DNA of 64,000 nt, taken from assembly GCF_900199635.1 (NCBI RefSeq), contig NZ_LT962687.1:1721501-1785500 (forward strand). The letters are read 5' to 3'. Position numbers and translations under genes: made by a program. The stretch is from Anaerotruncus massiliensis (ex Togo et al. 2026) (GTDB taxonomy: Bacteria; Bacillota; Clostridia; Oscillospirales; Ruminococcaceae). Below the pieces are notes generated by a model. It ran no database searches and was not told the DNA's origin. It saw nothing but the letters and a program-made list of their open reading frames with translations. Shown here one piece after another: positions 1-64,000 of this stretch; within the stretch, counting starts at the first letter, position 1, and every line of letters starts with the position of its first letter.

Positions 1-1802
1 CCCGTGCCTTGGATATCGCTGGTTTTCACGTCGTCCGCCCGTGAAAAGGGTTCAAAAAGATGCGGGATAAAGTCCCGGGACATCCCGATGCCGGAATCGG
101 TCACACTGAAGGAATACTGCCCCTTGCCCTTGGCAAAGGATGGCATCTCCTGGATTCGCAAGCCCACCGTCCCGCCATCGGGGGTATACTTGACGGCGTT
201 GGACAGCAGGTTCACCAGGACCTGCTGCAAGCGCCCGCCGTCGGTCACCACCTTCTCGTGCCGGACCCGTTCGGCGTTGACCTGGAGCGTCTGGCGCTTC
301 TCCGTGGCCAGGGGCCGGAACACCTCCATCACATCCTCAATCAAATCGGCGAGGGAAACCGCCTCAGGCTCCAGGTCGATTTTCCCGCTCTCAATTTTGG
401 ACATGTCCAAAACCTCATTGATGAGGTTTAACAGGTGACGGCTGGCGATGTTGATTTTCCCCAGGCAGTCCCGCATCTTTTCCGGGGAGTGCAGGTTGGC
501 CTGCGCTATGATCGACATGCCGATGATGGCGTTCATGGGGGTGCGGATATCGTGGGACATGGAGGCTAGGAAATTCGTCTTGGCGTCGTTGGCGACGCGG
601 GCCGCCTGGCAGGCGGCCTCCAACGCCTGCCGCTGGCGGGATTGCTCCTGCCGCTCGGTGGTCATGTCCAGGCCCACGCTGTAATAGGAGGGGACACCGT
701 CCCAGCTATCCTCCGCGCTGACATACCGGAAGGTGACGGACACAATTTTGGTCACCCCCGCGCGGGTGACAATCCGCCGCTCCACCGCTGTGGCCTCGCC
801 GGTTTCCCGGGACTGGCGCATGACTTCCTCGGCATAATCGATGTCATCTGGATGCACATAGGTGCATTTGGATTGCAGTTCCTGCTCAAACTGCTCTTTT
901 GTATAGCCGATGATGTCCAGGTATTCGCCGCCGTACCAGAGGATTGTCCGCAGATCCCGGGCGTCCACCCGCGCAAACCCGCCGTGGACGCTGTTGAGCA
1001 GCGCGTCCCGCTCCTGATCCTTTTTCGCCAGCTTATATTCGGCGCTGAAGCTGTCATGGGACAATTCCAGCCGCGCCCGATGGCCCTCCCAGTTGATCTC
1101 CAGGTCCTTGATGATAAAGGTGCGCTCCAGGTTCGGGTTGTAGAATTCCCAGGTGTAAAACGTCTCGCTGCACAATTTGCCGTTGGTGCAGAACGGGCAG
1201 GGGGAAGTACGCCCTTGGATCATTTCATAGCATTTGCGCCCCACCAGCTGGTGGGCCTGGGCTCCCAGCACCTTGCAGGAGGTTTGGTTCACATACAAAA
1301 GCTCATAGGTTTCCATGTCGCTCACATAGGCGTTGCCCTCATAGGTGTCCAATACCGAACGAAAACAATGCCGCTGCTGCCGGTACAGCCGGGCCTGCTC
1401 CTCTGCCTGCGCCACCAGATCGTCAACGCCGGTGAACTCAGCCTGGAGCACCTGCGCCCCCATCGTCTCCTCATTTGCTATCGTCCCCAAAAGCCGCGCA
1501 TGGCAAAAGCCGCCTCCCCGCTGGGGCAGACGGACGGTCAAAGACATGCCGGGGCCGCTGTGCGCGGCCTGCAACGCCGCCCGGCGGATTTTTGCAAATT
1601 CGCCGGGCAGCGGCTCATATAGCTGCTTTAAGCTGCCAAAGCCCTCCCCCGCGGATGCCGCCATACAAAAAAAGCTGGAGTTTCCCCATAAAATCGTCAG
1701 GGGGTCATCCAGCAGGCAGCGGATTACGCCGGCCTTCAAAGATTCAATTCCCGCGGGGCAGCCCGCGGGCGCGTCTTTTGTGCTTCTCGCCCTTTTATCC
1801 AC
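1..1802 (-). CDS. PAS-containing sensor histidine kinase (3' end outside window)
   Basis: The minus frame is open from 1814 to the window edge, so the ATPase C-terminus is missing. Visible in order: a PAS-like N-terminus (DDPLTILWGNSSFF near residue 35), a second sensory segment with a Cys cluster (PCPFCTNGKLC, near residue 200), a third PAS-like region around residues 270-380, the phospho-acceptor box MSHDIRTPMNAIIGM with His near residue 417, the N box NLLSNAVKYTPDGG, and DSGIGMS (G1). No transmembrane segment is visible, so it is probably a soluble hybrid-type kinase. I prefer the GTG at 1802 because AGGTGG lies 8 bases upstream; an in-frame stop at 1815-1817 limits the gene, and an ATG at 1664 would cut into the first PAS. 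It lies about 160 bases downstream of, and in the same direction as, the next two-component pair. Whether it carries a receiver domain cannot be seen. Confidence 0.85.
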   Translation of the reverse strand, partial: MDKRARSTKDAPAGCPAGIESLKAGVIRCLLDDPLTILWGNSSFFCMAASAGEGFGSLKQLYEPLPGEFAKIRRAALQAAHSGPGMSLTVRLPQRGGGFCHARLLGTIANEETMGAQVLQAEFTGVDDLVAQAEEQARLYRQQRHCFRSVLDTYEGNAYVSDMETYELLYVNQTSCKVLGAQAHQLVGRKCYEMIQGRTSPCPFCTNGKLCSETFYTWEFYNPNLERTFIIKDLEINWEGHRARLELSHDSFSAEYKLAKKDQERDALLNSVHGGFARVDARDLRTILWYGGEYLDIIGYTKEQFEQELQSKCTYVHPDDIDYAEEVMRQSRETGEATAVERRIVTRAGVTKIVSVTFRYVSAEDSWDGVPSYYSVGLDMTTERQEQSRQRQALEAACQAARVANDAKTNFLASMSHDIRTPMNAIIGMSIIAQANLHSPEKMRDCLGKINIASRHLLNLINEVLDMSKIESGKIDLEPEAVSLADLIEDVMEVFRPLATEKRQTLQVNAERVRHEKVVTDGGRLQQVLVNLLSNAVKYTPDGGTVGLRIQEMPSFAKGKGQYSFSVTDSGIGMSRDFIPHLFEPFSRADDVKTSDIQGT

Positions 1803-1962
1803 TTTTCTAACCACCTATTTGGGAGCAACGCCCGTTTGAGCCATTGTGTTCACATACCATTTTATTCTGTTTTGCTATCAGTATAGCAAAAAAAACCGGC
1901 AATCGCAATGGGTTTTGGAGATTTCGGACGCCGCGCCCCCGCGTGGCCGGAGCAATGGGCAG

Positions 1963-3090
1963 CTACCCTTTCAATAGGACCTTGAACGCCGAACCAGCCC
2001 CCGGCCGACTTTGCACCTGGATTTCCCCGCCATGGCGCTCCACAATCAGTCGGACCACGGCCAGCCCCAAGCCGGAACCGGGGATCTGCTGGGAGCGGGA
2101 GGGGTCGGCCCGGTAAAAAGGCTCAAAGATGTGGGGCAGCGCGTTTGCCGGGATACCCGGGCCGTCGTCTTTCACCGTGACGCTGACTTCGCGTCCCTCC
2201 CGCCCCAGCGTCACGGTGACCGCCCCGCCGGGGTGGTTGTACTTGACGGCGTTCTCAATCAAGTTGGCGAACGCCCGGTATAGGAGGTCGGCATCCCCCC
2301 GCACCGGCGGCGCCTGGCCGCCGACGGACAGCGTTACCCCGCATTCCTCCGCCCTGCCGGAAAGCTCCCGCACCGCCAGATCCAGCACCGGGCGCAATTC
2401 CACCGTCTCGTCCATCGGTACCTCCTTTGGGTTCGCCAGGGACAGGAGCCCGTCCACCGTCTTGATGATGCGCTCCAGGCTCTCACCGGTGTCCGCCATG
2501 AATTCCCGGTAGTCCGCTTCCGACGGGTGGGGGGCCATCTCCAGCACCTGAAGAGCGGATTTTATGACGGCAAGCGGGGTCTTTAGCTCATGGGCCGCGC
2601 TGGCGGCAAAGCGCTTCTGGATGAGGAAAGACTCCTCCAACCGCTCCAGCATCCCGTTGAAGGATCGGGTGAGGGCCAGCACCTCCCCCTGGGCGCCCGC
2701 TTCTGGGACACGCCGATCCAGGTGCCGGCCATCGATTCTCCCTGCGGACGCCGTCAGGTTTTTGAGCGGACGCAGCACCTGCCCCGTGGCCAGATAGGTG
2801 GAACCCACGGCCAACAGCGCTATCAGCGCCATGGCCAAAAGGGATTGGGCGGAAAACTTTTGGGATGCCTCCCGATAGAATTCAATCGGGGAGGCCAGCG
2901 CGTCGTCCGGCCCCGCGCCCTCCTCCCAGGCGGGATCCACCTCCACCAGACCGGACTCGAGCAGCGCGGCATAGTCCCCGTAATAGGCGCGTGCGGCGAA
3001 CAGGGAGTTGGTGGTCAGCAGTAGACAGGCCGAAAGCAGGATGGCGGCCACAATGGCTGTCAAACGGGCCTGCAAGGTCCATGTTTTCAA
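1963..3090 (-). CDS. two-component sensor histidine kinase (HAMP, OmpR-partner class)
   Basis: A 375-residue membrane kinase. It has TM1 at about residues 12-32, a short extracellular loop of about 50 residues, TM2 at about 82-104, a HAMP domain at about 105-155, the H box FAASAAHELKTPLAVIKSAL (His167), an N box (NLIENAVKYNHPGG), G1 (DDGPGIP), F (FEPFYRADPSRS) and G2 (GSGLGLAV). The start is a TTG at 3090 that overlaps the regulator stop codon and follows GGAGGAGG by 7 bases; longer readings of this frame run inside the regulator gene. It is translationally coupled to the upstream response regulator, which is surely its partner. The short sensor loop suggests that it reads membrane or envelope state or a small ligand; the signal is unknown. 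The metallopeptidase lipoprotein upstream of the pair may be a target, which is inference. Confidence 0.93.
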   Translation of the reverse strand: MKTWTLQARLTAIVAAILLSACLLLTTNSLFAARAYYGDYAALLESGLVEVDPAWEEGAGPDDALASPIEFYREASQKFSAQSLLAMALIALLAVGSTYLATGQVLRPLKNLTASAGRIDGRHLDRRVPEAGAQGEVLALTRSFNGMLERLEESFLIQKRFAASAAHELKTPLAVIKSALQVLEMAPHPSEADYREFMADTGESLERIIKTVDGLLSLANPKEVPMDETVELRPVLDLAVRELSGRAEECGVTLSVGGQAPPVRGDADLLYRAFANLIENAVKYNHPGGAVTVTLGREGREVSVTVKDDGPGIPANALPHIFEPFYRADPSRSQQIPGSGLGLAVVRLIVERHGGEIQVQSRPGAGSAFKVLLKG

Positions 3091-3773
3091 GATGAAGCCT
3101 CCTCCGGGTTTTGGATGCGGTAGCCTTGGCCCCGCTGGGTGATGATATAGTCTCTGGCCCCCGCCTCGTCCAGCTTTTTGCGCAGCGAGTGGATGTGGAA
3201 GCGGAAGGCATTGGAAAAGGGGTCGGCCTCGCTGTCCCAGGCGTGCTCGATCAGCTCTTCCGCGCCGATCACCCGCCTGGCGTTTGTCAGCAGGTATTCC
3301 AGCAGCGCGTACTCCTTGCGGGTCAGTTCCACCGGCGATTGGCCGCACCAGACTCGCCGGGCCGCCGTGTCCACCCGCAGGCGCCCGCAGCGCAGCTGGG
3401 GATCGGCGGTGGTGAAGCTCCGGCGCAGCAGTCCACGGATGCGGGCCTCCAATTCCTTGAACTCGAAGGGCTTGGTCAGGTAGTCGTTGCTCCCCCCATC
3501 CAAGCCGCTGATTTTGTCCTCCAGCGTGTCCCGGGCGGAGAGAATGAGGATGCGAAAGTCGGCGTCCTGTTCCCGGATGCGCTGCAACACCTCCATGCCG
3601 TCCAATTTGGGCAGGTTCAGGTCCAGAATCATCAGGTCGTAATCATTAAGGCCATACAGCTCCAGAGCCTCCAAGCCGTCATAAGCGCAGTCCACCGCGT
3701 ACCCCAGCAGGCGCAGTCCCTTGGCGATATTCTTCGACAGCAGGGCTTCATCCTCCACCAAAAGCAGTTTCAT
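3087..3773 (-). CDS. OmpR/PhoB-family response regulator
   Basis: A 228-residue DNA-binding response regulator. The receiver has the acidic pair in LLVEDEAL, phospho-acceptor Asp51 in ILDLNLPKLDG, a conserved Ser in LILSARD and the Lys in YLTKPFE. The C-terminal winged helix (about residues 125-225) has the typical ELTRKEYALLEYLL opening and ends in ITQRGQGYRI. The start chosen is the ATG at 3773, preceded by GGGAG and matching the usual MKLLLVEDE opening; upstream in-frame codons lack family similarity. The stop overlaps the start of the cognate kinase. It is predicted to bind direct repeats in target promoters; none could be assigned here. Confidence 0.95.
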   Translation of the reverse strand: MKLLLVEDEALLSKNIAKGLRLLGYAVDCAYDGLEALELYGLNDYDLMILDLNLPKLDGMEVLQRIREQDADFRILILSARDTLEDKISGLDGGSNDYLTKPFEFKELEARIRGLLRRSFTTADPQLRCGRLRVDTAARRVWCGQSPVELTRKEYALLEYLLTNARRVIGAEELIEHAWDSEADPFSNAFRFHIHSLRKKLDEAGARDYIITQRGQGYRIQNPEEASS

Positions 3774-3857
3774 GGCTCCACTCCCTTTTTCCAGCGCACT
3801 GGACTTTTCCAGGCTTGTCAATGGCGGAGGCGCTTCCAACGCCTCCGCCAATTAGTA

Positions 3858-6383
3858 TTACCAGATCACGATGCGATCCTCAGGGGCGACATACATCCCG
3901 TCGCCCGGCTGGATGCCGTAGGTGTCGAAAAACTCCTGGAAGTTGGAGAGCACCCGGTTGGTGCGCAGGATATTGGGGGCGTGCACATCCGACTGGGCCA
4001 GCCCGGCCAGCGTCTCATAGCTGCCCGCGCGCAGCCATTGGCGGGCGAAGCTGCGGAAGAAGGCGTCGTAGTCGGGGTTTTCCATGGTGGAGAGAACCTC
4101 CAGGCCGCAGGCAACGCCGCCGATGTCAGAAATGTTCTCGCTCAGGGTCTCCTTGCCATTGGCGGGGATGCCGGGAGCGGCCTCATAACCGTCGTAGAAA
4201 TGCTCCGCCTTTTTGCACAGCGTTTGGAAGTGGGTGTAATCGCTGTCCGCCCACCAGTTGCGCACGGTGCCGGTGGCGTCGTACTGGGCGCCGCCATCGT
4301 CAAACATATGGGTAATCTCGTGGGCGATGGTGCTGCCGATGGCCCCCAGGTTGGCCTCAAAGGAGGCATTCTTATCATAGAAAGGAGCTTGGAGGATGCC
4401 CGCGGGGAAAATGAGGGTGTTGGTGTTCCGGCTGGCTGCGGCGTTGACGGTGAAGGCCGCCATAGGGAAACGCCGGGGATTCACCGGCTCGTCCAGGCCC
4501 TGAACGGCTTTCTGCCACTTGTCCGCCTCAGAGGCGGACACATTGGCAAAGTAGCTGCCGCCGTCGGCAACGCTCTTGATGTCGGCATTGTTAAAATCCC
4601 ACTGGTCGGGGTAGCCGATCAGGACCGTGATGTTGTCCAGCTTCTTCATGGCCTCCTGCTTAGTGGATTCCTCCATCCAGTCCAGCCGGCTGATGCGGGT
4701 CTTAAAGGCTTCAATCATCATCCGCACCATCTTCTCCACCTCGGCCTTGGACTCGGCGGGGAAGTAGCGCTCCACGTAAAGCTGGCCCAGTTCCTCAGAG
4801 AGGAAGGACTGCACGGCCTCGTTGGCGGCCTCCTCGGGGGCGCCTGTTTCATAACCGAACTTCTCCGCCAGCTCCTGGCTCAGGTACCGGCTGAAGCCGG
4901 AAATCAGGGCGCTCTTCTGCATCGCCTTGAATAGCTCCAGGTTCTCTTCGGTAAACCATGTGGCGTAGGCTGCGAACTGCTTGTCGTCGAAGACCTGCAT
5001 CCGGGCGTCGGCCTTGAGTCCGATGGCGACAAGCAGCTCGGAGGGCTTGGCCTGGGGCATCAGCTCGTCCAGAGACGTGGGGGTGTAGCGGTTGGACTGG
5101 CTCTGGAGGCTGCCCATCTCCTCGGCGCTGGAGGCGTTTTCCGCCAGGGCCTTCTCCATACGGAGGATGCCGTCAGCCAGCTGTTCCGCCTCGGGCCGGC
5201 CTTCGCCTGCCGCCATGAGCTGGGAGATCATGCCCTCCCGGTATTCCTTCACCATCCCGTTTTCCGGGTCGGCATAGTCCTCGGGAGTAAACATGGGGTA
5301 CATGGTCATGAGCTGCATGACCTTTTTGCTGCTGTCCTGGGTGTCGGTGACGGCCACCATGGGGAAAATGCCGTTGCCGAAGTTGCCCAGTTCCTTGACC
5401 GCCAGGGCGATGGCCGCGTTGAGCTCAGAGAAATTTTTGGCCGCGTCTACTGCGTCCAGATACTTCCGCAGGGGCTCTACGCCCGCGGCGTTGCGTTCCT
5501 CCAGCGCCAGAACACTCTGGTAGAGGTCCCGGATTTTCTGCCGGGCACTGCCCTGGGGGTAGTCCTCGCCGCTGTGGACGATCTCCAGGATCAGGTCGTG
5601 GAGCTGCTTGTCGGTGTTGGCCACCACGGTGCTGGAGCCGCCCATGGTGGAACCGTCGCCAGGGAGCTCCAGAGCGTCCAGCTCACCCTTGTTGACGGCG
5701 GCGTAGAAGTTGTCCTTGAGATTGGTGCCGAAGACCTGGAAAAACCGCTGGGCCACGATTTCCGCGTCCTTGCGGGTTACGAGTGCGTTCATCTTGTCAT
5801 TGCCGTCCTCGCCGGAGGAAGCGTCCTTGGGATCGGCGAGCTTGGCGGGGTCGCTCTCCATATTGTCCGTCATGTCGGTCTCCGGGGCAGACATCCCCTC
5901 GCCATCGGAGGTAGGAGCGTCCTGGTCCGTGGTCTCGGGCGCAGTCTCCAGCTCGGGCAGGCCCAGGTCGGAGGCGGCCAGCACGCCCCCATTGGACAGG
6001 TTACGCAGCGCACTCCAGGCCCACTCGGGCGCGTCGGTCAGATCGACGGGGGGCGGTGCGGTGTTTTTACCGTTGCCTGTGGGAGCGGGCAACTGGCCGA
6101 ACGCCCGGCTGGCTATGACAAACATCTGGAGCCAGGTGGCCTGCTCCGCCTCGTCAAAGCCCTCCAGCACCCCGATGCGATCGGCGCCGGGATGGTAGTC
6201 GTCCGCGGCCTGGATGAAATAGTCGGCAAGCGCGCCAACGGTCATCGGCTTTGTGACGGTCTCGATGGGAGTGGGCGTGGTGCTGGAGGTGTTTTTATTG
6301 GGGGATGGACCCATGCATGCGGTCAGCGCCAGGAGCAAACTAAGCGACGCCGCCATCAGTTTCGCATAAAGAGTTGTCTTCAT
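3858..6383 (-). CDS. M13-family (PepO/neprilysin-like) zinc metallopeptidase lipoprotein with SLH-like N-terminus
   Basis: An 841-residue secreted lipoprotein (signal peptide with lipobox LTAC, Cys23). The C-terminal two thirds is an M13 peptidase: zinc motif HEITH near residue 687, the ENISD glutamate motif near residue 748, and the usual family ending MYVAPEDR. Family members cleave oligopeptides outside the membrane. Residues of about 45-215 are unusual for M13. They contain two stretches resembling S-layer homology units (TVGALADYFIQAADD and ALRNLSNGGVLAASDLG, later LVTRKDAEIVAQRFF), the second split by an acidic insertion rich in Asp, Glu, Ser and Pro. The M13 N-domain starts near KDNFYAAVNKGELD. 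Start is the ATG at 6383 with AAGGA upstream. It is transcribed toward the two-component pair 85 bases away, so co-regulation is plausible. Confidence 0.9.
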   Translation of the reverse strand: MKTTLYAKLMAASLSLLLALTACMGPSPNKNTSSTTPTPIETVTKPMTVGALADYFIQAADDYHPGADRIGVLEGFDEAEQATWLQMFVIASRAFGQLPAPTGNGKNTAPPPVDLTDAPEWAWSALRNLSNGGVLAASDLGLPELETAPETTDQDAPTSDGEGMSAPETDMTDNMESDPAKLADPKDASSGEDGNDKMNALVTRKDAEIVAQRFFQVFGTNLKDNFYAAVNKGELDALELPGDGSTMGGSSTVVANTDKQLHDLILEIVHSGEDYPQGSARQKIRDLYQSVLALEERNAAGVEPLRKYLDAVDAAKNFSELNAAIALAVKELGNFGNGIFPMVAVTDTQDSSKKVMQLMTMYPMFTPEDYADPENGMVKEYREGMISQLMAAGEGRPEAEQLADGILRMEKALAENASSAEEMGSLQSQSNRYTPTSLDELMPQAKPSELLVAIGLKADARMQVFDDKQFAAYATWFTEENLELFKAMQKSALISGFSRYLSQELAEKFGYETGAPEEAANEAVQSFLSEELGQLYVERYFPAESKAEVEKMVRMMIEAFKTRISRLDWMEESTKQEAMKKLDNITVLIGYPDQWDFNNADIKSVADGGSYFANVSASEADKWQKAVQGLDEPVNPRRFPMAAFTVNAAASRNTNTLIFPAGILQAPFYDKNASFEANLGAIGSTIAHEITHMFDDGGAQYDATGTVRNWWADSDYTHFQTLCKKAEHFYDGYEAAPGIPANGKETLSENISDIGGVACGLEVLSTMENPDYDAFFRSFARQWLRAGSYETLAGLAQSDVHAPNILRTNRVLSNFQEFFDTYGIQPGDGMYVAPEDRIVIW

Positions 6384-6476
6384 AAAAAAATCCTTTCCAC
6401 TTCCGCAATGCCTTGGCAGCGCGGGATACTGTGGAAAGGATATCATACTCTTTGTTAGATTTTCGTTAGGATCACT

Positions 6477-7943
6477 TTATTTCTCCATTTCCCAGAATTC
6501 TCCTTTCACGGGGATTAGGATATTTTCCGCGCCTCGAATCCCTAACTGCACCAGTTGATTAACCGTAATGCACAACTCACGAGCCACCAGTTCTTCCAGT
6601 ACGGTGGAAAAGCCGAAGACATCCCGTTCGTCCAATGCCTGGAGCATCCGGTTCAGGAACGGTGCGGCGACGCGGTTTATTGTTTCGGGGGTCCCCCTCA
6701 ATCCACGCAGCGGATGCCCCCAGAAGAGAAGCCGCAAGAGTTCAGAATAGATGGTCCGAATCGTCTGGCTGGGGGTGTGCTCAGAGATCAGTCCCATGGA
6801 CACATAGGTCATTAATTCAAGGCGCCGGCTGTCCCGGAGCTCCAGCAGGCGTTCCTTCCACAGGCGGAGCCCGCCGCAGTCCAGGGAAGCCAGAGTGAGT
6901 TCAGACACGGCCCGGGCGGACAGGGCGTATATTTGTAAGCATTTGGCCATATCCAGCAGCCGGTTCTGGATATCCGGCTGTGTGAGGTCGGCGTTCTCCG
7001 TACTCTCCATGGGGGATAGGACCTGAGCGCCGCGGGATCTGAACGATTTCACCGCTCCGATGCCGCCCAGCAGGCTGAGTGTCCGGCGGACCGTACTGAT
7101 GGAAACTCCCTTTTCGACGGCGAGCCGGTGGGCCGGCGGGAGGAAACTGCCCACTGGATAGATCCCACGACTGATGTCGGTCAGAAGCTCGACGGCCAGG
7201 GAATACCGAAGTTGGGCAGACTTTTTATAGGCGTTCCAGCAAAAGCCGATCTGCGGAACTGGTTCTGCGATCCGATCTTCATAAAATCGGGACAACGCGT
7301 GCGCGAGGTCGTCCTGTGCGGTCTTCAGAACGTCTCTCAGCGTGGCCCAGTTTCCGTTGCGGCTGAGGACCGCCACGTTTTGCTGCCAAAACAGACCCTT
7401 TTCAAAATAGGGCGTGTTCTCCTTTACACTGTAGAACGGCCCTTGGAAAAAGAGGTAGAGGTATCGCATCAACCGCATCAGCAGATCGTTTCCCAGCGCG
7501 CCGTACTGCTGCTCCAGGTAATGCCAAATGACGGTGGGTGGCCTCTCCTCATCACGGGTCAGATGCACCATCCGCTCCGCAGCCTCCGGCGGCGAGTGCT
7601 TCAGGGACAGCCACAAAGCCCAGCCGAACAGCGGCCAAATAGACCAGCTCAGGTCGCGAAGTGCGGCTTCACGCTGTGCGAAATAGTGCCGTACATGCCC
7701 GTCGATCTCCTCCTGAGAATAGGAGACAGACACCTTGGCCCCGGCTTTTTGGGTCAGTGAGATAACTCCCTCGCGGCGCAGACGGTGATATGCCTGGGCA
7801 ACGGTATCGATTGAAATATGAGACTGCCGGCACAACTCCTCCATCCTGGGAAGGCTCTCCCCACAGCGATAATATCCAAACTGAATTTGGGCAAGCAGAT
7901 ATGCGTATATGACCTGATGCAGTTCCAGTTCGCTTCCCACCAT
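6477..7943 (-). CDS. regulator with two GntR-type winged-helix domains
   Basis: A 488-residue protein. Residues of about 5-72 form a GntR winged helix (ESLPRMEELCRQ, SIDTVAQAYHRLRREGVISLTQKAGAKV). Residues of about 238-302 form a second one (GSFLPPAHRLAVEKG, STVRRTLSLLGGIGAVKSFRSRGAQV). Two helix-rich segments follow the two DNA-binding units; I recognise no UTRA, FCD or aminotransferase effector domain. GntR regulators normally have a single DNA-binding domain per chain and dimerise, so a tandem arrangement may let a monomer bind a full operator. Start ATG 7943 has AAGGAG 6 bases upstream. It is a lone minus-strand gene that reads toward the metallopeptidase; its targets are unknown. Confidence 0.82.
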   Translation of the reverse strand: MVGSELELHQVIYAYLLAQIQFGYYRCGESLPRMEELCRQSHISIDTVAQAYHRLRREGVISLTQKAGAKVSVSYSQEEIDGHVRHYFAQREAALRDLSWSIWPLFGWALWLSLKHSPPEAAERMVHLTRDEERPPTVIWHYLEQQYGALGNDLLMRLMRYLYLFFQGPFYSVKENTPYFEKGLFWQQNVAVLSRNGNWATLRDVLKTAQDDLAHALSRFYEDRIAEPVPQIGFCWNAYKKSAQLRYSLAVELLTDISRGIYPVGSFLPPAHRLAVEKGVSISTVRRTLSLLGGIGAVKSFRSRGAQVLSPMESTENADLTQPDIQNRLLDMAKCLQIYALSARAVSELTLASLDCGGLRLWKERLLELRDSRRLELMTYVSMGLISEHTPSQTIRTIYSELLRLLFWGHPLRGLRGTPETINRVAAPFLNRMLQALDERDVFGFSTVLEELVARELCITVNQLVQLGIRGAENILIPVKGEFWEMEK

Positions 7944-8347
7944 GACATCTCCTTGCCGTATTTCACATTATAATAATTATAACATTTCCACCCTTTAATT
8001 TCTATAAAGCATTGCTATCGTTTGGTTCACTTGCTATATAGGCACGGTCATGCGCGATTTGGCGGCAATCAAAAAGGACGGACCTCGAAAGTCAAACTAC
8101 TCACCGAGCACCCGTTCACCAAAAGTTTTGGTCTATCGAGCCAAGCACAAACCTGGATTCGTGATAAAGAATATGTTATGACACTGAAACAACCGTGGAC
8201 GGCCGCAGACGCGGGAGACGGGGAGGCTCGCAGCATTGAGGAGGGTTCGGACGCAAACGCAGGGGTTCAACATGGAAGTGATTCACCGGGATATCTTGAA
8301 TCGCTGAGTCGAGCACTCTGACGGCTCGGCGTGCTTATTCCGCAGGC
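7944..8347. promoter_or_regulatory. non-coding stretch with GntR-gene promoter
   Basis: No credible gene here. Two overlapping TATAAT hexamers on the minus strand (7967-7972 and 7976-7981) lie just upstream of the GntR-type gene; TAGAAA 17 bases before the second is a weak -35. The A/T-rich element ATTATAATAATTATA is almost symmetrical and could be an autoregulatory operator. The rest (8030-8347) holds short open frames in several phases without family features and looks like decayed sequence next to the islet boundary. Confidence 0.4.
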
Positions 8348-8389
8348 AAAAAAACAACTGCTATCTGATTCGATGGCAGTTGTTTTTTT
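8348..8389. terminator. bidirectional intrinsic terminator beside the outer tRNA-Ala fragment
   Basis: A perfect 18-base stem (8348-8365 with 8372-8389, one G-T pair) flanked by A and T runs, so it can act in both directions. It differs by one base from the terminator next to the intact tRNA at 20178-20219, which shows that the two boundaries share ancestry beyond the tRNA itself. Confidence 0.8.
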
Positions 8390-8473
8390 GGTGGAGACGA
8401 AGAGGATCGAACTCTCGACCTTACGGATGCGAACCGTACGCTCTCCCGAGTGGTCCGCAAAGCGGGCCCTTTT
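8389..8473 (-). repeat. tRNA-Ala 3' fragment plus shared flank (att-like repeat, outer copy)
   Basis: Positions 8389-8447 match the tRNA-Ala at 20219-20277 base for base: acceptor 3' strand with CCA, T arm, variable loop, anticodon arm and the 3' part of the D arm. The tRNA 5' part is replaced by a different 26-base flank (8448-8473) containing the imperfect inverted repeat GGTCCGC-AAA-GCGGGCC. The same chimeric 85-base block occurs at 14643-14727. It is not a functional tRNA, having no 5' acceptor strand. The pattern is that of an attachment site left by integration into a tRNA 3' end. Confidence 0.85.
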
Positions 8474-8710
8474 ATAATCATACCGTGTTACTGTAACGCA
8501 CGGGCCAACGCAAGGGCGCTGTGGGTAACATTTTCGACGTGTCCGGACGTGTCACATCGTCGACCGGATAGAACGGTAGGAAGTACCCGGCGCATTTTTT
8601 TCTAGTGCGCTATTGCTGCGCCGTCTGCCATCAAGCATATTCCGCTTCTAATTCCTCGCCTCCCGCATTCGATCGTTTCTTCAATATGCACCACCTGTTC
8701 CCGTACGCCG
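8474..8710. other. non-coding or decayed sequence
   Basis: No gene can be supported. Short open frames exist in both strands but show no ribosome binding site or family motif. It probably contains the lost N-terminus and promoter of the decayed kinase that follows. Confidence 0.4.
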
Positions 8711-9215
8711 GATCAGGCGGCCGGTTTTCTGCGAAGCGGCAGCGCCAACATCCTGATTTTTGGATCCCGGATGCTGGTGGTCTACCTCGCGACGAGCAGG
8801 AACGCGCCACGCTCATACCACTCTTCGATGCCTGTGTCCAACACAGTCGATCCGGCACGAGCTCTGTTCTCACCAGCGAAGCGATCGAGCTGGAGACGGC
8901 GGACGGAAACGCCTATCTTGTCTGCTTTTATGAGGTCCCCACCGGTCCATCGGTTAAAATATCTCATCACCTACTGCCCGATTTCGGAAATCGGCGTATG
9001 GGTCCGGGACGCGTCGGTTTTGGTACTCGTTATTTCCTCATTTTTGCCCGTCTGACCCGCGCAGCGCTCTGGATGACCACCCGCGGCATCACACGGCCGC
9101 TGCATCGGCTCTACTGAAGCACGGGCTTTTTGCAGCCTCGGCGAGGCCGCCTACACGATTTTGGAGGAGAGCGCTCGGCTCACAGATCTGGTCAACAGTC
9201 TCCTGTATTCTGCGG
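8711..9215 (+). pseudogene. decayed sensor histidine kinase remnant
   Basis: Fragments of one kinase appear in order but in shifting frames. An extracellular-domain piece is in one frame (GFLRSGSANILIFGSRMLVVYLA, near 8729-8797). A second piece lies in another frame (SSVLTSEAIELETADGNAYL, near 8863-8922). Then follow KYLITYCPISEIGVWVRDAS and a TM2 (VLVLVISSFLPV) up to a stop at 9056. LTRAALWMTTR and a HAMP opening ITRPLHRL come in another phase up to 9117, then a DHp end (AAYTILEESARLTDLVNSLL, near 9150-9210). The H box and ATPase domain are missing. At least three frameshifts or deletions are needed to join these pieces. No partner response regulator remains. Confidence 0.65.
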
Positions 9216-9325
9216 CGGACCCTTTCCGCGTTTTTGGGAACGGCCGGCGGCGTCCAGCTCCGGAGAAAGGAAACCCGGTATGCGCATGCACGCCGGACTC
9301 CTCGAGTCATGACTAGGATAAAGGA

Positions 9326-10492
9326 TCAGAGCGTCAAAATGGTCACGGCGGCCAGCTTGCACCGCTCGAAAAGGGAATCGACCAGAGCATATTCCTGCTT
9401 ACTGTGATTCCATTCTCCCCGCACTCCGAATCCGCAGATGGCGGGCACGCCGGACGCGACAACAAACGTCGAGTCTGACCAACTGCCCGCGGCGACCGGC
9501 TGGGGCGTCTCAAGCCGCAGTATCCGCGCGGCCTGCGCTACGTGGGAGTGAAGCTCCAGAACCCCCTCGGTACGCTCCATTGGCGGGCGCGGATTGATCG
9601 TTTCCAGGACACAGACGGTGTCTCTGGTGTAGCAGGTATCGGCAATCCGATGAATTTCCTCTTGAACACGCGCCGCTTCCGCCTGACTGGAGGCACGTAC
9701 GTCGAGCATAGAGACGCACTCGGCCGGGACAGCGTTGGGGACGCTTCCGCCGCTGATAACGCCGACATTGACGGAGGTCCCGGCCGCGTAGTCGTTGAGC
9801 GCTTCAAAGGCGAGCACCTTGTGGGCCATTTCCCGAATGGCGCTGCGGCCCTTTTCAGGGGCGAGCCCCGCGTGGGAGCCGACGCCCTTCACCGTGCAGC
9901 GGAATCGCACCGCGCTTTTGCGCTCTACGATCACGTCGCCGCTGAGAAGACCGGTCTCAAAGTTGAAGGCGGCCCGGCAGCCTTTCGCGCCGGTCTCAAA
10001 CAGCTCTCTGCTGCGTTCACAGGTATATTGATGACCGCCCTCCTCGTCGCCCGAAAAGGCGATCCGGATGGGCCGGCGGTCGTATCCCGCGTCCATCAAC
10101 GCGCGCAGCGCGTAGAGCGCGATCACCAGTCCGCCCTTCATGTCCAGCACGCCCGGCCCATATGCCTTGCTGTCCTCGATCCGGAAGGGGATTTCCGCCA
10201 GTGTACCTTTGGGGAAGACGGTGTCCATATGCCCCATCAGCAAGACCGGAGGCTCCGGATGGCGGACGCCCCATTCGGCGGCGAGGGAGTTCCCCGCCCT
10301 TTCCATGGAAATGATGCTGGATGGTACCTCCCAATTTGCGAGAAGGTCTGAGATCGTCCGCGCGATTTGATCGGTGCCGGCCTTGTTGGTGATATCCCCC
10401 TCGATTTCCACCAGCTTTCTCCATAGATTAAGCATTTCCTCCCGGTGCGAATCAATGGAGGAAAGGACGGCATGCAGCAGTTTATCCTCCAC
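9326..10492 (-). CDS. M20-family metallopeptidase (carboxypeptidase G2-like)
   Basis: A 388-residue cytosolic zinc hydrolase. M20 motifs are present: metal His and Asp in LMGHMDTVFPKG, bridging Asp in GPGVLDMKGG, the Glu pair in FSGDEEGG, and the dimerisation-domain turn GGSVPNAVPAE. The family removes C-terminal or N-acyl amino acids from small peptides or amino acid conjugates. The start is a GTG at 10492 that shares one base with the stop of the small membrane protein upstream, with AGGAGGG 9 bases before it. It is the last gene of the operon malic enzyme - permease - mini-subunit - peptidase, which suggests hydrolysis of an imported amino acid conjugate or dipeptide. The exact substrate is unknown. 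Confidence 0.88.
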   Translation of the reverse strand: MEDKLLHAVLSSIDSHREEMLNLWRKLVEIEGDITNKAGTDQIARTISDLLANWEVPSSIISMERAGNSLAAEWGVRHPEPPVLLMGHMDTVFPKGTLAEIPFRIEDSKAYGPGVLDMKGGLVIALYALRALMDAGYDRRPIRIAFSGDEEGGHQYTCERSRELFETGAKGCRAAFNFETGLLSGDVIVERKSAVRFRCTVKGVGSHAGLAPEKGRSAIREMAHKVLAFEALNDYAAGTSVNVGVISGGSVPNAVPAECVSMLDVRASSQAEAARVQEEIHRIADTCYTRDTVCVLETINPRPPMERTEGVLELHSHVAQAARILRLETPQPVAAGSWSDSTFVVASGVPAICGFGVRGEWNHSKQEYALVDSLFERCKLAAVTILTL

Positions 10493-10722
10493 TAGGAATT
10501 TCCCTCCTTAAAGTACGAGTAGATGAAGCCGGCAAATCCCGCAATGGCTGAAAGCAGAATGACGATTGATTTCGGCGTACCTGCGGCGGCAATCGAAAGC
10601 GCGCCGTTGGCGGTGACGAGCGCGACAGCCTGCACCAGCACGATGCCGATTCCCATCAACATAAACAGCACCAGTGAAAGGGTAAAAATCCAGGAAAGCA
10701 GTTTTTTTATGGAAACTTTCAT
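10492..10722 (-). CDS. 76-residue two-helix membrane protein, probable mini-partner of the TRAP-like permease
   Basis: Residues of about 10-35 and 45-70 are hydrophobic helices, with a basic N-terminus (MKVSIKKL). Start ATG 10722 has GGAGG 8 bases upstream; the frame extends further, but only over the end of the permease gene. It lies between the permease and peptidase genes. TRAP systems use a small membrane subunit (DctQ), usually four helices and about 160 residues, so this could be a reduced equivalent. That is inference from position; the sequence itself is not recognisable as DctQ. Confidence 0.6.
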   Translation of the reverse strand: MKVSIKKLLSWIFTLSLVLFMLMGIGIVLVQAVALVTANGALSIAAAGTPKSIVILLSAIAGFAGFIYSYFKEGNS

Positions 10723-10736
10723 ATTCTTCACCTCCG

Positions 10737-12095
10737 TTAATGAAAGAGCGGGAGGATCCCCAGGCAAATCAGGATCCCGATCAGGATGGTCGGCAGCGCG
10801 TAGAAAAGCACAAGCGGCTTAAAGGTTTCCGCAGGGTTGCGAAGCCCCGAAATGCCGCTGGAGATATAGATCGGCGCGGAGTTTGGAGGGATACAGCCCT
10901 CGTTGCTGAAGAAGAGCAGAAGCGCGCATACGGCGGCGACGGGCACGACCCCCACGCTGCGCAGCGCGAGATAGGAGACGGACCCGATTGCGGTGGTCGC
11001 GGCCGTTGATGTGAAAGGCCCGACCATCAGAGAGATCAAAAATGCCACGCAGACGATGATAACAATGCTGGGCAGGGCGTTCAACGACGCAAAAACTGCA
11101 GAGAACTCCTCCTCCAGTCCGAGATTGATGAGCACCCTGCTGGAGGTATACGCAAAGAAGAGCAGCGCGCCGATGTCGCTGTAGCTGCCAATCGCGTTTT
11201 TGCTGAGCGATACCCAGCCCTTCAGCGAATGGGGAAGGTGTTTCCAACCCTCGCAAATCGTGATGATCGAGATAAGGACAGGAATCCAGAAGATGATCGA
11301 GATACTCTTGACACCCTTTTCACCGAAGGATTCCAGGCTCTTGAAGAAGACGGAGACGGGGCCGACGGTCAGGATAACCGGCAGGACGGCACCGATAAAG
11401 ATGAGCAGGGAGCGCCATCCGGAAGCAATAGCGGCCTTAAAGTGCGGCAGCTCCTCCGTTTTGAGCGGCTGGATATGGTCCTTATGGACGAAATAGGGGA
11501 TGAGCAGCAGACGGTAAAGGAGCACCCAGAGCCCGGCGCTGAAAAGTGCGATGTACAGCTCTCCGTTTGTCACCTCGGCAGCGATCGCCGTCATTCCCAG
11601 CAGCAGGAACATCGAGTTGGAGGGCGGAAAGATGACGCCCAGGCCGGCATTCCCCGCGACGACGGTCGTCGCGTTTTTTTTCGACCAGCCGGTGTTTTCC
11701 ATCCAGGGCAGGGTGATGGTGCCGACAGCCGAAACGTTGCCCGATGGAGAGCCGGAGACCATGCCGAAAAGCGCACTGGCAACTGTGGTTACGTAACCAG
11801 GTCCGCCGCGCAGCCGGCCGAGGAAAGAGTTCAGGATGTTGATCAGGCGGCCGATGATACCGGTTTGGTTCATCAGGTAGGACATAAATACAAACGCCAT
11901 CGCCACAAACAGGACCTCCTGTTTCAAGGCGAAAGTGATGCCCGACTGAAGATTGGTTAGTGCGTTTCTGCCGGAAATGATCAGCAGCACCACCAGCGCG
12001 ACCCCCATCGATTCCGCGATTTTCCGTTTGAACCGCATATTCATGACAAGGATGATCGCGATATAAGCCAGCAGAGAAATGATACCGAATCCCAT
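10737..12095 (-). CDS. TRAP-type (DctM-like) large permease
   Basis: A 452-residue polytopic membrane protein with about 12 hydrophobic segments. The stretch GSPSGNVSAVGTITLPWM followed by GLGVIFPPSNSMFLLLG resembles the duplicated substrate-binding core of DctM-like permeases, and a second half-repeat (GPFTSTAATTAIG, then CIPPNSAPIYISSG) is present. The family imports C4-dicarboxylates and other organic acids with sodium or protons. Start ATG 12095 has GAGGAGG 7 bases upstream. It lies 16 bases after malic enzyme, and a carboxylate substrate fits that neighbour. No periplasmic-type binding protein (DctP or TAXI) is encoded in the operon, unlike standard TRAP systems. Confidence 0.75.
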   Translation of the reverse strand: MGFGIISLLAYIAIILVMNMRFKRKIAESMGVALVVLLIISGRNALTNLQSGITFALKQEVLFVAMAFVFMSYLMNQTGIIGRLINILNSFLGRLRGGPGYVTTVASALFGMVSGSPSGNVSAVGTITLPWMENTGWSKKNATTVVAGNAGLGVIFPPSNSMFLLLGMTAIAAEVTNGELYIALFSAGLWVLLYRLLLIPYFVHKDHIQPLKTEELPHFKAAIASGWRSLLIFIGAVLPVILTVGPVSVFFKSLESFGEKGVKSISIIFWIPVLISIITICEGWKHLPHSLKGWVSLSKNAIGSYSDIGALLFFAYTSSRVLINLGLEEEFSAVFASLNALPSIVIIVCVAFLISLMVGPFTSTAATTAIGSVSYLALRSVGVVPVAAVCALLLFFSNEGCIPPNSAPIYISSGISGLRNPAETFKPLVLFYALPTILIGILICLGILPLFH

Positions 12096-12111
12096 TATGA
12101 AACCTCCTCTT

Positions 12112-13281
12112 TTATTCACACGTCGCGTTTTTGGCAGCGATTTCAGAGACATACCTTGCGACGGTCGCGCACACTCGGGAATCGAACACGTCGGGAATGA
12201 TGTATTCCTCCCGCAATTCCCCATCGTCCACGAGTGCGGCGATCCCTTTTGCCGCCGCCAATTTCATCTCCTCTGTGATTGCGGGGGCGCGGGCGTCGAG
12301 CGCGCCGCGAAAGATTCCGGGAAAGGCCAGCACATTGTTGATCTGGTTCGGATAGTCGCTGCGCCCTGTGCCGATGATGCGCGCGCCGCCCGCTTTTGCC
12401 TCCTCCGGCATGATTTCGGGCGTCGGGTTTGCCATGGCAAAGACGACGGGGTCGCGGTTCATCCGCCGGATCATATCGGACGAAACAATTCCGGGCGCCG
12501 AGAGCCCGACAAAGAGGTCGGCGCCTTCCATGATGTCCGCGAGCCCTCCGTGGATGCCGCCGCGGTTTGTCAGGGCGGCAATCTCCGCGAGCGCGGGGTT
12601 CAGCCCGGGCCGGCCCTCGTAGACGACCCCCTCAATATCGCACATGCTGATCTCGCGGAACCCGGCCGCGAAAAGCAGCCGTACAACGCTCTGCGCCGCC
12701 GCCCCGGCGCCGCTGACGGCCACCCGCGCCTCGGACGGCTCTTTTTTTAACAGCCGGAAGGCGTTGATGGCGGCGGCCGCCACCACGATCGCGGTTCCGT
12801 GCTGGTCGTCATGAAAGACGGGGATATTGCAACGCCGTTTCAGTTCCCGTTCGATGTAAAAGCACTCAGGAGCCTTGATATCCTCCAGATTGATCCCGCC
12901 GAAGCTCGACTGGATGCGGCAGACGGTGTCGATGAAGAGGTCCGGGTCCTTGGTGTCCACACAGATCGGGAACGCGTCAATCCCCGCGAACCGTTTAAAG
13001 AGGATGCATTTCCCCTCCATGACCGGCAGGCTGGCGTCCGCGCCGATATCCCCCAGCCCCAGCACAGCGGTCCCGTTTGTGACGACGGCGACCAGGTTGC
13101 TTTTGGAGGTGTAGTCATAAATGGCATCGGGCCGCCGCATGATATCCAGACAGGGGATGGCCACACCCGGTGTGTAGGCAAGGCTCAGATCCTCGCGGCT
13201 TTCCACGGGGACTTTGGTATTCACCTCGATTTTCCCACCGTGGCGGCGGTGGAGCAGACGAACCTTTTCTTCAAAATCCAT
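12112..13281 (-). CDS. NAD(P)-dependent malic enzyme
   Basis: A 389-residue oxidative decarboxylase (malate to pyruvate and CO2). Visible: the N-terminal malic domain with SLAYTPGVA, TNGTAVLGLGDIG and the metal/substrate region EDIKAPECF, then PVFHDDQHGTAIV and a Rossmann fold (VAVSGAGAAAQSVVRLL), and FAMANPTPEI near the C-terminus. The length is normal for the short bacterial form. Start ATG 13281 follows GGAGG. First gene of the operon with the TRAP-like permease, a mini-subunit and an M20 peptidase, so imported C4 acid is likely decarboxylated to pyruvate. Likely controlled by the divergent LysR regulator. Confidence 0.93.
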   Translation of the reverse strand: MDFEEKVRLLHRRHGGKIEVNTKVPVESREDLSLAYTPGVAIPCLDIMRRPDAIYDYTSKSNLVAVVTNGTAVLGLGDIGADASLPVMEGKCILFKRFAGIDAFPICVDTKDPDLFIDTVCRIQSSFGGINLEDIKAPECFYIERELKRRCNIPVFHDDQHGTAIVVAAAAINAFRLLKKEPSEARVAVSGAGAAAQSVVRLLFAAGFREISMCDIEGVVYEGRPGLNPALAEIAALTNRGGIHGGLADIMEGADLFVGLSAPGIVSSDMIRRMNRDPVVFAMANPTPEIMPEEAKAGGARIIGTGRSDYPNQINNVLAFPGIFRGALDARAPAITEEMKLAAAKGIAALVDDGELREEYIIPDVFDSRVCATVARYVSEIAAKNATCE

Positions 13282-13366
13282 GGCAATTCCTCCGTATCTC
13301 TTGCCAGCCTCACATTTTTGCGTCATAATGGAAACAGCCTCAGAGTAAAAATGAGGAGGGCGGCAG
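13282..13366. promoter_or_regulatory. divergent promoter region of malic enzyme operon and lysR gene
   Basis: An 85-base spacer between two divergent genes. It contains an inverted repeat CCTCACATTTTT (13308-13319) and GTAAAAATGAGG (13345-13356). That is the expected position for a LysR-type binding site covering both promoters, but the second arm runs into the lysR ribosome binding site. Confidence 0.45.
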
Positions 13367-14239
13367 ATGAAATTTAATCAGCTAATATATTTTGCGGCAG
13401 TCTGCCAGTATGGTACAGTGACGGAAGCGGCGCGGCAGCTTCATATTTCCCAACCCTCCCTCACTTCAAGCATCCGTCAACTGGAAAGCGAGTACCAAGT
13501 GAATCTGTTCCACCGCGTTGGCAGGCATCTCACACTCACGCGGGAGGGAGAACAGCTTCTGGTGTGGGCACAGGAGATCCTCAAAAAGGTCAGCGACACG
13601 GAAAACGCCCTCCGGGACCTCGCGAGCAAAAAGAATCGGATTTTATTGGGGGTTCCCCCAATGATCGGGAGCTTTTTATTCCCCCGGATCTTCGCGGGGT
13701 TTCATGAGGAATACCCGGAAATCGATCTGGAAATCCAGGAGCAGAGCTCCCGGGAAATTTACCGGTTGCTGGCGGAAGAACAGCTTGAGTTGGCGATCGC
13801 GCTGCTGAACGATGTGGACTCGACGATCTTCAAGTGCAGGAAGCTCTACACAACCGAGCTCTGCTGCTGTGTAAGTCGGAATCATCCGCTGGCGAATGCC
13901 TCCTCCGTCGATATGAAGTTGATGGAGCGGGAACGGGTCGTTTTGCTGCGCGGCAGCCAATACCATGTGGAATGCGTAATGAAACGGTATGATGAAGCGG
14001 GAGTTCGCCCATTGGTTGTACTGCGGTCCGCCCAGCTTGCCACCATCAAGCGTCTCGTCGAAACCGGACAAGTCATTTCCTTTCTTTTCCGGGAGGCGGT
14101 GGACCCGAGAGAGCAGATTTCTGTGCTGCCGCTCGATCCACCGCTCCTGCTGGACGTGGGGACGGTGTATAAACGAGGTCATTACCTCTACAATGACGTA
14201 TCGAAGCTGCTCGATTATATTAATCGTATGTATCAATAG
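13367..14239 (+). CDS. LysR-family transcriptional regulator
   Basis: A 290-residue regulator. Residues 1-60 are the typical winged helix (QLIYFAAVCQYGTVTEAARQ, then HISQPSLTSSIRQLE). Residues of about 90-290 form the ligand-binding fold. Start ATG has GGAGG upstream. Divergent from the malic enzyme operon, the classic layout for a LysR activator whose inducer is the pathway substrate, perhaps malate or another organic acid. Confidence 0.93.
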   Translation: MKFNQLIYFAAVCQYGTVTEAARQLHISQPSLTSSIRQLESEYQVNLFHRVGRHLTLTREGEQLLVWAQEILKKVSDTENALRDLASKKNRILLGVPPMIGSFLFPRIFAGFHEEYPEIDLEIQEQSSREIYRLLAEEQLELAIALLNDVDSTIFKCRKLYTTELCCCVSRNHPLANASSVDMKLMERERVVLLRGSQYHVECVMKRYDEAGVRPLVVLRSAQLATIKRLVETGQVISFLFREAVDPREQISVLPLDPPLLLDVGTVYKRGHYLYNDVSKLLDYINRMYQ

Positions 14240-14548
14240 TCAACGTGCCCAAAGCTTTCGCACGATGGAGAAATATCTTATGAAAGAATGATAACAGAAG
14301 ATCATATATATGTAAAATATCAATAATCTGCATTATTATAGATTATTCCTATTGATTGCCCCAAACCGGCATCCTTTTCAATACACGAAGGGAGCCGGCA
14401 TTTTTTTCGGTAAACCAATCCCGCGGTCGCGGTAATGTTGAGGGACCTCGCAGCTCCTTCCTGAGGCAACGCGCGGCCGGGTTGGCCGATCCAGCCGATC
14501 TGTTTACACGATGTATTGCTTATGACGATGTCCGCCACACCGGTTATT
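14240..14548. other. intergenic region after lysR with terminator
   Basis: No gene supported. CCGGC...GCCGG arms between about 14368 and 14401 followed by seven T residues (14401-14407) form a probable terminator for the LysR gene. The A/T-rich part 14280-14350 has no recognisable promoter hexamer pair. Confidence 0.45.
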
Positions 14549-14589
14549 AAAAAGCAGATGCCATCTAATCAGATGGCATCTGCTTTTTT
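14549..14589. terminator. perfect bidirectional hairpin at islet boundary
   Basis: An 18-base perfect stem (14549-14566 with 14571-14588), loop AATC, flanked by A and T runs. It lies beside the middle att-like repeat and insulates islet 1 from islet 2. Confidence 0.75.
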
Positions 14590-14612
14590 GATGGTAACGG
14601 TGGAGATGGCAG

Positions 14613-14643
14613 AAAAAAGGCACCATCTTTCGATGGTGCCTTT
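14613..14643. terminator. hairpin abutting the middle tRNA-Ala fragment
   Basis: Stem 14616-14627 with 14632-14643, loop TTTC, with an A run on the left that gives a T run on the minus strand. It sits directly 3' of the tRNA-like fragment, where a tRNA terminator would be, but its sequence differs from those at the two outer boundaries. Confidence 0.7.
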
Positions 14644-14727
14644 GGTGGAGACGAAGAGGATCGAACTCTCGACCTTACGGATGCGAACCGTACGCTCTCC
14701 CGAGTGGTCCGCAAAGCGGGCCCTTTT
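14643..14727 (-). repeat. tRNA-Ala 3' fragment plus shared flank (att-like repeat, middle copy)
   Basis: Identical to 8389-8473 over 85 bases: 59 bases of tRNA-Ala 3' portion (14643-14701), then the 26-base non-tRNA flank (14702-14727). Sequence diverges on both sides of the block. It marks the junction between two consecutive islets. Confidence 0.85.
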
Positions 14728-14864
14728 CCCCGAAAATCCGTGTACTTATCTACAGTGTATTGATAAACGCTGTACAGTTCCAAAGGGTTACCGCGACTTA
14801 CACCGACATCCGGCATCCATGCCATGGTACGCCGTATCAATTTCGTCCCAAATGGACTCCCGCG

Positions 14865-15635
14865 TTACAGATAATACATATCCGCCGGGTCCTTCTGCGC
14901 GGTGCGGCGATAGTGAACGTTCGGATATCCCAATACCAGCGTGGTCACCGCTTTCGTATGGGTCAGATGCAGCTGGCGGCGAAGGGTGGGGAAAGTGTTT
15001 ACAATCCGGGCAAAAAAGCCGCTGTACAGGACGCCCAAGCCAAGGGCCTCGGCCATCAGCTCCATATTGGAGGCGGCCAGGGAAGCGTTGATTTCATCTT
15101 TGGAAACCACGACAATGGCAACCGGTGCGTTCTTGAAGAAAAAATGGTCGTCGATGACGGCGTTTCGCGCGGTCGTGCTCATCAGCTTCACCACAGGCAG
15201 CAGCCTTTTCGCAAACCGCACCGCGATCTGCTCATAACGGCGGATTTCCTTCTGAAGCACAATGTAGGAGACATTCTGCGCGTTGCCGCCGCTTGGCGTC
15301 AGACGGCCGGCCTCGATGATCTGCGCAAGGACCTCCGGGGCGACGGGCTTCTCTTTGTACTGCCGGATGCTTCTCCTGGTGCGGATGGCCTCCAGAAGCT
15401 GATGCGGGTCCAAAGCCACCGGTTTCTCTATTTCGATTGGCGGCTCATCAAAGCCTGTAATGGAAACGGCGGCTTTGGGACATATGGCGACGCAATGCCC
15501 GCACATCAGGCAGCTTTGCGACCTTACCACCGCTTTTTTATCCTTCAGTCCAAGGTTGTAGGCGGGGCAATCCCGCACACACATCCCGCATCCGATACAT
15601 TTGTCATGGCTGATTTCTATTCTGTGCTCTCTCAT
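14865..15635 (-). CDS. nitroreductase-family protein with N-terminal 2x[4Fe-4S] ferredoxin domain
   Basis: A 256-residue redox enzyme. Two 4Fe-4S motifs open the protein (CIGCGMCVRDCP and CLMCGHCVAICP, residues of about 14-55). A nitroreductase fold follows, with the FMN-binding RTRRSIRQYKEKP and the TPSGGNAQN loop. Such fusions take electrons from ferredoxin or its own clusters and reduce nitro, quinone or enoate substrates with FMN. It follows the OYE reductase by 33 bases on the same strand and is probably co-transcribed. The fixed substrate is unknown. Confidence 0.9.
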   Translation of the reverse strand: MREHRIEISHDKCIGCGMCVRDCPAYNLGLKDKKAVVRSQSCLMCGHCVAICPKAAVSITGFDEPPIEIEKPVALDPHQLLEAIRTRRSIRQYKEKPVAPEVLAQIIEAGRLTPSGGNAQNVSYIVLQKEIRRYEQIAVRFAKRLLPVVKLMSTTARNAVIDDHFFFKNAPVAIVVVSKDEINASLAASNMELMAEALGLGVLYSGFFARIVNTFPTLRRQLHLTHTKAVTTLVLGYPNVHYRRTAQKDPADMYYL

Positions 15636-15668
15636 AATATTTGGCTCCTTAAATCCGTGTAAATGGGT

Positions 15669-17783
15669 TTATTGCAACCCGCGGGCCCGCATGAAGGCGC
15701 TGCGGGTGGCGTTACCGATGCGTCCGGGCGTGACCGCGTCGCCGATGGAATAAAGCCGCTCGAAGTGCCCGGTGCATTCTTTCTCCAAGGCGCTATTGCT
15801 ACGCACACCGATGGCCAGCACTGTGGCGTCGGCCCGGATTTCTTCCAGCACGCCGTCCTTGCGCCTCAGATAAAGCATCCCGTCGCCGATGCGCTCCAGC
15901 CTCCGGCCCGGCAGGAACCGCACGCCGCCCTTTTCCAGCCGCCCGATCACGTCGGAGGCGTTGATGGGGTAAGCGCCGGGGGCGATCTGATCCGCCATCT
16001 CGATGATGGTAACGGTGTTCCCCTGCCCCATCAGAAGCTCCGCCGTTTCAAGCCCGGTCATGCCGGAACCGATGACGGCAACCTCCTTTCCGGCGTAGGT
16101 CCTTTCGCCTGTCAAAATCGGCGTGACCGTGGTCACCGTGTCCGAATCGGAGCCGGGAATCCGCGGCGCTGCCGCTTCCGCGCCGGTGGCGAGGAACACC
16201 GCGTAGGGGCGAAAACTTTCTATGACCTCTTTGGCAGCCCTGGTGTTATATCGGATGTCCACACCCTGCCGGAGGGCCTGATGGGTCAGATACTGGATGA
16301 ACCAGTCGATTTTCTCTTTGAGCGGTGGGGCCGCCGCCAGGATGAGCTGTCCGCCAGGGGCGCCGCCCTGTTCCAGCACGGTCACCTTGAAGTCCCGCGC
16401 CGCCAGCTCGTTGGCCGCAGTGAGTCCCGCCGGGCCGGCGCCCACCACTACGACCGGCCGCTGCCGCCCATCCTTCGGCGCGGTGCGGGGGAACTTGCTC
16501 TCCCGGCAGGCACGGGGATTGACCGCGCACTCCACCGGCTTGCCGTTCATGATGTTCTCCTGAAAAGACTCCATACAGCGCAGGCAGCAGATACAGCGGT
16601 TGATCTCCCCGCTCCGTCCCTCCATTGCTTTTTTAGCCCATTCGGGGTCGGACAGATAGGAACGACCCATGGCGATGAAGTCCTGCGTCCCCTCCGCCAG
16701 CTGCGCCTCGGCCTGCTCCGGTGTGCGGACCAGGTTGGCCGCAATGACGGGGATTCTGACCTGCTCCTTGACCGCTTTCGCCAGATACTTGCGCCAGCCT
16801 GGGGGGAAACTGATGGGCTCGCAGGAAGTCTGCGCCGTGTCGTAGTTGCCGCTGCTGATGTTGAGCGCATCGACGCCGAAGCGTTCCAGCCGCTTTGCCA
16901 TCTCCACGCCCTCCTCCAAGAGGATGCCCTGGCCGGGATAACCGATCGTGTCGTAAAATTCTTCCACCGAGAGGCGCACACTGATGGGAAAATCCGGTCC
17001 GCATTCGGCCTTGACGCCCTCGATGATCTCCTTTAGAAGCCGCATCCGGTTTTCCAGCGAGCCGCCGTAATCGTCCTCCCGGCGGTTGGTATAGGGGCTT
17101 AAAAACTGCTGGAGCAGATAGCCGTGGGCTGCATGGAGCTCCACTCCGTCCGCCCCGGCCTTTTTCACCCGCCCCGCGGCGGCGATAAATTGGCCGATCA
17201 GGGTTTTGATCTGCGGGATGGTCATGGGGACGGTCTTCTGATGGCGGACGGGGTTGTCCCCAAGCCCACAGGGGACGTCACTGGGGGCCAGAAGCGGCTT
17301 CATGTACTTTTCCATCCGCTTCGCGGTTTTGGGATCGTCGATCATGGAGGCGTCGAACCTGCCAGCCATCTTGAAATACCAATCCCAATAAGACGGGAAG
17401 ATCCGCGCCATCCGTTCGTTAAACCGCCAGATGGTCGGAAAGAGCACCACATTTTGCCGTCCGGGGTGGTAGAGCTGCATAAACAGCTTGGCTCCATGGG
17501 CGTGCACCCGTTCCGCCGCTTTGCGGAGCGGCTCAATATACCGGTCGTGGGACATGGACAGCATGCTGGGGTAAGCCACGGCGTCCGTCTCGTTCACGCG
17601 GGTGCATTCGGTGATCATGAGCCCCACGCCTCCGGCGGCCCGCTCCTCGTAATAGGCGGCAAGCGCGTCGCTCACCGCGCCGTCGTGGTGGGCAAGCCCG
17701 ACACACATGGCGGTCATGACCAGACGGTTTTTGACCGTCACCGGGCCGATCCTCCCGGGTGTAAACAAATGGGGATATTCCAT
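15669..17783 (-). CDS. old yellow enzyme-type NADH:flavin oxidoreductase / FAD-dependent enoate reductase
   Basis: A 704-residue enzyme of the 2,4-dienoyl-CoA reductase / BaiCD / enoate reductase group. An FMN-binding TIM barrel lies at about 1-370 (substrate-site HAAHGYLLQQFLSPYTNRR). Cysteines for one [4Fe-4S] cluster lie in CICCLRCMESFQ and in the following ECAVNP. Then an FAD domain (VVVVGAGPAGLTAANELA) and an NAD(P) domain (VAVIGSGMTGLETAELL). The family reduces activated C=C bonds anaerobically. Start ATG 17783 fits MEYPHLFTPGRIG, with GAGG about 9 bases before it. It is divergent from a TetR regulator and upstream of the Fe-S nitroreductase. Substrate is unknown; bile acid, drug or phenylacrylate-type acids are possible. 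Confidence 0.9.
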   Translation of the reverse strand: MEYPHLFTPGRIGPVTVKNRLVMTAMCVGLAHHDGAVSDALAAYYEERAAGGVGLMITECTRVNETDAVAYPSMLSMSHDRYIEPLRKAAERVHAHGAKLFMQLYHPGRQNVVLFPTIWRFNERMARIFPSYWDWYFKMAGRFDASMIDDPKTAKRMEKYMKPLLAPSDVPCGLGDNPVRHQKTVPMTIPQIKTLIGQFIAAAGRVKKAGADGVELHAAHGYLLQQFLSPYTNRREDDYGGSLENRMRLLKEIIEGVKAECGPDFPISVRLSVEEFYDTIGYPGQGILLEEGVEMAKRLERFGVDALNISSGNYDTAQTSCEPISFPPGWRKYLAKAVKEQVRIPVIAANLVRTPEQAEAQLAEGTQDFIAMGRSYLSDPEWAKKAMEGRSGEINRCICCLRCMESFQENIMNGKPVECAVNPRACRESKFPRTAPKDGRQRPVVVVGAGPAGLTAANELAARDFKVTVLEQGGAPGGQLILAAAPPLKEKIDWFIQYLTHQALRQGVDIRYNTRAAKEVIESFRPYAVFLATGAEAAAPRIPGSDSDTVTTVTPILTGERTYAGKEVAVIGSGMTGLETAELLMGQGNTVTIIEMADQIAPGAYPINASDVIGRLEKGGVRFLPGRRLERIGDGMLYLRRKDGVLEEIRADATVLAIGVRSNSALEKECTGHFERLYSIGDAVTPGRIGNATRSAFMRARGLQ

Positions 17784-17988
17784 ATTTGAAACCTCGCTTT
17801 GATTTTTGATTGTGGCGGAACAGACCATTTACACATCCAGATAGTTGTTTTTTCAAATGTTTATATTTTTGCACTTGTCTGGATTTCGTCTTTAGTCTAT
17901 AATGGTTTTCATGGAAAGGCAAGTGACAGAATTAAACGGACGTAGAAATTTAGACAAAACCAAAAATTTGTCAAAGGAGTTGCAAAAT
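17784..17988. promoter_or_regulatory. divergent promoter region with tetR promoter and candidate operator
   Basis: On the plus strand TTGTCT (17875-17880), 17 bases, TATAAT (17898-17903) is a near-consensus promoter for the tetR gene. An inverted repeat ATCCAGA (17835-17841) and TCTGGAT (17878-17884) flanks the spacer, the right arm overlapping this -35. It is a candidate TetR operator able to control both directions. The -10 covers the first in-frame ATG (17902), so translation cannot begin there. Confidence 0.65.
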
Positions 17989-18567
17989 TTGAAATATGAC
18001 TTGACGAAAAAATTGACCATCGGAGCAAGCCGCACCCTTTATTCTCTCCAGCAATCGCTGCTTTCTCTGCTCTCTGAAAAATCTTTTGAGGAGATCGCCG
18101 TCGGGGAACTGTGCGAAAAGGCCATGCTGCCCCGGGCCACCTTCTATAATTATTTTGACGACAAATACGACCTTCTGGAATACTGCATGATGGCGGTCCG
18201 CGACCGGTTGGACAGCGGCTGCCGGGACACAGGGAATTGCGTGGAGCGGATGAATAAGTTGATGGAAAACTGCTTCGATTTTTTGGATCGGAGCATTGAG
18301 ACGGTGGGGGCGATCTTGAAGAATAACCCGCCCAACCTGTATTTTATCAACCAAATCCGGTTTTACCTGCTGTCCAATATGTCGGCGGCCTTTAAGAGCA
18401 ATCCGGATTCCCACCGCTTCAAGGTGCCTCAGGATATGGCGGCGAACCTGTACAGCCAGGTGATCCTGATTATTTTGGAGTGGAAATATCTGGACAAAAA
18501 GGAGTGCTCCAAGGAGCAGGCGAAAGAATATCTGAAGCAGATGGTCAGCGGGATCGAACCTGAATAA
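17989..18567 (+). CDS. TetR-family transcriptional regulator
   Basis: A 192-residue regulator from a TTG at 17989. The N-terminal helix-turn-helix is plain (FEEIAVGELCEKAMLPRATF, then YNYFDDKYDLL). The C-terminal part is helical and specific to the unknown ligand. The TTG start is chosen because AAGGAG lies 9 bases upstream and because the predicted promoter -10 covers the ATG at 17902. Divergent from the OYE reductase and 18 bases before the EFR1 pair, so it probably represses both arms of the redox module. Confidence 0.85.
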   Translation: MKYDLTKKLTIGASRTLYSLQQSLLSLLSEKSFEEIAVGELCEKAMLPRATFYNYFDDKYDLLEYCMMAVRDRLDSGCRDTGNCVERMNKLMENCFDFLDRSIETVGAILKNNPPNLYFINQIRFYLLSNMSAAFKSNPDSHRFKVPQDMAANLYSQVILIILEWKYLDKKECSKEQAKEYLKQMVSGIEPE

Positions 18568-18585
18568 GAGAAGGAGTGTATGGGA

Positions 18586-19335
18586 ATGGTTTTTTATTTC
18601 AGCGGTACCGGCAACAGCCAGCGGGCGGCAAAGCAAATTGCGGAACTGCTCGAAGATGAGCTTGTCTCCATCAATGCTTGCCTCAAAAGAGGCGAAAAAG
18701 AGGCGTTCCATTCGGAACGCCCACTGGTGGTCGTGGCTCCCACCTATGCCTGGCAGATGCCAAAGGTGGTGGAGCGGTGGATTCGTGAGACGGAGTTTGA
18801 GGGGACGAAAGACATCTATATTGTCCTGACCTGCGGCGGGAGCGTGGGCAATGCCGCCGCCTACGCAAAGAAGCTCTGCGCGGAAAAGGGGCTGCACTTC
18901 TCGGGGCTGGCGCTGGTCGCCATGCCGAATAACTATGTGGCACTTTCCAACACGCCGGACAAGGCGGAATGCGCGGCGATCCTGGAAAAAGCCGGGGAGC
19001 GCATAGTATCATTGGCCGCGCTGATACAAAAGGGGGAACCGTTTCCCGAAGCCGCCATCTCGTTCAAGGACCGGATGAACAGCGGGCCGGTCAACGGGCT
19101 GTTTTACGCCCTTTTTGTCCATGACAAGGGCTTTGCCGCGTCGGAAGCCTGCGTTTCCTGCGGCAAATGCGCCCAGCGGTGCCCGCTGAACAATATCCGC
19201 ATTTCGGACGGAAAGCCGGTTTGGAACGGAAACTGCACTCATTGCATGGCTTGTATCGGCGGCTGTCCCACCGAGGCAATCGAGTATAAATCCGCCTCCA
19301 AGGGTAACCGCAGATATTACATCATGAAAGATTGA
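18586..19335 (+). CDS. EFR1-type flavodoxin-ferredoxin fusion, copy 1
   Basis: A 249-residue electron carrier. It begins with a flavodoxin FMN loop (FYFSGTGNSQ) and ends with two 4Fe-4S motifs (CVSCGKCAQRCP and CTHCMACIGGCP). The middle is the flavodoxin fold (VVAPTYAWQMPK as the second FMN loop). I prefer ATG 18586, 9 bases after AAGGAG; ATG 18580 would leave only 3 bases, and copy 2 begins at the equivalent Met. It likely shuttles low-potential electrons to the neighbouring flavoenzymes. Confidence 0.88.
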   Translation: MVFYFSGTGNSQRAAKQIAELLEDELVSINACLKRGEKEAFHSERPLVVVAPTYAWQMPKVVERWIRETEFEGTKDIYIVLTCGGSVGNAAAYAKKLCAEKGLHFSGLALVAMPNNYVALSNTPDKAECAAILEKAGERIVSLAALIQKGEPFPEAAISFKDRMNSGPVNGLFYALFVHDKGFAASEACVSCGKCAQRCPLNNIRISDGKPVWNGNCTHCMACIGGCPTEAIEYKSASKGNRRYYIMKD

Positions 19336-19353
19336 CGCGGAGGTACATGATCA

Positions 19354-20106
19354 ATGGTCTTTTATTTCAGCGGCACCGGCAACAGCCAGCTTGCGGCGAA
19401 ACAAATCGCGGCGGAGCTGGGCGATGAACTGGTTTTTATCAATGACTGCTTGAAAAAGGGAGAAAAAAAGACGTTCCATTCGGAACGTCCGCTGGTGTTT
19501 GCCGCACCGATCTACGCCTGGCGTGTGCCGAAGGTGGTGGAGCAGTGGATTCGGGAGATGAAATTTGAAGGCAGCCGGGACGCCTATTTTGTCCTGACCC
19601 GCGGCGGCGGCACCGAGGGGAACGCGGCGGCCTACGCCGCGAAGCTGTGCGGGGAAACCGGATTGACTTACCGGGGGCTTGCATCGGTACAGATGCCGGA
19701 GAACTATATTGCCCTGTCCGCAGCGCCCAGTGAGAGCGAATGCACAGCCATGATCGCCCGGGCGAAACCGGTTCTTTCCGGACTTGCCCGGCAGATCGAG
19801 CGGGGTGGGCCGTTCACCAAGACACCGGTTTCTTTGGGGGGCCGCTTTATCAGCGGGCCGTTCAATCCGCTCTATTATCGGTTTTATATCAAAGACAAGG
19901 GCTTTACAGTCTCGGACGCCTGCGTCTCCTGCGGCAAGTGCGCGAAGCGATGTCCACTAAACAACATCGACATGGTGGATGGGAAGCCTGTCTGGAAGGG
20001 GAACTGCACCCACTGCATGGCCTGCATCTGCGGCTGTCCCACCGAGGCAATTGAGTATAAGTTCATTTCCAAGGGGAAACGGCGTTACTACATGATGGAG
20101 GAATAA
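19354..20106 (+). CDS. EFR1-type flavodoxin-ferredoxin fusion, copy 2
   Basis: A 250-residue paralogue of the preceding gene, alignable along its whole length. Most motif residues are kept (FYFSGTGNSQ, CVSCGKCAKRCPLNN, CTHCMACICGCP). An extra Cys appears in the last motif (CICGCP versus CIGGCP). GGAGG lies about 10 bases before the ATG. An 18-base gap to copy 1 indicates a tandem duplication in one transcript. The shared terminator beside tRNA-Ala ends the operon. Confidence 0.88.
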   Translation: MVFYFSGTGNSQLAAKQIAAELGDELVFINDCLKKGEKKTFHSERPLVFAAPIYAWRVPKVVEQWIREMKFEGSRDAYFVLTRGGGTEGNAAAYAAKLCGETGLTYRGLASVQMPENYIALSAAPSESECTAMIARAKPVLSGLARQIERGGPFTKTPVSLGGRFISGPFNPLYYRFYIKDKGFTVSDACVSCGKCAKRCPLNNIDMVDGKPVWKGNCTHCMACICGCPTEAIEYKFISKGKRRYYMMEE

Positions 20107-20177
20107 GGCGGCGTTTGCCGTCCAGAATCCGCTTATATCCGATAACAGCACGCGCACGAGAAATTTGTCTCACAGGC

Positions 20178-20219
20178 AAAAAAACAACTGCTATCTGATT
20201 CGATAGCAGTTGTTTTTTT
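20178..20219. terminator. bidirectional terminator shared by EFR1 operon and tRNA-Ala
   Basis: Stem 20178-20195 with 20202-20219, loop TGATTC, A run on the left and T run on the right. It terminates the plus-strand EFR1 operon and, on the other strand, the tRNA. It differs by a single base from 8348-8389. Confidence 0.85.
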
Positions 20220-20294
20220 GGTGGAGACGAAGAGGATCGAACTCTCGACCTTACGGATGCGAACCGTACGCTCTCCCAGCTGAGCTACGCCCCC
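20219..20294 (-). tRNA. tRNA-Ala (anticodon CGC), CCA encoded
   Basis: A full cloverleaf on the minus strand. Acceptor GGGGGCG pairs with CGTCTCC and includes the alanine identity pair G3-U70. D arm GCTCAGCTGGGAGAGC, anticodon stem TACGG/CCGTA with loop TTCGCAT (anticodon CGC), T loop TTCGATC, discriminator A and genomic CCA. It is the target of the islets to its left. Confidence 0.95.
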
Positions 20295-20331
20295 AATTTT
20301 TGCGGCGGTCCTAATTCAGACCGCGAGATTT

Positions 20332-20360
20332 ATTATAGCATCCAATGGGGGGCTTGTCAA
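20332..20360 (-). promoter_or_regulatory. consensus promoter of tRNA-Ala
   Basis: On the minus strand TTGACA (20355-20360), a 17-base spacer and TATAAT (20332-20337), a perfect sigma-70-type promoter. The leader before the tRNA can fold a small hairpin (GCGGTC with GACCGC) that may guide 5' processing. Confidence 0.9.
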
Positions 20361-20418
20361 TATAAAATTCCCAATTACGGAGGAAATTTTGACGTGTCCG
20401 GTCGAACGGACGGTCCGC

Positions 20419-21423
20419 TCAATGCGCCGCGCGCCAGCGCAGCGCCTCTTCCCCGGTCTTTACCAAAACGCGCATCGCCGCGGCGGGGTGCTCCCCCACC
20501 GCCGTCTCCCCCGTCAGCATGAGGGAGGACGCGCCGTCGAGCACGGCATTGAAGATATCACACACCTCGGCGCGGGTGGGCACCGCGCTGTGGTGCATCG
20601 AATGGAGCAGCTGGGTGACCACCATGAACGGTTTTCCCGCCGCGCGGCAGGTTTCCGCCGCGGATTTCTGCGCCGCGGGCAGCTCCCAGAGGGGCAGATC
20701 GTTGCCGAGGTCGCCGCGCGCGATCACAATGTGATCCGCGTGGGGCAAAAGCTCCGGCAGCATTGCGAGGCCCTCCCGGTTTTCGAGCTTGGCAAAGACG
20801 CGCGTGCCCTCCGCCCCCGCCGCCGATAGCGCGTCCCGCAGGGCGGTCAGGTCGTCCGCGCCCCGCACAAAGGGAAGCATCACGCCGGTCACGCCGCATT
20901 CCCCGATGCGCGCGAGGTTTTCGCGGTCGCTCTCCTGCAAGGTCGGCGGATGCAGCGCCGCCCCGGGCAGGGCGATGCTTTTGCGGGATTGCAGAGTTCC
21001 GCCGCGCAGCACCTCACAGTCCGCGCTTTTTTCATCGCAGCGCAGGGCGCGCAGGAGAAGCGCGCCGTCGTCGAGCAGGATCTCCTGCCCCGGGCGCAGC
21101 GCGGAGAAGATCAGCCCGGGGACCGGCAGGCCGCCTTCGCCGAGCACGGCCCTCTCCCCCCGCGCGAGCCGCACGGGGACGGCCAGCTCCCCGACCCGCA
21201 GCTCGGGACCGCGCAGGTCGATGAGCAACTCGGGGCACGCACCCGTGCGGGAGGCGGCCTCCCGCAGGCTGCGAAGCCAGCCGCCGCACCGGTCAAGCGA
21301 GGTGTGCGACAGGTTGAGCCGCACCCCCGTCATCCCCGCCTCGAAGAGCTCCGACAGAATGCCGGGGTCGGCGCAGGCGGGGCCGAGCGTCCCAAAATAT
21401 TCCAGCCGCGCGGGCTTTTCCAT
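20419..21423 (-). CDS. pyruvate kinase-like protein lacking the C-terminal allosteric domain
   Basis: 334 residues, against about 470-580 for true pyruvate kinases. It keeps diverged core motifs: TLGPA (usually TIGPA), RLNLSHTS, the catalytic Lys in FAKLENREGL, ARGDLGNDLPLWELP with AAQK, and TGETAVGEHP. The small B domain seems present and shortened; the C-terminal regulatory domain is absent. It may be a non-allosteric pyruvate kinase or act on another phosphoenol substrate. Start ATG 21423 with a GGGGGG tract 8 bases upstream; GTG 21426 is possible. Last gene of a run of minus-strand genes next to tRNA-Ala. Confidence 0.8.
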   Translation of the reverse strand: MEKPARLEYFGTLGPACADPGILSELFEAGMTGVRLNLSHTSLDRCGGWLRSLREAASRTGACPELLIDLRGPELRVGELAVPVRLARGERAVLGEGGLPVPGLIFSALRPGQEILLDDGALLLRALRCDEKSADCEVLRGGTLQSRKSIALPGAALHPPTLQESDRENLARIGECGVTGVMLPFVRGADDLTALRDALSAAGAEGTRVFAKLENREGLAMLPELLPHADHIVIARGDLGNDLPLWELPAAQKSAAETCRAAGKPFMVVTQLLHSMHHSAVPTRAEVCDIFNAVLDGASSLMLTGETAVGEHPAAAMRVLVKTGEEALRWRAAH

Positions 21424-21525
21424 CACATACGCCCCCCTTTCCTCCGTCCATTGTACCCGATCGGCCGGCGCAATGCAACAAGGGCGCGCCCCAAAGCGGG
21501 GCGCGCCCTCAGGATACCGCCTGAT

Positions 21526-21753
21526 TCAGATGATATAGGCCTTGAGCGCCTCGGCGTAACGGGCTTCGTTGTCGCCGTGGACGATCACTTCGATCGGCTT
21601 GGCCAAATCGATGCTGAAGATGCCCATGATCGATTTCGCATCGATGGTATAGCGGCCGGAGACGAGATCCACGTCCTCCTCAAATCTGGATACGGTGTTG
21701 ACAAACTCCTTGACGTCGTTGATCTCCTTTAAGCGGATGGTAAATTTTCTCAT
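21526..21753 (-). CDS. HPr-like protein without the active-site histidine
   Basis: 75 residues with the HPr fold pattern. The regulatory-serine segment is conserved (DAKSIMGIFSIDL, corresponding to the Ser46 region). Where HPr has its phosphoryl-accepting His15 (GLHARPA) this protein has NDVKEFVNTVSR, so it cannot serve as a PTS phosphocarrier. This is the pattern of Crh in Bacillus, a catabolite-repression cofactor phosphorylated on Ser. Start ATG 21753 after AAGGGG. Its own partner kinase and CcpA are not in the window. Confidence 0.85.
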   Translation of the reverse strand: MRKFTIRLKEINDVKEFVNTVSRFEEDVDLVSGRYTIDAKSIMGIFSIDLAKPIEVIVHGDNEARYAEALKAYII

Positions 21754-21853
21754 AGCTGACACCCCTTCCTGTTTGGTTACCTCTATTGTAACACCCGCGC
21801 CCCCGGTTTGTCACCTGCCGGGAGCTGTTTTTGTAAAAAAACGGCATAAAATT

Positions 21854-23155
21854 TCATTGCCCGTCCCGGAATTTCGGCAGGGTGTTCGCGCCGTGGGGCA
21901 GCAGGGTCGTGCGCAGTTCCAGCGAGCCGCCGTTGAGCTCCTTCGCGAGCGCGAGCGCCTCCCCGAGCGTTTTGACCGCGTGGATCTTCGTATTGGCGAA
22001 CTTCTCCTTCGGGATGTCCGTCACCATGATGAACCGGTACCGCTCCGCGCTCTCGCAGAAGAGGAACCCGACATACGCGCCGATCGAAAAGTTCTCCCGC
22101 AGGTCGCGCTCCCGGTCGAGCATGTTGTCGAATCCGCAGATCTGGCGCGCGCAGTCCGCGTCGCCGAACGACTCGCGGCACTCGGACAGCAGGATCATCG
22201 TCCCGCCGTCCGCGACCACCGCCCGCGCGTTGCTGAGCGTCTTGGAGGTCTGGTAGAGGTTGATGTCCTTGGGATAGCCCCCCGCCGACGCGATCACCAG
22301 CGGGGTGCGCTCCTCCACGTAAACCCCGTCGATGTCGTCCACCAGCTTGCAGGCCGCCGCGTGCGCCTCGATATAGTCCCCCGCGAAGGCGCGGATGATG
22401 TTGAAGTCCCCGTCCGCGACGACGTTCAGCAGAAAGCAGGGCTTTGCCAGCTCCGCCGCCTCCGCCATGTCCGCGTGGAAGGGGTTCGACCCGGTCAGGT
22501 TCGCGCTGCGCACCATCGGGTTGGAGCCGCTCCCGAAGCCCTCGTTGAGCGCGAGGTTGTGGTTTTTCATGATCGTCTCCCGCCCGGCGATGCCCGGCAG
22601 GACATATTTGCGGCCCCCGCCGTATCCCGCGAGGAAGTGATAGACCGCGCCGCCCGTCAAAATCAGCTTGTCGCAGGCCATCGCGTGGGCGTTGAGCCAC
22701 ACCGGCGTGCCGCGCGAGGTGACGCCCATGAATTTGAGGTTCGCGTCGTCGGTGCAGACGTGGTCCTCGCACCGGACGCGGCCGAGAATCTCCTCACCCA
22801 CGAGGCCGGCCCACTCCTCGCGGGTCTGGCGGCGGTGGGTGCCCGTCGCGCTGACGATGAGGATGTCCTCGTCCCGCACGCCGCAGGCGTTCAGCTCCTC
22901 CACGAGAATCGGCACGTAGATTGCCGGGGACTGCCATTTGCGGGTGGTGTCGGGGATAACGACGCAGACCGTCTCCCCCGCCTTCACGACCGTGTCGAGC
23001 GTGCCCGTGCCGATGGGATGGGCGAGCGCGTCGCGGATGTGCTCCTCCGGGGTCATCTTCGGCAGCGGGACGCGGTTGCTTTCCAGCTCCGCCGCGATCA
23101 GTTCCTCGCGGATGGGCACGTCGAAGGCGATGCTGCTGTATTTCATCTGGTGCAT
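21854..23155 (-). CDS. larA: LarA-family nickel-pincer-dependent racemase
   Basis: A 433-residue member of the lactate racemase family. Typical motifs: PDTTRKW near residue 72, ATGTHRRQT, HFLAGYGGGRKYVLPG (with the Lys that binds the pincer cofactor) and NHNLALNEG. The family racemises or epimerises 2-hydroxy acids using a nickel-pincer nucleotide made by LarB, LarC and LarE, none of which is encoded here. Start ATG 23155 has AAGGAG upstream. It lies 77 bases downstream of pyrE. Only some LarA homologues act on lactate, so the substrate is open. Confidence 0.85.
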   Translation of the reverse strand: MHQMKYSSIAFDVPIREELIAAELESNRVPLPKMTPEEHIRDALAHPIGTGTLDTVVKAGETVCVVIPDTTRKWQSPAIYVPILVEELNACGVRDEDILIVSATGTHRRQTREEWAGLVGEEILGRVRCEDHVCTDDANLKFMGVTSRGTPVWLNAHAMACDKLILTGGAVYHFLAGYGGGRKYVLPGIAGRETIMKNHNLALNEGFGSGSNPMVRSANLTGSNPFHADMAEAAELAKPCFLLNVVADGDFNIIRAFAGDYIEAHAAACKLVDDIDGVYVEERTPLVIASAGGYPKDINLYQTSKTLSNARAVVADGGTMILLSECRESFGDADCARQICGFDNMLDRERDLRENFSIGAYVGFLFCESAERYRFIMVTDIPKEKFANTKIHAVKTLGEALALAKELNGGSLELRTTLLPHGANTLPKFRDGQ

Positions 23156-23232
23156 TGTAAACTCTCCTTCATCCATGAATTCCACGAGATAAAATACCAC
23201 CGCGGCGGGCGGATGTCAATGCGGATTTTGCG

Positions 23233-23877
23233 TCACAGGGTCATCCAGCCCCCGTCCTGCGGATTCTGGCGGAACCGTTCGAGCCGGGGCACATCCTCCC
23301 GCGCGATCACGCCCTCCTCCACAGCCGCGGCAAGCAGCGCGTCGTAGCAGGAGAGGGAGGCGTTTTGGACTCCCGCGTCGGCGAGGCGCTTCACACCCTT
23401 CTCAAGCCCGTAGGTGAAGATCGACGCGATGCCGAGCACCTCGCAGCCAGCCTGCCGCAGCGCGTCCACCACCTCGAGCACCGAGCCGCCCGTCGAGATG
23501 AGGTCCTCAATCACGACGACCTTCGCCCCCGGTTCGGCGCGTCCCTCGATGCGGTTCCCCCGTCCGTGGTCCTTGGCCGCGCCGCGCACATAGCACATCG
23601 GCAGGCCGAGGATTTCGCTCACGTAGGCGGCGTGGGCGATGCCCGCCGTGCTCGTCCCGGCGAGCAGCCCGCAGCCGGGATAGCGTTCCTTCACGAGCGC
23701 CGCCAGCGCCGCCTCCACCTCCCGCCGGACATCGGGATGGGAGAGGATGATGCGGTTGTCGCAGTAGATGGGCGAGCGGATGCCGCTCGCCCAGGTGAAC
23801 GGCTCATCGGGGCGCAGGAATACCGCCCCGATGGAAAGCAGGTCCTTTGCGATCTTCGTCTCTGTCCGCATCCTCAT
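23233..23877 (-). CDS. pyrE: orotate phosphoribosyltransferase
   Basis: About 214 residues. PRPP-binding motif VVVIEDLISTGGS, the flexible-loop region CYVRGAAKDHGRGNRIEG and the substrate region WASGIRSPIYCDNR. Makes orotidine 5'-phosphate from orotate and PRPP. ATG 23877 shares one base with the pyrF stop (TGATG); ATG 23871, with better spacing from GGAG, is an alternative. Last gene of the pyrimidine operon. Confidence 0.95.
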   Translation of the reverse strand: MRMRTETKIAKDLLSIGAVFLRPDEPFTWASGIRSPIYCDNRIILSHPDVRREVEAALAALVKERYPGCGLLAGTSTAGIAHAAYVSEILGLPMCYVRGAAKDHGRGNRIEGRAEPGAKVVVIEDLISTGGSVLEVVDALRQAGCEVLGIASIFTYGLEKGVKRLADAGVQNASLSCYDALLAAAVEEGVIAREDVPRLERFRQNPQDGGWMTL

Positions 23878-24584
23878 CACTCCCCCAGAAAATCAAATCT
23901 GACGCGGCGGTAGGCCCCCACCGGGTCGTCCGCCGCCGTGACCGGCCGCCCGACGACGATGTAGTCCGCGCCGAGCTCCCGCGCCCGGGCGGGGGTGGTC
24001 ACGCGGGCCTGATCGTCCGCGCGCGCGTCCGGATAGCGGATGCCGGGCGTCACCGCCAGAAAGCCGCCGCTGAAGCTCCCCTTGACGAGCGCCGCCTCGA
24101 GCGGGCTGCACACCACCCCGTCGAGCCCCGCCGCGCGGGCGTTGGCGGCGTAGCGCGTCACCACCTCGCCCATCGGGGCCGGGATGAGCAGCTCCTCCCG
24201 CATCCGCGGCTCGCTCGTCGAGGTGAGCTGCGTCACCGCGATGAGCAGCGGGCGGCGGCCCGCCGCCCCCTCCTCGAGGCCCGCCTTCGCCGCCTCCATC
24301 ATCTCGATGGTGCCGGCGGCATGCACGTTCGTCATGTCGACGCCGAGCTTCGCGAGATTTTTCATCGCGCGGCGCACCGTGTTGGGGATGTCGTGCAGCT
24401 TCAGGTCGAGGAAGACCCGGTGCCCCCGCGCCTTCACCTCCCGCACGATCTGCGGGCCCTCCCCGTAAAAGAGTTCCATGCCGATCTTGACATAGGGCTT
24501 TTCCGCCGTGAACCGGTCGAGGAACGTGAGCGTCTCCTCCCGGGTCCCAAAGTCGCAAGCGATAATCACGTCTTTATTGGCCAT
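23877..24584 (-). CDS. pyrF: orotidine 5'-phosphate decarboxylase
   Basis: 235 residues. Catalytic motif FLDLKLHDIPNTV is intact, with IACDF at the N-terminus and the phosphate-gripping VTPGIR and VVGRPVTAADDP near the C-terminus. Converts OMP to UMP, the last step of the pathway. Overlaps pyrD by 11 bases and pyrE by one. Confidence 0.96.
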   Translation of the reverse strand: MANKDVIIACDFGTREETLTFLDRFTAEKPYVKIGMELFYGEGPQIVREVKARGHRVFLDLKLHDIPNTVRRAMKNLAKLGVDMTNVHAAGTIEMMEAAKAGLEEGAAGRRPLLIAVTQLTSTSEPRMREELLIPAPMGEVVTRYAANARAAGLDGVVCSPLEAALVKGSFSGGFLAVTPGIRYPDARADDQARVTTPARARELGADYIVVGRPVTAADDPVGAYRRVRFDFLGE

Positions 24585-25488
24585 TTCCCGTCCTCCCGAT
24601 GATCGATTTTAAATCGCGGATCCCGTATTCCTCCATCCTTTTCGGAAGCTCCTCCACCACGCGCAGGCAGGCGTATGGGTCGACGAGGTTCTGCGCGCCG
24701 ATCTGCACCGCGCTCGCGCCCGCCGAGAGGAATTCCAGCAGGTCGTCCGCGCTGGCGATCCCGCCCACCCCGACGACCGGGATCTTCACCGCCCTGCACA
24801 CCTCAAAAACCATCCGCAGGGCGACCGGCTTGATCGCGGGGCCGGAAAAGCCGCTCGTGACCGTCGAGACGAGCGGGCGGCCGGTGCGCGGGTTGACGCG
24901 CATCCCGAGCAGCGTGTTGATGAGCGTCAGCCCGTCCGCGCCCGCCTCCTCGCACGCCCGTGCGACCGCCGCGATGTCGGCCGCGTTGGGGGAGAGCTTC
25001 ATGTAGACCGGCTTTTTGACCGCCGCTTTGACGGCGGCCGTGATCGCCGCGGCCGCCTCGGGCGAAGCGCCGAACGCAAGGCCCCCGTGCCTCACGTTGG
25101 GGCAGCTCACGTTGATCTCAAGGATGTCCGCGCCCGCCTCGTCGAACCGCCGCGCGACCTCCACGTATTCCTCCGCCGAGAAGCCGCAGACGTTCGCGAT
25201 CACCGGCCCGGAGTAGACCGCGCGGAGCCTGGGCAGCTCCTCCCGGACGACCGCCTCCACGCCGGGGTTTTGGAGCCCCACCGCGTTTAAGAGCCCCGCC
25301 TCGCATTCGGCGACGCGGGGCGTCGGGTTGCCGAAGCGCGCCTCCCGCGTCGTCCCCTTGAGCGCGACGGCGCCGAGGCGGTTGAGGTCGTACCACTTTG
25401 CCATCTCATGGCCAAACCCGAAGGTCCCGCTCGCCGGGATGACCGGGTTCCGGAGGGTAAGCTCCCCGAGCTTTACCGAAGTGTCCAT
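24574..25488 (-). CDS. pyrD: dihydroorotate dehydrogenase, class 1B catalytic subunit
   Basis: 304 residues. FMN TIM barrel with ASGTFGFG, the catalytic Cys loop EINVSCPN, and VGVGGI with QIGAQNL for phosphate binding. The Cys base and the adjacent pyrK identify the NAD-linked class 1B form. Start ATG 25488 overlaps the pyrK stop (TGATG). Confidence 0.95.
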   Translation of the reverse strand: MDTSVKLGELTLRNPVIPASGTFGFGHEMAKWYDLNRLGAVALKGTTREARFGNPTPRVAECEAGLLNAVGLQNPGVEAVVREELPRLRAVYSGPVIANVCGFSAEEYVEVARRFDEAGADILEINVSCPNVRHGGLAFGASPEAAAAITAAVKAAVKKPVYMKLSPNAADIAAVARACEEAGADGLTLINTLLGMRVNPRTGRPLVSTVTSGFSGPAIKPVALRMVFEVCRAVKIPVVGVGGIASADDLLEFLSAGASAVQIGAQNLVDPYACLRVVEELPKRMEEYGIRDLKSIIGRTGNGQ

Positions 25489-26234
25489 CAGAACCGCACC
25501 TCCCCTGACCGGAGCACCGGCCCCTCGACGCAGATGCGCCTGGGGCCCGCGAGCGTTTCGCAGGAGCAGCTCATGCAGGCGCCGAACCCGCAGCCCATCC
25601 GACGTTCGAAGGAGAGCTGGCCCTCCGCGCCCTTTTCGCGCCCGAGCGCGTGCACGGCGGCGAGCATCGGCTCGGGGCCGCAGGCGAAGTAATAACCGTA
25701 ATCGAGCCGGGAAAGCGGCTCCGTGACGAAGCCCCGCTCCCCGAGGCTGCCGTCCGCCGTGGCGACGAGCACCTCGCAGCCGAGCGTCAGGAAGCTCTCC
25801 GCCAAAAAGGCGTCGGCCGCCGTCTGGAAGCCGAGCGCCGCGGCGGGCGGCTCGCCGGCGAGCGCGAGCCGCCTGGCGAGGCCGTAGAGGGGCGGCACGC
25901 CCACCCCGCCGCCGATGAGGACCGTCCGCCTCCCCCGCGCCGCCGAAGGGTCGTAGCCGTTGCCCAGCCCGGTCAGCAGGTCGAGCGTTTCGCCGGGACG
26001 GACGTTGGAAAGCAGGCGCGTCCCCTTCCCCACCGCCTTGTAGACGAGGGTGAGCCCGCCGCCATCCCAGTCGCAGACGCTGATCGGACGGCGCAGGTAG
26101 CACCCGTCCACGCGCACGTTCACGAACTGTCCGGGGGCCGTGATCCAGCGGGTGTCGCCGAGAAGGCGCATCCGGAAGACCTCCCGCGCGATGGGGCGGT
26201 TTTCCGCCACCCGGTAGAGGGCGTTTTTATACAT
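25488..26234 (-). CDS. pyrK: dihydroorotate dehydrogenase electron transfer subunit
   Basis: 248 residues. FAD-binding beta barrel ([10 protein letters not shown]), NAD-binding [16 protein letters not shown] and a C-terminal [2Fe-2S] site ([11 protein letters not shown] ... CVEGPV). Passes electrons from PyrD FMN to NAD+. ATG 26234 lies inside the end of carB (8-base overlap). Confidence 0.94.
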
Positions 26235-29200
26235 CGGCGTCCCCCCTCCCCGCATCGATCGTCGAAACGCCGACGGTCAACTCCTCGAGCACGTCGAGCA
26301 GCACGGCCGTGGTATCGAGGGAGGTGAAGATCGTCACGTTATGCTCCACCGCGAGCCGGCGGATGCGGTAGCCGTCCTTGGCCGGATTCTCCCCGCAGCC
26401 GGGGCCGAGGGTGTTGACCACGTAGGTCACATGCCCGGCGCGCAGGCTGTCGGGGATCTCCTCCGAGCCCTCGCTGATCTTGTGGAGCAGGCGGGTCCGG
26501 ATGCCGTGCCGCTTGAGGAAGTTGGCGGTGTCCTGCGTCGCCTCGATGTTGAAGCCCAACTCGTAGAACCGTCGGGCGTAGGGCAGCGACCGCTCCTTGT
26601 CCCGGTCGGCGATCGTGAAGAGGACGGTCCCGTAGTTGACCACCCGCTGGCCCGCCGCCTTGAGGGCCTTATAGAAGGCGCGGTAGAGGGTTTTGTCGCA
26701 TCCGAGCGCCTCGCCCGTGCTCTTCATTTCGGGCGAGAGATAGGCGTCCGCGCCCCGGATTTTTGAGAAGCTGAAGACGGGGCATTTGACGTACCAGCGG
26801 TCCCGCCTCGGCGCGACGCCGGTTTCATAGCCCTGCTCCCGGAGGGACTGGCCGAGCGCCACTCTGGCGGCGACGCCCGCCAGGTTGATCCCCGTCGCCT
26901 TGGAGAGGAAGGGCACCGTGCGCGACGACCGGGGGTTCACCTCGATGACGTGCACCTTCTCCTGTGGATCGACGATGAACTGGATGTTGAAGGGGCCCTT
27001 GATGCCGATTCCGAGCCCCAGCTTCACCGTGTAGTCGACAATCGTCCGGCAGGCGGCCCCGCTCACCGAGAAGGTCGGATAGACGCTGATCGAGTCGCCC
27101 GAGTGCACCCCCGTGCGCTCGACGTGCTCCATGATGCCGGGGATGAAGACGTCGGTCCCGTCGCACACCGCGTCGACCTCGAGCTCCTTGCCCTCGACGT
27201 ACCGGTCGACGAGCACCGGCGCGTCCTCGCTCGCGCGCACCGCCTCGGAGAGGTAGCGGCGCAGGTCGTCGTCGCAGACGACGATCTGCATCGCCCGCCC
27301 GCCGAGCACGAAGCTCGGCCGCACGAGCACCGGGTAGCCGAGGGATTTCGCGGCCTCGAGCCCCTCTTCGAGCGTCGTCACCGCGCGTCCCTCCGGCTGC
27401 GGGATGACCAGCCGCTCCATGAGCGCCTCGAAGCTGCCGCGGTTTTCTGCCCGGCCGATCGCCTCGCAACCTGTCCCGGCGAGCGGCACCCCCAGCGCGT
27501 CGAGCCGCGCCGCCAGGTTGATCGCCGTCTGGCCGCCGAGCGTCACGACGACCCCGTCGGGCTTTTCGAGCGTCAGCACGTTCATGACGTCCTCGACGGT
27601 GAGCGGTTCGAAGTAGAGCTTGTCGCTCACCGTGTAGTCGGTCGAGACCGTCTCGGGGTTGTTGTTGATGATGATTGCTTCGTACCCCGCCTCCCGGATG
27701 GCCCAGATCGCGTGGACGGTCGAGTAGTCGAACTCCACCCCCTGCCCGATCCGGATGGGGCCGGAGCCGAGCACGACGATCTTTTTGCGGGTGGTCACGA
27801 CGCTTTCGTTTTCCTCCTCGTAGGTCGAGTAGAAGTAGGGGACGTAGCTCTCGAATTCGGAGGCGCAGGTGTCGATCATCTTGTAGACGGGCAGAAGGCC
27901 GTTTTCCCTCCGCAGGAGGAAGATCTCCGACTCGCTCCTCCCCCACAGCCGCCCGACGCCGCCGTCCGAAATCCCCATCCGCTTGGCGCGGCGCAGGAGC
28001 TCGAGGTCGCCGGGGCGCGCCGCGAGCTCCCACTCGAAGGAGACGACGCCCGCGAGCTTTTCCACAAAGAACCGGTCGATCTTCGTCGTCCGGCAGATCC
28101 TCCGCACCGGCGCGCCCCGCCGCAGCAGCTCGGCGATGGCGAACAGCCGCTCGTCGGTCGGATTGCGCAGAATTTCCCACAGCTCCGCGTCGGGCGCGGC
28201 GTCGAACTTTTCAAGCCACAGGCAGTTCGCGCCCGCCTCGAGGCTGCGCACCGCCTTGAGCAGGCTCTCCTCGAAGGTGCGCCCGACCGCCATGACCTCG
28301 CCCGTCGCCTTCATCTGGGTGGAGAGCAGGCGGCTGGCCTTGTCGAACTTGTCGAAGGGGAAGCGCGCGATTTTGGTGACCACGTAGTCGAGCGCGGGCT
28401 CGAAGCTCGCGGGGGTGTTGGCGAGGGCGATCTCGTCGAGGGTAAAGCCCACCGCGATGAGCGCCGACACCCGCGCGATCGGGTAGCCGCTCGCCTTGCT
28501 CGCCAGCGCGGAGGAGCGGGAGACGCGGGGGTTCACCTCGATCACGTAGTAGCGGAAGGAGTCGGGGTCGAGCGCGAACTGCACGTTGCAGCCCCCCTCG
28601 ATGCCCAGCGCGCGGATGAGCCGCAGGGCGGCGTCCCGCAGCATGTGGTACTCCTTATTGGTGAGGGTCTGGCTCGGGCAGACGACGATCGAATCCCCCG
28701 TGTGGATGCCCACCGGGTCGACGTTCTCCATGTTGCAGATGGCGAGCGCCGTGTCGTTTCTGTCCCGGATGACCTCGTATTCGATCTCCTTGTAGCCCTT
28801 GATGCTCTTTTCGACGAGCACCTGCCCGGCGGGCGAAAGGCGCAGGGCGTTTTCCGCGAGAGGACCGAGCTCCCCGTCGTTTTCCGCGAAGCCCCCGCCC
28901 GTGCCGCCGAGGGTGAAGGCGGGGCGCAGGACCACCGGATAGCCGATGGCGCGCGCCTTCTCATACGCCTCCGCCACCGTCGTGGCGACGTCGCTCGGGA
29001 GGGTCGGCTCCCCCGTCGCCGTGCAGAGCTCCTTGAAGAGCTCGCGGTCCTCGGCGCGCTCGATCGCGTCGAAGCCGGTGCCGAGGATTTCGCACCGGCA
29101 CTCCCCCAGCACCCCCTTTTTGGCGAGCTGCATGGCGAGGTTGAGCCCCGTCTGGCCGCCGAGGGTCGGCAGGAGCGCGTCGGGGCGTTCCTTGCGGATG

Positions 29201-29430
29201 ATGCGCGCCACAAATTCCAGCGTGAGCGGCTCGATATAGACGCGGTCGGCGATGTCGGTGTCGGTCATGATCGTCGCCGGGTTGGAGTTGACGAGCACGA
29301 CGGTGTAGCCCGCCTCCCGCAGCGCGAAGCAGGCCTGGGTGCCCGAGTAGTCGAACTCGGCCGCCTGGCCGATGACGATCGGCCCCGAGCCGATTACGAG
29401 AATTTTGCGGATATCAGTACGCTTCGGCAT
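26227..29430 (-). CDS. carB: carbamoyl-phosphate synthase large subunit
   Basis: 1067 residues, normal length. Two ATP-grasp halves, each opening with a typical loop ([19 protein letters not shown] and [18 protein letters not shown]), plus a C-terminal MGS-like regulatory domain from about residue 935. Makes carbamoyl phosphate from bicarbonate, ammonia and two ATP. Overlaps carA by 17 bases. Inclusion within the pyr operon suggests pyrimidine-linked control. No arginine genes are nearby. Confidence 0.97.
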
Positions 29431-30532
29431 CCCGGTCCCCCCTCTCTGCCAAAAACGCCTCGATCGAGGCGATGAACTTGTCGAACAGGTAGGCCGAATC
29501 CTGCGGGCCGGGCGCGCTCTCGGGGTGGTACTGCACCGAGAAGATGCGTTTGTCCGCGTTTTCCAGTCCCTCGACCGTGCCGTCGAGCAGGTTTTGGTGC
29601 GTCACCGTAAGGCCGGTCCCCGAAAGGCTCTCCGGGTCGACCGCGAACGAGTGGTTCTGGCTCGTGATCTCGATCCTGCCGGTCAGCAGATTTTTAACCG
29701 GGTGGTTGCCGCCGCGGTGGCCGAATTTGAGCTGATAGGTGCGCGCGCCGTTCGCAAGCGCGATGAGCTGGTGGCCGAGGCAGATGCCGAAGATGGGCAG
29801 CCTGCCCTGGAGCGCCCGCACGAGCGCGGCGGCCTCGGGGACGTCCCGCGGGTCGCCCGGCCCGTTCGAGAGGAAGAGCCCGTCCGGTTCCATCGCCAGC
29901 ACCGCTTTGGCGGGGGTATCGTAAGGCACGACCGTCACGTCGCAGCCGCGCGCCGCCAGCGAGCGGATGATGTTGTGCTTGACGCCGCAGTCGACCGCCA
30001 CGACGGAATAGCGCGCGTTGGCGGTGCGGCAGCGCCAGGGCTTTTTGCAGCTCACCCGCGCGACTTGGTCGCGCGGGACGGGCGTGCCGGCCAGCTGTTC
30101 AAGCGCCGCCGCGTCGGGCGTGTCAGCGTCCGTCAGCAGCGCGCGCATGCTCCCCTCGCTGCGGAGCATCCGGGTGATCGCCCGGGTGTCCGGCCCCGCG
30201 ATGCCGGGGACGCCGTACTCCTCCATCACCTCCGAAAGGGTCCGCGCCGCGCGGAAGTTGGAGAGGCTGTCGTTATATTCCCGCACGATGAAGCCGCCGA
30301 TGCGCGGCGTCTTCGTCTCGTAATCGTCCGCCGCGAGCCCGTAGTTGCCGATCAGCGGATAGGTCATGCAGACAAACTGCCCGCAGTAGGACGGGTCGGA
30401 GAAGATCTCCTGATACCCGACCATCGAGGTGTTGAAAACAGCCTCGCACACCGCGTCGGCATCCGAGCCGAACCCCTCGCCCGCGAATACCCGGCCGTTT
30501 TCAAACACCAGCTTCTTCCGTGGTCTTGCCAT
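29414..30532 (-). CDS. carA: carbamoyl-phosphate synthase small subunit
   Basis: 372 residues. An N-terminal CPSase domain and a class I glutamine amidotransferase domain with the nucleophile motif GICLGHQ and downstream QYHPE. Supplies ammonia to CarB. It starts four bases after the pyrC stop. Confidence 0.97.
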
Positions 30533-30536
30533 CCTG

Positions 30537-31829
30537 TCACCCCTCTGTCTGAATTCCCGGCCAGCGCCGGTAGACCTCTTTTCCGCGGTAGAGCGTGAGC
30601 GCCGGCCAGCCCCGCAGCGTCCGCCCCGCGAAGGGGGTCGCCCGCCCGCAGCTCAAAAACCGCTCCGGCTCCACCTTTCGCGCCGTCCGCAGGTCCAGCA
30701 CCGTGAGGGAGGCCTCCTCCCCCGGCGCGAGCGTCCGCCGCTCCCCCAAGATTTCCTGCGGCCCCGCCGTCAACAGCTTCAGCAGCCGCCCGAGCGGCAG
30801 TAGCCCCGGCTCCGTCAGCCCGGTGTAGAGCGCCGGGAACGCCGTCTCGAGGCCCACGACCCCAAAGAGGCTCCCCCGGAAGCCGCCCGACTTCTCCTCC
30901 GCCGTGTGCGGCGCGTGGTCGGTGGCGATTGCCGTGATCGTGCCGTCGAGCAGCGCCTCGACGAGCGCGGCGCGGTCGTCCGCCGCGCGCAGCGGCGGGT
31001 TCATCTTGAACCTCCCCTCGTCCGCCGGGATCTCCCCGTCGCAGAGGAGCAGGTTGTGGGGCGCCGCCTCGCAGGTGACCGGCAGGCCGCGTTTTCGCGC
31101 CTTGCGCACCAGCGCGGCCCCCTCCTTCGTCGAGAGGTGGCAGATGTGCAGGCGGCACCCCGTTTCGGCGGCAAGCCGGATGTCCCGCGCGATCTCCGCG
31201 TATTCGCTCTCCGACGGGATGCCCGGGAAGCCCTGTGCCCGCGCGAACGCCCCGTCGTGGCAGCAGCCGCCCGCCGGGATGAGGGCTTCCACCTCGCAGT
31301 GGGCGGCGACAAAGCTCCCCGCCGCCGCGACACGCTCCATCGCCGCGCGCATCGTTTCCTCCGACCGCACCCCGCGCCCGTCGTCCGAAAAACCGGCGAC
31401 GTGCGGGGCAAGCGCGGCGACTTCGGAGAGCGCCTCCCCCCGCCGCCCGCGGGTGATTGCCGCGTAGGGAACCGCGCGCACCCGCGCGTCCCGCGCAATC
31501 CGGCGCGCCTGCGGCAGAAGACGCGCCGGACTGTCGGGCACGGGTGAGACGTTGGGCATCGCGCATACCGTCGTGAACCCGCCCGCGGCGGCCGCCGCGG
31601 TGCCCGAGGCGACCGTCTCCTTGTGGGAGAAGCCGGGCTCGCGCAGGTGGACGTGCAGGTCGGTAAAGCCCGGCGATACCACACAGCCGGAGGCGTCGAA
31701 CACCCGCGCGCCCGGCACCTGCGGGAGGCCCTCCCCGACCGCCGCGATCCGGTCCCCCTCGACGAGCAGGTCGGCACGTTCCAGCCTGCCCTCCCGGTAG
31801 ACGCGCCCGTTTTGGATGAGCAGCGCCAT
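30537..31829 (-). CDS. pyrC: dihydroorotase
   Basis: 430 residues, class I type. Zinc motif DLHVHLREPG, carboxylated-lysine and His regions, and ATDHAPH with the catalytic Asp. Closes N-carbamoyl-aspartate to dihydroorotate. ATG 31829 overlaps the pyrB stop by one base. Confidence 0.95.
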   Translation of the reverse strand: MALLIQNGRVYREGRLERADLLVEGDRIAAVGEGLPQVPGARVFDASGCVVSPGFTDLHVHLREPGFSHKETVASGTAAAAAGGFTTVCAMPNVSPVPDSPARLLPQARRIARDARVRAVPYAAITRGRRGEALSEVAALAPHVAGFSDDGRGVRSEETMRAAMERVAAAGSFVAAHCEVEALIPAGGCCHDGAFARAQGFPGIPSESEYAEIARDIRLAAETGCRLHICHLSTKEGAALVRKARKRGLPVTCEAAPHNLLLCDGEIPADEGRFKMNPPLRAADDRAALVEALLDGTITAIATDHAPHTAEEKSGGFRGSLFGVVGLETAFPALYTGLTEPGLLPLGRLLKLLTAGPQEILGERRTLAPGEEASLTVLDLRTARKVEPERFLSCGRATPFAGRTLRGWPALTLYRGKEVYRRWPGIQTEG

Positions 31830-32704
31830 CAGCTCTCGAGCGCGCGCACCAGCGCGGCCATGCGCACGAAGGCGCCGTTTTCCATCTGCTTGAAGATGCG
31901 GCTGCGGCGGCACTCGACCACCTCGTCCGCAACCTCGACCCCCCGGTTGACCGGCGCGGGGTGCATGATGATCGCGCCCTTCTTCATCGAGGCGGCGCGT
32001 TTGGCCGAAAGCCCGTACTCCCTGTGGTAGCGCGCGGGATCGAAGGGGGTGCCGTCGGGGTGGCGTTCCCGCTGCACCCGCAGCATCATGACCACGTCGC
32101 TCGTGGCGACCGCCTCGTCGAACGGCTCGTAGGGATAGCGGTCCTCCATGTATTCCTTCGGGCCGCTCATCACGACCTCCATCCCCAGGCGTGTCATAAT
32201 GTCGTAGTTGGTGTGCGCCACCCGCGAGTGGGCGATGTCCCCCGCGATGACCGCCTTGAGCCCCTCGAAGCCGCCGAATTCCTGCCGGATCGTCAGCAGA
32301 TCGAGGAGGCTCTGGGTCGGATGGCTTCCGGTGCCGTCTCCGCCGTTTAAGATCGCGGCGCGCACATGCCCGACGAGGTCGTTGTAGTATTCGTTTTCGC
32401 TGTGGCGGATGACCAGCGCGTTCACGCCGAACGAGTCGAAGGTCTTGACCGTGTCGTAGAAGCTCTCGTTTTTCTGGAGCGACGAGGTCTCCGGGACAAA
32501 AGAAATGACCCGCATATTCAGTCTCTCTTCCGCCGTCTGGAAGGAATACTGAGTGCGGGTCGAATTCTCAAAAAATAAATTGGCAACAATAGCGCCGCTG
32601 CAATCGGGAAGCGGGCCCCCGTCCCGGTAATGCTGCGCCAGGTCGAGAAGATCATTGATTTCCCCAATGGAAAGCTGCTGCAAATCGAGCAGATGCGTCG
32701 CCAT
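31829..32704 (-). CDS. pyrB: aspartate carbamoyltransferase catalytic subunit
   Basis: 291 residues. Carbamoyl phosphate site FENSTRT, HPTQSLLDLLTI and MHPAPVNRG are all present. First committed step of pyrimidine synthesis. No pyrI regulatory subunit follows, as usual for Bacillus-type enzymes. First gene of the eight-gene operon, with GGAGG sites 9 bases and more upstream of the ATG. Confidence 0.96.
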   Translation of the reverse strand: MATHLLDLQQLSIGEINDLLDLAQHYRDGGPLPDCSGAIVANLFFENSTRTQYSFQTAEERLNMRVISFVPETSSLQKNESFYDTVKTFDSFGVNALVIRHSENEYYNDLVGHVRAAILNGGDGTGSHPTQSLLDLLTIRQEFGGFEGLKAVIAGDIAHSRVAHTNYDIMTRLGMEVVMSGPKEYMEDRYPYEPFDEAVATSDVVMMLRVQRERHPDGTPFDPARYHREYGLSAKRAASMKKGAIIMHPAPVNRGVEVADEVVECRRSRIFKQMENGAFVRMAALVRALES

Positions 32705-32763
32705 ACTCGAAAACCTCCACCTCCGGTCCCCTGCATCCGAAAGGTCCCGGACAAATTTTTTCT

Positions 32764-32792
32764 ATTATATCATTGGATTCCCCCTTTCACAA
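32764..32792 (-). promoter_or_regulatory. pyr operon promoter
   Basis: Minus strand TTGTGA (32787-32792), 17 bases, TATAAT (32764-32769). The predicted leader is only about 55 bases and has no terminator/antiterminator pair, so PyrR-type attenuation as in Bacillus is not evident. The region between 32705 and 32890 has nothing else recognisable. Confidence 0.7.
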
Positions 32793-32889
32793 GTCAAATT
32801 TATCCACAAACTTTTTCAATTTTTATGCCTTCTATTTGTGATTACACAATAATTACACGAAAAAACTTCACAAATGACAGAGCGGCATC

Positions 32890-32918
32890 AAAAAGCCCCG
32901 CCGAATGGCGGGGCTCTT
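32890..32918 (-). terminator. terminator of the diguanylate cyclase gene
   Basis: Stem AGCCCCGCC with GGCGGGGCT and loop GAAT (complement ATTC), followed on the minus strand by TTTTT, just after the stop at 32922. Confidence 0.85.
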
Positions 32919-32921
32919 TCA

Positions 32922-35624
32922 TCAGGTGGTTACCGGCTCGGTCTCGCAGCAGGTCAGCAGGAACGCGCGCCGCTCCCCCGACCACGCGACCTCCTCCATG
33001 CGGGCGGAAAAGCGCTTCCTGAGCAGGGGGCTGTACACCTCGGCGCCCGCGGGGGAACCCTCCAGCAGCACGGGGCAGCCGGTGCAGGGCTCCGGGCTCC
33101 CGAACAGCGCCATATGGCACCGCTCCCCGACACGCAGGCCGGGAAGAAGCGCCCGCGCCCGCGCGTTGGCGTAAAGGATCTCGAAGCTGTCCCGGTCGAC
33201 GACGAATACCCATGAATCCCGGTGGTTGAGGACCGCCTCCAGGCTGCCGACCAGCCGGTTCGCACGGCTCTGCGCCCGCTTTTTGAGCAGGAAGGCGCTT
33301 ACGATCTCGGAGACGAAGGTGAGGGTGTCGACCTGCTTCTGCGTCCACAGGCGGTTGCTGCGGCACTCGTCGAAGCCGAGCCCGCCGTGCAGCTCCGCGC
33401 CGTCGTGGATGGCGCACTGGAGGGCGGAGCGCACCCCCCGCCGCTCCATCAGCTCACGCACGGGACCGGGCAGCAGCGAGGTGTCGCGGCAGTAGAAGAC
33501 GCCCGTCTCGCGGAGCATGTCGAGCTGGCGGGAAAAATCCCCGCAGGCGAACGTCTCGCCGGCCGTTTCGCCGAATTTTTCGCGGGCCTCCTCGCGGCAC
33601 CACTCGAAGGTGTTGCGGAAGCTGCACCCGTCCTCCGAAATCTCGAAGAGATAGGCGCGGCAGACGTCGAACTGCCGCCCGACAATCTCGAGGATCAGCG
33701 GGATCGCCGCCTCCACGTCGGCCGCCCGGTAGAGCACGTGGAACACATATTCCGCGAGCCGGTCGTCCATGACGCCGGCGTTGCGGTCGGAATCGATCGG
33801 CGCGCCCACCGAGGTCCTCGGCATCAGCCGCACGCTGTCCCTCCGTCCCCTGACCGACGCTTCCGAATGGAAGGCATAGCCGTTCTTTCCCCGTTCCTTC
33901 GCACGGTAGAGCGCCCGGTCCGCGTTGCAGAAAAGGGTGTTGAAATCCGCGCCGTCCTGGGGATAGAGCGCGATCCCGACGCTGCAGGAGAGGTTCTCCC
34001 CCGCCGCTTCCTTCCGGCTCAGGTCGCTGAAGACCTTCAGGATGTCCTCTGCCTTGCGCGAGACGATCCCGGCGTCGCGGATGCCGCGCATCAGCACGCA
34101 GAACTCGTCGCCGCCCACGCGGCCGACCACGTCGCCCGAACGGAACATCTTCTTGAGCGCGCTGGCCGCGTCGGAGAGCATCGCGTCGCCGCTCAGGTGG
34201 CCGTAGAGGTCGTTGACGAGCTTGAAATTGTCCACGTCGATGATCATCAGGGCGGAACTCGTCTCCCCCGCGTCCTCCGCGAGGTATTTTTCCACCAGCG
34301 TCTGGGTCGTGCCCTTGTTGTAGAGCCCCGTCAGCGCGTCCCGCTCCGCCTTCTCCTGGAGCTTCTGGGTCCTGCGCTTCTCCCGGTCGATGTCGATGAT
34401 CACCCCGACCGCCTTTGCGGGGCGGCCGTTCTCGTCCACCTGAAGGGTGGCGCGGACCCGGCACCAGATATAATTTCCCGCGGCGTCCGCGATGCGGAAC
34501 TCCGTCTCGCTGTAGGGGGTTCCCTCCCGGACGTTGCGCACCAGCAGGCAGAAGCGCTCGATGTCGTCCGGATGCAGGTGGGAACCCCCGGCGATCGCGA
34601 CGCTTGCGTTTTCCTTCAGCGCGTGGTAGCCGAATTTTTTGTGGTAGTTGGAGGAACAGCTGAGATAGTCCCGGCTGATGTCCCATTCAAAAATGATGTC
34701 GGTCGTCTGGTCCATGATGATCTGGTGACGCTCGAGGCTCAGGCGCAGCTCCTCCTGCGCCTTCTTGGTGCGGGTGATGTCGATGAGGATGCAGTAAAAC
34801 CATTTCCGGCCGCGCTCGTCCTCCACCAGCTGTCCCCGGTCGAGCACCCACACCAGCCGCCCGTCCTTGCAGCGCACCCGGTATTCGATCTCCTTGGTAT
34901 TGCTCTTCGCAAGCTGCCGGAGCGCCGTCTCCCAGACGCCGCGCAGGTCCTTTTCATAGATCATCCCGGCGAAATTGTTGTGGAACCGGGTTTGCAGCTC
35001 CTCCGCCGCATAGCCGAACATCGAGAGGAACCCCTCGCTGTACTGGATCAGCTTGAGGGTCTCGCCGTATTCGCAGCAGATGACGCCGCCCGGGATATTG
35101 TTGGTCAGCGCGTTGAGGTCGCGGTTCATCTCCTCCAGCTCGGCGGTGCGCTCGTTGAGCATCCGGCGGAGACGGCCGGTCCCCTCCTCCGAGACGGTGT
35201 GCGGGAAGAATTCCCCTTCGAGCTGTTCGCTGCTCGGCGTCGACAGGTGCAGCTGGCGCAGCTTCAGGCCGTCCGCCTCCCGGCGGCAGATGCAGGACAC
35301 CCGCAGCAGCAGATCGGGCTGCCCGGCGGGCATGTCCTTCTCCCGCAGGCAGATCTCCCCCGTGACAAGGCAGAGCTCCTCCGTAAGGGCGGCGGCCTCG
35401 TAGCCGTCCTCCTCGAGGGAAAAGGAGCCGTGGAACACGCGCCGTTCCATCTCCAGCATCTTTCGCGCTTCGCGGATGCCGCGGCAGCCGTCCTGGCGGC
35501 CGGTGCCGATCCATTCCACGTCGTCCGTCATCCGCGCGAGCACGCCGTCGAGGTCGCGTTCTGCAAAGTACATCCTCGAAAGGAGGGCGACAAAACGCAG
35601 GGAATCCTGTTCCAGCTGGTTCAT
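32922..35624 (-). CDS. multi-sensor diguanylate cyclase (SnoaL-like / PAS / PAS / GGDEF / GAF / PAS-like)
   Basis: A 900-residue cytosolic protein. Order: an NTF2/SnoaL-like domain at about 1-130, a coiled coil near 150-180, a PAS near 185-300 (FSMFGYAAEELQ-like), a PAS near 310-430, a GGDEF domain at about 430-600 with the exact GGDEF motif near 504, a GAF-like domain near 640-790, and a C-terminal PAS-like segment with CTGCPVLLEG. The inhibitory I-site RSGD lies exactly five residues before GGDEF, so it should be an active, product-inhibited cyclic di-GMP synthase. No EAL or HD-GYP domain. Start ATG 35624 follows AAGGAG. Monocistronic. Confidence 0.9.
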   Translation of the reverse strand: MNQLEQDSLRFVALLSRMYFAERDLDGVLARMTDDVEWIGTGRQDGCRGIREARKMLEMERRVFHGSFSLEEDGYEAAALTEELCLVTGEICLREKDMPAGQPDLLLRVSCICRREADGLKLRQLHLSTPSSEQLEGEFFPHTVSEEGTGRLRRMLNERTAELEEMNRDLNALTNNIPGGVICCEYGETLKLIQYSEGFLSMFGYAAEELQTRFHNNFAGMIYEKDLRGVWETALRQLAKSNTKEIEYRVRCKDGRLVWVLDRGQLVEDERGRKWFYCILIDITRTKKAQEELRLSLERHQIIMDQTTDIIFEWDISRDYLSCSSNYHKKFGYHALKENASVAIAGGSHLHPDDIERFCLLVRNVREGTPYSETEFRIADAAGNYIWCRVRATLQVDENGRPAKAVGVIIDIDREKRRTQKLQEKAERDALTGLYNKGTTQTLVEKYLAEDAGETSSALMIIDVDNFKLVNDLYGHLSGDAMLSDAASALKKMFRSGDVVGRVGGDEFCVLMRGIRDAGIVSRKAEDILKVFSDLSRKEAAGENLSCSVGIALYPQDGADFNTLFCNADRALYRAKERGKNGYAFHSEASVRGRRDSVRLMPRTSVGAPIDSDRNAGVMDDRLAEYVFHVLYRAADVEAAIPLILEIVGRQFDVCRAYLFEISEDGCSFRNTFEWCREEAREKFGETAGETFACGDFSRQLDMLRETGVFYCRDTSLLPGPVRELMERRGVRSALQCAIHDGAELHGGLGFDECRSNRLWTQKQVDTLTFVSEIVSAFLLKKRAQSRANRLVGSLEAVLNHRDSWVFVVDRDSFEILYANARARALLPGLRVGERCHMALFGSPEPCTGCPVLLEGSPAGAEVYSPLLRKRFSARMEEVAWSGERRAFLLTCCETEPVTT

Positions 35625-35682
35625 GCTCTCCTTCTTTCCGGCCGTCTGCGGGCCTGTGATCGTTTTGTGATTCGTAATTATT

Positions 35683-35711
35683 ATTTTATCCCATATATTT
35701 CTAAAAAACAA
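35683..35711 (-). promoter_or_regulatory. promoter of the diguanylate cyclase gene
   Basis: Minus strand TTGTTT (35706-35711), 17-base spacer, TAAAAT (35683-35688), upstream of the ATG at 35624. Confidence 0.6.
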
Positions 35712-35792
35712 GTGGATTTGCTATACAGTTCCCACAGAAGTAAACAAAGAAAATCTAAGATTTCCAGTATTTTTGCCCCGGGCGGTCACATA

Positions 35793-35830
35793 AAGGGAGG
35801 GGCCCGCCTTCCGTCGGGCCCCTCCCTTTT
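35793..35830. terminator. terminator after the pentose operon
   Basis: A long GC stem (AAGGGAGGGGCCCG with CGGGCCCCTCCCTT) just after the araD-like stop at 35843, ending the ten-kilobase operon. Short T tracts follow on both strands. Confidence 0.8.
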
Positions 35831-35842
35831 CCGCTTCCAGAG

Positions 35843-36544
35843 TTATCTTTCCTGTTGCCCGTAGTAGGCGTGCGCGCCGTGCTTGCGCAGATAGTGCCTG
35901 TCCAGCAGCACCCGCTGCATGGGCTCGAGGGTGTTCCCCGAGAGCGCCTTGCAGTGCCAGGCCATCATGGCGACCTCCTCGAGCACGACGGCGTTGTGCA
36001 CCGCCTCCATCGGGTCCTTCCCCCACGCGAAGGGGCCGTGGCTGTGGACCAGCACGCCGGGAACCGCCGCGGGGTCGAGCCCCGCGAACCGCTCGACGAT
36101 GACCGCGCCCGTCTCCCTTTCATACGCCCCGGCGATCTCCGCCGCCGTCATCCGGCGGGTGCAGGGAATCTCCCCGTAGAAGTAGTCGGCATGGGTGGTG
36201 CCGTATGCGGGGACGCCCATCCCCGCCTGGGCGAAGATGGTCGCCCACCGGCTGTGGGTGTGCACCACTCCCCCAAGTCCGGGGAACGCCCGGTAGAGCT
36301 CCAGATGGGTCGGCGTGTCGGAGGAGGGGTTGAGCGTCCCCTCCACGCGTTCGCCCGTCCCGAGCGAAACAACCACCATGTCTTCCGGACGCATCGCCTC
36401 GTACTCGACGCCCGACGGCTTAATCACCACGAGCCCCTTTTCCCGATCGACGCCCGAGACGTTCCCCCAGGTGAAGGTCACGAGCCCGTGGGCGGGCAGC
36501 CGCATGTTCGCCCGCCAGACCTCCTGTTTCAGCGCTTCCAGCAT
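35843..36544 (-). CDS. L-ribulose-5-phosphate 4-epimerase (AraD/UlaF/SgbE family)
   Basis: 233 residues, matching the AraD family length. Features: TWGNVSG near residue 26, [22 protein letters not shown], zinc His residues in [10 protein letters not shown] and [10 protein letters not shown]. Converts L-ribulose 5-phosphate to D-xylulose 5-phosphate. Start ATG 36544 is preceded by GAGGGGG. Last gene of the operon, after the UlaE-type 3-epimerase; the pair lets L-xylulose 5-phosphate enter the pentose phosphate pathway. Confidence 0.92.
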
Positions 36545-36557
36545 GTCTTTATCCCCC

Positions 36558-37406
36558 TCAACAGTCCCCGCACCGCTCAAACTGGCGGCGCAGGAACCGG
36601 TTGTTTTCCAGAAGCCGGGCCTTCCAGTCCGGTTCCCCCGTATACCAGAATTCGGCCGTAAAGGCGCGCACCCCGAGATCGAGCGCCCTTCGCACCGCGC
36701 CGGGGAAATCCACGTGCCCGGTCCCGTAGGGGACCTCGCGGTAGACGCCCGGGCACGTCTCCTTGAGATGCATCGCCGCGATGTGCCCGCCCGCGCTGGC
36801 GAGGTCGTCGAGCACGTCGGTGCGGTAGAGCTTCGCCGCGTTGGTCATGTTGCCGATGTCGGGATAGACGGACAGGTAGGGCGAACCGATCTGCGCGACG
36901 TAGCGCATCGCCTTTTCGCAGGTGTCCATAAAGGGCGTCTCCATCGTCTCGAAACCGAGCTGCACCTTGTGCGCGGCGGCAAAGTGCACCGCCCGGCGCA
37001 GGTTCCGGAGAAAGTTCTCCCGCGTGCGCGCGTTCGATTCGCGGTAGTATTCGTCGTATCCGGCCAGCTGGATGAGCCGCACCCCGACCGCTTCGGCCAG
37101 CAGCACCGCCCCCTCGAAAATTTCCATGCCGCGCCCGGCTGTTTCGGGGTCCTCGCTGCCCAGCGGGTATCGGCGGTGGGCGCTCAGGCACATCGTCGCC
37201 ACCGGGCAGCCGGCGCGGGCGGCGCTCTCCACGAGGCGCAGCCGCTCCTCTTCGCCCCAGTCCAGCCGGGCGAGCTTCTCATCCGTCTCATCGATGCTGA
37301 TTTCGAGGCAGTCGTAACCGGCCTCACACGCAGCCGCCAGCTTTTCGGGGAGGGACAGGCTCCCGGGCATCGACTTCTCGTAGAGCCCCAGCGTGTATCC
37401 GTCCAT
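36558..37406 (-). CDS. L-xylulose-5-phosphate (hexulose) 3-epimerase, UlaE/SgbU-like
   Basis: 282 residues, xylose-isomerase-like TIM barrel. N-terminus [10 protein letters not shown] and [17 protein letters not shown] match UlaE; metal ligands are likely in [15 protein letters not shown] and MHLKETCPG with the later Glu in TAEFWYTGE. Interconverts L-xylulose 5-phosphate and L-ribulose 5-phosphate. ATG 37406 overlaps the kinase stop by one base. Confidence 0.88.
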
Positions 37407-38920
37407 CACAGGCACCCCCAGACCGGCTCGAGCGCCTGCGCGACCTTCCGGTAGGCGCGGCGCTTCTCCCGGTAGGCGGCCGTCTTTTCCAGATCGGGTT
37501 CCACCCGTTCCCTGACCCGCACCATGCCGCCGGCCGCCGCCCGCAGGTCGGGATAATCGCCCGCCATCACGGCCGCGGCCATCGCGCAGCCGAGCGCGCC
37601 GAGCTCGGCGGTGTCGATCACCTCGACCGGCAGGCCGGTGACGTCCGCGAACAAACGCACCCACAGCGGGGATTTCGCCGCCCCGCCCGCGAGCCGGATG
37701 GCGTCTGGACGGGGGCGGTTGGCCAGCAGCCGGTCGATGTGGTCCATGTGGCAGAAGACGATTCCCTCGAGCACCGCGCGGATGATCTGCCCCTTGGTGT
37801 GGGAGCTGTCCATGCCCACCAGCGCCGCCCGGGCCCGGGGATTGAAGTTGGAGCCGAACAGGTAGGGCAGGAAAACGATCCTTTCCCCGCCGTCCGGCGC
37901 CTCCGCCGCGAGCCGGTCGGCGTATTGGTAAACCGACAGGCCCGCGGCCGCTGCCTCTTCGCGCAGCTCCTGCAAAAACATTCTGGTAAACCACTCGTGA
38001 TTTCCCGCCGAGGTGGGGCTGCTCTCTTCCACAAGATAATATCCCGGCAAACAGAATATCGAATTCATCAGCACCGAGCCGTTTTTGACCGGCTCGCGCG
38101 CGACGTATTCATTGATGCCCCAGGTTCCCGCGATCACGCAGAGGTTTTTTTCATCGGTGACGTCCATGGCGACGGCGCAGGCGTCGATGTCGAACATGCC
38201 GCCCGCGACCGGCGTGCCCTCCTTAAGCCCGGTGAGGCGCGCGGTCTCCGCCGTGACGCGCCCGCAGCGGTCGCACGAGCGGCGAAGGGGCGGCAGGCGG
38301 TCGAAAAGCTCCTCCAGCCCAAACAGGGCGAGCAGCTCGCGGTCGTAGCCGCAGGCGTCGAGGTTGACGAGGTTGGCGCCCGAAAAATCGGTGAGCTCGG
38401 CGTATGCCTCCCCCGTCAGGCGAAAGCGTATGTAATCCTTGACCGAAAAGATCCATCGAATGTTGTCAAGCAGTTCCGGCCGGTGGTCCTTCATCCAGGC
38501 GAGCAGGCTGACCTGCTGGCTGGCGAGCACCTGCTGGTAGGTCTTTCGGAAGGCGCGGTCCGCCGTCCCGTCCTCCCGCCACCGCCGCGGGTATTCCCAC
38601 GCGCGCGTGTCGGTCGAGACGATGCCCGGACAGACGGGGCGGTCATCCCTCCCCCAGAGGTAAAGCCCCTTGCCGTGCCCGGTGCAGGAGATCCCCGCAA
38701 TCCGCGCGGCGGGCACGCCGCTCTCCTCCGCCACGCGGCGGATGCAGCGGCAGTTGGCGGCGTAAAGCGCCTCCATGTCCCGCTCGGTAAAGCCCGGCGC
38801 GGGGGTCAGCAGGGGGACGCTTTCGGACGCCTGCGCGACCTCATGCCCCGCCGCGTCAAAGAGGACCGCCTTGGTGAGCGTTCCCCCGTTGTCAATTCCC
38901 AGATAAAAGCGCTGTTCCAT
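37406..38920 (-). CDS. FGGY carbohydrate kinase, L-xylulokinase (LyxK)-like
   Basis: 504 residues. ATPase N-domain GIDNGGTLTKA, GFTERDMEALY, and in the C-domain ESSPTSAGNHEWF, IVFLPYLFGSN and VFCHMDHIDRLL, a series that matches LyxK more than glycerol, xylulose or rhamnulose kinases. It would phosphorylate L-xylulose. It is followed by a UlaE-type epimerase, the expected next step. This is a homology-based guess; another ketose is possible. Confidence 0.78.
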   Translation of the reverse strand: MEQRFYLGIDNGGTLTKAVLFDAAGHEVAQASESVPLLTPAPGFTERDMEALYAANCRCIRRVAEESGVPAARIAGISCTGHGKGLYLWGRDDRPVCPGIVSTDTRAWEYPRRWREDGTADRAFRKTYQQVLASQQVSLLAWMKDHRPELLDNIRWIFSVKDYIRFRLTGEAYAELTDFSGANLVNLDACGYDRELLALFGLEELFDRLPPLRRSCDRCGRVTAETARLTGLKEGTPVAGGMFDIDACAVAMDVTDEKNLCVIAGTWGINEYVAREPVKNGSVLMNSIFCLPGYYLVEESSPTSAGNHEWFTRMFLQELREEAAAAGLSVYQYADRLAAEAPDGGERIVFLPYLFGSNFNPRARAALVGMDSSHTKGQIIRAVLEGIVFCHMDHIDRLLANRPRPDAIRLAGGAAKSPLWVRLFADVTGLPVEVIDTAELGALGCAMAAAVMAGDYPDLRAAAGGMVRVRERVEPDLEKTAAYREKRRAYRKVAQALEPVWGCL

Positions 38921-38941
38921 TGGTTTCTCCTTCCCTGCGGG

Positions 38942-39889
38942 TCAGGTTTTCTTGTACTCGAAGAACTTGCCCTCCGCACGGGGCGCCTGCGACGACTTGG
39001 AGAAGACGACGAGCGCCAGCATCGTCACGACGTAGGGGAAGACCTTGAGGGCCAGCGGCGGCACGCTTGCGAAGGAGGGCAGCAGCATGGAGATCTGCGC
39101 CATCGTCACCGCAAAGCCGAAGAAGAGGGTGGCCGCCAGGATGCGGAAGGGCTTCCACTGGCCGAAGATGAGCCCCGCGAGCGCGAGGAAGCCGAGTCCG
39201 TCGACCGAGCCGTTGCACTGGCCGGCGGTCGTCACCGTGTAGATCGCGCCGCCCAGTCCCGCGCAGGCGCCCGACAGCAGCACGCCCGCGTAGCGGATGC
39301 GCGCGACGCTGATGCCCGCGGCGTCGGCCGCCTCGGGGAATTCGCCGCAGGAGCGCAGCCGAAGACCGAAGGGGGTGCGCTCGATGACGAACCAGCTGAC
39401 GATCAGAATCACCAGCACGAACCAAGTGGTCGGGTAGGTGTCGGTCAGAAAGAGCTTGCCGATCACGGGGATGTCCTTGAGCACCGGAATGTCCACGCGG
39501 GTCATGCTGTTGACGACGATGTTGCCGGTGCCGACGAACCGCCGCGAGATGTAGAGCACAAGCGCGCCAGCCATCAGGTTGATGGCCGTTCCGCTGATCG
39601 TCTGGTCGGCGTTGAGGTTGATGCTCGCGAAGGCGTGCAGCACCGAAAAGAGGGTGCCCGCCAGCATCGCGAGCAGGATGCCCAGCCAGGCGGCGCGCGC
39701 GTTGCCCATCAACGGCCCGAAGTAGTAGACCGAAACGCCGCCGACGAAGGATCCGATGACCATCAGCCCCTCGAGGCCGATGTTGATGATGCCGCTGCGC
39801 TCGGAGAAGAGGCCGCCCAGCGCCGTGATGAGGATGGGGACGGTATAGCCCACCGCGTAGGGGGCCATCTGTTCAATGGTGTTCCACAT
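38942..39889 (-). CDS. ABC transporter permease of BMP/nucleoside type (NupQ/YufQ-like)
   Basis: 315 residues, about nine hydrophobic helices. GLFSERSGIINIGLEGLMVIG is the family signature near the N-terminus and AGLIFGQWKP lies near the C-terminus. Overlaps the other permease by 17 bases. Part of an importer together with the BMP lipoprotein and ATPase. Confidence 0.88.
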   Translation of the reverse strand: MWNTIEQMAPYAVGYTVPILITALGGLFSERSGIINIGLEGLMVIGSFVGGVSVYYFGPLMGNARAAWLGILLAMLAGTLFSVLHAFASINLNADQTISGTAINLMAGALVLYISRRFVGTGNIVVNSMTRVDIPVLKDIPVIGKLFLTDTYPTTWFVLVILIVSWFVIERTPFGLRLRSCGEFPEAADAAGISVARIRYAGVLLSGACAGLGGAIYTVTTAGQCNGSVDGLGFLALAGLIFGQWKPFRILAATLFFGFAVTMAQISMLLPSFASVPPLALKVFPYVVTMLALVVFSKSSQAPRAEGKFFEYKKT

Positions 39890-40994
39890 GTTCCCCGCTC
39901 CCTTCCGATTTGGACGGGCGTTTGCGCCCGAAGAATTTTTTGATCCGGTCGAGGTTCATCTCGATCAGCTTGCTGGTCGCCGCGAAGTAGATGACCGTGG
40001 CGATGATCGTGTCGGCGATCTCGGGCGGGATGGGCATCATGGCGTTCATGAACCCCTTGCCCGTCTGGAGGATCGCGAAGAAGATCGCGGCAAAGACGAC
40101 TCCCACCGGCGCGCAGTTGGCCAGCAGCGCGACCGCGATGCCGTCAAAGCCCTGGGAGGGCATGACGCCGATGCGCATGTTGGAGAGGTAGCCGCAGTAG
40201 AAGGTGAGCCCCGCCAGCCCGGAAAGCGCGCCCGAGATGACCATCGCGAGCACCGCGTTCTTCTGGACGTTGATGCCGCCGTATTCGGCCGCGAAGCGGT
40301 TGAAGCCGACCGCTTTCATCTCATAGCCGAGCACCGTCCGGTTGAGGATGAAGATGACCAGCGCGGTGGCGATGATCGCGATGAAGATGCCGAGGTTGAG
40401 GTTGGAGCCCTTGGTCAGCAGGGTGATCGCCTCGGTTTTCAGCGAAGCGGCCGCCGGGATGACCTGTGACTCGGTATCGATCGTGGTGGATTTGAAGTGG
40501 TCGGAGATGACGATGTAGACCACCCAGTAGGCCACCCAGTTCATCATGATGCAGGAGACGACCTCGTTGACGTTGAAGCGCGCCTTGAGAAAGCCGGGGA
40601 CCGCCGCCCACACCATGCCGCCGACGATCGACGCGGCGATGACGAGCGGCAGCAGCAGCGGCCGGGGCAGGCCGGCGGTGAGGGCCAGCACATTGGCGAG
40701 CAGGCCGCCGATCAGCATCTGGCCGGGCGCGCCGATGTTGAAGAGCCCGGTCTTGAAGGCGAAGGTGACCGAAAGGCCGGTCAGCATGAGCGGCACCGCG
40801 TAGGCGATCGTGTTGCAGATACGGGTGACGCTCTTGAGCCCTCCCTGAAAGAGGTAGGAAAACCCGGTCAGCGGGTTCGCGCCGCTCGAAAGCATGAGCA
40901 GGGCGCCCGCGACGAACCCGAGCAGGATCGAGATGACCGAAACGAGGATCTTCATCCCGCTCTTCTGTCTGGAACTAGCGTTCAACGCCGCCAC
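39873..40994 (-). CDS. ABC transporter permease of BMP/nucleoside type (NupP/YufP-like)
   Basis: 373 residues, about ten hydrophobic helices. Contains LTGLSVTFAFKTGLFNIGAPGQ, the typical loop of this family. Frame opens at GTG 40994, overlapping the ATPase by 20 bases; ATG 40955 (MKILVSV) is an alternative start with a more typical N-terminus. Heterodimer partner of the next permease. Confidence 0.87.
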   Translation of the reverse strand: MAALNASSRQKSGMKILVSVISILLGFVAGALLMLSSGANPLTGFSYLFQGGLKSVTRICNTIAYAVPLMLTGLSVTFAFKTGLFNIGAPGQMLIGGLLANVLALTAGLPRPLLLPLVIAASIVGGMVWAAVPGFLKARFNVNEVVSCIMMNWVAYWVVYIVISDHFKSTTIDTESQVIPAAASLKTEAITLLTKGSNLNLGIFIAIIATALVIFILNRTVLGYEMKAVGFNRFAAEYGGINVQKNAVLAMVISGALSGLAGLTFYCGYLSNMRIGVMPSQGFDGIAVALLANCAPVGVVFAAIFFAILQTGKGFMNAMMPIPPEIADTIIATVIYFAATSKLIEMNLDRIKKFFGRKRPSKSEGSGEHVEHH

Positions 40995-42510
40995 CGTCCT
41001 TTCCCACGCCGGCCATCATCAGGCCGACCTCGTTTTCATCGGTATCCTTCGCGAGCACTTCGCCGATCACCTGCCCGGCGTTGATCGCGACGATCCGGTC
41101 GGAAAGCTGGAGCACCTCGTCAAGTTCCAGCGAGACGAGCAGGACCGCCCGCCCGAGGTTGCGCTGTTCGACGATGCGCTTGTGGATGTACTCGATCGAC
41201 CCCACGTCGAGGCCGCGGGTCGGCTGCACGGCGATGAGCAGAACGGGCTGCTTTTCGATCTCGCGGCCGATGATCGCCTTCTGCTGGTTTCCGCCGCTGA
41301 GGCTCCCCGCCCGCGAGAGGACCCCCTCGCCCGCGCGCACGTCGTAGTCGTCCGCGATCCTCGCGGCGTAGTCGTGGATCGCGCGCTTGTTGAGCAGGCC
41401 GTGCTTCGAGAAGGGCCGCTGGCCGTAGACCTCGAGGACCATGTTTTCCTCGACGGTGTAGTCGAGCACCAGCCCCCGCTTCTGGCGGTCCTCCGGGATG
41501 TGGGAGACGCCGCGGCGGATGCGCCGCGCGATCGTCTCGTGGGTGATCTCCTCCCCGTTCAGGAGGATTTTCCCCTTCTCCGCCCTGCGCAGCCCGGTGA
41601 TCGCCTCGACCAGCTCGGACTGGCCGTTGCCGTCCACGCCCGCGATGCCGACGATCGCCCCGCCGCGCACGGTGAGGGAGAAGTCGCGCAGGCCGAGGCT
41701 CCCGTGGCTGTTCTTGACCGACAGGTCCTCTATCTGCAAAACCGGGTCTCCCGGCGTCTTTTCCTCTTTATCGATCACAAAGGAGATCTCGTGCCCGACC
41801 ATCATCTCCGCCATCTCCTGTTCGCTCGTGGCGGCGACGTCGACCGTTGCGATGTGGCGGCCGCGGCGGATGATCGTGCAACGGTCCGCGACCTCCTTGA
41901 TCTCCTTGAGCTTGTGGGTGATCAGGATGATCGATTTGCCCTCGCTGATGAGGTTTTTCATGATCGCGATGAGCTCCCGGATCTCCATCGGGGTGAGCAC
42001 CGCGGTGGGTTCGTCAAAAATCAGCACCTCGGCGTCGCGGTAGAGCATCTTGAGGATCTCCACCCGCTGCTGCATACCGACCGAGATCTCCTCGATCTTC
42101 GCGTTGGGGTCCACCTCCAGACCGTACTGCCGGGAGAGCTCCGCGATCCGCGCGGCGGCGGATTTGAGGTCCATCGTAACGCCCCTGCGCGGCTCCAGGC
42201 CGAGGACGATGTTCTCGGTCACGGTGAAGTTATGGACCAGCTTGAAGTGCTGGTGCACCATGCCGATGCCCAGCTCGTTGGCGACGTTGGGGTTGGTGAT
42301 CTGGACCTCTTTGCCCTTCACCAGGATCTGCCCCTCATCCGCCCGGTACAGCCCGAACAGGATGCTCATGAGCGTGCTTTTGCCCGCGCCGTTTTCCCCC
42401 AGCAGCGCGTGCACCTCGCCCTTTTTCAGCTGTAATGTGATGTGGTCGTTCGCGCGCAGCCCCGGGAAATCCTTCACGATGTCGCGCATTTCCACGACGT
42501 ATTCCGCCAT
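40975..42510 (-). CDS. ABC transporter ATP-binding protein, duplicated (NupO/YufO-like)
   Basis: 511 residues with two ABC domains, as in sugar and nucleoside importers. Half 1 has Walker A GENGAGKST, signature ISVGMQQRVEI and Walker B VLIFDEPTA. Half 2 has a degenerate P-loop (GVDGNGQSE), signature LSGGNQQKAI and Walker B LLIAVQPTRG. Start ATG 42510 with GGAGG upstream. Confidence 0.93.
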   Translation of the reverse strand: MAEYVVEMRDIVKDFPGLRANDHITLQLKKGEVHALLGENGAGKSTLMSILFGLYRADEGQILVKGKEVQITNPNVANELGIGMVHQHFKLVHNFTVTENIVLGLEPRRGVTMDLKSAAARIAELSRQYGLEVDPNAKIEEISVGMQQRVEILKMLYRDAEVLIFDEPTAVLTPMEIRELIAIMKNLISEGKSIILITHKLKEIKEVADRCTIIRRGRHIATVDVAATSEQEMAEMMVGHEISFVIDKEEKTPGDPVLQIEDLSVKNSHGSLGLRDFSLTVRGGAIVGIAGVDGNGQSELVEAITGLRRAEKGKILLNGEEITHETIARRIRRGVSHIPEDRQKRGLVLDYTVEENMVLEVYGQRPFSKHGLLNKRAIHDYAARIADDYDVRAGEGVLSRAGSLSGGNQQKAIIGREIEKQPVLLIAVQPTRGLDVGSIEYIHKRIVEQRNLGRAVLLVSLELDEVLQLSDRIVAINAGQVIGEVLAKDTDENEVGLMMAGVGKDGGGVER

Positions 42511-42534
42511 CACAGGTTCCCTCCTCCCAAATAA

Positions 42535-42563
42535 GGGCGGGGCGGCGGAAAGCCGCCCCGCCC
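42535..42563. terminator. strong hairpin between BMP gene and ABC genes (attenuator or stabiliser)
   Basis: Stem GGGCGGGGCGGC (42535-42546) with its complement (42552-42563). No T run follows on the minus strand, so it is more likely to stabilise the upstream mRNA, giving more binding protein than membrane subunits, than to terminate. Confidence 0.6.
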
Positions 42564-42589
42564 GTCCGTGGTCTTGGTGTGCCGGTCTT

Positions 42590-43738
42590 TTAGTTGTACG
42601 CGGAGACATCGGTCGGCTCGGCCGAAACGACGATCTCGCCGGTCTTGATCTTCTCGAGGACGGCGTCCGCCTCCTTCTGGACCTCGTCGGAGAGGTTGGG
42701 GTTGGTCTCGGGGATGCCGACGCCGCCGTTCTTGGCGTCAAAGATGATCTGCTGGCCGCCGACAAATTCGCCGTCCAGCTCCGCCTTGATCATGTCGTAG
42801 GTGGAGTTGGCGAGGTTCTTCATGGTGGAGGTCAGCGTGACGGAGCGGCCGTCCTCAAGCAGGCCGTCCTCGTACTGGTCGACGTCGCAGCCGACGACCC
42901 AGACCTCCTCGCCCTTTTCGGCGCGGGCCTTGGCCTCATTGAAGCCGCCGAGCGCGGTGGTGCCGCAGGCGCAGTAGACGAGGTTGCAGCCGGAGTTGAA
43001 GAGCTGCGCGGTGATCTGCTGGCCGAGGGCCGCGTCGCTGAAGGAGCCGGACCAGACAAAGTTTTCTTCCTTCATCTTGATGTTTGTGCCGAAGTTCTCG
43101 TTGGCGTAGATGACGCCCTGCTGGAAGCCGGTCTTGAAGAGCTTCGTCGGGGGAATCTCCTGGCCGAAGAGGGCGCCGAACTCGCCTTCCTTGAGCTGGA
43201 GGGCGCAGGCGAAGCCCGCAACAAAGCCGGACTCCTGGGCGGCGTAGTCGATGGCAGCGGTGTTCGCGGCGATCTCGGGCGCCTCGGCGCCGTCGTCCTG
43301 CGGGGCGCTGTCGAGGATGACGAATTTGCAGTCGGGATAGATCTTCTGGGCGTCAAAGATCGCCTTGGAGAAGGTGTAGCCCGGGGTGATGATCATGCGG
43401 AAGCCCGCGTCGTAGAGGTTCGCGATCTCCTGCAGGAAGCCCGCGGCGGACTGGTCGGCCGCGATGAGGTACTTGGTCTCGATGCCGAAATCCTCGGCCG
43501 CGCGGGTGATGCCCGCCCAGGTCGCCTGGTTGAAGGACTTGTCGTCGATCGTCTTGGCGTTGCAGACCATGCCGACCTTGAGCGCGGGCTTATCGGCGGG
43601 CTGCTCCGCGGGCGCCTCGGACTGCGCCGCGGAATCGGCGGGGGCCGAGGGGGTTTCGCTTCCCTGCTGGGAGCCGCAGCCGGCCAGCATGGACATGCCG
43701 ATACAGATTGCCAGGACTGTTGCAAGAATCTTTTTCAT
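42590..43738 (-). CDS. BMP-family substrate-binding lipoprotein (nucleoside-type)
   Basis: 382 residues. Signal peptide with lipobox LAGC (Cys21), a Ser/Pro/Glu linker, then the BMP fold: KVGMVCNAKTIDDKSFNQATW, MIITPGYTFSKAI, YAAQESGFVAGFA and VVGCDVDQYEDG. The family binds purine and pyrimidine nucleosides. Start ATG after GGGAGGA. Encoded directly upstream of the matching ATPase and two permeases and downstream of a nucleoside hydrolase. Confidence 0.93.
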   Translation of the reverse strand: MKKILATVLAICIGMSMLAGCGSQQGSETPSAPADSAAQSEAPAEQPADKPALKVGMVCNAKTIDDKSFNQATWAGITRAAEDFGIETKYLIAADQSAAGFLQEIANLYDAGFRMIITPGYTFSKAIFDAQKIYPDCKFVILDSAPQDDGAEAPEIAANTAAIDYAAQESGFVAGFACALQLKEGEFGALFGQEIPPTKLFKTGFQQGVIYANENFGTNIKMKEENFVWSGSFSDAALGQQITAQLFNSGCNLVYCACGTTALGGFNEAKARAEKGEEVWVVGCDVDQYEDGLLEDGRSVTLTSTMKNLANSTYDMIKAELDGEFVGGQQIIFDAKNGGVGIPETNPNLSDEVQKEADAVLEKIKTGEIVVSAEPTDVSAYN

Positions 43739-43766
43739 CTTTTTTCCTCCCTGAAACGGTTGTTAT

Positions 43767-44702
43767 TTAAGCAAACAGCTTGAACAGGCGTTCCTTATAG
43801 AGCTTGCTGTTTACCTGCTGACAGATTTTGGCGTTGCTCTCCCGGTGGAGCTGGCGCTGCTTGTCGATCGAGAAGTACCCGTAGGTCATCTCCGCCTTCG
43901 TCTCGATGTCGCAGTAGGCGTCATAGACCGGGCCCATGACCTCGGGATAGACGACCGCCATCATGATGACGCTGTCGATCACGCCGTAGCTTTCGTCGCC
44001 GTATTTCTTCTTTTCATAGGCGCGCAGGCCGGCGGTGCAGTCGACACAGAAATCCGCGACGCGGCTGTGCAGGCCGCGCAGGTATGCGATGTCGCCGGGA
44101 GTGATCGCCGTGTCGCCCCGGCAGACGTCCCACGTCACCCAGGTCGCGTCCATGCCCGAATCGAGCACGATCTTGGCCGCCTCGGCGTCGACATAGACGT
44201 TGAATTCGGCGGCGGGGGTCGCGTTGCCCTGGTCCATGCCCGTCGCGCCCATGATGTAGACCTTTTTGACGTTTTCGGCGATGCGCGGCTCCTTGAGGTA
44301 CGCCATCGCCAGGTTGGTCAGCGGGCCGAGGGTGACGATCTCGATCTCGCCGGGATTCTGCATCACCGTGTCGATGATCGCGTCCATCGCGTGGCCCTTC
44401 GCCTCCGAAAGCGGCGGGTAGGGCAGGTTGAGGTCGCTCAGCCCGTCCTTGCCGTGCACGTAGTCGGCGGTGAAGAGCTTGGGCCGCACCAGCGGCCGGG
44501 CCATGCCCCGGTAGACGGGCGGCGCGTAGGTGCCCGCCACGTCGACGGCGATCAGCGCGTTCTTGACGCACAGGTCGAGCGGCACGTTGCCGCAGACGAC
44601 GGTGATCGCCTCCACCTTGACCTCGTCCACCGCGCGCAGCGCGGCGATGAGCGCCCAGACGTCGTCCGAGCCGGTATCGGTGTCGATTAGAAGCCTTCTC
44701 AT
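43767..44702 (-). CDS. inosine/uridine-preferring nucleoside hydrolase family protein
   Basis: 311 residues. Calcium-binding Asp cluster DTDTGSDD at residues 7-14, VCGNVPLD, VTLGPLTNLAMA and the EFNVYVDAEAA region. The usual catalytic His of the C-terminal loop cannot be assigned with certainty. The enzyme splits the N-glycosidic bond of nucleosides to base and sugar. Start ATG 44702, GGAGG upstream. Its position between a sugar isomerase and a nucleoside-type importer suggests that it releases the sugar that the operon metabolises. Confidence 0.88.
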   Translation of the reverse strand: MRRLLIDTDTGSDDVWALIAALRAVDEVKVEAITVVCGNVPLDLCVKNALIAVDVAGTYAPPVYRGMARPLVRPKLFTADYVHGKDGLSDLNLPYPPLSEAKGHAMDAIIDTVMQNPGEIEIVTLGPLTNLAMAYLKEPRIAENVKKVYIMGATGMDQGNATPAAEFNVYVDAEAAKIVLDSGMDATWVTWDVCRGDTAITPGDIAYLRGLHSRVADFCVDCTAGLRAYEKKKYGDESYGVIDSVIMMAVVYPEVMGPVYDAYCDIETKAEMTYGYFSIDKQRQLHRESNAKICQQVNSKLYKERLFKLFA

Positions 44703-44726
44703 AGTGTTCCTCCTTTGTTCTGCCGC

Positions 44727-45986
44727 TCAGCGCCTGCCGAGCACCTCCCGCTCGTAGCGCTTGACCTCGTCGAGCCACTGCGCGCCGACCGGTTTTTCCT
44801 TCGTCATGCAGTAATAGTCCCACACCGCGGAGAAGGGCATCGACTTGGTCTCCTCCCACAGCGCCAAGCGGCTGGTGAAGTCCCCCTCCAGCTCGGCGCG
44901 CTTGATCGCGCCGATCGGGTCGAGCGCCGCCTTTAGAAGCGCCTTGCGGGTGTTGCGCATCGCGATCGCCCAGCAGGCGATCCGGTTGATCGACGCGTCG
45001 AAATAGTCCTGCCCGATGAAGACGCGGTCCTCGTAGCCGTTGTGGATGACCGCGTTCATGATCCGCTGGAGCTCGTCGTCCCACAGTACGACGTGGTCGC
45101 TGTCCCAGCGCACCCCCCTGCTCAGGTGGAGCAGGACGCTGTCCAGGAACTGGAGCACCGCGCTGATCTTGTCGCTGATATACTCGGTGGGATGGAAGTG
45201 GCCCGCGTCGAGGCAGTAGACCTTGCCGCGCGTGATCGCGTAGCCGAGGGAAAACTCATGGCTGGCGGCGGTGTAGCTCTCCACCCCCATGCCGAACAGC
45301 TTGCTCTCGACCGACTCCCGCACATACCGCACGTCGAGCGGGCGCTCAAAGATCTCGTCGAGCGCGGAGACCATCCGCTCCCGCAGCAGCTTGGTGTCGG
45401 CCGGGAGATCCTTGTAGCCGTCCGGCATCCAGTAGTTGACCACGCAGGTCTGCCCGAGCCTGCGGCCGAATTCCTCGCCGATCTCCCGGCAGCGCCTGCC
45501 GTGCTCGATCCAGAATTCCCGGACGCCCGGGTTGCCGCTCGTCAGCGAGAGGTTGCCGTCCATCCTCGGGTGGGAGAAGAAGGTGGGGTTGAAGTCGAAG
45601 CCGAGCCCGCGCTCCTCTCCCCACGAAAGCCAGCCCTCGAACTGCTCCGCCGTGTAGGCGTCGCGGTCGAGCTTTTTGCCGCCGAGCTCGGCGTGGCAGG
45701 CATGCAGGCTGAGCTTCACCTTCCCGGGGATGAGGCGCAGCGCCTCGTCGATGTCCGCGCGCAGCTCGTCCGGCGTGGCGGCGCGCCCGGGATAGTTGCC
45801 CGTCGCCGCGATGCCGCCGGTCAGCTCGCCGATGCCGTCGAAGCCGATCAGGTCGTCCCCCTGCCAGCTGTGCATCGACACGGGGATCCGGTCGGCCAGC
45901 TCGATCGCGCGGTCGACGTCGACGCCCGCCCGGCCGTAGATATCTTTTGCATATTGGTAGCCTTTTACTATGGTTGCTTCGTCCAT
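44727..45986 (-). CDS. rhaA: L-rhamnose isomerase family (possible L-lyxose/L-xylulose isomerase)
   Basis: 419 residues, the same as the E. coli enzyme. Motifs: VSMHSWQGDD, KLSLHACHAE, FDFNPTFFSHP, NYWMPDGYKDLP, GHFHPTEYISDK, WDSDHVV. Metal-dependent aldose-ketose isomerase. The E. coli enzyme also turns L-lyxose into L-xylulose. No rhamnulokinase or aldolase is present in this operon; the kinase is LyxK-like. Start ATG 45986 follows AGGAGGG. First gene of the operon, divergent from lacI. Confidence 0.93.
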   Translation of the reverse strand: MDEATIVKGYQYAKDIYGRAGVDVDRAIELADRIPVSMHSWQGDDLIGFDGIGELTGGIAATGNYPGRAATPDELRADIDEALRLIPGKVKLSLHACHAELGGKKLDRDAYTAEQFEGWLSWGEERGLGFDFNPTFFSHPRMDGNLSLTSGNPGVREFWIEHGRRCREIGEEFGRRLGQTCVVNYWMPDGYKDLPADTKLLRERMVSALDEIFERPLDVRYVRESVESKLFGMGVESYTAASHEFSLGYAITRGKVYCLDAGHFHPTEYISDKISAVLQFLDSVLLHLSRGVRWDSDHVVLWDDELQRIMNAVIHNGYEDRVFIGQDYFDASINRIACWAIAMRNTRKALLKAALDPIGAIKRAELEGDFTSRLALWEETKSMPFSAVWDYYCMTKEKPVGAQWLDEVKRYEREVLGRR

Positions 45987-46291
45987 TGTGACCCTCCTGG
46001 TTCCCGGCGGGATTCCCCCGTCCGGAGTGCTGCCCACGCAGCGGTTTTTGCATCCGTGTTTTATTAAAAAATATCGCATAATTTACTAAATATCAAGCGA
46101 ATGTCAATACATTCTCCTTTTTACACAAAATATTATGCAAAAAACCGGGGATTACCACGATTTATCTGTATGAAATTTCCACCTCTCAGCTAAACTTTAA
46201 ATAATTTAATAAAATCACTTGTTTTTTTGAACGAATCTGATATAGTATAAATAGAATCCACAAAAGTTTTGAACAGAGGAGAGGTGTCCTT
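45987..46291. promoter_or_regulatory. divergent promoter/operator region of rhaA operon and lacI
   Basis: A 305-base A/T-rich spacer. For the rhaA side, TTGACA on the minus strand (46102-46107) with a poor A/T-rich -10 near 46078-46084. An 11-base palindrome ATTTACTAAAT (46081-46091) lies inside this promoter and is a candidate LacI-family operator. For lacI, TTGTTT (46219-46224), 16 bases, TATAGT (46241-46246). No gene is seen here. Confidence 0.55.
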
Positions 46292-47317
46292 GTGAATCTG
46301 AAGGAGATCGCCAAAGCGGCAAAGGTATCCCCGTCCACCGTCTCGCTTGTCCTCAACGACAAGGGGGGCGTCAGTCCCAGGACGCGGGAGCACGTCGCCA
46401 CCCTCCTCTGTGAAAACGGGTACAACATCAACTACCACAAGCCGGAGGTGCAGCAGAAGAGCATCCGGTTTTTGAAGTACAGCCGCCACTCCCACCTCGT
46501 CAACGGCAACGCGGGCTTCGTCTCCGCGATCATCGACGCGGTCGAAAAGGAGACCCGCCTGCTCGGCTACAACCTCGTGATGACCGTGTTCGGCGAGAAC
46601 AACATCAGCGAGGTCTTCGACCTTGTGCGCAACCAGCCGCTCTGCGGCATCATCCTGCTCGCAACCGAGATGGAGGAGGCGGACTATGCCTACCTGCACG
46701 ACATCCCCGTGCCCATCGTCGTGGTGGACAACTATATGGATTTCCACAGCTTCAACTGCGTGGATATGAACAACACCGAGTCCACCTTCGCCGCCGTGCG
46801 GCACCTCGCCGGACTCGGGCATCCGCGCATCGGCTACCTCTATAATAAAATGCCCAGCAGCAACTGCCGCGCGCGCCGCGCGGCTTACGAGGCGGCGCTT
46901 CGCAGCCTCGGCATCCCCTACGACCCGGCGCTTGTCTACCCGATGCACCCCACCCTTTCGGGCTCCTATGAGGACACCCTCAACATGCTGCGGCAGGGCG
47001 TTTCCTTCCCCTCGGCGCTGGTGGCCACCAACGACAGCATCGCCATCGGCGCGGTCAAAGCGTTCAAGGAATCCGGCATCCGTGTTCCCGGCGACGTCTC
47101 CGTCATCGGGTTTGATGATATTCCCTTCTCCGCCATCGCGGACCCGCCGCTCACCACCATGAAGGTCTCCTGCAAGGACATCGGCATGTGGGCGGTGCGG
47201 CTGCTCTGCGACCGGATCGATTACCCCGACTCCCCCGTCGCCAAAATCCAGATCGGCGCACAGCTGATCGTGCGGGAGAGCACCGGGCCCTATCGAAAAA
47301 ATACGACTGATGAATGA
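46292..47317 (+). CDS. LacI-family transcriptional regulator
   Basis: 341 residues. N-terminal HTH and hinge (MNLKEIAKAAKVSPSTVSLV, LNDKGGVSPRTREHV), then a periplasmic-binding-protein-like effector domain (IGFDDIPFSAIADPPLTT). The GTG at 46292 follows AGAGGAGAGG. Divergent from the ten-gene pentose/nucleoside locus and most likely its repressor, with a sugar as inducer. Confidence 0.95.
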   Translation: MNLKEIAKAAKVSPSTVSLVLNDKGGVSPRTREHVATLLCENGYNINYHKPEVQQKSIRFLKYSRHSHLVNGNAGFVSAIIDAVEKETRLLGYNLVMTVFGENNISEVFDLVRNQPLCGIILLATEMEEADYAYLHDIPVPIVVVDNYMDFHSFNCVDMNNTESTFAAVRHLAGLGHPRIGYLYNKMPSSNCRARRAAYEAALRSLGIPYDPALVYPMHPTLSGSYEDTLNMLRQGVSFPSALVATNDSIAIGAVKAFKESGIRVPGDVSVIGFDDIPFSAIADPPLTTMKVSCKDIGMWAVRLLCDRIDYPDSPVAKIQIGAQLIVRESTGPYRKNTTDE

Positions 47318-47329
47318 GGTTATACTGCC

Positions 47330-47962
47330 ATGATCCAATCCATACGGCCCGTCGGCTCCGACGCCTTCGGGCCTTACGGCAGGGTCGTCGCCGGCTACCG
47401 GTTCGACGGCCTGCTTCAGGTACTGCGCGAACACACCCCCAGGCCGTCCGACGGCACGGTCTACGTCGCCTCCGACCCGCGGCTCGAGCGCCTGCCCGTC
47501 TTCGGGGAGGTGCAGGCGGGCTTCTTCGGCGGCCTGCCCGCCCAGTTCGGCTACTGCAACGGCGTGAACACCCGGCTCGCCTGCTGTGAATACCACCAGT
47601 GCAGCGAGCTGCTCGTCGCGGCGGACGACCTCGTGCTGGTCGTCGGGCCGCGCGGCGGCATTTCGGGCGGCGTCTGCGACACCGCCCGGTTCGAGGCGTT
47701 TTCCGTCCCGGCCGGCACGGCGGTCGAGCTCTACGGCACGACGCTCCACTACGCCCCCTGTTCCGCGCGCGCCGGGGAGGGGTTCCGGGCGCTCATCGCG
47801 CTCCTGCGGTTCACGAACTTCCCCCTGGCGGCGGGCGGAGACCCCTCGCTCGCGGCGGTCAACAAATGGGTGCTCGCGCATCCCGATTCCCCCGAGGCAA
47901 AGCAGGGCGCCCATATCGGACTTTCCGGCGAGATCGTCGACATCGCTCCGCTCATCGCCTGA
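47330..47962 (+). CDS. DUF4867-family protein, cupin-like
   Basis: 210 residues. I recognise the DUF4867 pattern: QFGYCNGVNTRLACCEYHQC, a glycine-rich turn, FSVPAGTAVELYGTTLHYAPC and a C-terminal NKWVLAHP. The metal-like residues (Glu, His, Glu, His) resemble a cupin active site. Function is unproven; a sugar mutarotase or isomerase accessory role is conceivable. It starts 12 bases after lacI and is co-transcribed, so it probably serves the divergent sugar operon. Confidence 0.75.
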   Translation: MIQSIRPVGSDAFGPYGRVVAGYRFDGLLQVLREHTPRPSDGTVYVASDPRLERLPVFGEVQAGFFGGLPAQFGYCNGVNTRLACCEYHQCSELLVAADDLVLVVGPRGGISGGVCDTARFEAFSVPAGTAVELYGTTLHYAPCSARAGEGFRALIALLRFTNFPLAAGGDPSLAAVNKWVLAHPDSPEAKQGAHIGLSGEIVDIAPLIA

Positions 47963-47976
47963 TGATTTCCCCATGT

Positions 47977-48019
47977 AAAAAACGGGGGCCGCACCTTCTG
48001 GTGCGGCCCCCGTTTTTTA
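47977..48019. terminator. bidirectional terminator between DUF4867 and deacetylase genes
   Basis: A long perfect GC stem around loop TTCT, flanked by A and T runs; the genes on both sides converge here. Confidence 0.9.
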
Positions 48020-48023
48020 TATC

Positions 48024-48770
48024 CTATTTGTGTTGCCTGCCCGTGTGGTCGATCGTATAGGGCGGCCCGTAGACGAGCTCCCCCACCGGCGCAAAGCGGT
48101 AGCCCTGCGCGGCGAGCGTGTCGATGACCCGGCGGAGCGCCTCGGCCGTGTTGGGCTTGCCCGCGTGGAAGAGCATGATGTCCCCCGGCCCGGCGGCGCC
48201 CGCCACCCGCGCGGTGATCTCCTCCACCGACAGCCCCTTCCAGTCGAGGCTGTCGTTCGACCATTGGATCACCTCCCAGCCGAGGGCGCGCGCGGTCGAA
48301 ACGACAAGGTTGTTGTAGGCCCCAGACGGCGCGCGGAAGAGGACCGGCCTCTGCCCGGTGAGCGCCTCGAGCTTGCTTCCCGACGCGTCCAGCTGCTGCG
48401 CGATCTCCTCCCGCCCCAGCTTCGTCATGTCGGGGTGGGTGTTGGAGTGGCTGCCCACCTCGTGCCCCGCCGCCGCGATCCGCCTGACCGCGTCCGGGTA
48501 GTGGTCGGCCCAGGTGCCGACAACGAAGAAGGTCGCCTTTACGCCGCGCTCGTCGAGCAGCTTCAAAATTTCGTCGATGTCGCTGTCGTCCCACGCGCAG
48601 TTGATTCCGAGGGAGAGGACCTTCTCGGGGGTCTCCACCGAATAGATCGGCAGCTCGCGCGGCGCGGCGGACACCCCCATCACATTCCCCGCCACTCCCA
48701 TCAATATCAGCACCACGATCAGGATGACCAGCAGCGCGAAAAGCGTCTTCCTGGTAAACACGCCGTACAT
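48024..48770 (-). CDS. polysaccharide deacetylase, PdaB-like
   Basis: 248 residues. N-terminal membrane anchor (about 8-32), then a NodB-type carbohydrate esterase 4 domain: INCAWDDSDI in place of the common TFDDGP, metal motif SHSNTHPDM, and FRAPSGAYNN. Acts on cell wall or spore peptidoglycan N-acetyl groups. Sporulation is not otherwise proven by this window. Confidence 0.85.
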   Translation of the reverse strand: MYGVFTRKTLFALLVILIVVLILMGVAGNVMGVSAAPRELPIYSVETPEKVLSLGINCAWDDSDIDEILKLLDERGVKATFFVVGTWADHYPDAVRRIAAAGHEVGSHSNTHPDMTKLGREEIAQQLDASGSKLEALTGQRPVLFRAPSGAYNNLVVSTARALGWEVIQWSNDSLDWKGLSVEEITARVAGAAGPGDIMLFHAGKPNTAEALRRVIDTLAAQGYRFAPVGELVYGPPYTIDHTGRQHK

Positions 48771-48819
48771 GTTACATCACCTCATGGTATGTTTATGTGC
48801 GGCGCGCCGGGTTCATTCA

Positions 48820-48860
48820 AAAAAAGGGGGTCGCGGCCCGCGGCCGCGCCCCCTTTTTAT
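48820..48860. terminator. bidirectional terminator after trxB
   Basis: Stem AAAAAGGGGG(T/G)CGCGGCC with its complement and T runs on both sides, following the minus-strand trxB stop at 48873. Confidence 0.85.
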
Positions 48861-48872
48861 TATACGATTGCC

Positions 48873-49799
48873 TCAGCCCTGCATGAGGTAGCTTCCCGCC
48901 TCGGAGGCCGCCACCGCGCCGTCCCCGGCGGCGGTGATGATCTGGCGCAGCGCCTTGGTGCGGGTATCCCCCGCCGCGAAGACGCCCGGCAGATTGGTGC
49001 GGGTGTCCTCCCCCGCCGCGATGTAGCCCGCCGGGTCGAGGTCGACCTGTCCCTCGAAGACCTTGTTGTCGGGCACGAGCCCGACCGCGACAAAGACGCC
49101 CTGCGCCGGAATCTCCGTCTCCGCGCCCGTCTTGACGTTTTTGACCTTCAGCGCGCCGACGACCTTGCCGCCCTCGTCGGGCAGCACCTCGACCGGCACG
49201 GTGTCGTAGTGAATGACGATGTTCTCCCTGCTCAGGAGAGAGTCGACGAGCACCTTGCCCGCGCGGAAGGCGTCCCGCCGGTGGATGAGGTGCACCTCCT
49301 CGCAGATGTTCGCGAGGTAGAGCGCGTCCTCCACGGCGGTGTTGCCGCCACCGATCACCACGGTGGTCTTTCCCTTATAGAAGCCGCCGTCGCAGGTGGC
49401 GCAGTAGGAGACGCCCCGCCCGGAGTATTCCTCCTCGCCGGGGACGCCCAGCTTGCGGCGCTTGGCGCCGTTTGCGATGATGACCGCGCCCGCCGTAATC
49501 TTCCGGCCCGACTGGGTAACCACCGACTTGACCTTGCCGGTCAGGTCGGCCGAGGCCACGCCGTCGAATTCGACCTGCGCGCCCTGCTCGAGCACCTGGT
49601 TATAGAGGTTCATCCCCAGTTCGACCCCGCTGATCTTGCCGACGGCGGGGTAGTTTTCCACCTCGGGGGTGTTGGCCATCTGGCCCCCCGCCACATACTC
49701 CTCGAGCACCACGCTGCGGTAGCCCGCGCGCTGCACATAGATCGCGGCGGTCAGTCCCGCCGGGCCCGCGCCGATGATAATTACGTCATAGTCGTTCAT
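48873..49799 (-). CDS. trxB: thioredoxin-disulfide reductase
   Basis: 308 residues. FAD motif IIGAGPAGLTAAIYV, redox centre CATC, NADPH motif VVIGGGNTAVEDALYL and GVFAAGDTR. Regenerates thioredoxin. Start ATG 49799 with GGAGG 5 bases upstream. Monocistronic. Confidence 0.96.
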   Translation of the reverse strand: MNDYDVIIIGAGPAGLTAAIYVQRAGYRSVVLEEYVAGGQMANTPEVENYPAVGKISGVELGMNLYNQVLEQGAQVEFDGVASADLTGKVKSVVTQSGRKITAGAVIIANGAKRRKLGVPGEEEYSGRGVSYCATCDGGFYKGKTTVVIGGGNTAVEDALYLANICEEVHLIHRRDAFRAGKVLVDSLLSRENIVIHYDTVPVEVLPDEGGKVVGALKVKNVKTGAETEIPAQGVFVAVGLVPDNKVFEGQVDLDPAGYIAAGEDTRTNLPGVFAAGDTRTKALRQIITAAGDGAVAASEAGSYLMQG

Positions 49800-49843
49800 A
49801 GCAGCCTCCAATAGTATACAAAAATGGTCTTTTTCTTAGTTAC

Positions 49844-49872
49844 AGTCTACTGCAAATCCCCGCAATATGCAA
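49844..49872 (-). promoter_or_regulatory. trxB promoter
   Basis: Minus strand TTGCAT (49867-49872), 17 bases, TAGACT (49844-49849). Confidence 0.5.
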
Positions 49873-49987
49873 CAGTTTCTCTGTGATCTTGTCACATTTT
49901 ATCGAACAAATCGGCACTATCATTTTGGGCCGTCCTCTGTTATAATATGACACATCATCAGGCTTCTATCCATGAGGAGGGAATTCC

Positions 49988-50848
49988 ATGTTCGGGCTGA
50001 AACGCGAGCGGACCCTCTGCGTCGGCGTCGTTGGGCTGGGGCTCATCGGCGGTTCGATGGCAAAGGCGCTCAAAAAATACACCGGGCACCTCGTCTACGG
50101 CTGCGACATCGACGAGGGGACCCTTTCGGAGGCGCTCGCGGACGGCGCGATCGACGAGGCCGTCGCGGAAAACGACCTGTCGATGTGCGACCTGGTCTTT
50201 TTCGCCCTCTACCCGCAGCAGACGGTCGCCTTCGTGAGGGAGAACATCCGCCAGTTCCGGCCCGGCGCCCTCCTGGTCGACCTGTGCGGCGTCAAGCGGT
50301 TCCCCGTGGAAAACCTCACCGATTTCTGCGCGGAAAACGGGCTCTGCTTCATCGGCGGGCATCCGATGGCCGGGCGGGAATGCTGGGGCTTTTCCGGCTC
50401 GGACGCCGACCTCTATAAGGGCGCGAGCATGATCCTCACCCCCGGCGAACACGCCCCCGCCCCCGCGCTCGAACTGCTCGAGGGGCTCTTCGCGGACCTC
50501 GGCTTCGGCAGCATCACGACCACCACCCCCGCCGCGCACGACAGCATGATCGCCTTCACCTCCCAGCTCGCGCACGTCGTCTCGAGCGCCTACATCAAAA
50601 GCCCCCGCGCCCGGGAGCACGAGGGCTTCTCGGCGGGCAGCTACAAGGATCTCACACGGGTGGCGAAGCTCAACCCTCAGATGTGGACCGAGCTCTTTCT
50701 GGAGAACGCCGACGACCTCGTGGAGGAGATCGACACGATCACGGCGCACCTTGCGGAATACCGCAAGGCGATCGCGGAAAACGACGCCGAAACACTCTTC
50801 CGGCTGCTCGACGACGGCCGCCGCATCAAGGAGGAACTGGACCGATGA
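49988..50848 (+). CDS. tyrA: prephenate dehydrogenase
   Basis: 286 residues. NAD motif VGLGLIGGSMAKAL, the signature GHPMAGRE and the helical dimerisation domain with SQLAHVVSSAYI. No ACT domain, so feedback control by tyrosine is not obvious. First gene of tyrA-aroB-aroA-aroC. TATAAT at 49941-49946 is a plausible -10, with a poor -35. GGAGGG precedes the ATG. Confidence 0.94.
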   Translation: MFGLKRERTLCVGVVGLGLIGGSMAKALKKYTGHLVYGCDIDEGTLSEALADGAIDEAVAENDLSMCDLVFFALYPQQTVAFVRENIRQFRPGALLVDLCGVKRFPVENLTDFCAENGLCFIGGHPMAGRECWGFSGSDADLYKGASMILTPGEHAPAPALELLEGLFADLGFGSITTTTPAAHDSMIAFTSQLAHVVSSAYIKSPRAREHEGFSAGSYKDLTRVAKLNPQMWTELFLENADDLVEEIDTITAHLAEYRKAIAENDAETLFRLLDDGRRIKEELDR

Positions 50849-51927
50849 AAACAATCCATGTGGCCGCCGGCCGGCCGTATGACATCCGGATCGGCGGCGG
50901 GCTGCTCGGGGAGCTTCCCGCGCTCCTGACGGGCATCTGCGGGGAACGCCGCCCCCGCCTCGCGCTCATCACCGACGACCGCGTAAACGCGCTCGCGGAC
51001 GGCGCGCGCCGTCCCGTCCCCGATTTGCAGGCCGCGCTGGAGGCGGCCGGATACCCCGTCTGCAAATTCGTCTTCCCGAACGGCGAGGTATCCAAGACCC
51101 TCGACACCGTCCGGGAGGTCTACGGCTTCCTCTCGGCGAACAGCATCACCCGCACCGACCTCATCCTTGCGGTCGGCGGCGGCGTGGTTGGCGACCTCGC
51201 GGGCTTCGCGGCCGCGACCTGGCTGCGCGGCGTCTCCTTCGTGCAGGTCCCGACCACCCTGCTCGCGATGGTCGACTCCTCGGTCGGCGGCAAGACGGGC
51301 GTCGACATCCCCGAGGGCAAAAACCTCGTCGGCGCCTTCTGGCAGCCCTCCTTTGTCGCCTGCGACACCGACATGCTCTCCTTCCTGCCCGCCGAGACCT
51401 TCGCCGACGGGATGGCGGAGGTGATCAAATACGGCGCGATCCTCGACGAATCCCTCTTCTCCCTGCTCGAAGCGGGCGCGCCCGGGGACCGCATCCGGGA
51501 GATCATCGCCCGCTGCGTCGACCTCAAGCGGCAGGTGGTCGAGGAGGACGAGCGGGACCGGGGCCTGCGGCAGATTCTCAACTTCGGCCATACCTTCGGC
51601 CACGCGATCGAAAAGGAGTCGGCCTTCTCCGTCACCCACGGGCAGGGGGTCGCCATCGGCATGGCGCTGATGGCGCGCGCCTGCGAGCGCGCGGAGCTCA
51701 CCCCCGCCGGCACGGCGGACCGGATCGCCCGCTGCTGCGCGCTGCACGGCCTGCCCACCCGGACGGACTACCCGCTCGAAATCCTCTGCGCCCACGCGAT
51801 GGGGGACAAAAAGCGGGCAGGCGACCGCCTCACCCTCGTCACCCTCGAGCGGCTGGGGAAAGCGGCCCTGCACCCGGTCGACGCCGCGGCGCTGCTCGAC
51901 TTCATGAAGGGCGGTGCGGGAAGATGA
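50845..51927 (+). CDS. aroB: 3-dehydroquinate synthase
   Basis: 360 residues. NAD/metal motifs GGGVVGDLAGFAAA, TTLLAMVDSSVGGKTG, FADGMAEVIKYG and zinc-binding NFGHTFGHAIE. Converts DAHP to dehydroquinate. Start ATG 50845 overlaps the tyrA stop (ATGA). Confidence 0.96.
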   Translation: MKTIHVAAGRPYDIRIGGGLLGELPALLTGICGERRPRLALITDDRVNALADGARRPVPDLQAALEAAGYPVCKFVFPNGEVSKTLDTVREVYGFLSANSITRTDLILAVGGGVVGDLAGFAAATWLRGVSFVQVPTTLLAMVDSSVGGKTGVDIPEGKNLVGAFWQPSFVACDTDMLSFLPAETFADGMAEVIKYGAILDESLFSLLEAGAPGDRIREIIARCVDLKRQVVEEDERDRGLRQILNFGHTFGHAIEKESAFSVTHGQGVAIGMALMARACERAELTPAGTADRIARCCALHGLPTRTDYPLEILCAHAMGDKKRAGDRLTLVTLERLGKAALHPVDAAALLDFMKGGAGR

Positions 51928-53186
51928 GCCGCGCCGTCATCCACCCCGCGGCGCTTTCGGGGACGCTGGCCGCGCCCCCCTCCAAATCTGCGGCCCACCG
52001 CGCGCTCATCTGCGCCGCCCTGGCAGACGGGAAAAGCCGCGTCTCCCCGCTGGCAGGCTCGGCGGACATGGCGGCCACGGCGCAGTGCTTGTGCGCCATG
52101 GGCGCACAAATCGCCCGTGAGGGCGACGCCGCCTTCGTCGAAGGCGGCCGCTGCGCCGCGGGCGCGGAGGTCACGCTCGACTGCGCGGAGAGCGGCTCGA
52201 CCCTGCGGTTCCTGCTGCCCGTCGCGGCGGCTTACGGCCTGCACGCCACCTTCGTGGGACACGGGCGGCTGCCCGAGCGGCCGCTCGGCGCGCTCGCGGA
52301 TCAGATGAAGGCGCACGGCGTCTCCTTTTCCGCCGGGGCCATGCCCTTTACGATCGGCGGTCGGCTCTCCCCCGGGCGGTACGAGCTGCCGGGCAACGTG
52401 AGCTCCCAGTTCGTGACGGGGCTGCTCTTCGCGCTGCCGCTGCTCGACGGGGAGAGTGAAATCGTCCTCACCTCCCCGCTCCAGTCGGCGGGATATGTCG
52501 AAATGACCCTGCGCACCCTTCAGGAGTCGGGCGTCGCGGTTACGCCCACGGAAAACGGCTGGCGGGTGCCGGGAAACCAGCGCTTCCGCGCCTTTGACCG
52601 CACGGTCGAGGGGGACTGGTCCAACGCCGCCTTCTGGCTCTGCGCCGCCGCGATCGGCGGGACGGTGCGGATTACCGGGCTTTCCAACGACTCCGCGCAG
52701 GGGGACCGCACCGTCTACGAAATCCTCGAGCGGTTCGGCGCCGACATCACGCGGGACGCGCACGCCGTCTGCTGCGAGGCCGCGCCTCTGCGCGCCCAGC
52801 GGATCGACGCGGGGCAGATTCCCGACCTCGTGCCGGTGCTCGCCGTGACAGCGGCGTTCGCCGAAGGGGACACGGAGATCTATAACGCCGCCCGCCTGCG
52901 CATCAAGGAGAGCGACCGGCTCGCGTCGACCGCGGCGCTCCTGCGCGCGCTCGGCGGCTCGGCGGAGGAATACCCCGACCGGCTCGTCGTCCACGGCGGC
53001 GGGCTGCGCGGCGGGGATGCGCAGGGTGCGAACGACCACCGCATCGTCATGGCGGCTGCGGTCGCGGCGCTGGGGTGCGGGGAAAAAGTGTGCGTCACCG
53101 ACGCACATGCAATCAACAAATCCTATCCGGATTTCTTTGACGAACTCAATAAGCTGGGAGGCCGCTGCAATGTCGACATGGGGTAA
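51924..53186 (+). CDS. aroA: 3-phosphoshikimate 1-carboxyvinyltransferase (EPSP synthase)
   Basis: 420 residues. PSKSAAHRALICAALADG at the PEP site, CAESGSTLRFLLP, NVSSQFVTG and the C-terminal RIKESDRL and ANDHRIVMA. Overlaps aroB by four bases (ATGA). Confidence 0.96.
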   Translation: MSRAVIHPAALSGTLAAPPSKSAAHRALICAALADGKSRVSPLAGSADMAATAQCLCAMGAQIAREGDAAFVEGGRCAAGAEVTLDCAESGSTLRFLLPVAAAYGLHATFVGHGRLPERPLGALADQMKAHGVSFSAGAMPFTIGGRLSPGRYELPGNVSSQFVTGLLFALPLLDGESEIVLTSPLQSAGYVEMTLRTLQESGVAVTPTENGWRVPGNQRFRAFDRTVEGDWSNAAFWLCAAAIGGTVRITGLSNDSAQGDRTVYEILERFGADITRDAHAVCCEAAPLRAQRIDAGQIPDLVPVLAVTAAFAEGDTEIYNAARLRIKESDRLASTAALLRALGGSAEEYPDRLVVHGGGLRGGDAQGANDHRIVMAAAVAALGCGEKVCVTDAHAINKSYPDFFDELNKLGGRCNVDMG

Positions 53187-54276
53187 CGATCTGAAAATTT
53201 CCATCTTCGGGGAGAGCCACGGTCCGGGCATCGGCGTCGTGATCGACGGGCTGCCGGCGGGGCTTCCCATCGACCGGGAGGAGCTGGCCGCCTTTATGGC
53301 GCGGCGCGCGCCCGGCCGGGACAAGGCCTCCACCCCCCGCCGGGAGACCGACCGGCCCGAGCTGCTCTCGGGCGTCCGCGGCGACGTTACGACCGGCACG
53401 CCGCTGGCCGCCCTCATCCGCAACAACGACACCCACTCGTCCGACTACGGCGAGCTCGCCTCCGCCGCGCGGCCGGGCCACGCGGACTACACCGGTTTCC
53501 TGCGCTACGCGGGCTGGGGCGACGTGCGCGGCGGCGGGCATTTTTCCGGCAGGCTGACAGCGCCCCTCGTCTTCGCGGGCGGCATCGCAAAGCAGCTGCT
53601 CGCGCGGGAGGGCGTCTTCGTGGGCGCGCACATCGCGCGCTGCGCGGGCGTCGCGGACCTGCCCTTCGACCCCGTCGCCCTCGACCGGGAGACGCTTTTG
53701 CGCCCCGGCGCGTCCGCGTTCCCCACCCTCGACGCGGCGGCGGGCGAACGGATGCGGGAGGAGATCGAAGCCGCGCGCATGTCCACCGATTCGGTGGGCG
53801 GCGTGGTGGAATGCGGCGTGATAGGCTTCCCCGCCGGGGTCGGCTCGCCGATGTTCGACGGGCTCGAAAACCGCATCGCTTCGATCGTCTTCGGCATTCC
53901 GGCGGTCAAGGGGCTCGAATTTGGCGACGGCTTCGCCGCCGCGGAGCTGCGCGGCAGCGAACACAACGACCCCTTCCGCCTCGCGGACGGGAGGGTCGTC
54001 ACCGAAACGAACCACGCGGGCGGCATCCTCGGCGGCATCTCGTCGGGCATGCCCATCCTGCTGCGCGCCGCCTTCAAGCCCACCGCGTCGATCGCCAAGC
54101 CCCAACGGACGGTCGATTTCCGAGAAAACGCCGAGCGGGAGCTGGTCGTCAAGGGCCGGCACGACCCCTGCGTCGTGGTGCGCGCGGTGCCGGTCGTCGA
54201 GGCGGCCGTGTCGCTCGCGCTGGCCGACGCGCTGCTCGGAGCCAGGGGCTACGAGGGCCTCCAGAACCGGAAATGA
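53170..54276 (+). CDS. aroC: chorismate synthase
   Basis: 368 residues. N-terminal FGESHGPGIGVVIDGLP, GHADYTGFLRY, GGHFSGRLTAPLVFAGGIAK, IGFPAGVGSP, GISSGMPI and AFKPTASIAKPQ. FMN-dependent last shikimate step. Start ATG 53170 lies inside the end of aroA, with GGGAGG 8 bases before it. Confidence 0.95.
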   Translation: MSTWGNDLKISIFGESHGPGIGVVIDGLPAGLPIDREELAAFMARRAPGRDKASTPRRETDRPELLSGVRGDVTTGTPLAALIRNNDTHSSDYGELASAARPGHADYTGFLRYAGWGDVRGGGHFSGRLTAPLVFAGGIAKQLLAREGVFVGAHIARCAGVADLPFDPVALDRETLLRPGASAFPTLDAAAGERMREEIEAARMSTDSVGGVVECGVIGFPAGVGSPMFDGLENRIASIVFGIPAVKGLEFGDGFAAAELRGSEHNDPFRLADGRVVTETNHAGGILGGISSGMPILLRAAFKPTASIAKPQRTVDFRENAERELVVKGRHDPCVVVRAVPVVEAAVSLALADALLGARGYEGLQNRK

Positions 54277-54330
54277 CACCTTTTCCCCCGCCGACGCATA
54301 GGATTTGTTGACCGGATTTTTCGCCGGGGC

Positions 54331-54359
54331 TTGACAACCCGGGCGGATTGTGCTTTAAT
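54331..54359 (+). promoter_or_regulatory. promoter of the T-box/trpXYZ transcript
   Basis: TTGACA (54331-54336), 17 bases, TTTAAT (54354-54359). Confidence 0.8.
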
Positions 54360-54364
54360 ATTTG

Positions 54365-54632
54365 TCATAAACCAGAGACGGAGAGATAAAACCGCAGGCG
54401 CACGCACAGAGAGCCGGGGCAGGCTGAGAGCCCGGCCGGAACGCGGGGCGGACAAATGGACTCCCGAGGGCGCGATGAAAGGCGAGAGCCGAGTATCCCG
54501 CGACGCAGGCCAGCGTTAACCGGCAAAGGGCGTGTTGGCGCTCTGATTGAGTGGATGTGTTTCACGGCGCATCAATCAAGGTGGTACCGCAGGTTTGACA
54601 CCTGTCCTTGCAAGAGGACGGGTGTTTTTTGT
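54365..54632 (+). promoter_or_regulatory. T-box riboswitch, predicted tRNA-Trp specific
   Basis: The T-box sequence AAGGTGGTACCGC (54578-54590) is near-canonical, followed by a terminator stem (54597-54607 with 54616-54626) and a T run. In stem I the lower helix GGAG/CTCC and the upper CCGC/GCGG enclose a specifier loop whose 3' side reads ACAAATGGA; the codon before the terminal A is UGG, for Trp. Uncharged tRNA-Trp should pair there and at the T-box, prevent termination and turn on the ABC transporter downstream. Confidence 0.85.
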
Positions 54633-54728
54633 TGCTTTCCGGAAAGCGGCAAAACGGTCAAACCCCCGGCAGGGTCCCACCCCAACATAAAATTTTTCAC
54701 CAAATTTTATGTGTAAGGAGAAATCATC

Positions 54729-55769
54729 ATGAAAAAGCTGTTTGCAATGCTGCTCACCCTCGCCCTTTCCCTTTCGCTCCTCGCGGGCTGCAGCTCCGCC
54801 CCGTCGGAATCCGCCGCGCCCTCCGATAACGCCGCCCCCTCCGAGGCGGCCCCCGCCGGAGACGCCGCGCCAGAAAGCGGCAAAAAGCTCCAGATCGGCA
54901 TCGTGCAGGTCATGGAGCACCCCTCCCTCGACCAGATCCGCACCTCCTTTTTGGATGAGATGGCGCGGCTCGGCTACGGGGACGACAAGGTCGACTACGA
55001 CTACCAGAACGCCTCGGGCGACACCTCCAACCTCAACACGATCTGCCAGAAGTTCGCGGGCGACCAGAAGGACCTGATCGTCGCGATCGCAACCCCGTCG
55101 GCGCAGGCCGCGGCCTCCAACGCGCCGGAGATCCCGCTCGTCTTCTCCGCCGTCACCGACCCGGTCGCCGCCAAGCTGGTGGCCGACCCCGACAAGCCCG
55201 ACGGCATCATCACCGGAACCTCCGACGCGATCCCGGTCGACCAGGTGTTCGCGCTGATGCAGCAGCTCACCCCCGGCATCGAGACGGTCGGCATGCTCTA
55301 TAACCTCGGCGAGGTCAACTCGGTGTCGGTCATCGAGGAGGCCAAGGCCTACTGCGACGCGAATAACCTCAAATACGTCGAGGCGAACGTCACCAACTCG
55401 GGCGAGGTCCAGCAGGCGGCGCAGGCGCTCGCCGGCAAATGCCAGGCGCTCTACTCCCCCATCGATAACACTGTCGCCACCGCGATGCCCGCGCTGGCCG
55501 AGGTCGCCAAGGCCGCCAAGATCCCCGTCTACGTCGGCGCCGACTCGATGGTCATCGACGGCGGGCTCGCGACGATCGGCGTCAACTACGTCCAGCTCGG
55601 CAACCAGACCGCCGCCATGGCCGTTAAAGTGCTCGAGGGCACGCCCGTCTCGGAGATCCCCGTCGAGACGCTCACCAACTTTGCGACCGTCGTCAACACC
55701 ACCACCGCCGAGGCGATCGGCGTGACCATCCCCGACGACCTTCTTGCCACCGCGCAGGTGGTCGAATAA
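54729..55769 (+). CDS. trpX: ABC transporter substrate-binding lipoprotein, TrpX-like
   Basis: 346 residues. Lipobox LAGC (Cys21), Ala/Ser/Pro linker, then a type I binding fold: IGIVQVMEHPSLDQIRTSF, IVAIATPSAQAA, PLVFSAVTDPV and GVNYVQLGNQTA. This family (DUF534/TrpX, YtrX) is linked with tryptophan or tyrosine T-boxes. The UGG specifier in the leader supports tryptophan import. GGAG 10 bases before ATG 54729. Confidence 0.88.
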   Translation: MKKLFAMLLTLALSLSLLAGCSSAPSESAAPSDNAAPSEAAPAGDAAPESGKKLQIGIVQVMEHPSLDQIRTSFLDEMARLGYGDDKVDYDYQNASGDTSNLNTICQKFAGDQKDLIVAIATPSAQAAASNAPEIPLVFSAVTDPVAAKLVADPDKPDGIITGTSDAIPVDQVFALMQQLTPGIETVGMLYNLGEVNSVSVIEEAKAYCDANNLKYVEANVTNSGEVQQAAQALAGKCQALYSPIDNTVATAMPALAEVAKAAKIPVYVGADSMVIDGGLATIGVNYVQLGNQTAAMAVKVLEGTPVSEIPVETLTNFATVVNTTTAEAIGVTIPDDLLATAQVVE

Positions 55770-55792
55770 GCACTGTCCGCGGAATCTGTGAT

Positions 55793-55821
55793 CGTGCGGG
55801 GCGAAAGCCCCGCACGGTTTT
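55793..55821 (+). terminator. hairpin between trpX and trpY
   Basis: Stem CGTGCGGGGC with GCCCCGCACG around GAAA, followed by a short T run (GGTTTTG). A weak terminator or mRNA stabiliser that would keep binding protein in excess over membrane subunits. The rest of the 179-base gap has no gene. Confidence 0.65.
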
Positions 55822-55948
55822 GCTCGCCCAGGGCGACCCCTCCGCCCCACGCGCGGCAGCCATCTTATCATTCCCCTGCTTCGCGTGATAAGGTGTCGCG
55901 GCTCCCAATGATTTTTGCCGACGCGAAGCGGCGGAATGGAGGATCCTT

Positions 55949-56845
55949 ATGACCCTGTTCGCCCTACAGGGCGCCGTGGAGCTGGGGCTCATCTACGCGC
56001 TTGTCGCGCTCGGCCTCTTCGTCTCCTACCGCGTCCTCGATATCCCCGATCTGACGGTCGACGGCAGCTTTACCCTCGGCGCGGCCGTCTCCGCCGTATT
56101 CACCGACGCCGCCCACCCCTATCTCGGCATCCTGTTCGCCGTCGCGGCGGGCTGGTGCGCCGGCATGGTGAGCGCCTTTTTGCAGACCAAGCTGAAAATC
56201 CAGCCGATCCTCGCGGGCATCCTCGCGATGACCGGGCTCTATTCCATCAACCTGCGGGTGATGGGCGGGCGTTCGATGGTCTCCCTGCTTCGGGTGGACA
56301 CCGTCTTCTCCCCCGTCTCCGGCCTCCCCCTCGGCAAGCTGCTCGTCGCGCTCTGCGTCACCCTGCTCGTCTGCCTCTTCCTCGTCCTCTTCTTCCGCAC
56401 CTCGACGGGGCTGTGCATCCGCGCCACCGGCGACAACGAGACGATGGTGCGTTCCTCTTCGATCAACACCGACCGGATGAAGTTCCTCGGCCTCGGCCTC
56501 GCCAACGCCCTCGTCGGGCTTTCGGGCGGGCTGATCGCCCAGTACCAGAACTCCGCCGACATGAATACCGGCGTCGGCATGGTCGTCATCGGGCTTGCCT
56601 CCCTCATCATCGGCGAGGCGATCTTCGGCAAGCCCAGCGTCCCCCGCAACATCCTCGCGGTCGTGCTCGGCGCGATCATCTACCGCATCATCTACGCGTT
56701 CGTCATGGCGCGCGGCATGGCCGCCTCCGACCTCAAGCTGATCTCGGCGGTCATCGTCACGCTGGCGATCTCCTATCCGGTGGTGACGGACCGCTACCGG
56801 CTCCATAAACTGATGAAGGAGGCGGCCAAGGATGTTGGAGCTTAG
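55949..56845 (+). CDS. trpY: ABC transporter permease, TrpY-like
   Basis: 298 residues, about eight hydrophobic helices, branched-chain-type permease fold (YRVLDIPDLTVDGSFTLGAAV near the N-terminus, FRTSTGLCIRATGDNETMVRS in the coupling loop). Start ATG 55949 with GGAGG upstream. It pairs with TrpX and TrpZ. Confidence 0.88.
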   Translation: MTLFALQGAVELGLIYALVALGLFVSYRVLDIPDLTVDGSFTLGAAVSAVFTDAAHPYLGILFAVAAGWCAGMVSAFLQTKLKIQPILAGILAMTGLYSINLRVMGGRSMVSLLRVDTVFSPVSGLPLGKLLVALCVTLLVCLFLVLFFRTSTGLCIRATGDNETMVRSSSINTDRMKFLGLGLANALVGLSGGLIAQYQNSADMNTGVGMVVIGLASLIIGEAIFGKPSVPRNILAVVLGAIIYRIIYAFVMARGMAASDLKLISAVIVTLAISYPVVTDRYRLHKLMKEAAKDVGA

Positions 56846-57626
56846 AAAGGTCAGCAAATCCTTCTTCCCCGGCACCCCCAACGAGCGCCGCGCCCTTGTG
56901 GACGTCGACCTCACGCTTGCGCCGGGCGACTTTGTCACCATCATCGGCGGCAACGGCGCGGGCAAGTCCACCCTCTTCAACGCGGTCGCCGGGAACTTCC
57001 TCATCGACGCGGGCAACATCCTGCTCGACGGCAAAAACATCACCTTCCTGCGGGACTACAAGCGCGCGCGGCAGATCGGACGTCTCTTCCAGGACCCGCT
57101 GGCGGGCACCGCGCCCAACATGACGATCGAGGAAAACCTCGCGATGGCCTACCTGCGCGGCATCAAGAAGGGGGTGAGCCTCGGCCTCAACAAGAAGGAC
57201 GAGGAATTCTTCCGTGAAAAGCTCTCCGAGCTGGGGCTCGGGCTGGAGGACCGGCTCAAAACCAAGATGGGCCTGCTCTCGGGCGGCCAGCGGCAGGCGG
57301 TGACGCTCATGATGGCGACGATCGTGCCGCCCAAGCTGCTGCTGCTTGACGAGCACACGGCGGCGCTCGACCCGGGCACCGCCGAGAAGGTCTCCGAGCT
57401 CACCCGAAAAATCGTCGAGCGGGACCACATCACGACGATGATGATCACCCACAACATGCAGCAGTCGCTCGAGATGGGCAACCGCACGATCATGATGGAC
57501 GAGGGACGCATCGTCCTCGACCTCAAGGGGGAGGAGCGCGCCGGCATGACGGTCGACGGGCTGCTCGCGCTCTTCCGGGCCCACAGCGAAAAAGAGGGGG
57601 ACAACGACCGCCTCCTGCTCTCCTGA
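56832..57626 (+). CDS. trpZ: ABC transporter ATP-binding protein, TrpZ-like
   Basis: 264 residues. Walker A GGNGAGKST, signature LLSGGQRQAVTL, Walker B LLLLDEHTAALDP, H-loop MMITHNM. Overlaps trpY by 14 bases. Powers uptake of the T-box-sensed amino acid. Confidence 0.92.
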   Translation: MLELRKVSKSFFPGTPNERRALVDVDLTLAPGDFVTIIGGNGAGKSTLFNAVAGNFLIDAGNILLDGKNITFLRDYKRARQIGRLFQDPLAGTAPNMTIEENLAMAYLRGIKKGVSLGLNKKDEEFFREKLSELGLGLEDRLKTKMGLLSGGQRQAVTLMMATIVPPKLLLLDEHTAALDPGTAEKVSELTRKIVERDHITTMMITHNMQQSLEMGNRTIMMDEGRIVLDLKGEERAGMTVDGLLALFRAHSEKEGDNDRLLLS

Positions 57627-57655
57627 CCGCATCCGCCCGGACAAATGATCAGAAT

Positions 57656-57688
57656 AAAAAACAACCGCCCGGTAGGCGGTTGTTTTTT
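57656..57688. terminator. bidirectional terminator after trpXYZ
   Basis: Stem AAAAAACAACCGCC with GGCGGTTGTTTTTT; converging genes meet here. Confidence 0.88.
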
Positions 57689-57695
57689 ATGTAGG

Positions 57696-57953
57696 TCAGC
57701 CGGCGGGCGGGTCCCCGGGCGTGCCGGAGCTCTGCGGGGCGGCGGGCGGCTGCCGGCGCGCGTGTTCCTCGAGCGCGTCACGGACAGCGCCGCGCAGGAC
57801 ACGGTAGAGCCAGTCCCCCGAGGCGGGGTCCATCCGCGCGTCCCGGATGCCGTTTTTGACCGCGGTTTTGATGATGAGGTACATGATCCACAGAACGAGC
57901 GCATAGAGGCCGACGGCTAGGAGCATCGGGAACAACAACGTGAAGAAACTCAT
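57696..57953 (-). CDS. small membrane protein of unknown function
   Basis: 85 residues. One long N-terminal hydrophobic helix (about 4-28) and a polar, Pro-rich C-terminus. AAGGAG 6 bases before ATG 57953 makes translation likely. It is 24 bases downstream of the ATP-grasp gene. I do not recognise a family. Confidence 0.6.
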   Translation of the reverse strand: MSFFTLLFPMLLAVGLYALVLWIMYLIIKTAVKNGIRDARMDPASGDWLYRVLRGAVRDALEEHARRQPPAAPQSSGTPGDPPAG

Positions 57954-57977
57954 CGGATTCTCCTTTCCGGTGTGCGG

Positions 57978-58982
57978 TCAGAGCTCCCCGATCGCCGCGT
58001 CGAAGCGCGGGACAAGCCCCAGGCGGTCGGGGCCGAGGTGCACCTGAAACTGGTAGATGTCGTGCCCAGGGAAGTGGTTCGCCTCGATCATGACGGGGCG
58101 CTCCTCCGTAATTGCCACGTCCCAGCCGATATAGCCGAGCTCGGGGATGTGCAGCGCCGCCTTCTTGACCAGGTCGACCGCCTCGCGGTACATCGGGATT
58201 TCGCAGCCGATCAGGTCGACGCCCGTCATCGGGTGCTGGAAATACGCCTTGCCGTCCTTGTCGGCGCCGGGGGTGCAGATTTTACCCGTCTCTTCGTCCA
58301 CCAGCACCGCCATGCCGCCGCTGTTAAGGTTGTCGACCCGCTTGCCGTTGCCGATGCGCATGCTCGAGAAGACGAGGCGCACCTTCCCGCCGCGGCTGAT
58401 CGTCACGAGGCGCAGGGTGTTGACCGACAGCGGATAGATGCGGCTGATGTCCGGGTGCTGGACGATGAACTCCTCGACGAGGTACTGCTTGCCCTCCCGG
58501 AGCATATCGTAGAGCCCGACGATCCGCGTGCCCGTCTCGATGAATTCGATGCCGCGCCCGCAGGTGCCGTCAAGCGGCTTTGCGACGACGCGGGGATGCT
58601 CCTCGCAGAACTGCTCGAACCCGGCGCGGTCGACCTCCCGCAGGTCGATCCAGTCACGCCCGTGGAAGCCGTCGAACCGCTTGAGGAACTCAACCTTGTC
58701 CTCGAGCAGGTGCCAGTGCTCGCGGGGGTTTAAAAGGCGCACATATTCGTTGTTTTTGCCGCGCGTGATGTAGGTCTTCCGCTGGTCGGCGGTGAGGTGA
58801 TAGAATTCGAACACGAGGTAGTCCATATAGCCCGCCTGGTACTTGAAGCCGCAGGCGGCCATATCCACGAGGGTGGGCAGCACGCCCCTGCCCGTACGTT
58901 CCTTTACGGTGCGCGCGGTGTCCAGCATCGCGCCGAAATTCATTCCCGCGATGCGCTTTGCCACATATTTGAGATTCGGCAT
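57978..58982 (-). CDS. ATP-grasp enzyme, sugar-transfer-associated type
   Basis: 334 residues. ATP-grasp motifs: VVAKPLDGTCGRGIEFI (Lys and glycine-rich loop), YLVEEFIVQHPDISRIYPLSVNTLRL, and C-terminal IGWDVAITEERPVMIEAN with metal Asp, Glu and Asn. Resembles the ATP-grasp group encoded with polysaccharide genes, which joins an acid to an amine. The partner molecules are unknown and no glycosyltransferase is adjacent. Start ATG 58982 preceded by AAGGGA at long spacing. Confidence 0.75.
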   Translation of the reverse strand: MPNLKYVAKRIAGMNFGAMLDTARTVKERTGRGVLPTLVDMAACGFKYQAGYMDYLVFEFYHLTADQRKTYITRGKNNEYVRLLNPREHWHLLEDKVEFLKRFDGFHGRDWIDLREVDRAGFEQFCEEHPRVVAKPLDGTCGRGIEFIETGTRIVGLYDMLREGKQYLVEEFIVQHPDISRIYPLSVNTLRLVTISRGGKVRLVFSSMRIGNGKRVDNLNSGGMAVLVDEETGKICTPGADKDGKAYFQHPMTGVDLIGCEIPMYREAVDLVKKAALHIPELGYIGWDVAITEERPVMIEANHFPGHDIYQFQVHLGPDRLGLVPRFDAAIGEL

Positions 58983-59100
58983 GGCCTCACACGTCCCTTC
59001 CCTTGCCGGGCTGCATACTGGGGCAGCGGCCCCGCCCGCCGGCGGCGGGCACGGAGTTCGCTCACGGCGCGCCAGGCCGCGCCAATTAGAAAGTGTGCTA

Positions 59101-59129
59101 ATGATACCACAAAAACCGTCATTTTTCAA
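59101..59129 (-). promoter_or_regulatory. promoter of ATP-grasp gene
   Basis: Minus strand TTGAAA (59124-59129), 17 bases, TATCAT (59101-59106). Confidence 0.7.
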
Positions 59130-59222
59130 CAGGCGGTTTTCCTTGCAGTAAAATGAAAGTCGCCGCGCACTGTTTGTTTGCAGGCGATTCCCGCCAACAA
59201 ATTACGAATGAATGAGGTAACT

Positions 59223-60047
59223 ATGAAAAAATTATTGACGCTTTTACTCGCCCTCACCACCGCCGTCTCCCTCGCGGCCTGCGGCGCGCCAGAAGCGCCC
59301 GCCGAGCCGAGCGAGCCGGCGCCGTCCGCTTCCGAACCCGCGGAGGAGTCCTCGAAGCCGGAGGAAAATGAAGCGGAACCCGCCGCCATGCCCGGGCAGG
59401 AGCGCCTCTCCGTGGCGGACGCCTCCCGCTTCCTCGGCACCGTCGAGGACTTCGCGGTGGATGACGCGGGACAGACCGTCCTGCTGATGCGCCGCGCCAC
59501 CGGCTCCGACCTGCCGCGGGAGCTGAAGGTGACCCTTACGGAGGACACCAATTACAGCTTTGACAGCGCTCAGCTGGGCAACGGCGCGTTCCTCGAGGTC
59601 TATTACGGCGGGGAGCCGGACGAGACGGGCGCGGTGGACGCCATCGCGGTCAACGACCTGATCTCGGAGGACCTCGTCGTCTACAACGGCACGCTCGTCG
59701 AAATCACCACCGACCCTGAAAAGGAAGAGGGCTGTTCCCTGCTGCTCGACCCGCTGACGGAAGACGGGATGCAGTATGTCTTCCACGTTGACGAAAGCAC
59801 CCAGTTTTACCTCGACTTTGCCTCCCTCAAGGCGGGCGACAAGCTGCATGTGATCCACAGCCCCGCTTCGACCCGCAGCCTGCCGCCTCAGAGCGCCGCG
59901 TGGGAGATCTCCCCCTACACCGAGCCCGAGGCGGGCGAGCTGCCCGCGCCCGCGGCGGAAGCCCCGGCGGACGGCGGAGACGCGCTCGTCGAGGCGCCGC
60001 TCGGCTCCCCTGAAAATCCCATCGCGTCCGAGCCCGCCGCGGAATAA
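59223..60047 (+). CDS. secreted lipoprotein of unknown function
   Basis: 274 residues. Lipobox LAAC (Cys20), an Ala/Pro/Glu-rich linker up to about residue 60, one compact domain of about 60-220 with repeated Gly/Asp turns, and a Pro/Ala/Glu-rich C-terminal tail. The domain is beta-rich by eye and not recognised. Start ATG 59223 follows GAGG by 5 bases. Confidence 0.75.
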   Translation: MKKLLTLLLALTTAVSLAACGAPEAPAEPSEPAPSASEPAEESSKPEENEAEPAAMPGQERLSVADASRFLGTVEDFAVDDAGQTVLLMRRATGSDLPRELKVTLTEDTNYSFDSAQLGNGAFLEVYYGGEPDETGAVDAIAVNDLISEDLVVYNGTLVEITTDPEKEEGCSLLLDPLTEDGMQYVFHVDESTQFYLDFASLKAGDKLHVIHSPASTRSLPPQSAAWEISPYTEPEAGELPAPAAEAPADGGDALVEAPLGSPENPIASEPAAE

Positions 60048-60077
60048 TCCATCCCAGAGCGCCCGGCAGGCGCGCGG

Positions 60078-60113
60078 AGCGGCCGCCGTTTTTGGCGGCC
60101 GCTTCGGTTTTTA
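60078..60113 (+). terminator. terminator of the lipoprotein gene
   Basis: Stem AGCGGCCGCC with GGCGGCCGCT, loop of G and T, then TCGGTTTTTA. Confidence 0.85.
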
Positions 60114-60225
60114 TACGGATACAGCCGGTATTAGCATTTCTGTCCGCGCGCCGATTATACCGCGTGCCAGCGTCTGGCAGACGGGTTTCCTGATTTTGGC
60201 CGGGCCTTCCGGCCGGTGCGCGTCA

Positions 60226-60280
60226 TTGACTTGCAGATGCCAAAATGGTATAATTTTTTTATTGCAAAGCAATAAAAAAA
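60226..60280 (+). promoter_or_regulatory. strong promoter with symmetrical start-site element
   Basis: TTGACT (60226-60231), exactly 17 bases, TATAAT (60249-60254). A perfect 12-base inverted repeat with a 3-base loop covers the end of the -10 and the expected start site (60254-60280). It could be a repressor operator. Confidence 0.65.
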
Positions 60281-60415
60281 TTGGCCATGCGGCCCGTCCT
60301 CGGGCCGCGGCCATGAAATGCGCATGTACCCGCTTCGCGGGTACATGCGCAAAAAATAGCCGCCCCGGCAAGACTGTATAGTTCCATATCATCCTTGATC
60401 GGGCGGCTATTTTTT
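60261..60415 (+). ncRNA. candidate structured RNA or 5' leader, unknown family
   Basis: The transcript expected from the promoter at 60226 would contain a GGCC...GGCC stem (60282-60312), a perfect 14-base hairpin with loop TTC (60320-60333 with 60337-60350) and a 15-base perfect stem ending in a T run (60351-60365 with 60401-60415), a clear terminator. No open frame in it looks coding. It may be a stand-alone small RNA or a leader that attenuates the FMN-binding lipoprotein gene 53 bases further. No known riboswitch motif was recognised. Confidence 0.4.
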
Positions 60416-60467
60416 ATTGTGAACCAAATTTCGCGCGGGAAAACCGTCAAATATCGGAGGCTTACTG

Positions 60468-61826
60468 ATGAAAAAAGTCGTTTCCCTGCTCCTTGTTACG
60501 GCGCTGCTGATCGGCGCGCTCTCCGCCTGCAAACGGAACGAACCCGAGCCGGAGCCCGCTCCGCCCGAGCCCGTGACGCCGACCTACGACTACCAGGACG
60601 GGGAATACGCCGTCTCCTACGCCGTCCCCGCGCTCGACCGCACGCTCGACTACCTGACCATCTCGATCAAAAACGACGAGATCACGATCGTCGAGGCGGG
60701 CTGCAAGGAGGACGTTTCGCTGCCCGCCCCGTCGGAGGAAACCTCCGGAGACGCGGCCTCCGCTCCCGCGGAACCGGCCGCGCCGTCGGAACCGGCCTCC
60801 TCCGACGCGTCCTCCGAAGCCGCCCCCGCCGGGGAATCGGAGTACGAGGCCAAGGCCAACGCCCAGATGAAGGACATCGTCGCCGAATATGAAGCGGTGG
60901 AGGGCGATCTCGAACGGATGGAGCCGGTCGAGGGCGCGGAGGAACACACCTACCGGTTCATGCGCATGATGCGCACCGCGCTCAAATTCGCCAAAGCGGG
61001 CGACCATACCCCCGTCGAGCTCGGCAAATATGAGGACGGCAGCTATGAGGCGGTCATGCCCTCCTTCAGCGCGAGCGGCTGGAAGGATTACGTCCGCCTC
61101 ACCGTCAAGGACGGCCTGATCACAGACATCGATTTTAACGCCCAGAAGGAATCGGACCCCTCCGTCCTCATCACCGACGATCCCGACCTCAACAAGGAGG
61201 GCGCGACCGACTCCCCTTCCGTCTACTACCCGGCGATCGCCAAGGCGTTCACCGACTCGAACGAAAACCTCGACAGCCTCTCCGTCCCGACGGGCGGCGC
61301 GGCGGCCGCGAAATCCTTCCAGAAACTGATGAAGCCGCTGCTGGCCAGCATGATTTCAGGCGGCGGCACCCAAGTCACCGCCCCGCGCTATGTCGACGGC
61401 ACCTACAAGGCGCAGATGAAGGAGTTTGACGAGCACGGCTGGAAGGACTACGTCGTCGTCCAGATCCGCAGCGACAAGGTCTCGGTCAAGGAGTTCGACG
61501 CGGTCTCCAAGGAGGATGAGAACAAACTCAAATCGCAGGACGCGGAAATGGCCGCGCAGATGGAGGAAAAGACCGGCACCGGCCCCGAGGCATATACCAA
61601 GGAGCTGCGCTCCAACCTGGACGCCGCCGGCGGCGACCCGGTCGAGATGGACACCGTCGCGGGCGCGACCGTCTCCTCCAACAACTTCCGCCTGCTGGTC
61701 GGACAGATCCTGGCCACCGCCGCCGTGAACGGCGACACCGAGAAAACCCTCGAGGTCGAGTCCTTCCCCGCCGATCTCGGCCCCGCCGAAGAGGAGGCGT
61801 CCTCCTCTTCGGAAGCCGCCGCGTAA
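60468..61826 (+). CDS. lipoprotein with three FMN-binding-like repeats (PplA-like, electron transfer)
   Basis: 452 residues. Lipobox LSAC (Cys21). Three repeats at about 41-172, 187-294 and 308-420, each opening with Y.DG.Y (YQDGEYAV, YEDGSYEA, YVDGTYKA) and containing (G)W/L-KDYV-like strands. Only the last one keeps the flavinylation-type motif DTVAGATVSS (Thr401); the first has EPVEGAEEHT and the second SVPTGGAAAAKS, so these probably do not bind FMN covalently. The first repeat is split by a Ser/Pro/Ala insert. It resembles surface flavoproteins of extracellular electron transfer. GGAGG precedes ATG 60468. Confidence 0.85.
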   Translation: MKKVVSLLLVTALLIGALSACKRNEPEPEPAPPEPVTPTYDYQDGEYAVSYAVPALDRTLDYLTISIKNDEITIVEAGCKEDVSLPAPSEETSGDAASAPAEPAAPSEPASSDASSEAAPAGESEYEAKANAQMKDIVAEYEAVEGDLERMEPVEGAEEHTYRFMRMMRTALKFAKAGDHTPVELGKYEDGSYEAVMPSFSASGWKDYVRLTVKDGLITDIDFNAQKESDPSVLITDDPDLNKEGATDSPSVYYPAIAKAFTDSNENLDSLSVPTGGAAAAKSFQKLMKPLLASMISGGGTQVTAPRYVDGTYKAQMKEFDEHGWKDYVVVQIRSDKVSVKEFDAVSKEDENKLKSQDAEMAAQMEEKTGTGPEAYTKELRSNLDAAGGDPVEMDTVAGATVSSNNFRLLVGQILATAAVNGDTEKTLEVESFPADLGPAEEEASSSSEAAA

Positions 61827-61841
61827 ATTACAAGGCAACGG

Positions 61842-61871
61842 AAAAAGCCGCCCCTGCGGGGCGGCTTTTTT
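61842..61871. terminator. terminator of the FMN-binding lipoprotein gene
   Basis: Stem AAAAAGCCGCCCC with GGGGCGGCTTTTTT, three-base loop; usable in both directions. Confidence 0.88.
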
Positions 61872-61879
61872 GATGGGGC

Positions 61880-62001
61880 GCGGCGCGAATCCGGGGACGG
61901 AGCGGCGGAGCCGCGCTTCGCGCGGGCGGCGGTCCTTCGGACCGGCGCAATCACGTCCCGCCTCCGGCGGGGCGCGATTCTCCGCCGCCCGCCCCGCGCG
62001 A
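61880..62001. other. hairpin-dense intergenic sequence
   Basis: About 120 bases with several TTC(G)-looped stems (CGCGC-TTC-GCGCG, GGTCC-TTCG-GACC, CCCGCC-TCC-GGCGGG) nested within larger GGCGG/CCGCC complementarity. No coding signal and no promoter. Confidence 0.5.
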
Positions 62002-62029
62002 AAACGCCGCCGGTTTCCCGGCGGCGTTT
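62002..62029 (-). terminator. terminator of lysC
   Basis: Stem AAACGCCGCCGG with CCGGCGGCGTTT, loop TTTC, just after the lysC stop at 62039. Confidence 0.85.
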
Positions 62030-62038
62030 GTATCTCTC

Positions 62039-63244
62039 TCAGAGGTCGAAGGCGTCGTGGATGGCGCTGACGGCGCGTTCGCCGTCGGCGAGCGCCACGA
62101 GCACCGAAATCTTGATCTCGCTCGTGGAGATCATCTGGATGTTGACGTTCGCTTCCGAGAGCGCCTCGAACATCTTGGAAGCGACGCCGGGATTGGACTG
62201 CATCCCCGCGCCCACGATCGAGACTTTGGAGATGTTGTCGTCGCAGATGATGCCCTTGCCGCCGCAGCGCTCGTTGATGTCCTCCATCAGTTCGAGCGCG
62301 AGCTGCTTGTTGGAGCGGTTGACGGTAAAGCTGATGTCCTTGGTATCGTCACGGCCGATCGACTGGAGGATGATGTCGACGTTAACCTTTTTCGCGGCAA
62401 GCTGGGAGAAGATTTTGAACGCGATTCCGGGCTGGTCGGGCACCCCGATGATCGAAATGCGGGCCACGTCGTTATCGCGCGCCACCCCTCTGATGAGCAT
62501 CTTTTCCACTTTGACAGCCTCCTTAATCTTGGTGCCGGGGTTCTTGGTGTAGCTGGAGAGCACCTCCAGGTTGACATTGTATTTTTTCGCCATCTCCACC
62601 GAGCGGTTGTGGAGCACCCCCGCGCCGAGCGTCGCGAGCTCGAGCATCTCGTCGTAGGTGATCTCGTCGAGCTTATGCGCGCCGGGAACAAGCCGCGGGT
62701 CGGCGGTGTACACGCCGTCGACGTCGGTGTAGATCTGGCAGAGGTCCGCGTGCAGCGCCGCCGCCAGCGCGACCGCGCTCGTATCCGAACCGCCGCGCCC
62801 GAGGGTGGTGATATCGTCATAGCGGTTGATCCCCTGGAATCCCGCCACGATCACGATGTTGCGTTTGGCAAGCTCGTTGTCGAGCCGCTCCTTGTTGATG
62901 CGGCGGATGCGCGCCGCGCCGTGGGTGGAATCGCTCAGGAAACCGGCCTGCCACCCCGTCAGCGAGATGACCGGCAGCCCCATCCGCTCGATGGCCATCG
63001 CCAGCAGCGACATGGAAATCTGCTCGCCCGTGGAGAGCAGAACGTCCATCTCCCGCTTGGATGCCATCGGATTGATCTCCTGCGCCTTGGCAATGAGGTC
63101 GTCGGTCGTGTCGCCCTGCGCGGACACCACCGCCACCACGTTGTTTCCCGCGCGGTAGGTGTCGGAGATGATCTGCGCCACGTTGAAGATGCGTTCGGAA
63201 TCCTTCACGGACGACCCGCCGAACTTCTGTACAACCAGGTTCAT
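62039..63244 (-). CDS. lysC: aspartate kinase
   Basis: 401 residues, monofunctional. N-terminal VVQKFGGSSVKDSERI, VVSAQGDTTDDLI, GRGGSDTSAVALAAAL and the substrate region TDVDGVYTADPR. The C-terminal part from about 265 carries two ACT domains (ISIIGVPDQPGIAF, VSIVGAGMQSNPGVASKMF), so it is likely inhibited by lysine or threonine. Phosphorylates aspartate at the entry to Lys, Thr and Met synthesis. Downstream of thrB. Confidence 0.96.
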   Translation of the reverse strand: MNLVVQKFGGSSVKDSERIFNVAQIISDTYRAGNNVVAVVSAQGDTTDDLIAKAQEINPMASKREMDVLLSTGEQISMSLLAMAIERMGLPVISLTGWQAGFLSDSTHGAARIRRINKERLDNELAKRNIVIVAGFQGINRYDDITTLGRGGSDTSAVALAAALHADLCQIYTDVDGVYTADPRLVPGAHKLDEITYDEMLELATLGAGVLHNRSVEMAKKYNVNLEVLSSYTKNPGTKIKEAVKVEKMLIRGVARDNDVARISIIGVPDQPGIAFKIFSQLAAKKVNVDIILQSIGRDDTKDISFTVNRSNKQLALELMEDINERCGGKGIICDDNISKVSIVGAGMQSNPGVASKMFEALSEANVNIQMISTSEIKISVLVALADGERAVSAIHDAFDL

Positions 63245-63273
63245 ATGGTTTTCCTCCAGATCTATGTAGTACG

Positions 63274-63468
63274 CCCGGGGGAACTTTTGAAAAAGTTCCC
63301 CCGGGACCCCTTCAAAACTTTACGTCAGGCCGGCCGCCCTGCCTCAACAGCAGGCGCTGCCCGTGCTGAAAGCCGAAAGAAGCGCAACGCCCACAAAAGT
63401 CCCCCCCGGGACCCAAATCAGGCCGGCCGCCCCGCTTCGGGACGGGCGCCGCCCGTGTCCAAAAGCGA
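63274..63468. repeat. intergenic hairpin and degenerate repeat pair between thrB and lysC
   Basis: A perfect 14-base stem (63274-63287 with 63292-63305) of the CCCGGGGGAACTTT type. Its right arm merges into a unit running from CCCCCGGGACCC to CAGGCCGGCCGCCC, which recurs in shortened form at about 63402-63435. The layout resembles dispersed extragenic repeats of Clostridia, but only this locus is visible here. Confidence 0.5.
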
Positions 63469-64000
63469 TTACACCCGTTCGATAACGGTTCCGGCATTAT
63501 CTATAGACAGTGTATGCACCTGCCAGCCGTCCAGTCCCAATTCCGGGAGCCGCCGGGCGATGCAGTCGCCGAAATCGCGCAGATTCGCGTCGACAATCGC
63601 CATGATGGTGGGCCCCGCGCCGCTCAGGTAGGCCGCGTAGGCACCGAGTTGAAAGCAGGCGTCCATCACTTCCCCGCCGCCCTTCACGAGCCCCATGCGG
63701 TAGGGCTGGTGCAGGCGGTCGTCCGCCGCGACGCGCAGGTTGTGGTAGTTTCCGCTGTAGAGGGAGACGGACATGAGCGCGGCGCGGGAGAGATTGAAGA
63801 CCCCGTCCCGGCGGGGCACCGTGTCGGGCAGGACGCCGCGCGCCTTCGCGGTCGACAGCTCAAAATCGGGGATGATCGCGACAAAGCGCAGGTCGTTTTT
63901 GATCTCCTGCTTGACGTACCACACCTTTTTTCCGTCGAAGACAGCGGTGACAAGCCCGCCGGTCAGCGCGGGGGTGGAGTTGTCGGGATGCCCCTCGATC
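63469..64000 (-). CDS. thrB: homoserine kinase (5' part outside window)
   Basis: The last 177 residues of a GHMP kinase. The signature EGHPDNSTPALTGG is seen at the window edge, then the C-terminal domain with YLSGAGPTIMAIVD. Phosphorylates homoserine toward threonine. The reading frame is open to 64000 without a start, so the N-terminal ATP motif lies beyond. It is co-directional with lysC; hom and thrC may follow outside. Confidence 0.93.
   Translation of the reverse strand, partial: IEGHPDNSTPALTGGLVTAVFDGKKVWYVKQEIKNDLRFVAIIPDFELSTAKARGVLPDTVPRRDGVFNLSRAALMSVSLYSGNYHNLRVAADDRLHQPYRMGLVKGGGEVMDACFQLGAYAAYLSGAGPTIMAIVDANLRDFGDCIARRLPELGLDGWQVHTLSIDNAGTVIERV

Follow-up and report, generated by a model that had tools for sequence, protein, structure and literature searches.

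What would an operon feed on that joins a paralogue of L-rhamnose isomerase (RhaA2) to a nucleoside hydrolase (IunH), a BMP-type nucleoside importer, a LyxK-type kinase and two pentulose-phosphate epimerases? The genes lie on the minus strand of the 64 kb stretch of DNA analysed here (the window), facing a LacI-family regulator and a DUF4867 protein. A sequence-only reading had described them as one operon and proposed a nucleoside-to-L-pentulose pathway. The arrangement holds up. All named genes are intact open frames in the window's ORF list, they match their family profiles, and the minus-strand genes overlap or are separated by 13-79 bases, so that RhaA2 through AraD likely form one operon. 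Genes, order, families, conserved residues and neighbourhoods were read directly from the DNA. RhaA2 probably starts at 45986, with GGAGGG just upstream, instead of at 46079, and AraD probably starts at 36544; the AraD-type protein aligns end to end with the solved AraD 1jdi.

Table 1. Features of the candidate operon and its divergent neighbours, in window coordinates
Feature	Position	Strand	Evidence
RhaA paralogue RhaA2, predicted L-lyxose/L-xylulose isomerase	44727..45986	-	PF06134 563 bits; 50% to E. coli RhaA
IunH-family nucleoside hydrolase	43767..44702	-	PF01156 (IU_nuc_hydro) 272 bits
BMP/PnrA-type substrate-binding lipoprotein	42590..43738	-	PF02608 (Bmp) 194; TmpC/PnrA of T. pallidum best among solved relatives (172 bits)
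ABC ATPase, BMP-type importer	40975..42510	-	top NCBIfam model ABC_ATP_B6 at 471 bits, under its cut-off of 670
ABC permease 1	39873..40994	-	top NCBIfam model ABC_B6_perm_2 at 153 bits, under its cut-off of 400
ABC permease 2	38942..39889	-	top NCBIfam model ABC_B6_perm_1 at 144 bits, under its cut-off of 465
LyxK-type FGGY kinase, predicted L-xylulokinase	37406..38920	-	FGGY_N 193, FGGY_C 125 bits; 35% to E. coli LyxK
UlaE-type L-ribulose/L-xylulose-5-P 3-epimerase	36558..37406	-	NF009689 321 bits, cut-off 200; AP_endonuc_2 129; solved relative UlaE 3cqh
AraD-type L-ribulose-5-P 4-epimerase	35843..36544	-	TIGR00760 393 bits, cut-off 389; Aldolase_II 174; 69% to E. coli AraD
LacI-family regulator	46292..47317	+	PF00356, PF13377
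DUF4867 cupin, possible ketose ring-opening/mutarotase helper	47330..47962	+	PF16161 217 bits
Candidate LacI operator TTTACTAAA, overlapping -10 of operon promoter	46082..46090		sole TTTASTAAA in 64 kb
Promoter-like TTGACA-16-TAAATT ahead of operon	46080..46107	-	10/12 positions

Working as one system, the operon would take up a nucleoside through the PnrA-type ABC importer and split it with IunH. The freed pentose, carrying 2R,3R hydroxyls, would be converted by RhaA2 to L-xylulose, which would make that pentose L-lyxose. The LyxK-type kinase would yield L-xylulose-5-P, and UlaE and AraD would pass it through L-ribulose-5-P to D-xylulose-5-P and into central metabolism. DUF4867 may speed ketose ring opening, and repression by LacI may act on the -10 region. 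These reactions, above all an L-lyxo sugar on the imported nucleoside, are what we infer for the organism from sequence. We hold the reading of the operon as one nucleoside-fed L-lyxose/L-xylulose catabolic system tentatively, as one that falls just short of probable.

By family, the full E. coli-type L-lyxose enzyme set is present (isomerase, L-xylulokinase type, 3-epimerase and 4-epimerase), and the predicted L-pentulose branch RhaA2-kinase-UlaE-AraD is well supported. RhaA2 belongs to the RhaA family by profile and by its metal and catalytic residues, E228, K230, D261, H264, H288, D296 and D328 being unchanged; it exceeds the NCBIfam cut-off for NF002203 (591 against 572), yet falls below that for TIGR01748 (562 against 585). 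Rhamnulokinase and rhamnulose-1-phosphate aldolase had been reported missing, and both are indeed absent from the cluster. A second rhaA lies elsewhere in the genome (C7:1318961), adjoining an rhaB that scores above the TIGR02627 cut-off (558 against 528) and below that of NF007925 (478 against 639). RhaA2 is therefore spare, and an ordinary rhamnose operon was rejected because rhaBA sits elsewhere. In a profile search, none of the genome's five class II aldolases reached the RhaD cut-off and only the window protein reached that of AraD. Also rejected was a 5-deoxyribose route by DHAP shunt or aldolase, given the AraD profile match of the class II protein and the presence of UlaE.

The substrate pocket of RhaA2 has also changed. 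In LrL-RhI numbering, I47 is replaced by Leu and G62 by Ala. According to the available part of PMC10908623, the distance between the I47 side chain of LrL-RhI and C6 of L-rhamnose is 3.6 A; the enzyme's rate on L-lyxose is 28% of that on L-rhamnose, and it also converts D-ribose (7.3%). With Leu at this methyl contact and no rhaB or rhaD in the cluster, RhaA2 stands outside the usual setting of L-rhamnose breakdown. In our alignment all seven kinase-linked RhaAs, two of them from sister species of Diplocloster, have Leu at position 47, versus 1 of 87 other RhaAs. A quick tree groups RhaA2 with the RhaA of Sphaerochaeta (locus L205) and places the kinase-linked RhaAs in two starred clades. Two separate recruitments of RhaA to the kinase were considered; forcing the seven together, however, raised the likelihood by 11.4 (p-AU 0.77). 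A single origin is thus compatible with the data, and the shared Leu may have arisen once and been inherited. The set makes the I47 position a directly testable candidate substrate-switch residue. Near-full-length matches to RhaA2 outside its own genome reached 55% among 197 genomes of the family and 56% among 391 of the class (fragments up to 59%), and among 346 genomes of the class of L205 a 65% match occurred in the L205 genome only.

The name LyxK-like proved apt for the kinase. Among the characterised FGGY kinases compared pairwise, E. coli LyxK is the best match at 318 bits, followed by LsrK (162), XylB (145), FucK (76), RhaB (52) and AraB (36). All NCBIfam matches fall below their cut-offs, with the XylB model first. 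Among the best 80 relatives, UlaE lies near the kinase in 50, AraD in 20 and either in 51, with both flanks full at only 35 of the 80 loci. SgbH/UlaD was found at none of 81 kinase loci (the best 80 plus L094; E 1e-6), which argues that the kinase substrate is probably L-xylulose rather than 3-keto-L-gulonate; the latter identity was rejected on this ground. A zinc-type dehydrogenase lies near 28 of the 81 kinase loci (at four of these only at ~8 kb) and RhaA near 6. The two never share a locus, against 2 expected (p ~0.07), and this suggests, weakly by itself, that they are alternative feeders of L-xylulose. By record titles, many of them of MAGs, the best 80 divide into Bacillota (56), Spirochaetota (12), Pseudomonadota (4), Bacteroidota (2), Verrucomicrobiota (2), Synergistota (1) and unplaced records (3). 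LyxK-type relatives are thus spread across several phyla, whereas a 2011 survey, in its available part, places LyxK in only a few groups of Gammaproteobacteria (PMC3245297).

The nucleoside half of the operon is harder to read. IunH keeps the calcium/ribose motif (D7, D9, D13, D14, N39, N160, E166, N168 and D243), and N160, E166, N168 and D243 hold ordinary ribose in known enzymes. In RihA-type enzymes, a His before the last Asp has a leaving-group role. By alignment this His is absent from the window IunH, where Ile precedes D243, and from five near homologues in five genomes, which have Ala; the genome's two RihA-like IunH proteins keep it. The BMP protein retains both stacking Phe as well as the Lys and the pair of Asp described for BmpA, and carries Asn and Ala for Asp27 and Ser28 of TmpC, with pocket residues taken from the available parts of PMC13325309 and PMC7093131 and mapped by hand on the TmpC alignment. 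It thus has the aromatic sandwich and ribose-contact Asp/Lys of PnrA/BMP nucleoside binders. For the ABC ATPase, the next best scores after the B6-type model are those of sugar-importer models. Overall, importer and hydrolase look suited to ordinary ribose at the positions that contact the sugar, which makes plain ribonucleosides as a second substrate a serious rival.

Between RhaA and the kinase, the window has IunH and the BMP importer, L094 a CUT2-type (sugar-type) importer and L093 a Liv-type importer. A scan of the genes in between recognised no importer in L166, L190, L195 or L205, so that the slot is filled at 2 of 6 other RhaA-kinase loci. Since the slot elsewhere holds a sugar- or Liv-type importer and here a nucleoside importer plus hydrolase, the pathway would by this comparison probably be nucleoside-fed. 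Operon membership, the importer slot and the nucleoside-type pocket speak for the proposed nucleoside source, but its L-lyxo sugar is hypothetical, and the sugar contacts look like those for ordinary ribose. In the suggested gene-neighbourhood check, the seven-family set recurs at no other sampled locus, and neither IunH nor BMP occurs at the other 80 kinase loci or at L094. Nor does either stand beside RhaA outside the window in the family, class and L205-class samples (~30 loci per search, 1.5 kb flanks). The cluster loci of L166, L181, L190, L195 and L205 carry no IunH, and four of these five genomes have IunH-like matches elsewhere. The combination of nucleoside importer/hydrolase and L-pentulose genes was therefore seen once, in the window only; no conserved system is demonstrated, and the overall nucleoside-to-L-pentulose interpretation is partly supported.

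The genome contains another operon with a BMP and two IunH genes (G000:C7:1688099-1694942), which shares the importer and hydrolase families with the window; among nine genes scanned there, none was named a sugar isomerase, pentulose kinase or epimerase. The pair may therefore have moved into the cluster as one unit. This second operon, the conserved ribose-binding positions, the singularity of the combination and the four of six RhaA-kinase loci without a recognised importer between both genes all suit an operon with two functions, in which RhaA2, kinase, UlaE and AraD act on L-lyxose or a sugar like it; ordinary ribonucleosides would be scavenged by IunH and the BMP importer, their D-ribose passing to a ribokinase elsewhere. 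Such a division would, however, leave the L-lyxose branch without its own importer in the operon, where L094 and L093 have one, and the nucleoside genes have an internal, not a terminal, place in the operon. We regard it as possible, if rather doubtful. It is very improbable that RhaA2 makes D-ribulose from the ribose of common nucleosides, with the kinase forming D-ribulose-5-P and UlaE and AraD serving another sugar. D-ribose does share the 2R,3R hydroxyls of the L-lyxose used in the RhaA route, IunH looks ribose-type, and LrL-RhI accepts D-ribose weakly (PMC10908623), but the kinase is of the LyxK type, both epimerases sit in the same operon with one or the other near 51 of 80 kinase relatives, and a ribokinase route would be simpler. 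If the BMP importer and IunH had been repurposed, the former for free L-lyxose or a lyxoside and the latter to split a non-nucleoside lyxoside, this would account for the importer's place in the slot of the L094 sugar-type importer, for the missing His in IunH and its five homologues and for the sugar-importer scores of the ATPase. The aromatic stacking pair is nevertheless kept, and BmpA and BmpD bind no free ribose in the available parts of PMC13325309 and PMC7093131; we consider this repurposing quite unlikely.

For the single nucleoside-fed system speak the tight operon, the spare RhaA2, the kinase nearest LyxK with its epimerase neighbours and without SgbH/UlaD, the shared Leu together with LrL-RhI activity on L-lyxose (PMC10908623), the weak mutual exclusion of dehydrogenase and RhaA, the importers of L094 and L093, the retained BMP pocket, and the finding that L166 and L181 have both a relative of the LacI and TTTASTAAA sites. 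Against it stand the ordinary-looking ribose contacts, the slot filled at only two other loci, the uniqueness of the combination among the sampled loci, the second BMP and IunH operon and the D-ribose activity of LrL-RhI. Furthermore, other RhaA loci carry an aldo-keto reductase (6/6) and ASRT (5/6), and the window cluster has neither.

If the single system is correct, what would it eat? An L-lyxo sugar on a ribonucleoside is its 4'-epimer. An alpha-L-lyxofuranosyl nucleoside, arising from radical or oxidative C4' damage or from unknown biosynthesis, would suit all parts: its nucleobase the importer, its 2',3'-cis-diol IunH, its 2R,3R configuration RhaA, and the resulting L-pentulose the kinase and epimerases. 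We nevertheless think this food unlikely. We know of no natural L-lyxosyl nucleoside, and none was named by title among the matches listed for lyxofuranosyl and nucleoside literature. To our knowledge no nucleoside-fed L-pentulose pathway has been described before; if true, this one would be the first, and a pointer to an L-lyxosyl nucleoside in nature.

The E. coli L-lyxose route (RhaA, LyxK, SgbU/UlaE, SgbE/AraD) has four enzyme types in common with the window, whose UlaE is 39% identical to SgbU. E. coli relies on the ordinary RhaA of its rha operon, with rhaT annotated as a rhamnose/lyxose symporter, whereas the window has a dedicated RhaA. LyxK of the E. coli yiaK-sgbE operon is accompanied by SgbH and a 2,3-diketo-L-gulonate symporter; the window has no SgbH and differs further in placing a nucleoside importer and hydrolase in the same operon. 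Clusters in Diplocloster (L190, L195), Sphaerochaeta (L205) and Clostridia (L094, L166, L177) pair RhaA with the same kinase type; L094, L166, L177, L190 and L195 also have a UlaE, at 35-60%. Unlike the window, they have other importers and no IunH or BMP.

The candidate operator was spotted by eye, post hoc, as the single TTTASTAAA in 64 kb, against 0.01 expected. It is not enriched genome-wide (7 sites per strand versus 16 for the reversed pattern). Across 12 scanned loci, L166 has three sites and L181, L094, L182, L174 and L148 one each, the last three as bare counts; L177, L190, L195, L205, L208 and L159 have none. The window LacI has matches of 49% in L166 and 45% in L181, both of which carry the motif, versus only 26-28% to the LacI proteins of RhaA loci L094, L177, L190 and L195, and no LacI match at L205 was among the matches listed. 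A search for long palindromes in the RhaA2-LacI gap led nowhere. In DUF4867, the E-x-H-x3-E motif and a later His align with the solved structure 9gyy.

On the minus strand of the window (G000:C7:1721501-1785500), the operon runs RhaA2 (the RhaA paralogue), IunH (nucleoside hydrolase), BMP (PnrA-type binding protein), ATPase, permease, permease, FGGY kinase, UlaE (3-epimerase) and AraD (4-epimerase). Its genes overlap or lie 13-79 bases apart, with LacI and DUF4867 divergent from them; order and gaps agree with the single operon facing these two genes described in the sequence-only reading. Among six E. coli FGGY kinases, LyxK is the best match to the window kinase (35%, 318 bits; LsrK 162, XylB 145), confirming that it is LyxK-like. 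RhaA requires 2R,3R hydroxyls, and UlaE and AraD act on L-pentulose 5-phosphates, a combination that points to L-lyxose. A single linked system, in which nucleoside import and cleavage would feed an L-lyxose route, is consistent but unproven, and we give it somewhat less than an even chance. Literature on nucleoside hydrolase with L-lyxose, lyxK/rhamnose isomerase, nucleoside catabolism clusters, lyxofuranosyl nucleosides and L-lyxose catabolism, covered at the level of titles and abstract beginnings and mostly outside subscription journals, held no nucleoside-fed L-lyxose or L-xylulose pathway; at that level, the earlier claim that no pathway with this set is described holds.

Among proteins of solved structure, T. 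pallidum PnrA/TmpC comes closest to the binding protein. In an alignment read by hand, the base-stack and sugar-contact residues named in the accessible parts of the literature appear to be retained. Two positions close to the base differ: TmpC Asp27 and Ser28 correspond to Asn and Ala in the window protein. The calcium and ribose motif of IunH is intact, with Ile at the position held by His in the genome's two RihA-like enzymes. If the pentose were released from a ribonucleoside-like molecule, that molecule would be the 4'-epimer; a 4'-epi nucleoside as the imported compound is, in our view, unlikely. The sugar contacts of IunH and BMP look ordinary, which speaks for plain ribonucleosides as their substrate. 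First-look IunH candidates suggest an expansion in same-family genomes (G116 60, G169 44, G050 36, G043 33, G095 23, G017 21; at most 11 scored per genome), and the His preceding the last Asp is missing from aligned members of G116, G169, G050 and G043.

Given a second genomic RhaA beside a rhamnulokinase gene, RhaA2 is a spare isomerase. The sequence-only reading had considered rhaB and rhaD lying elsewhere in the genome. This is so for rhaB (above the TIGR02627 cut-off, below that of NF007925). None of the genome's five class II aldolases reaches a RhaD cut-off although rhaBA is present; only the window protein reaches that of AraD. In the available text on the solved L. rhamnosus enzyme, whose numbering we use, Trp42, Ile47 and Phe330 ring the L-rhamnose methyl group, and activity is 100% on L-rhamnose, 28% on L-lyxose, 16% on L-mannose, 7% on D-ribose and 1.5% on D-allose (PMC10908623). 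Metal and catalytic positions, Trp42 and Phe330 are all kept in our alignment. Position 47 is Leu in all seven kinase-linked RhaAs versus 1/87 others (the rest being 79 Val, 5 Ile, 1 Asn and 1 Cys). At position 62, 7/7 have Ala versus 4/87. Because the seven may form one clade and include two from sister species, both changes can reflect a single event. Position 100 is Tyr in 87/87 others and His solely in the window and L205, another RhaA-kinase locus.

Scanning the species-genome collection with a seven-row kinase alignment gave at least 595 matching stretches, 548 encoding a relative. Around the best 80, UlaE lies near 50, AraD near 20, either near 51 and RhaA near five, all lower bounds because both 10-kb flanks are present in just 35. 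The proposed search for co-occurring families did not recover the full set at these 80 loci: the epimerases recur, yet IunH and BMP are each found at 0/80, within the same limit on flanks. With L094, from the window's genus, added, and one representative used per clustered neighbor family, genes within 9 kb at 81 loci include a zinc-type dehydrogenase at 28 (four only at about 8 kb), an aldo-keto reductase at eight, a short-chain dehydrogenase at seven, RhaA at six and ASRT at five; 43 carry none of three candidate feeders. SgbH was found at 0/81. RhaA and the zinc dehydrogenase are never co-located (expected 2.07, p 0.07), and aldo-keto reductase marks 6/6 RhaA loci versus 0/28 zinc-dehydrogenase loci. 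In our reading, these neighborhoods represent a single L-xylulose module that can be supplied in different ways, either by L-lyxose isomerisation or, by inference, by oxidation of a polyol. Between RhaA and kinase, the window has IunH and the BMP importer, L094 an aldo-keto reductase and CUT2-type importer, and L177 (= L093) an aldo-keto reductase and Liv-type importer. Against such an importer slot, no importer gene separates RhaA from kinase in L166 and L205; in L190 and L195, the intervening genes encode an aldo-keto reductase, a nitroreductase and either a regulator or a sensor kinase. ASRT protein PF07100 occurs in five, and aldo-keto reductase in all, of these six RhaA-LyxK loci.

The candidate operator TTTACTAAA is the sole TTTASTAAA in 64 kb (0.01 expected), a motif picked post hoc with these sequences already seen, and overlaps the -10 of a promoter-like TTGACA-16-TAAATT site. 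L166 has three such sites (0.13 expected), L181 one (0.04) and L094 one (0.30); LacI identity to the window protein is 49% in L166 and 45% in L181. The motif is absent from the other four RhaA loci and not enriched across the genome. The hairpin listed below possibly sets the expression ratio of its flanking genes.

Coordinates of the operator, adjoining features and related loci
Feature	Position	Remark
Candidate operator	window 46082-46090	
Hairpin, GC-rich	window 42535-42563	12 GC pairs; between binding-protein and ATPase genes
PAS-GGDEF-GAF signalling gene	window 32922-35711	same strand, immediately past operon
BMP importer, then two RihA-like IunH genes	G000:C7:1688099-1694942 (L135:4100-10970)	about 26 kb before window
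Second RhaA	C7:1318961	adjoins rhamnulokinase gene
TTTAGTAAA site	G000:C7:1322607-1322615 (L257, in L003)	rhaBA on one side; PfkB-type kinase, CUT2-type importer and uridine-phosphorylase-like protein opposite

In DUF4867, E-x-H-x3-E and a later His are kept in alignment with the solved relative 9gyy, and agree with the metal ligands given in the accessible text of PMC11968277. That text suggests a function as mutarotase or ring isomerase in the metabolism of ketoses and reports no such activity detected on SQ or SF. The largest DUF4867 cluster has 557 members, 434 of which it assigns to aldose/ketose neighborhoods that include FGGY kinases.
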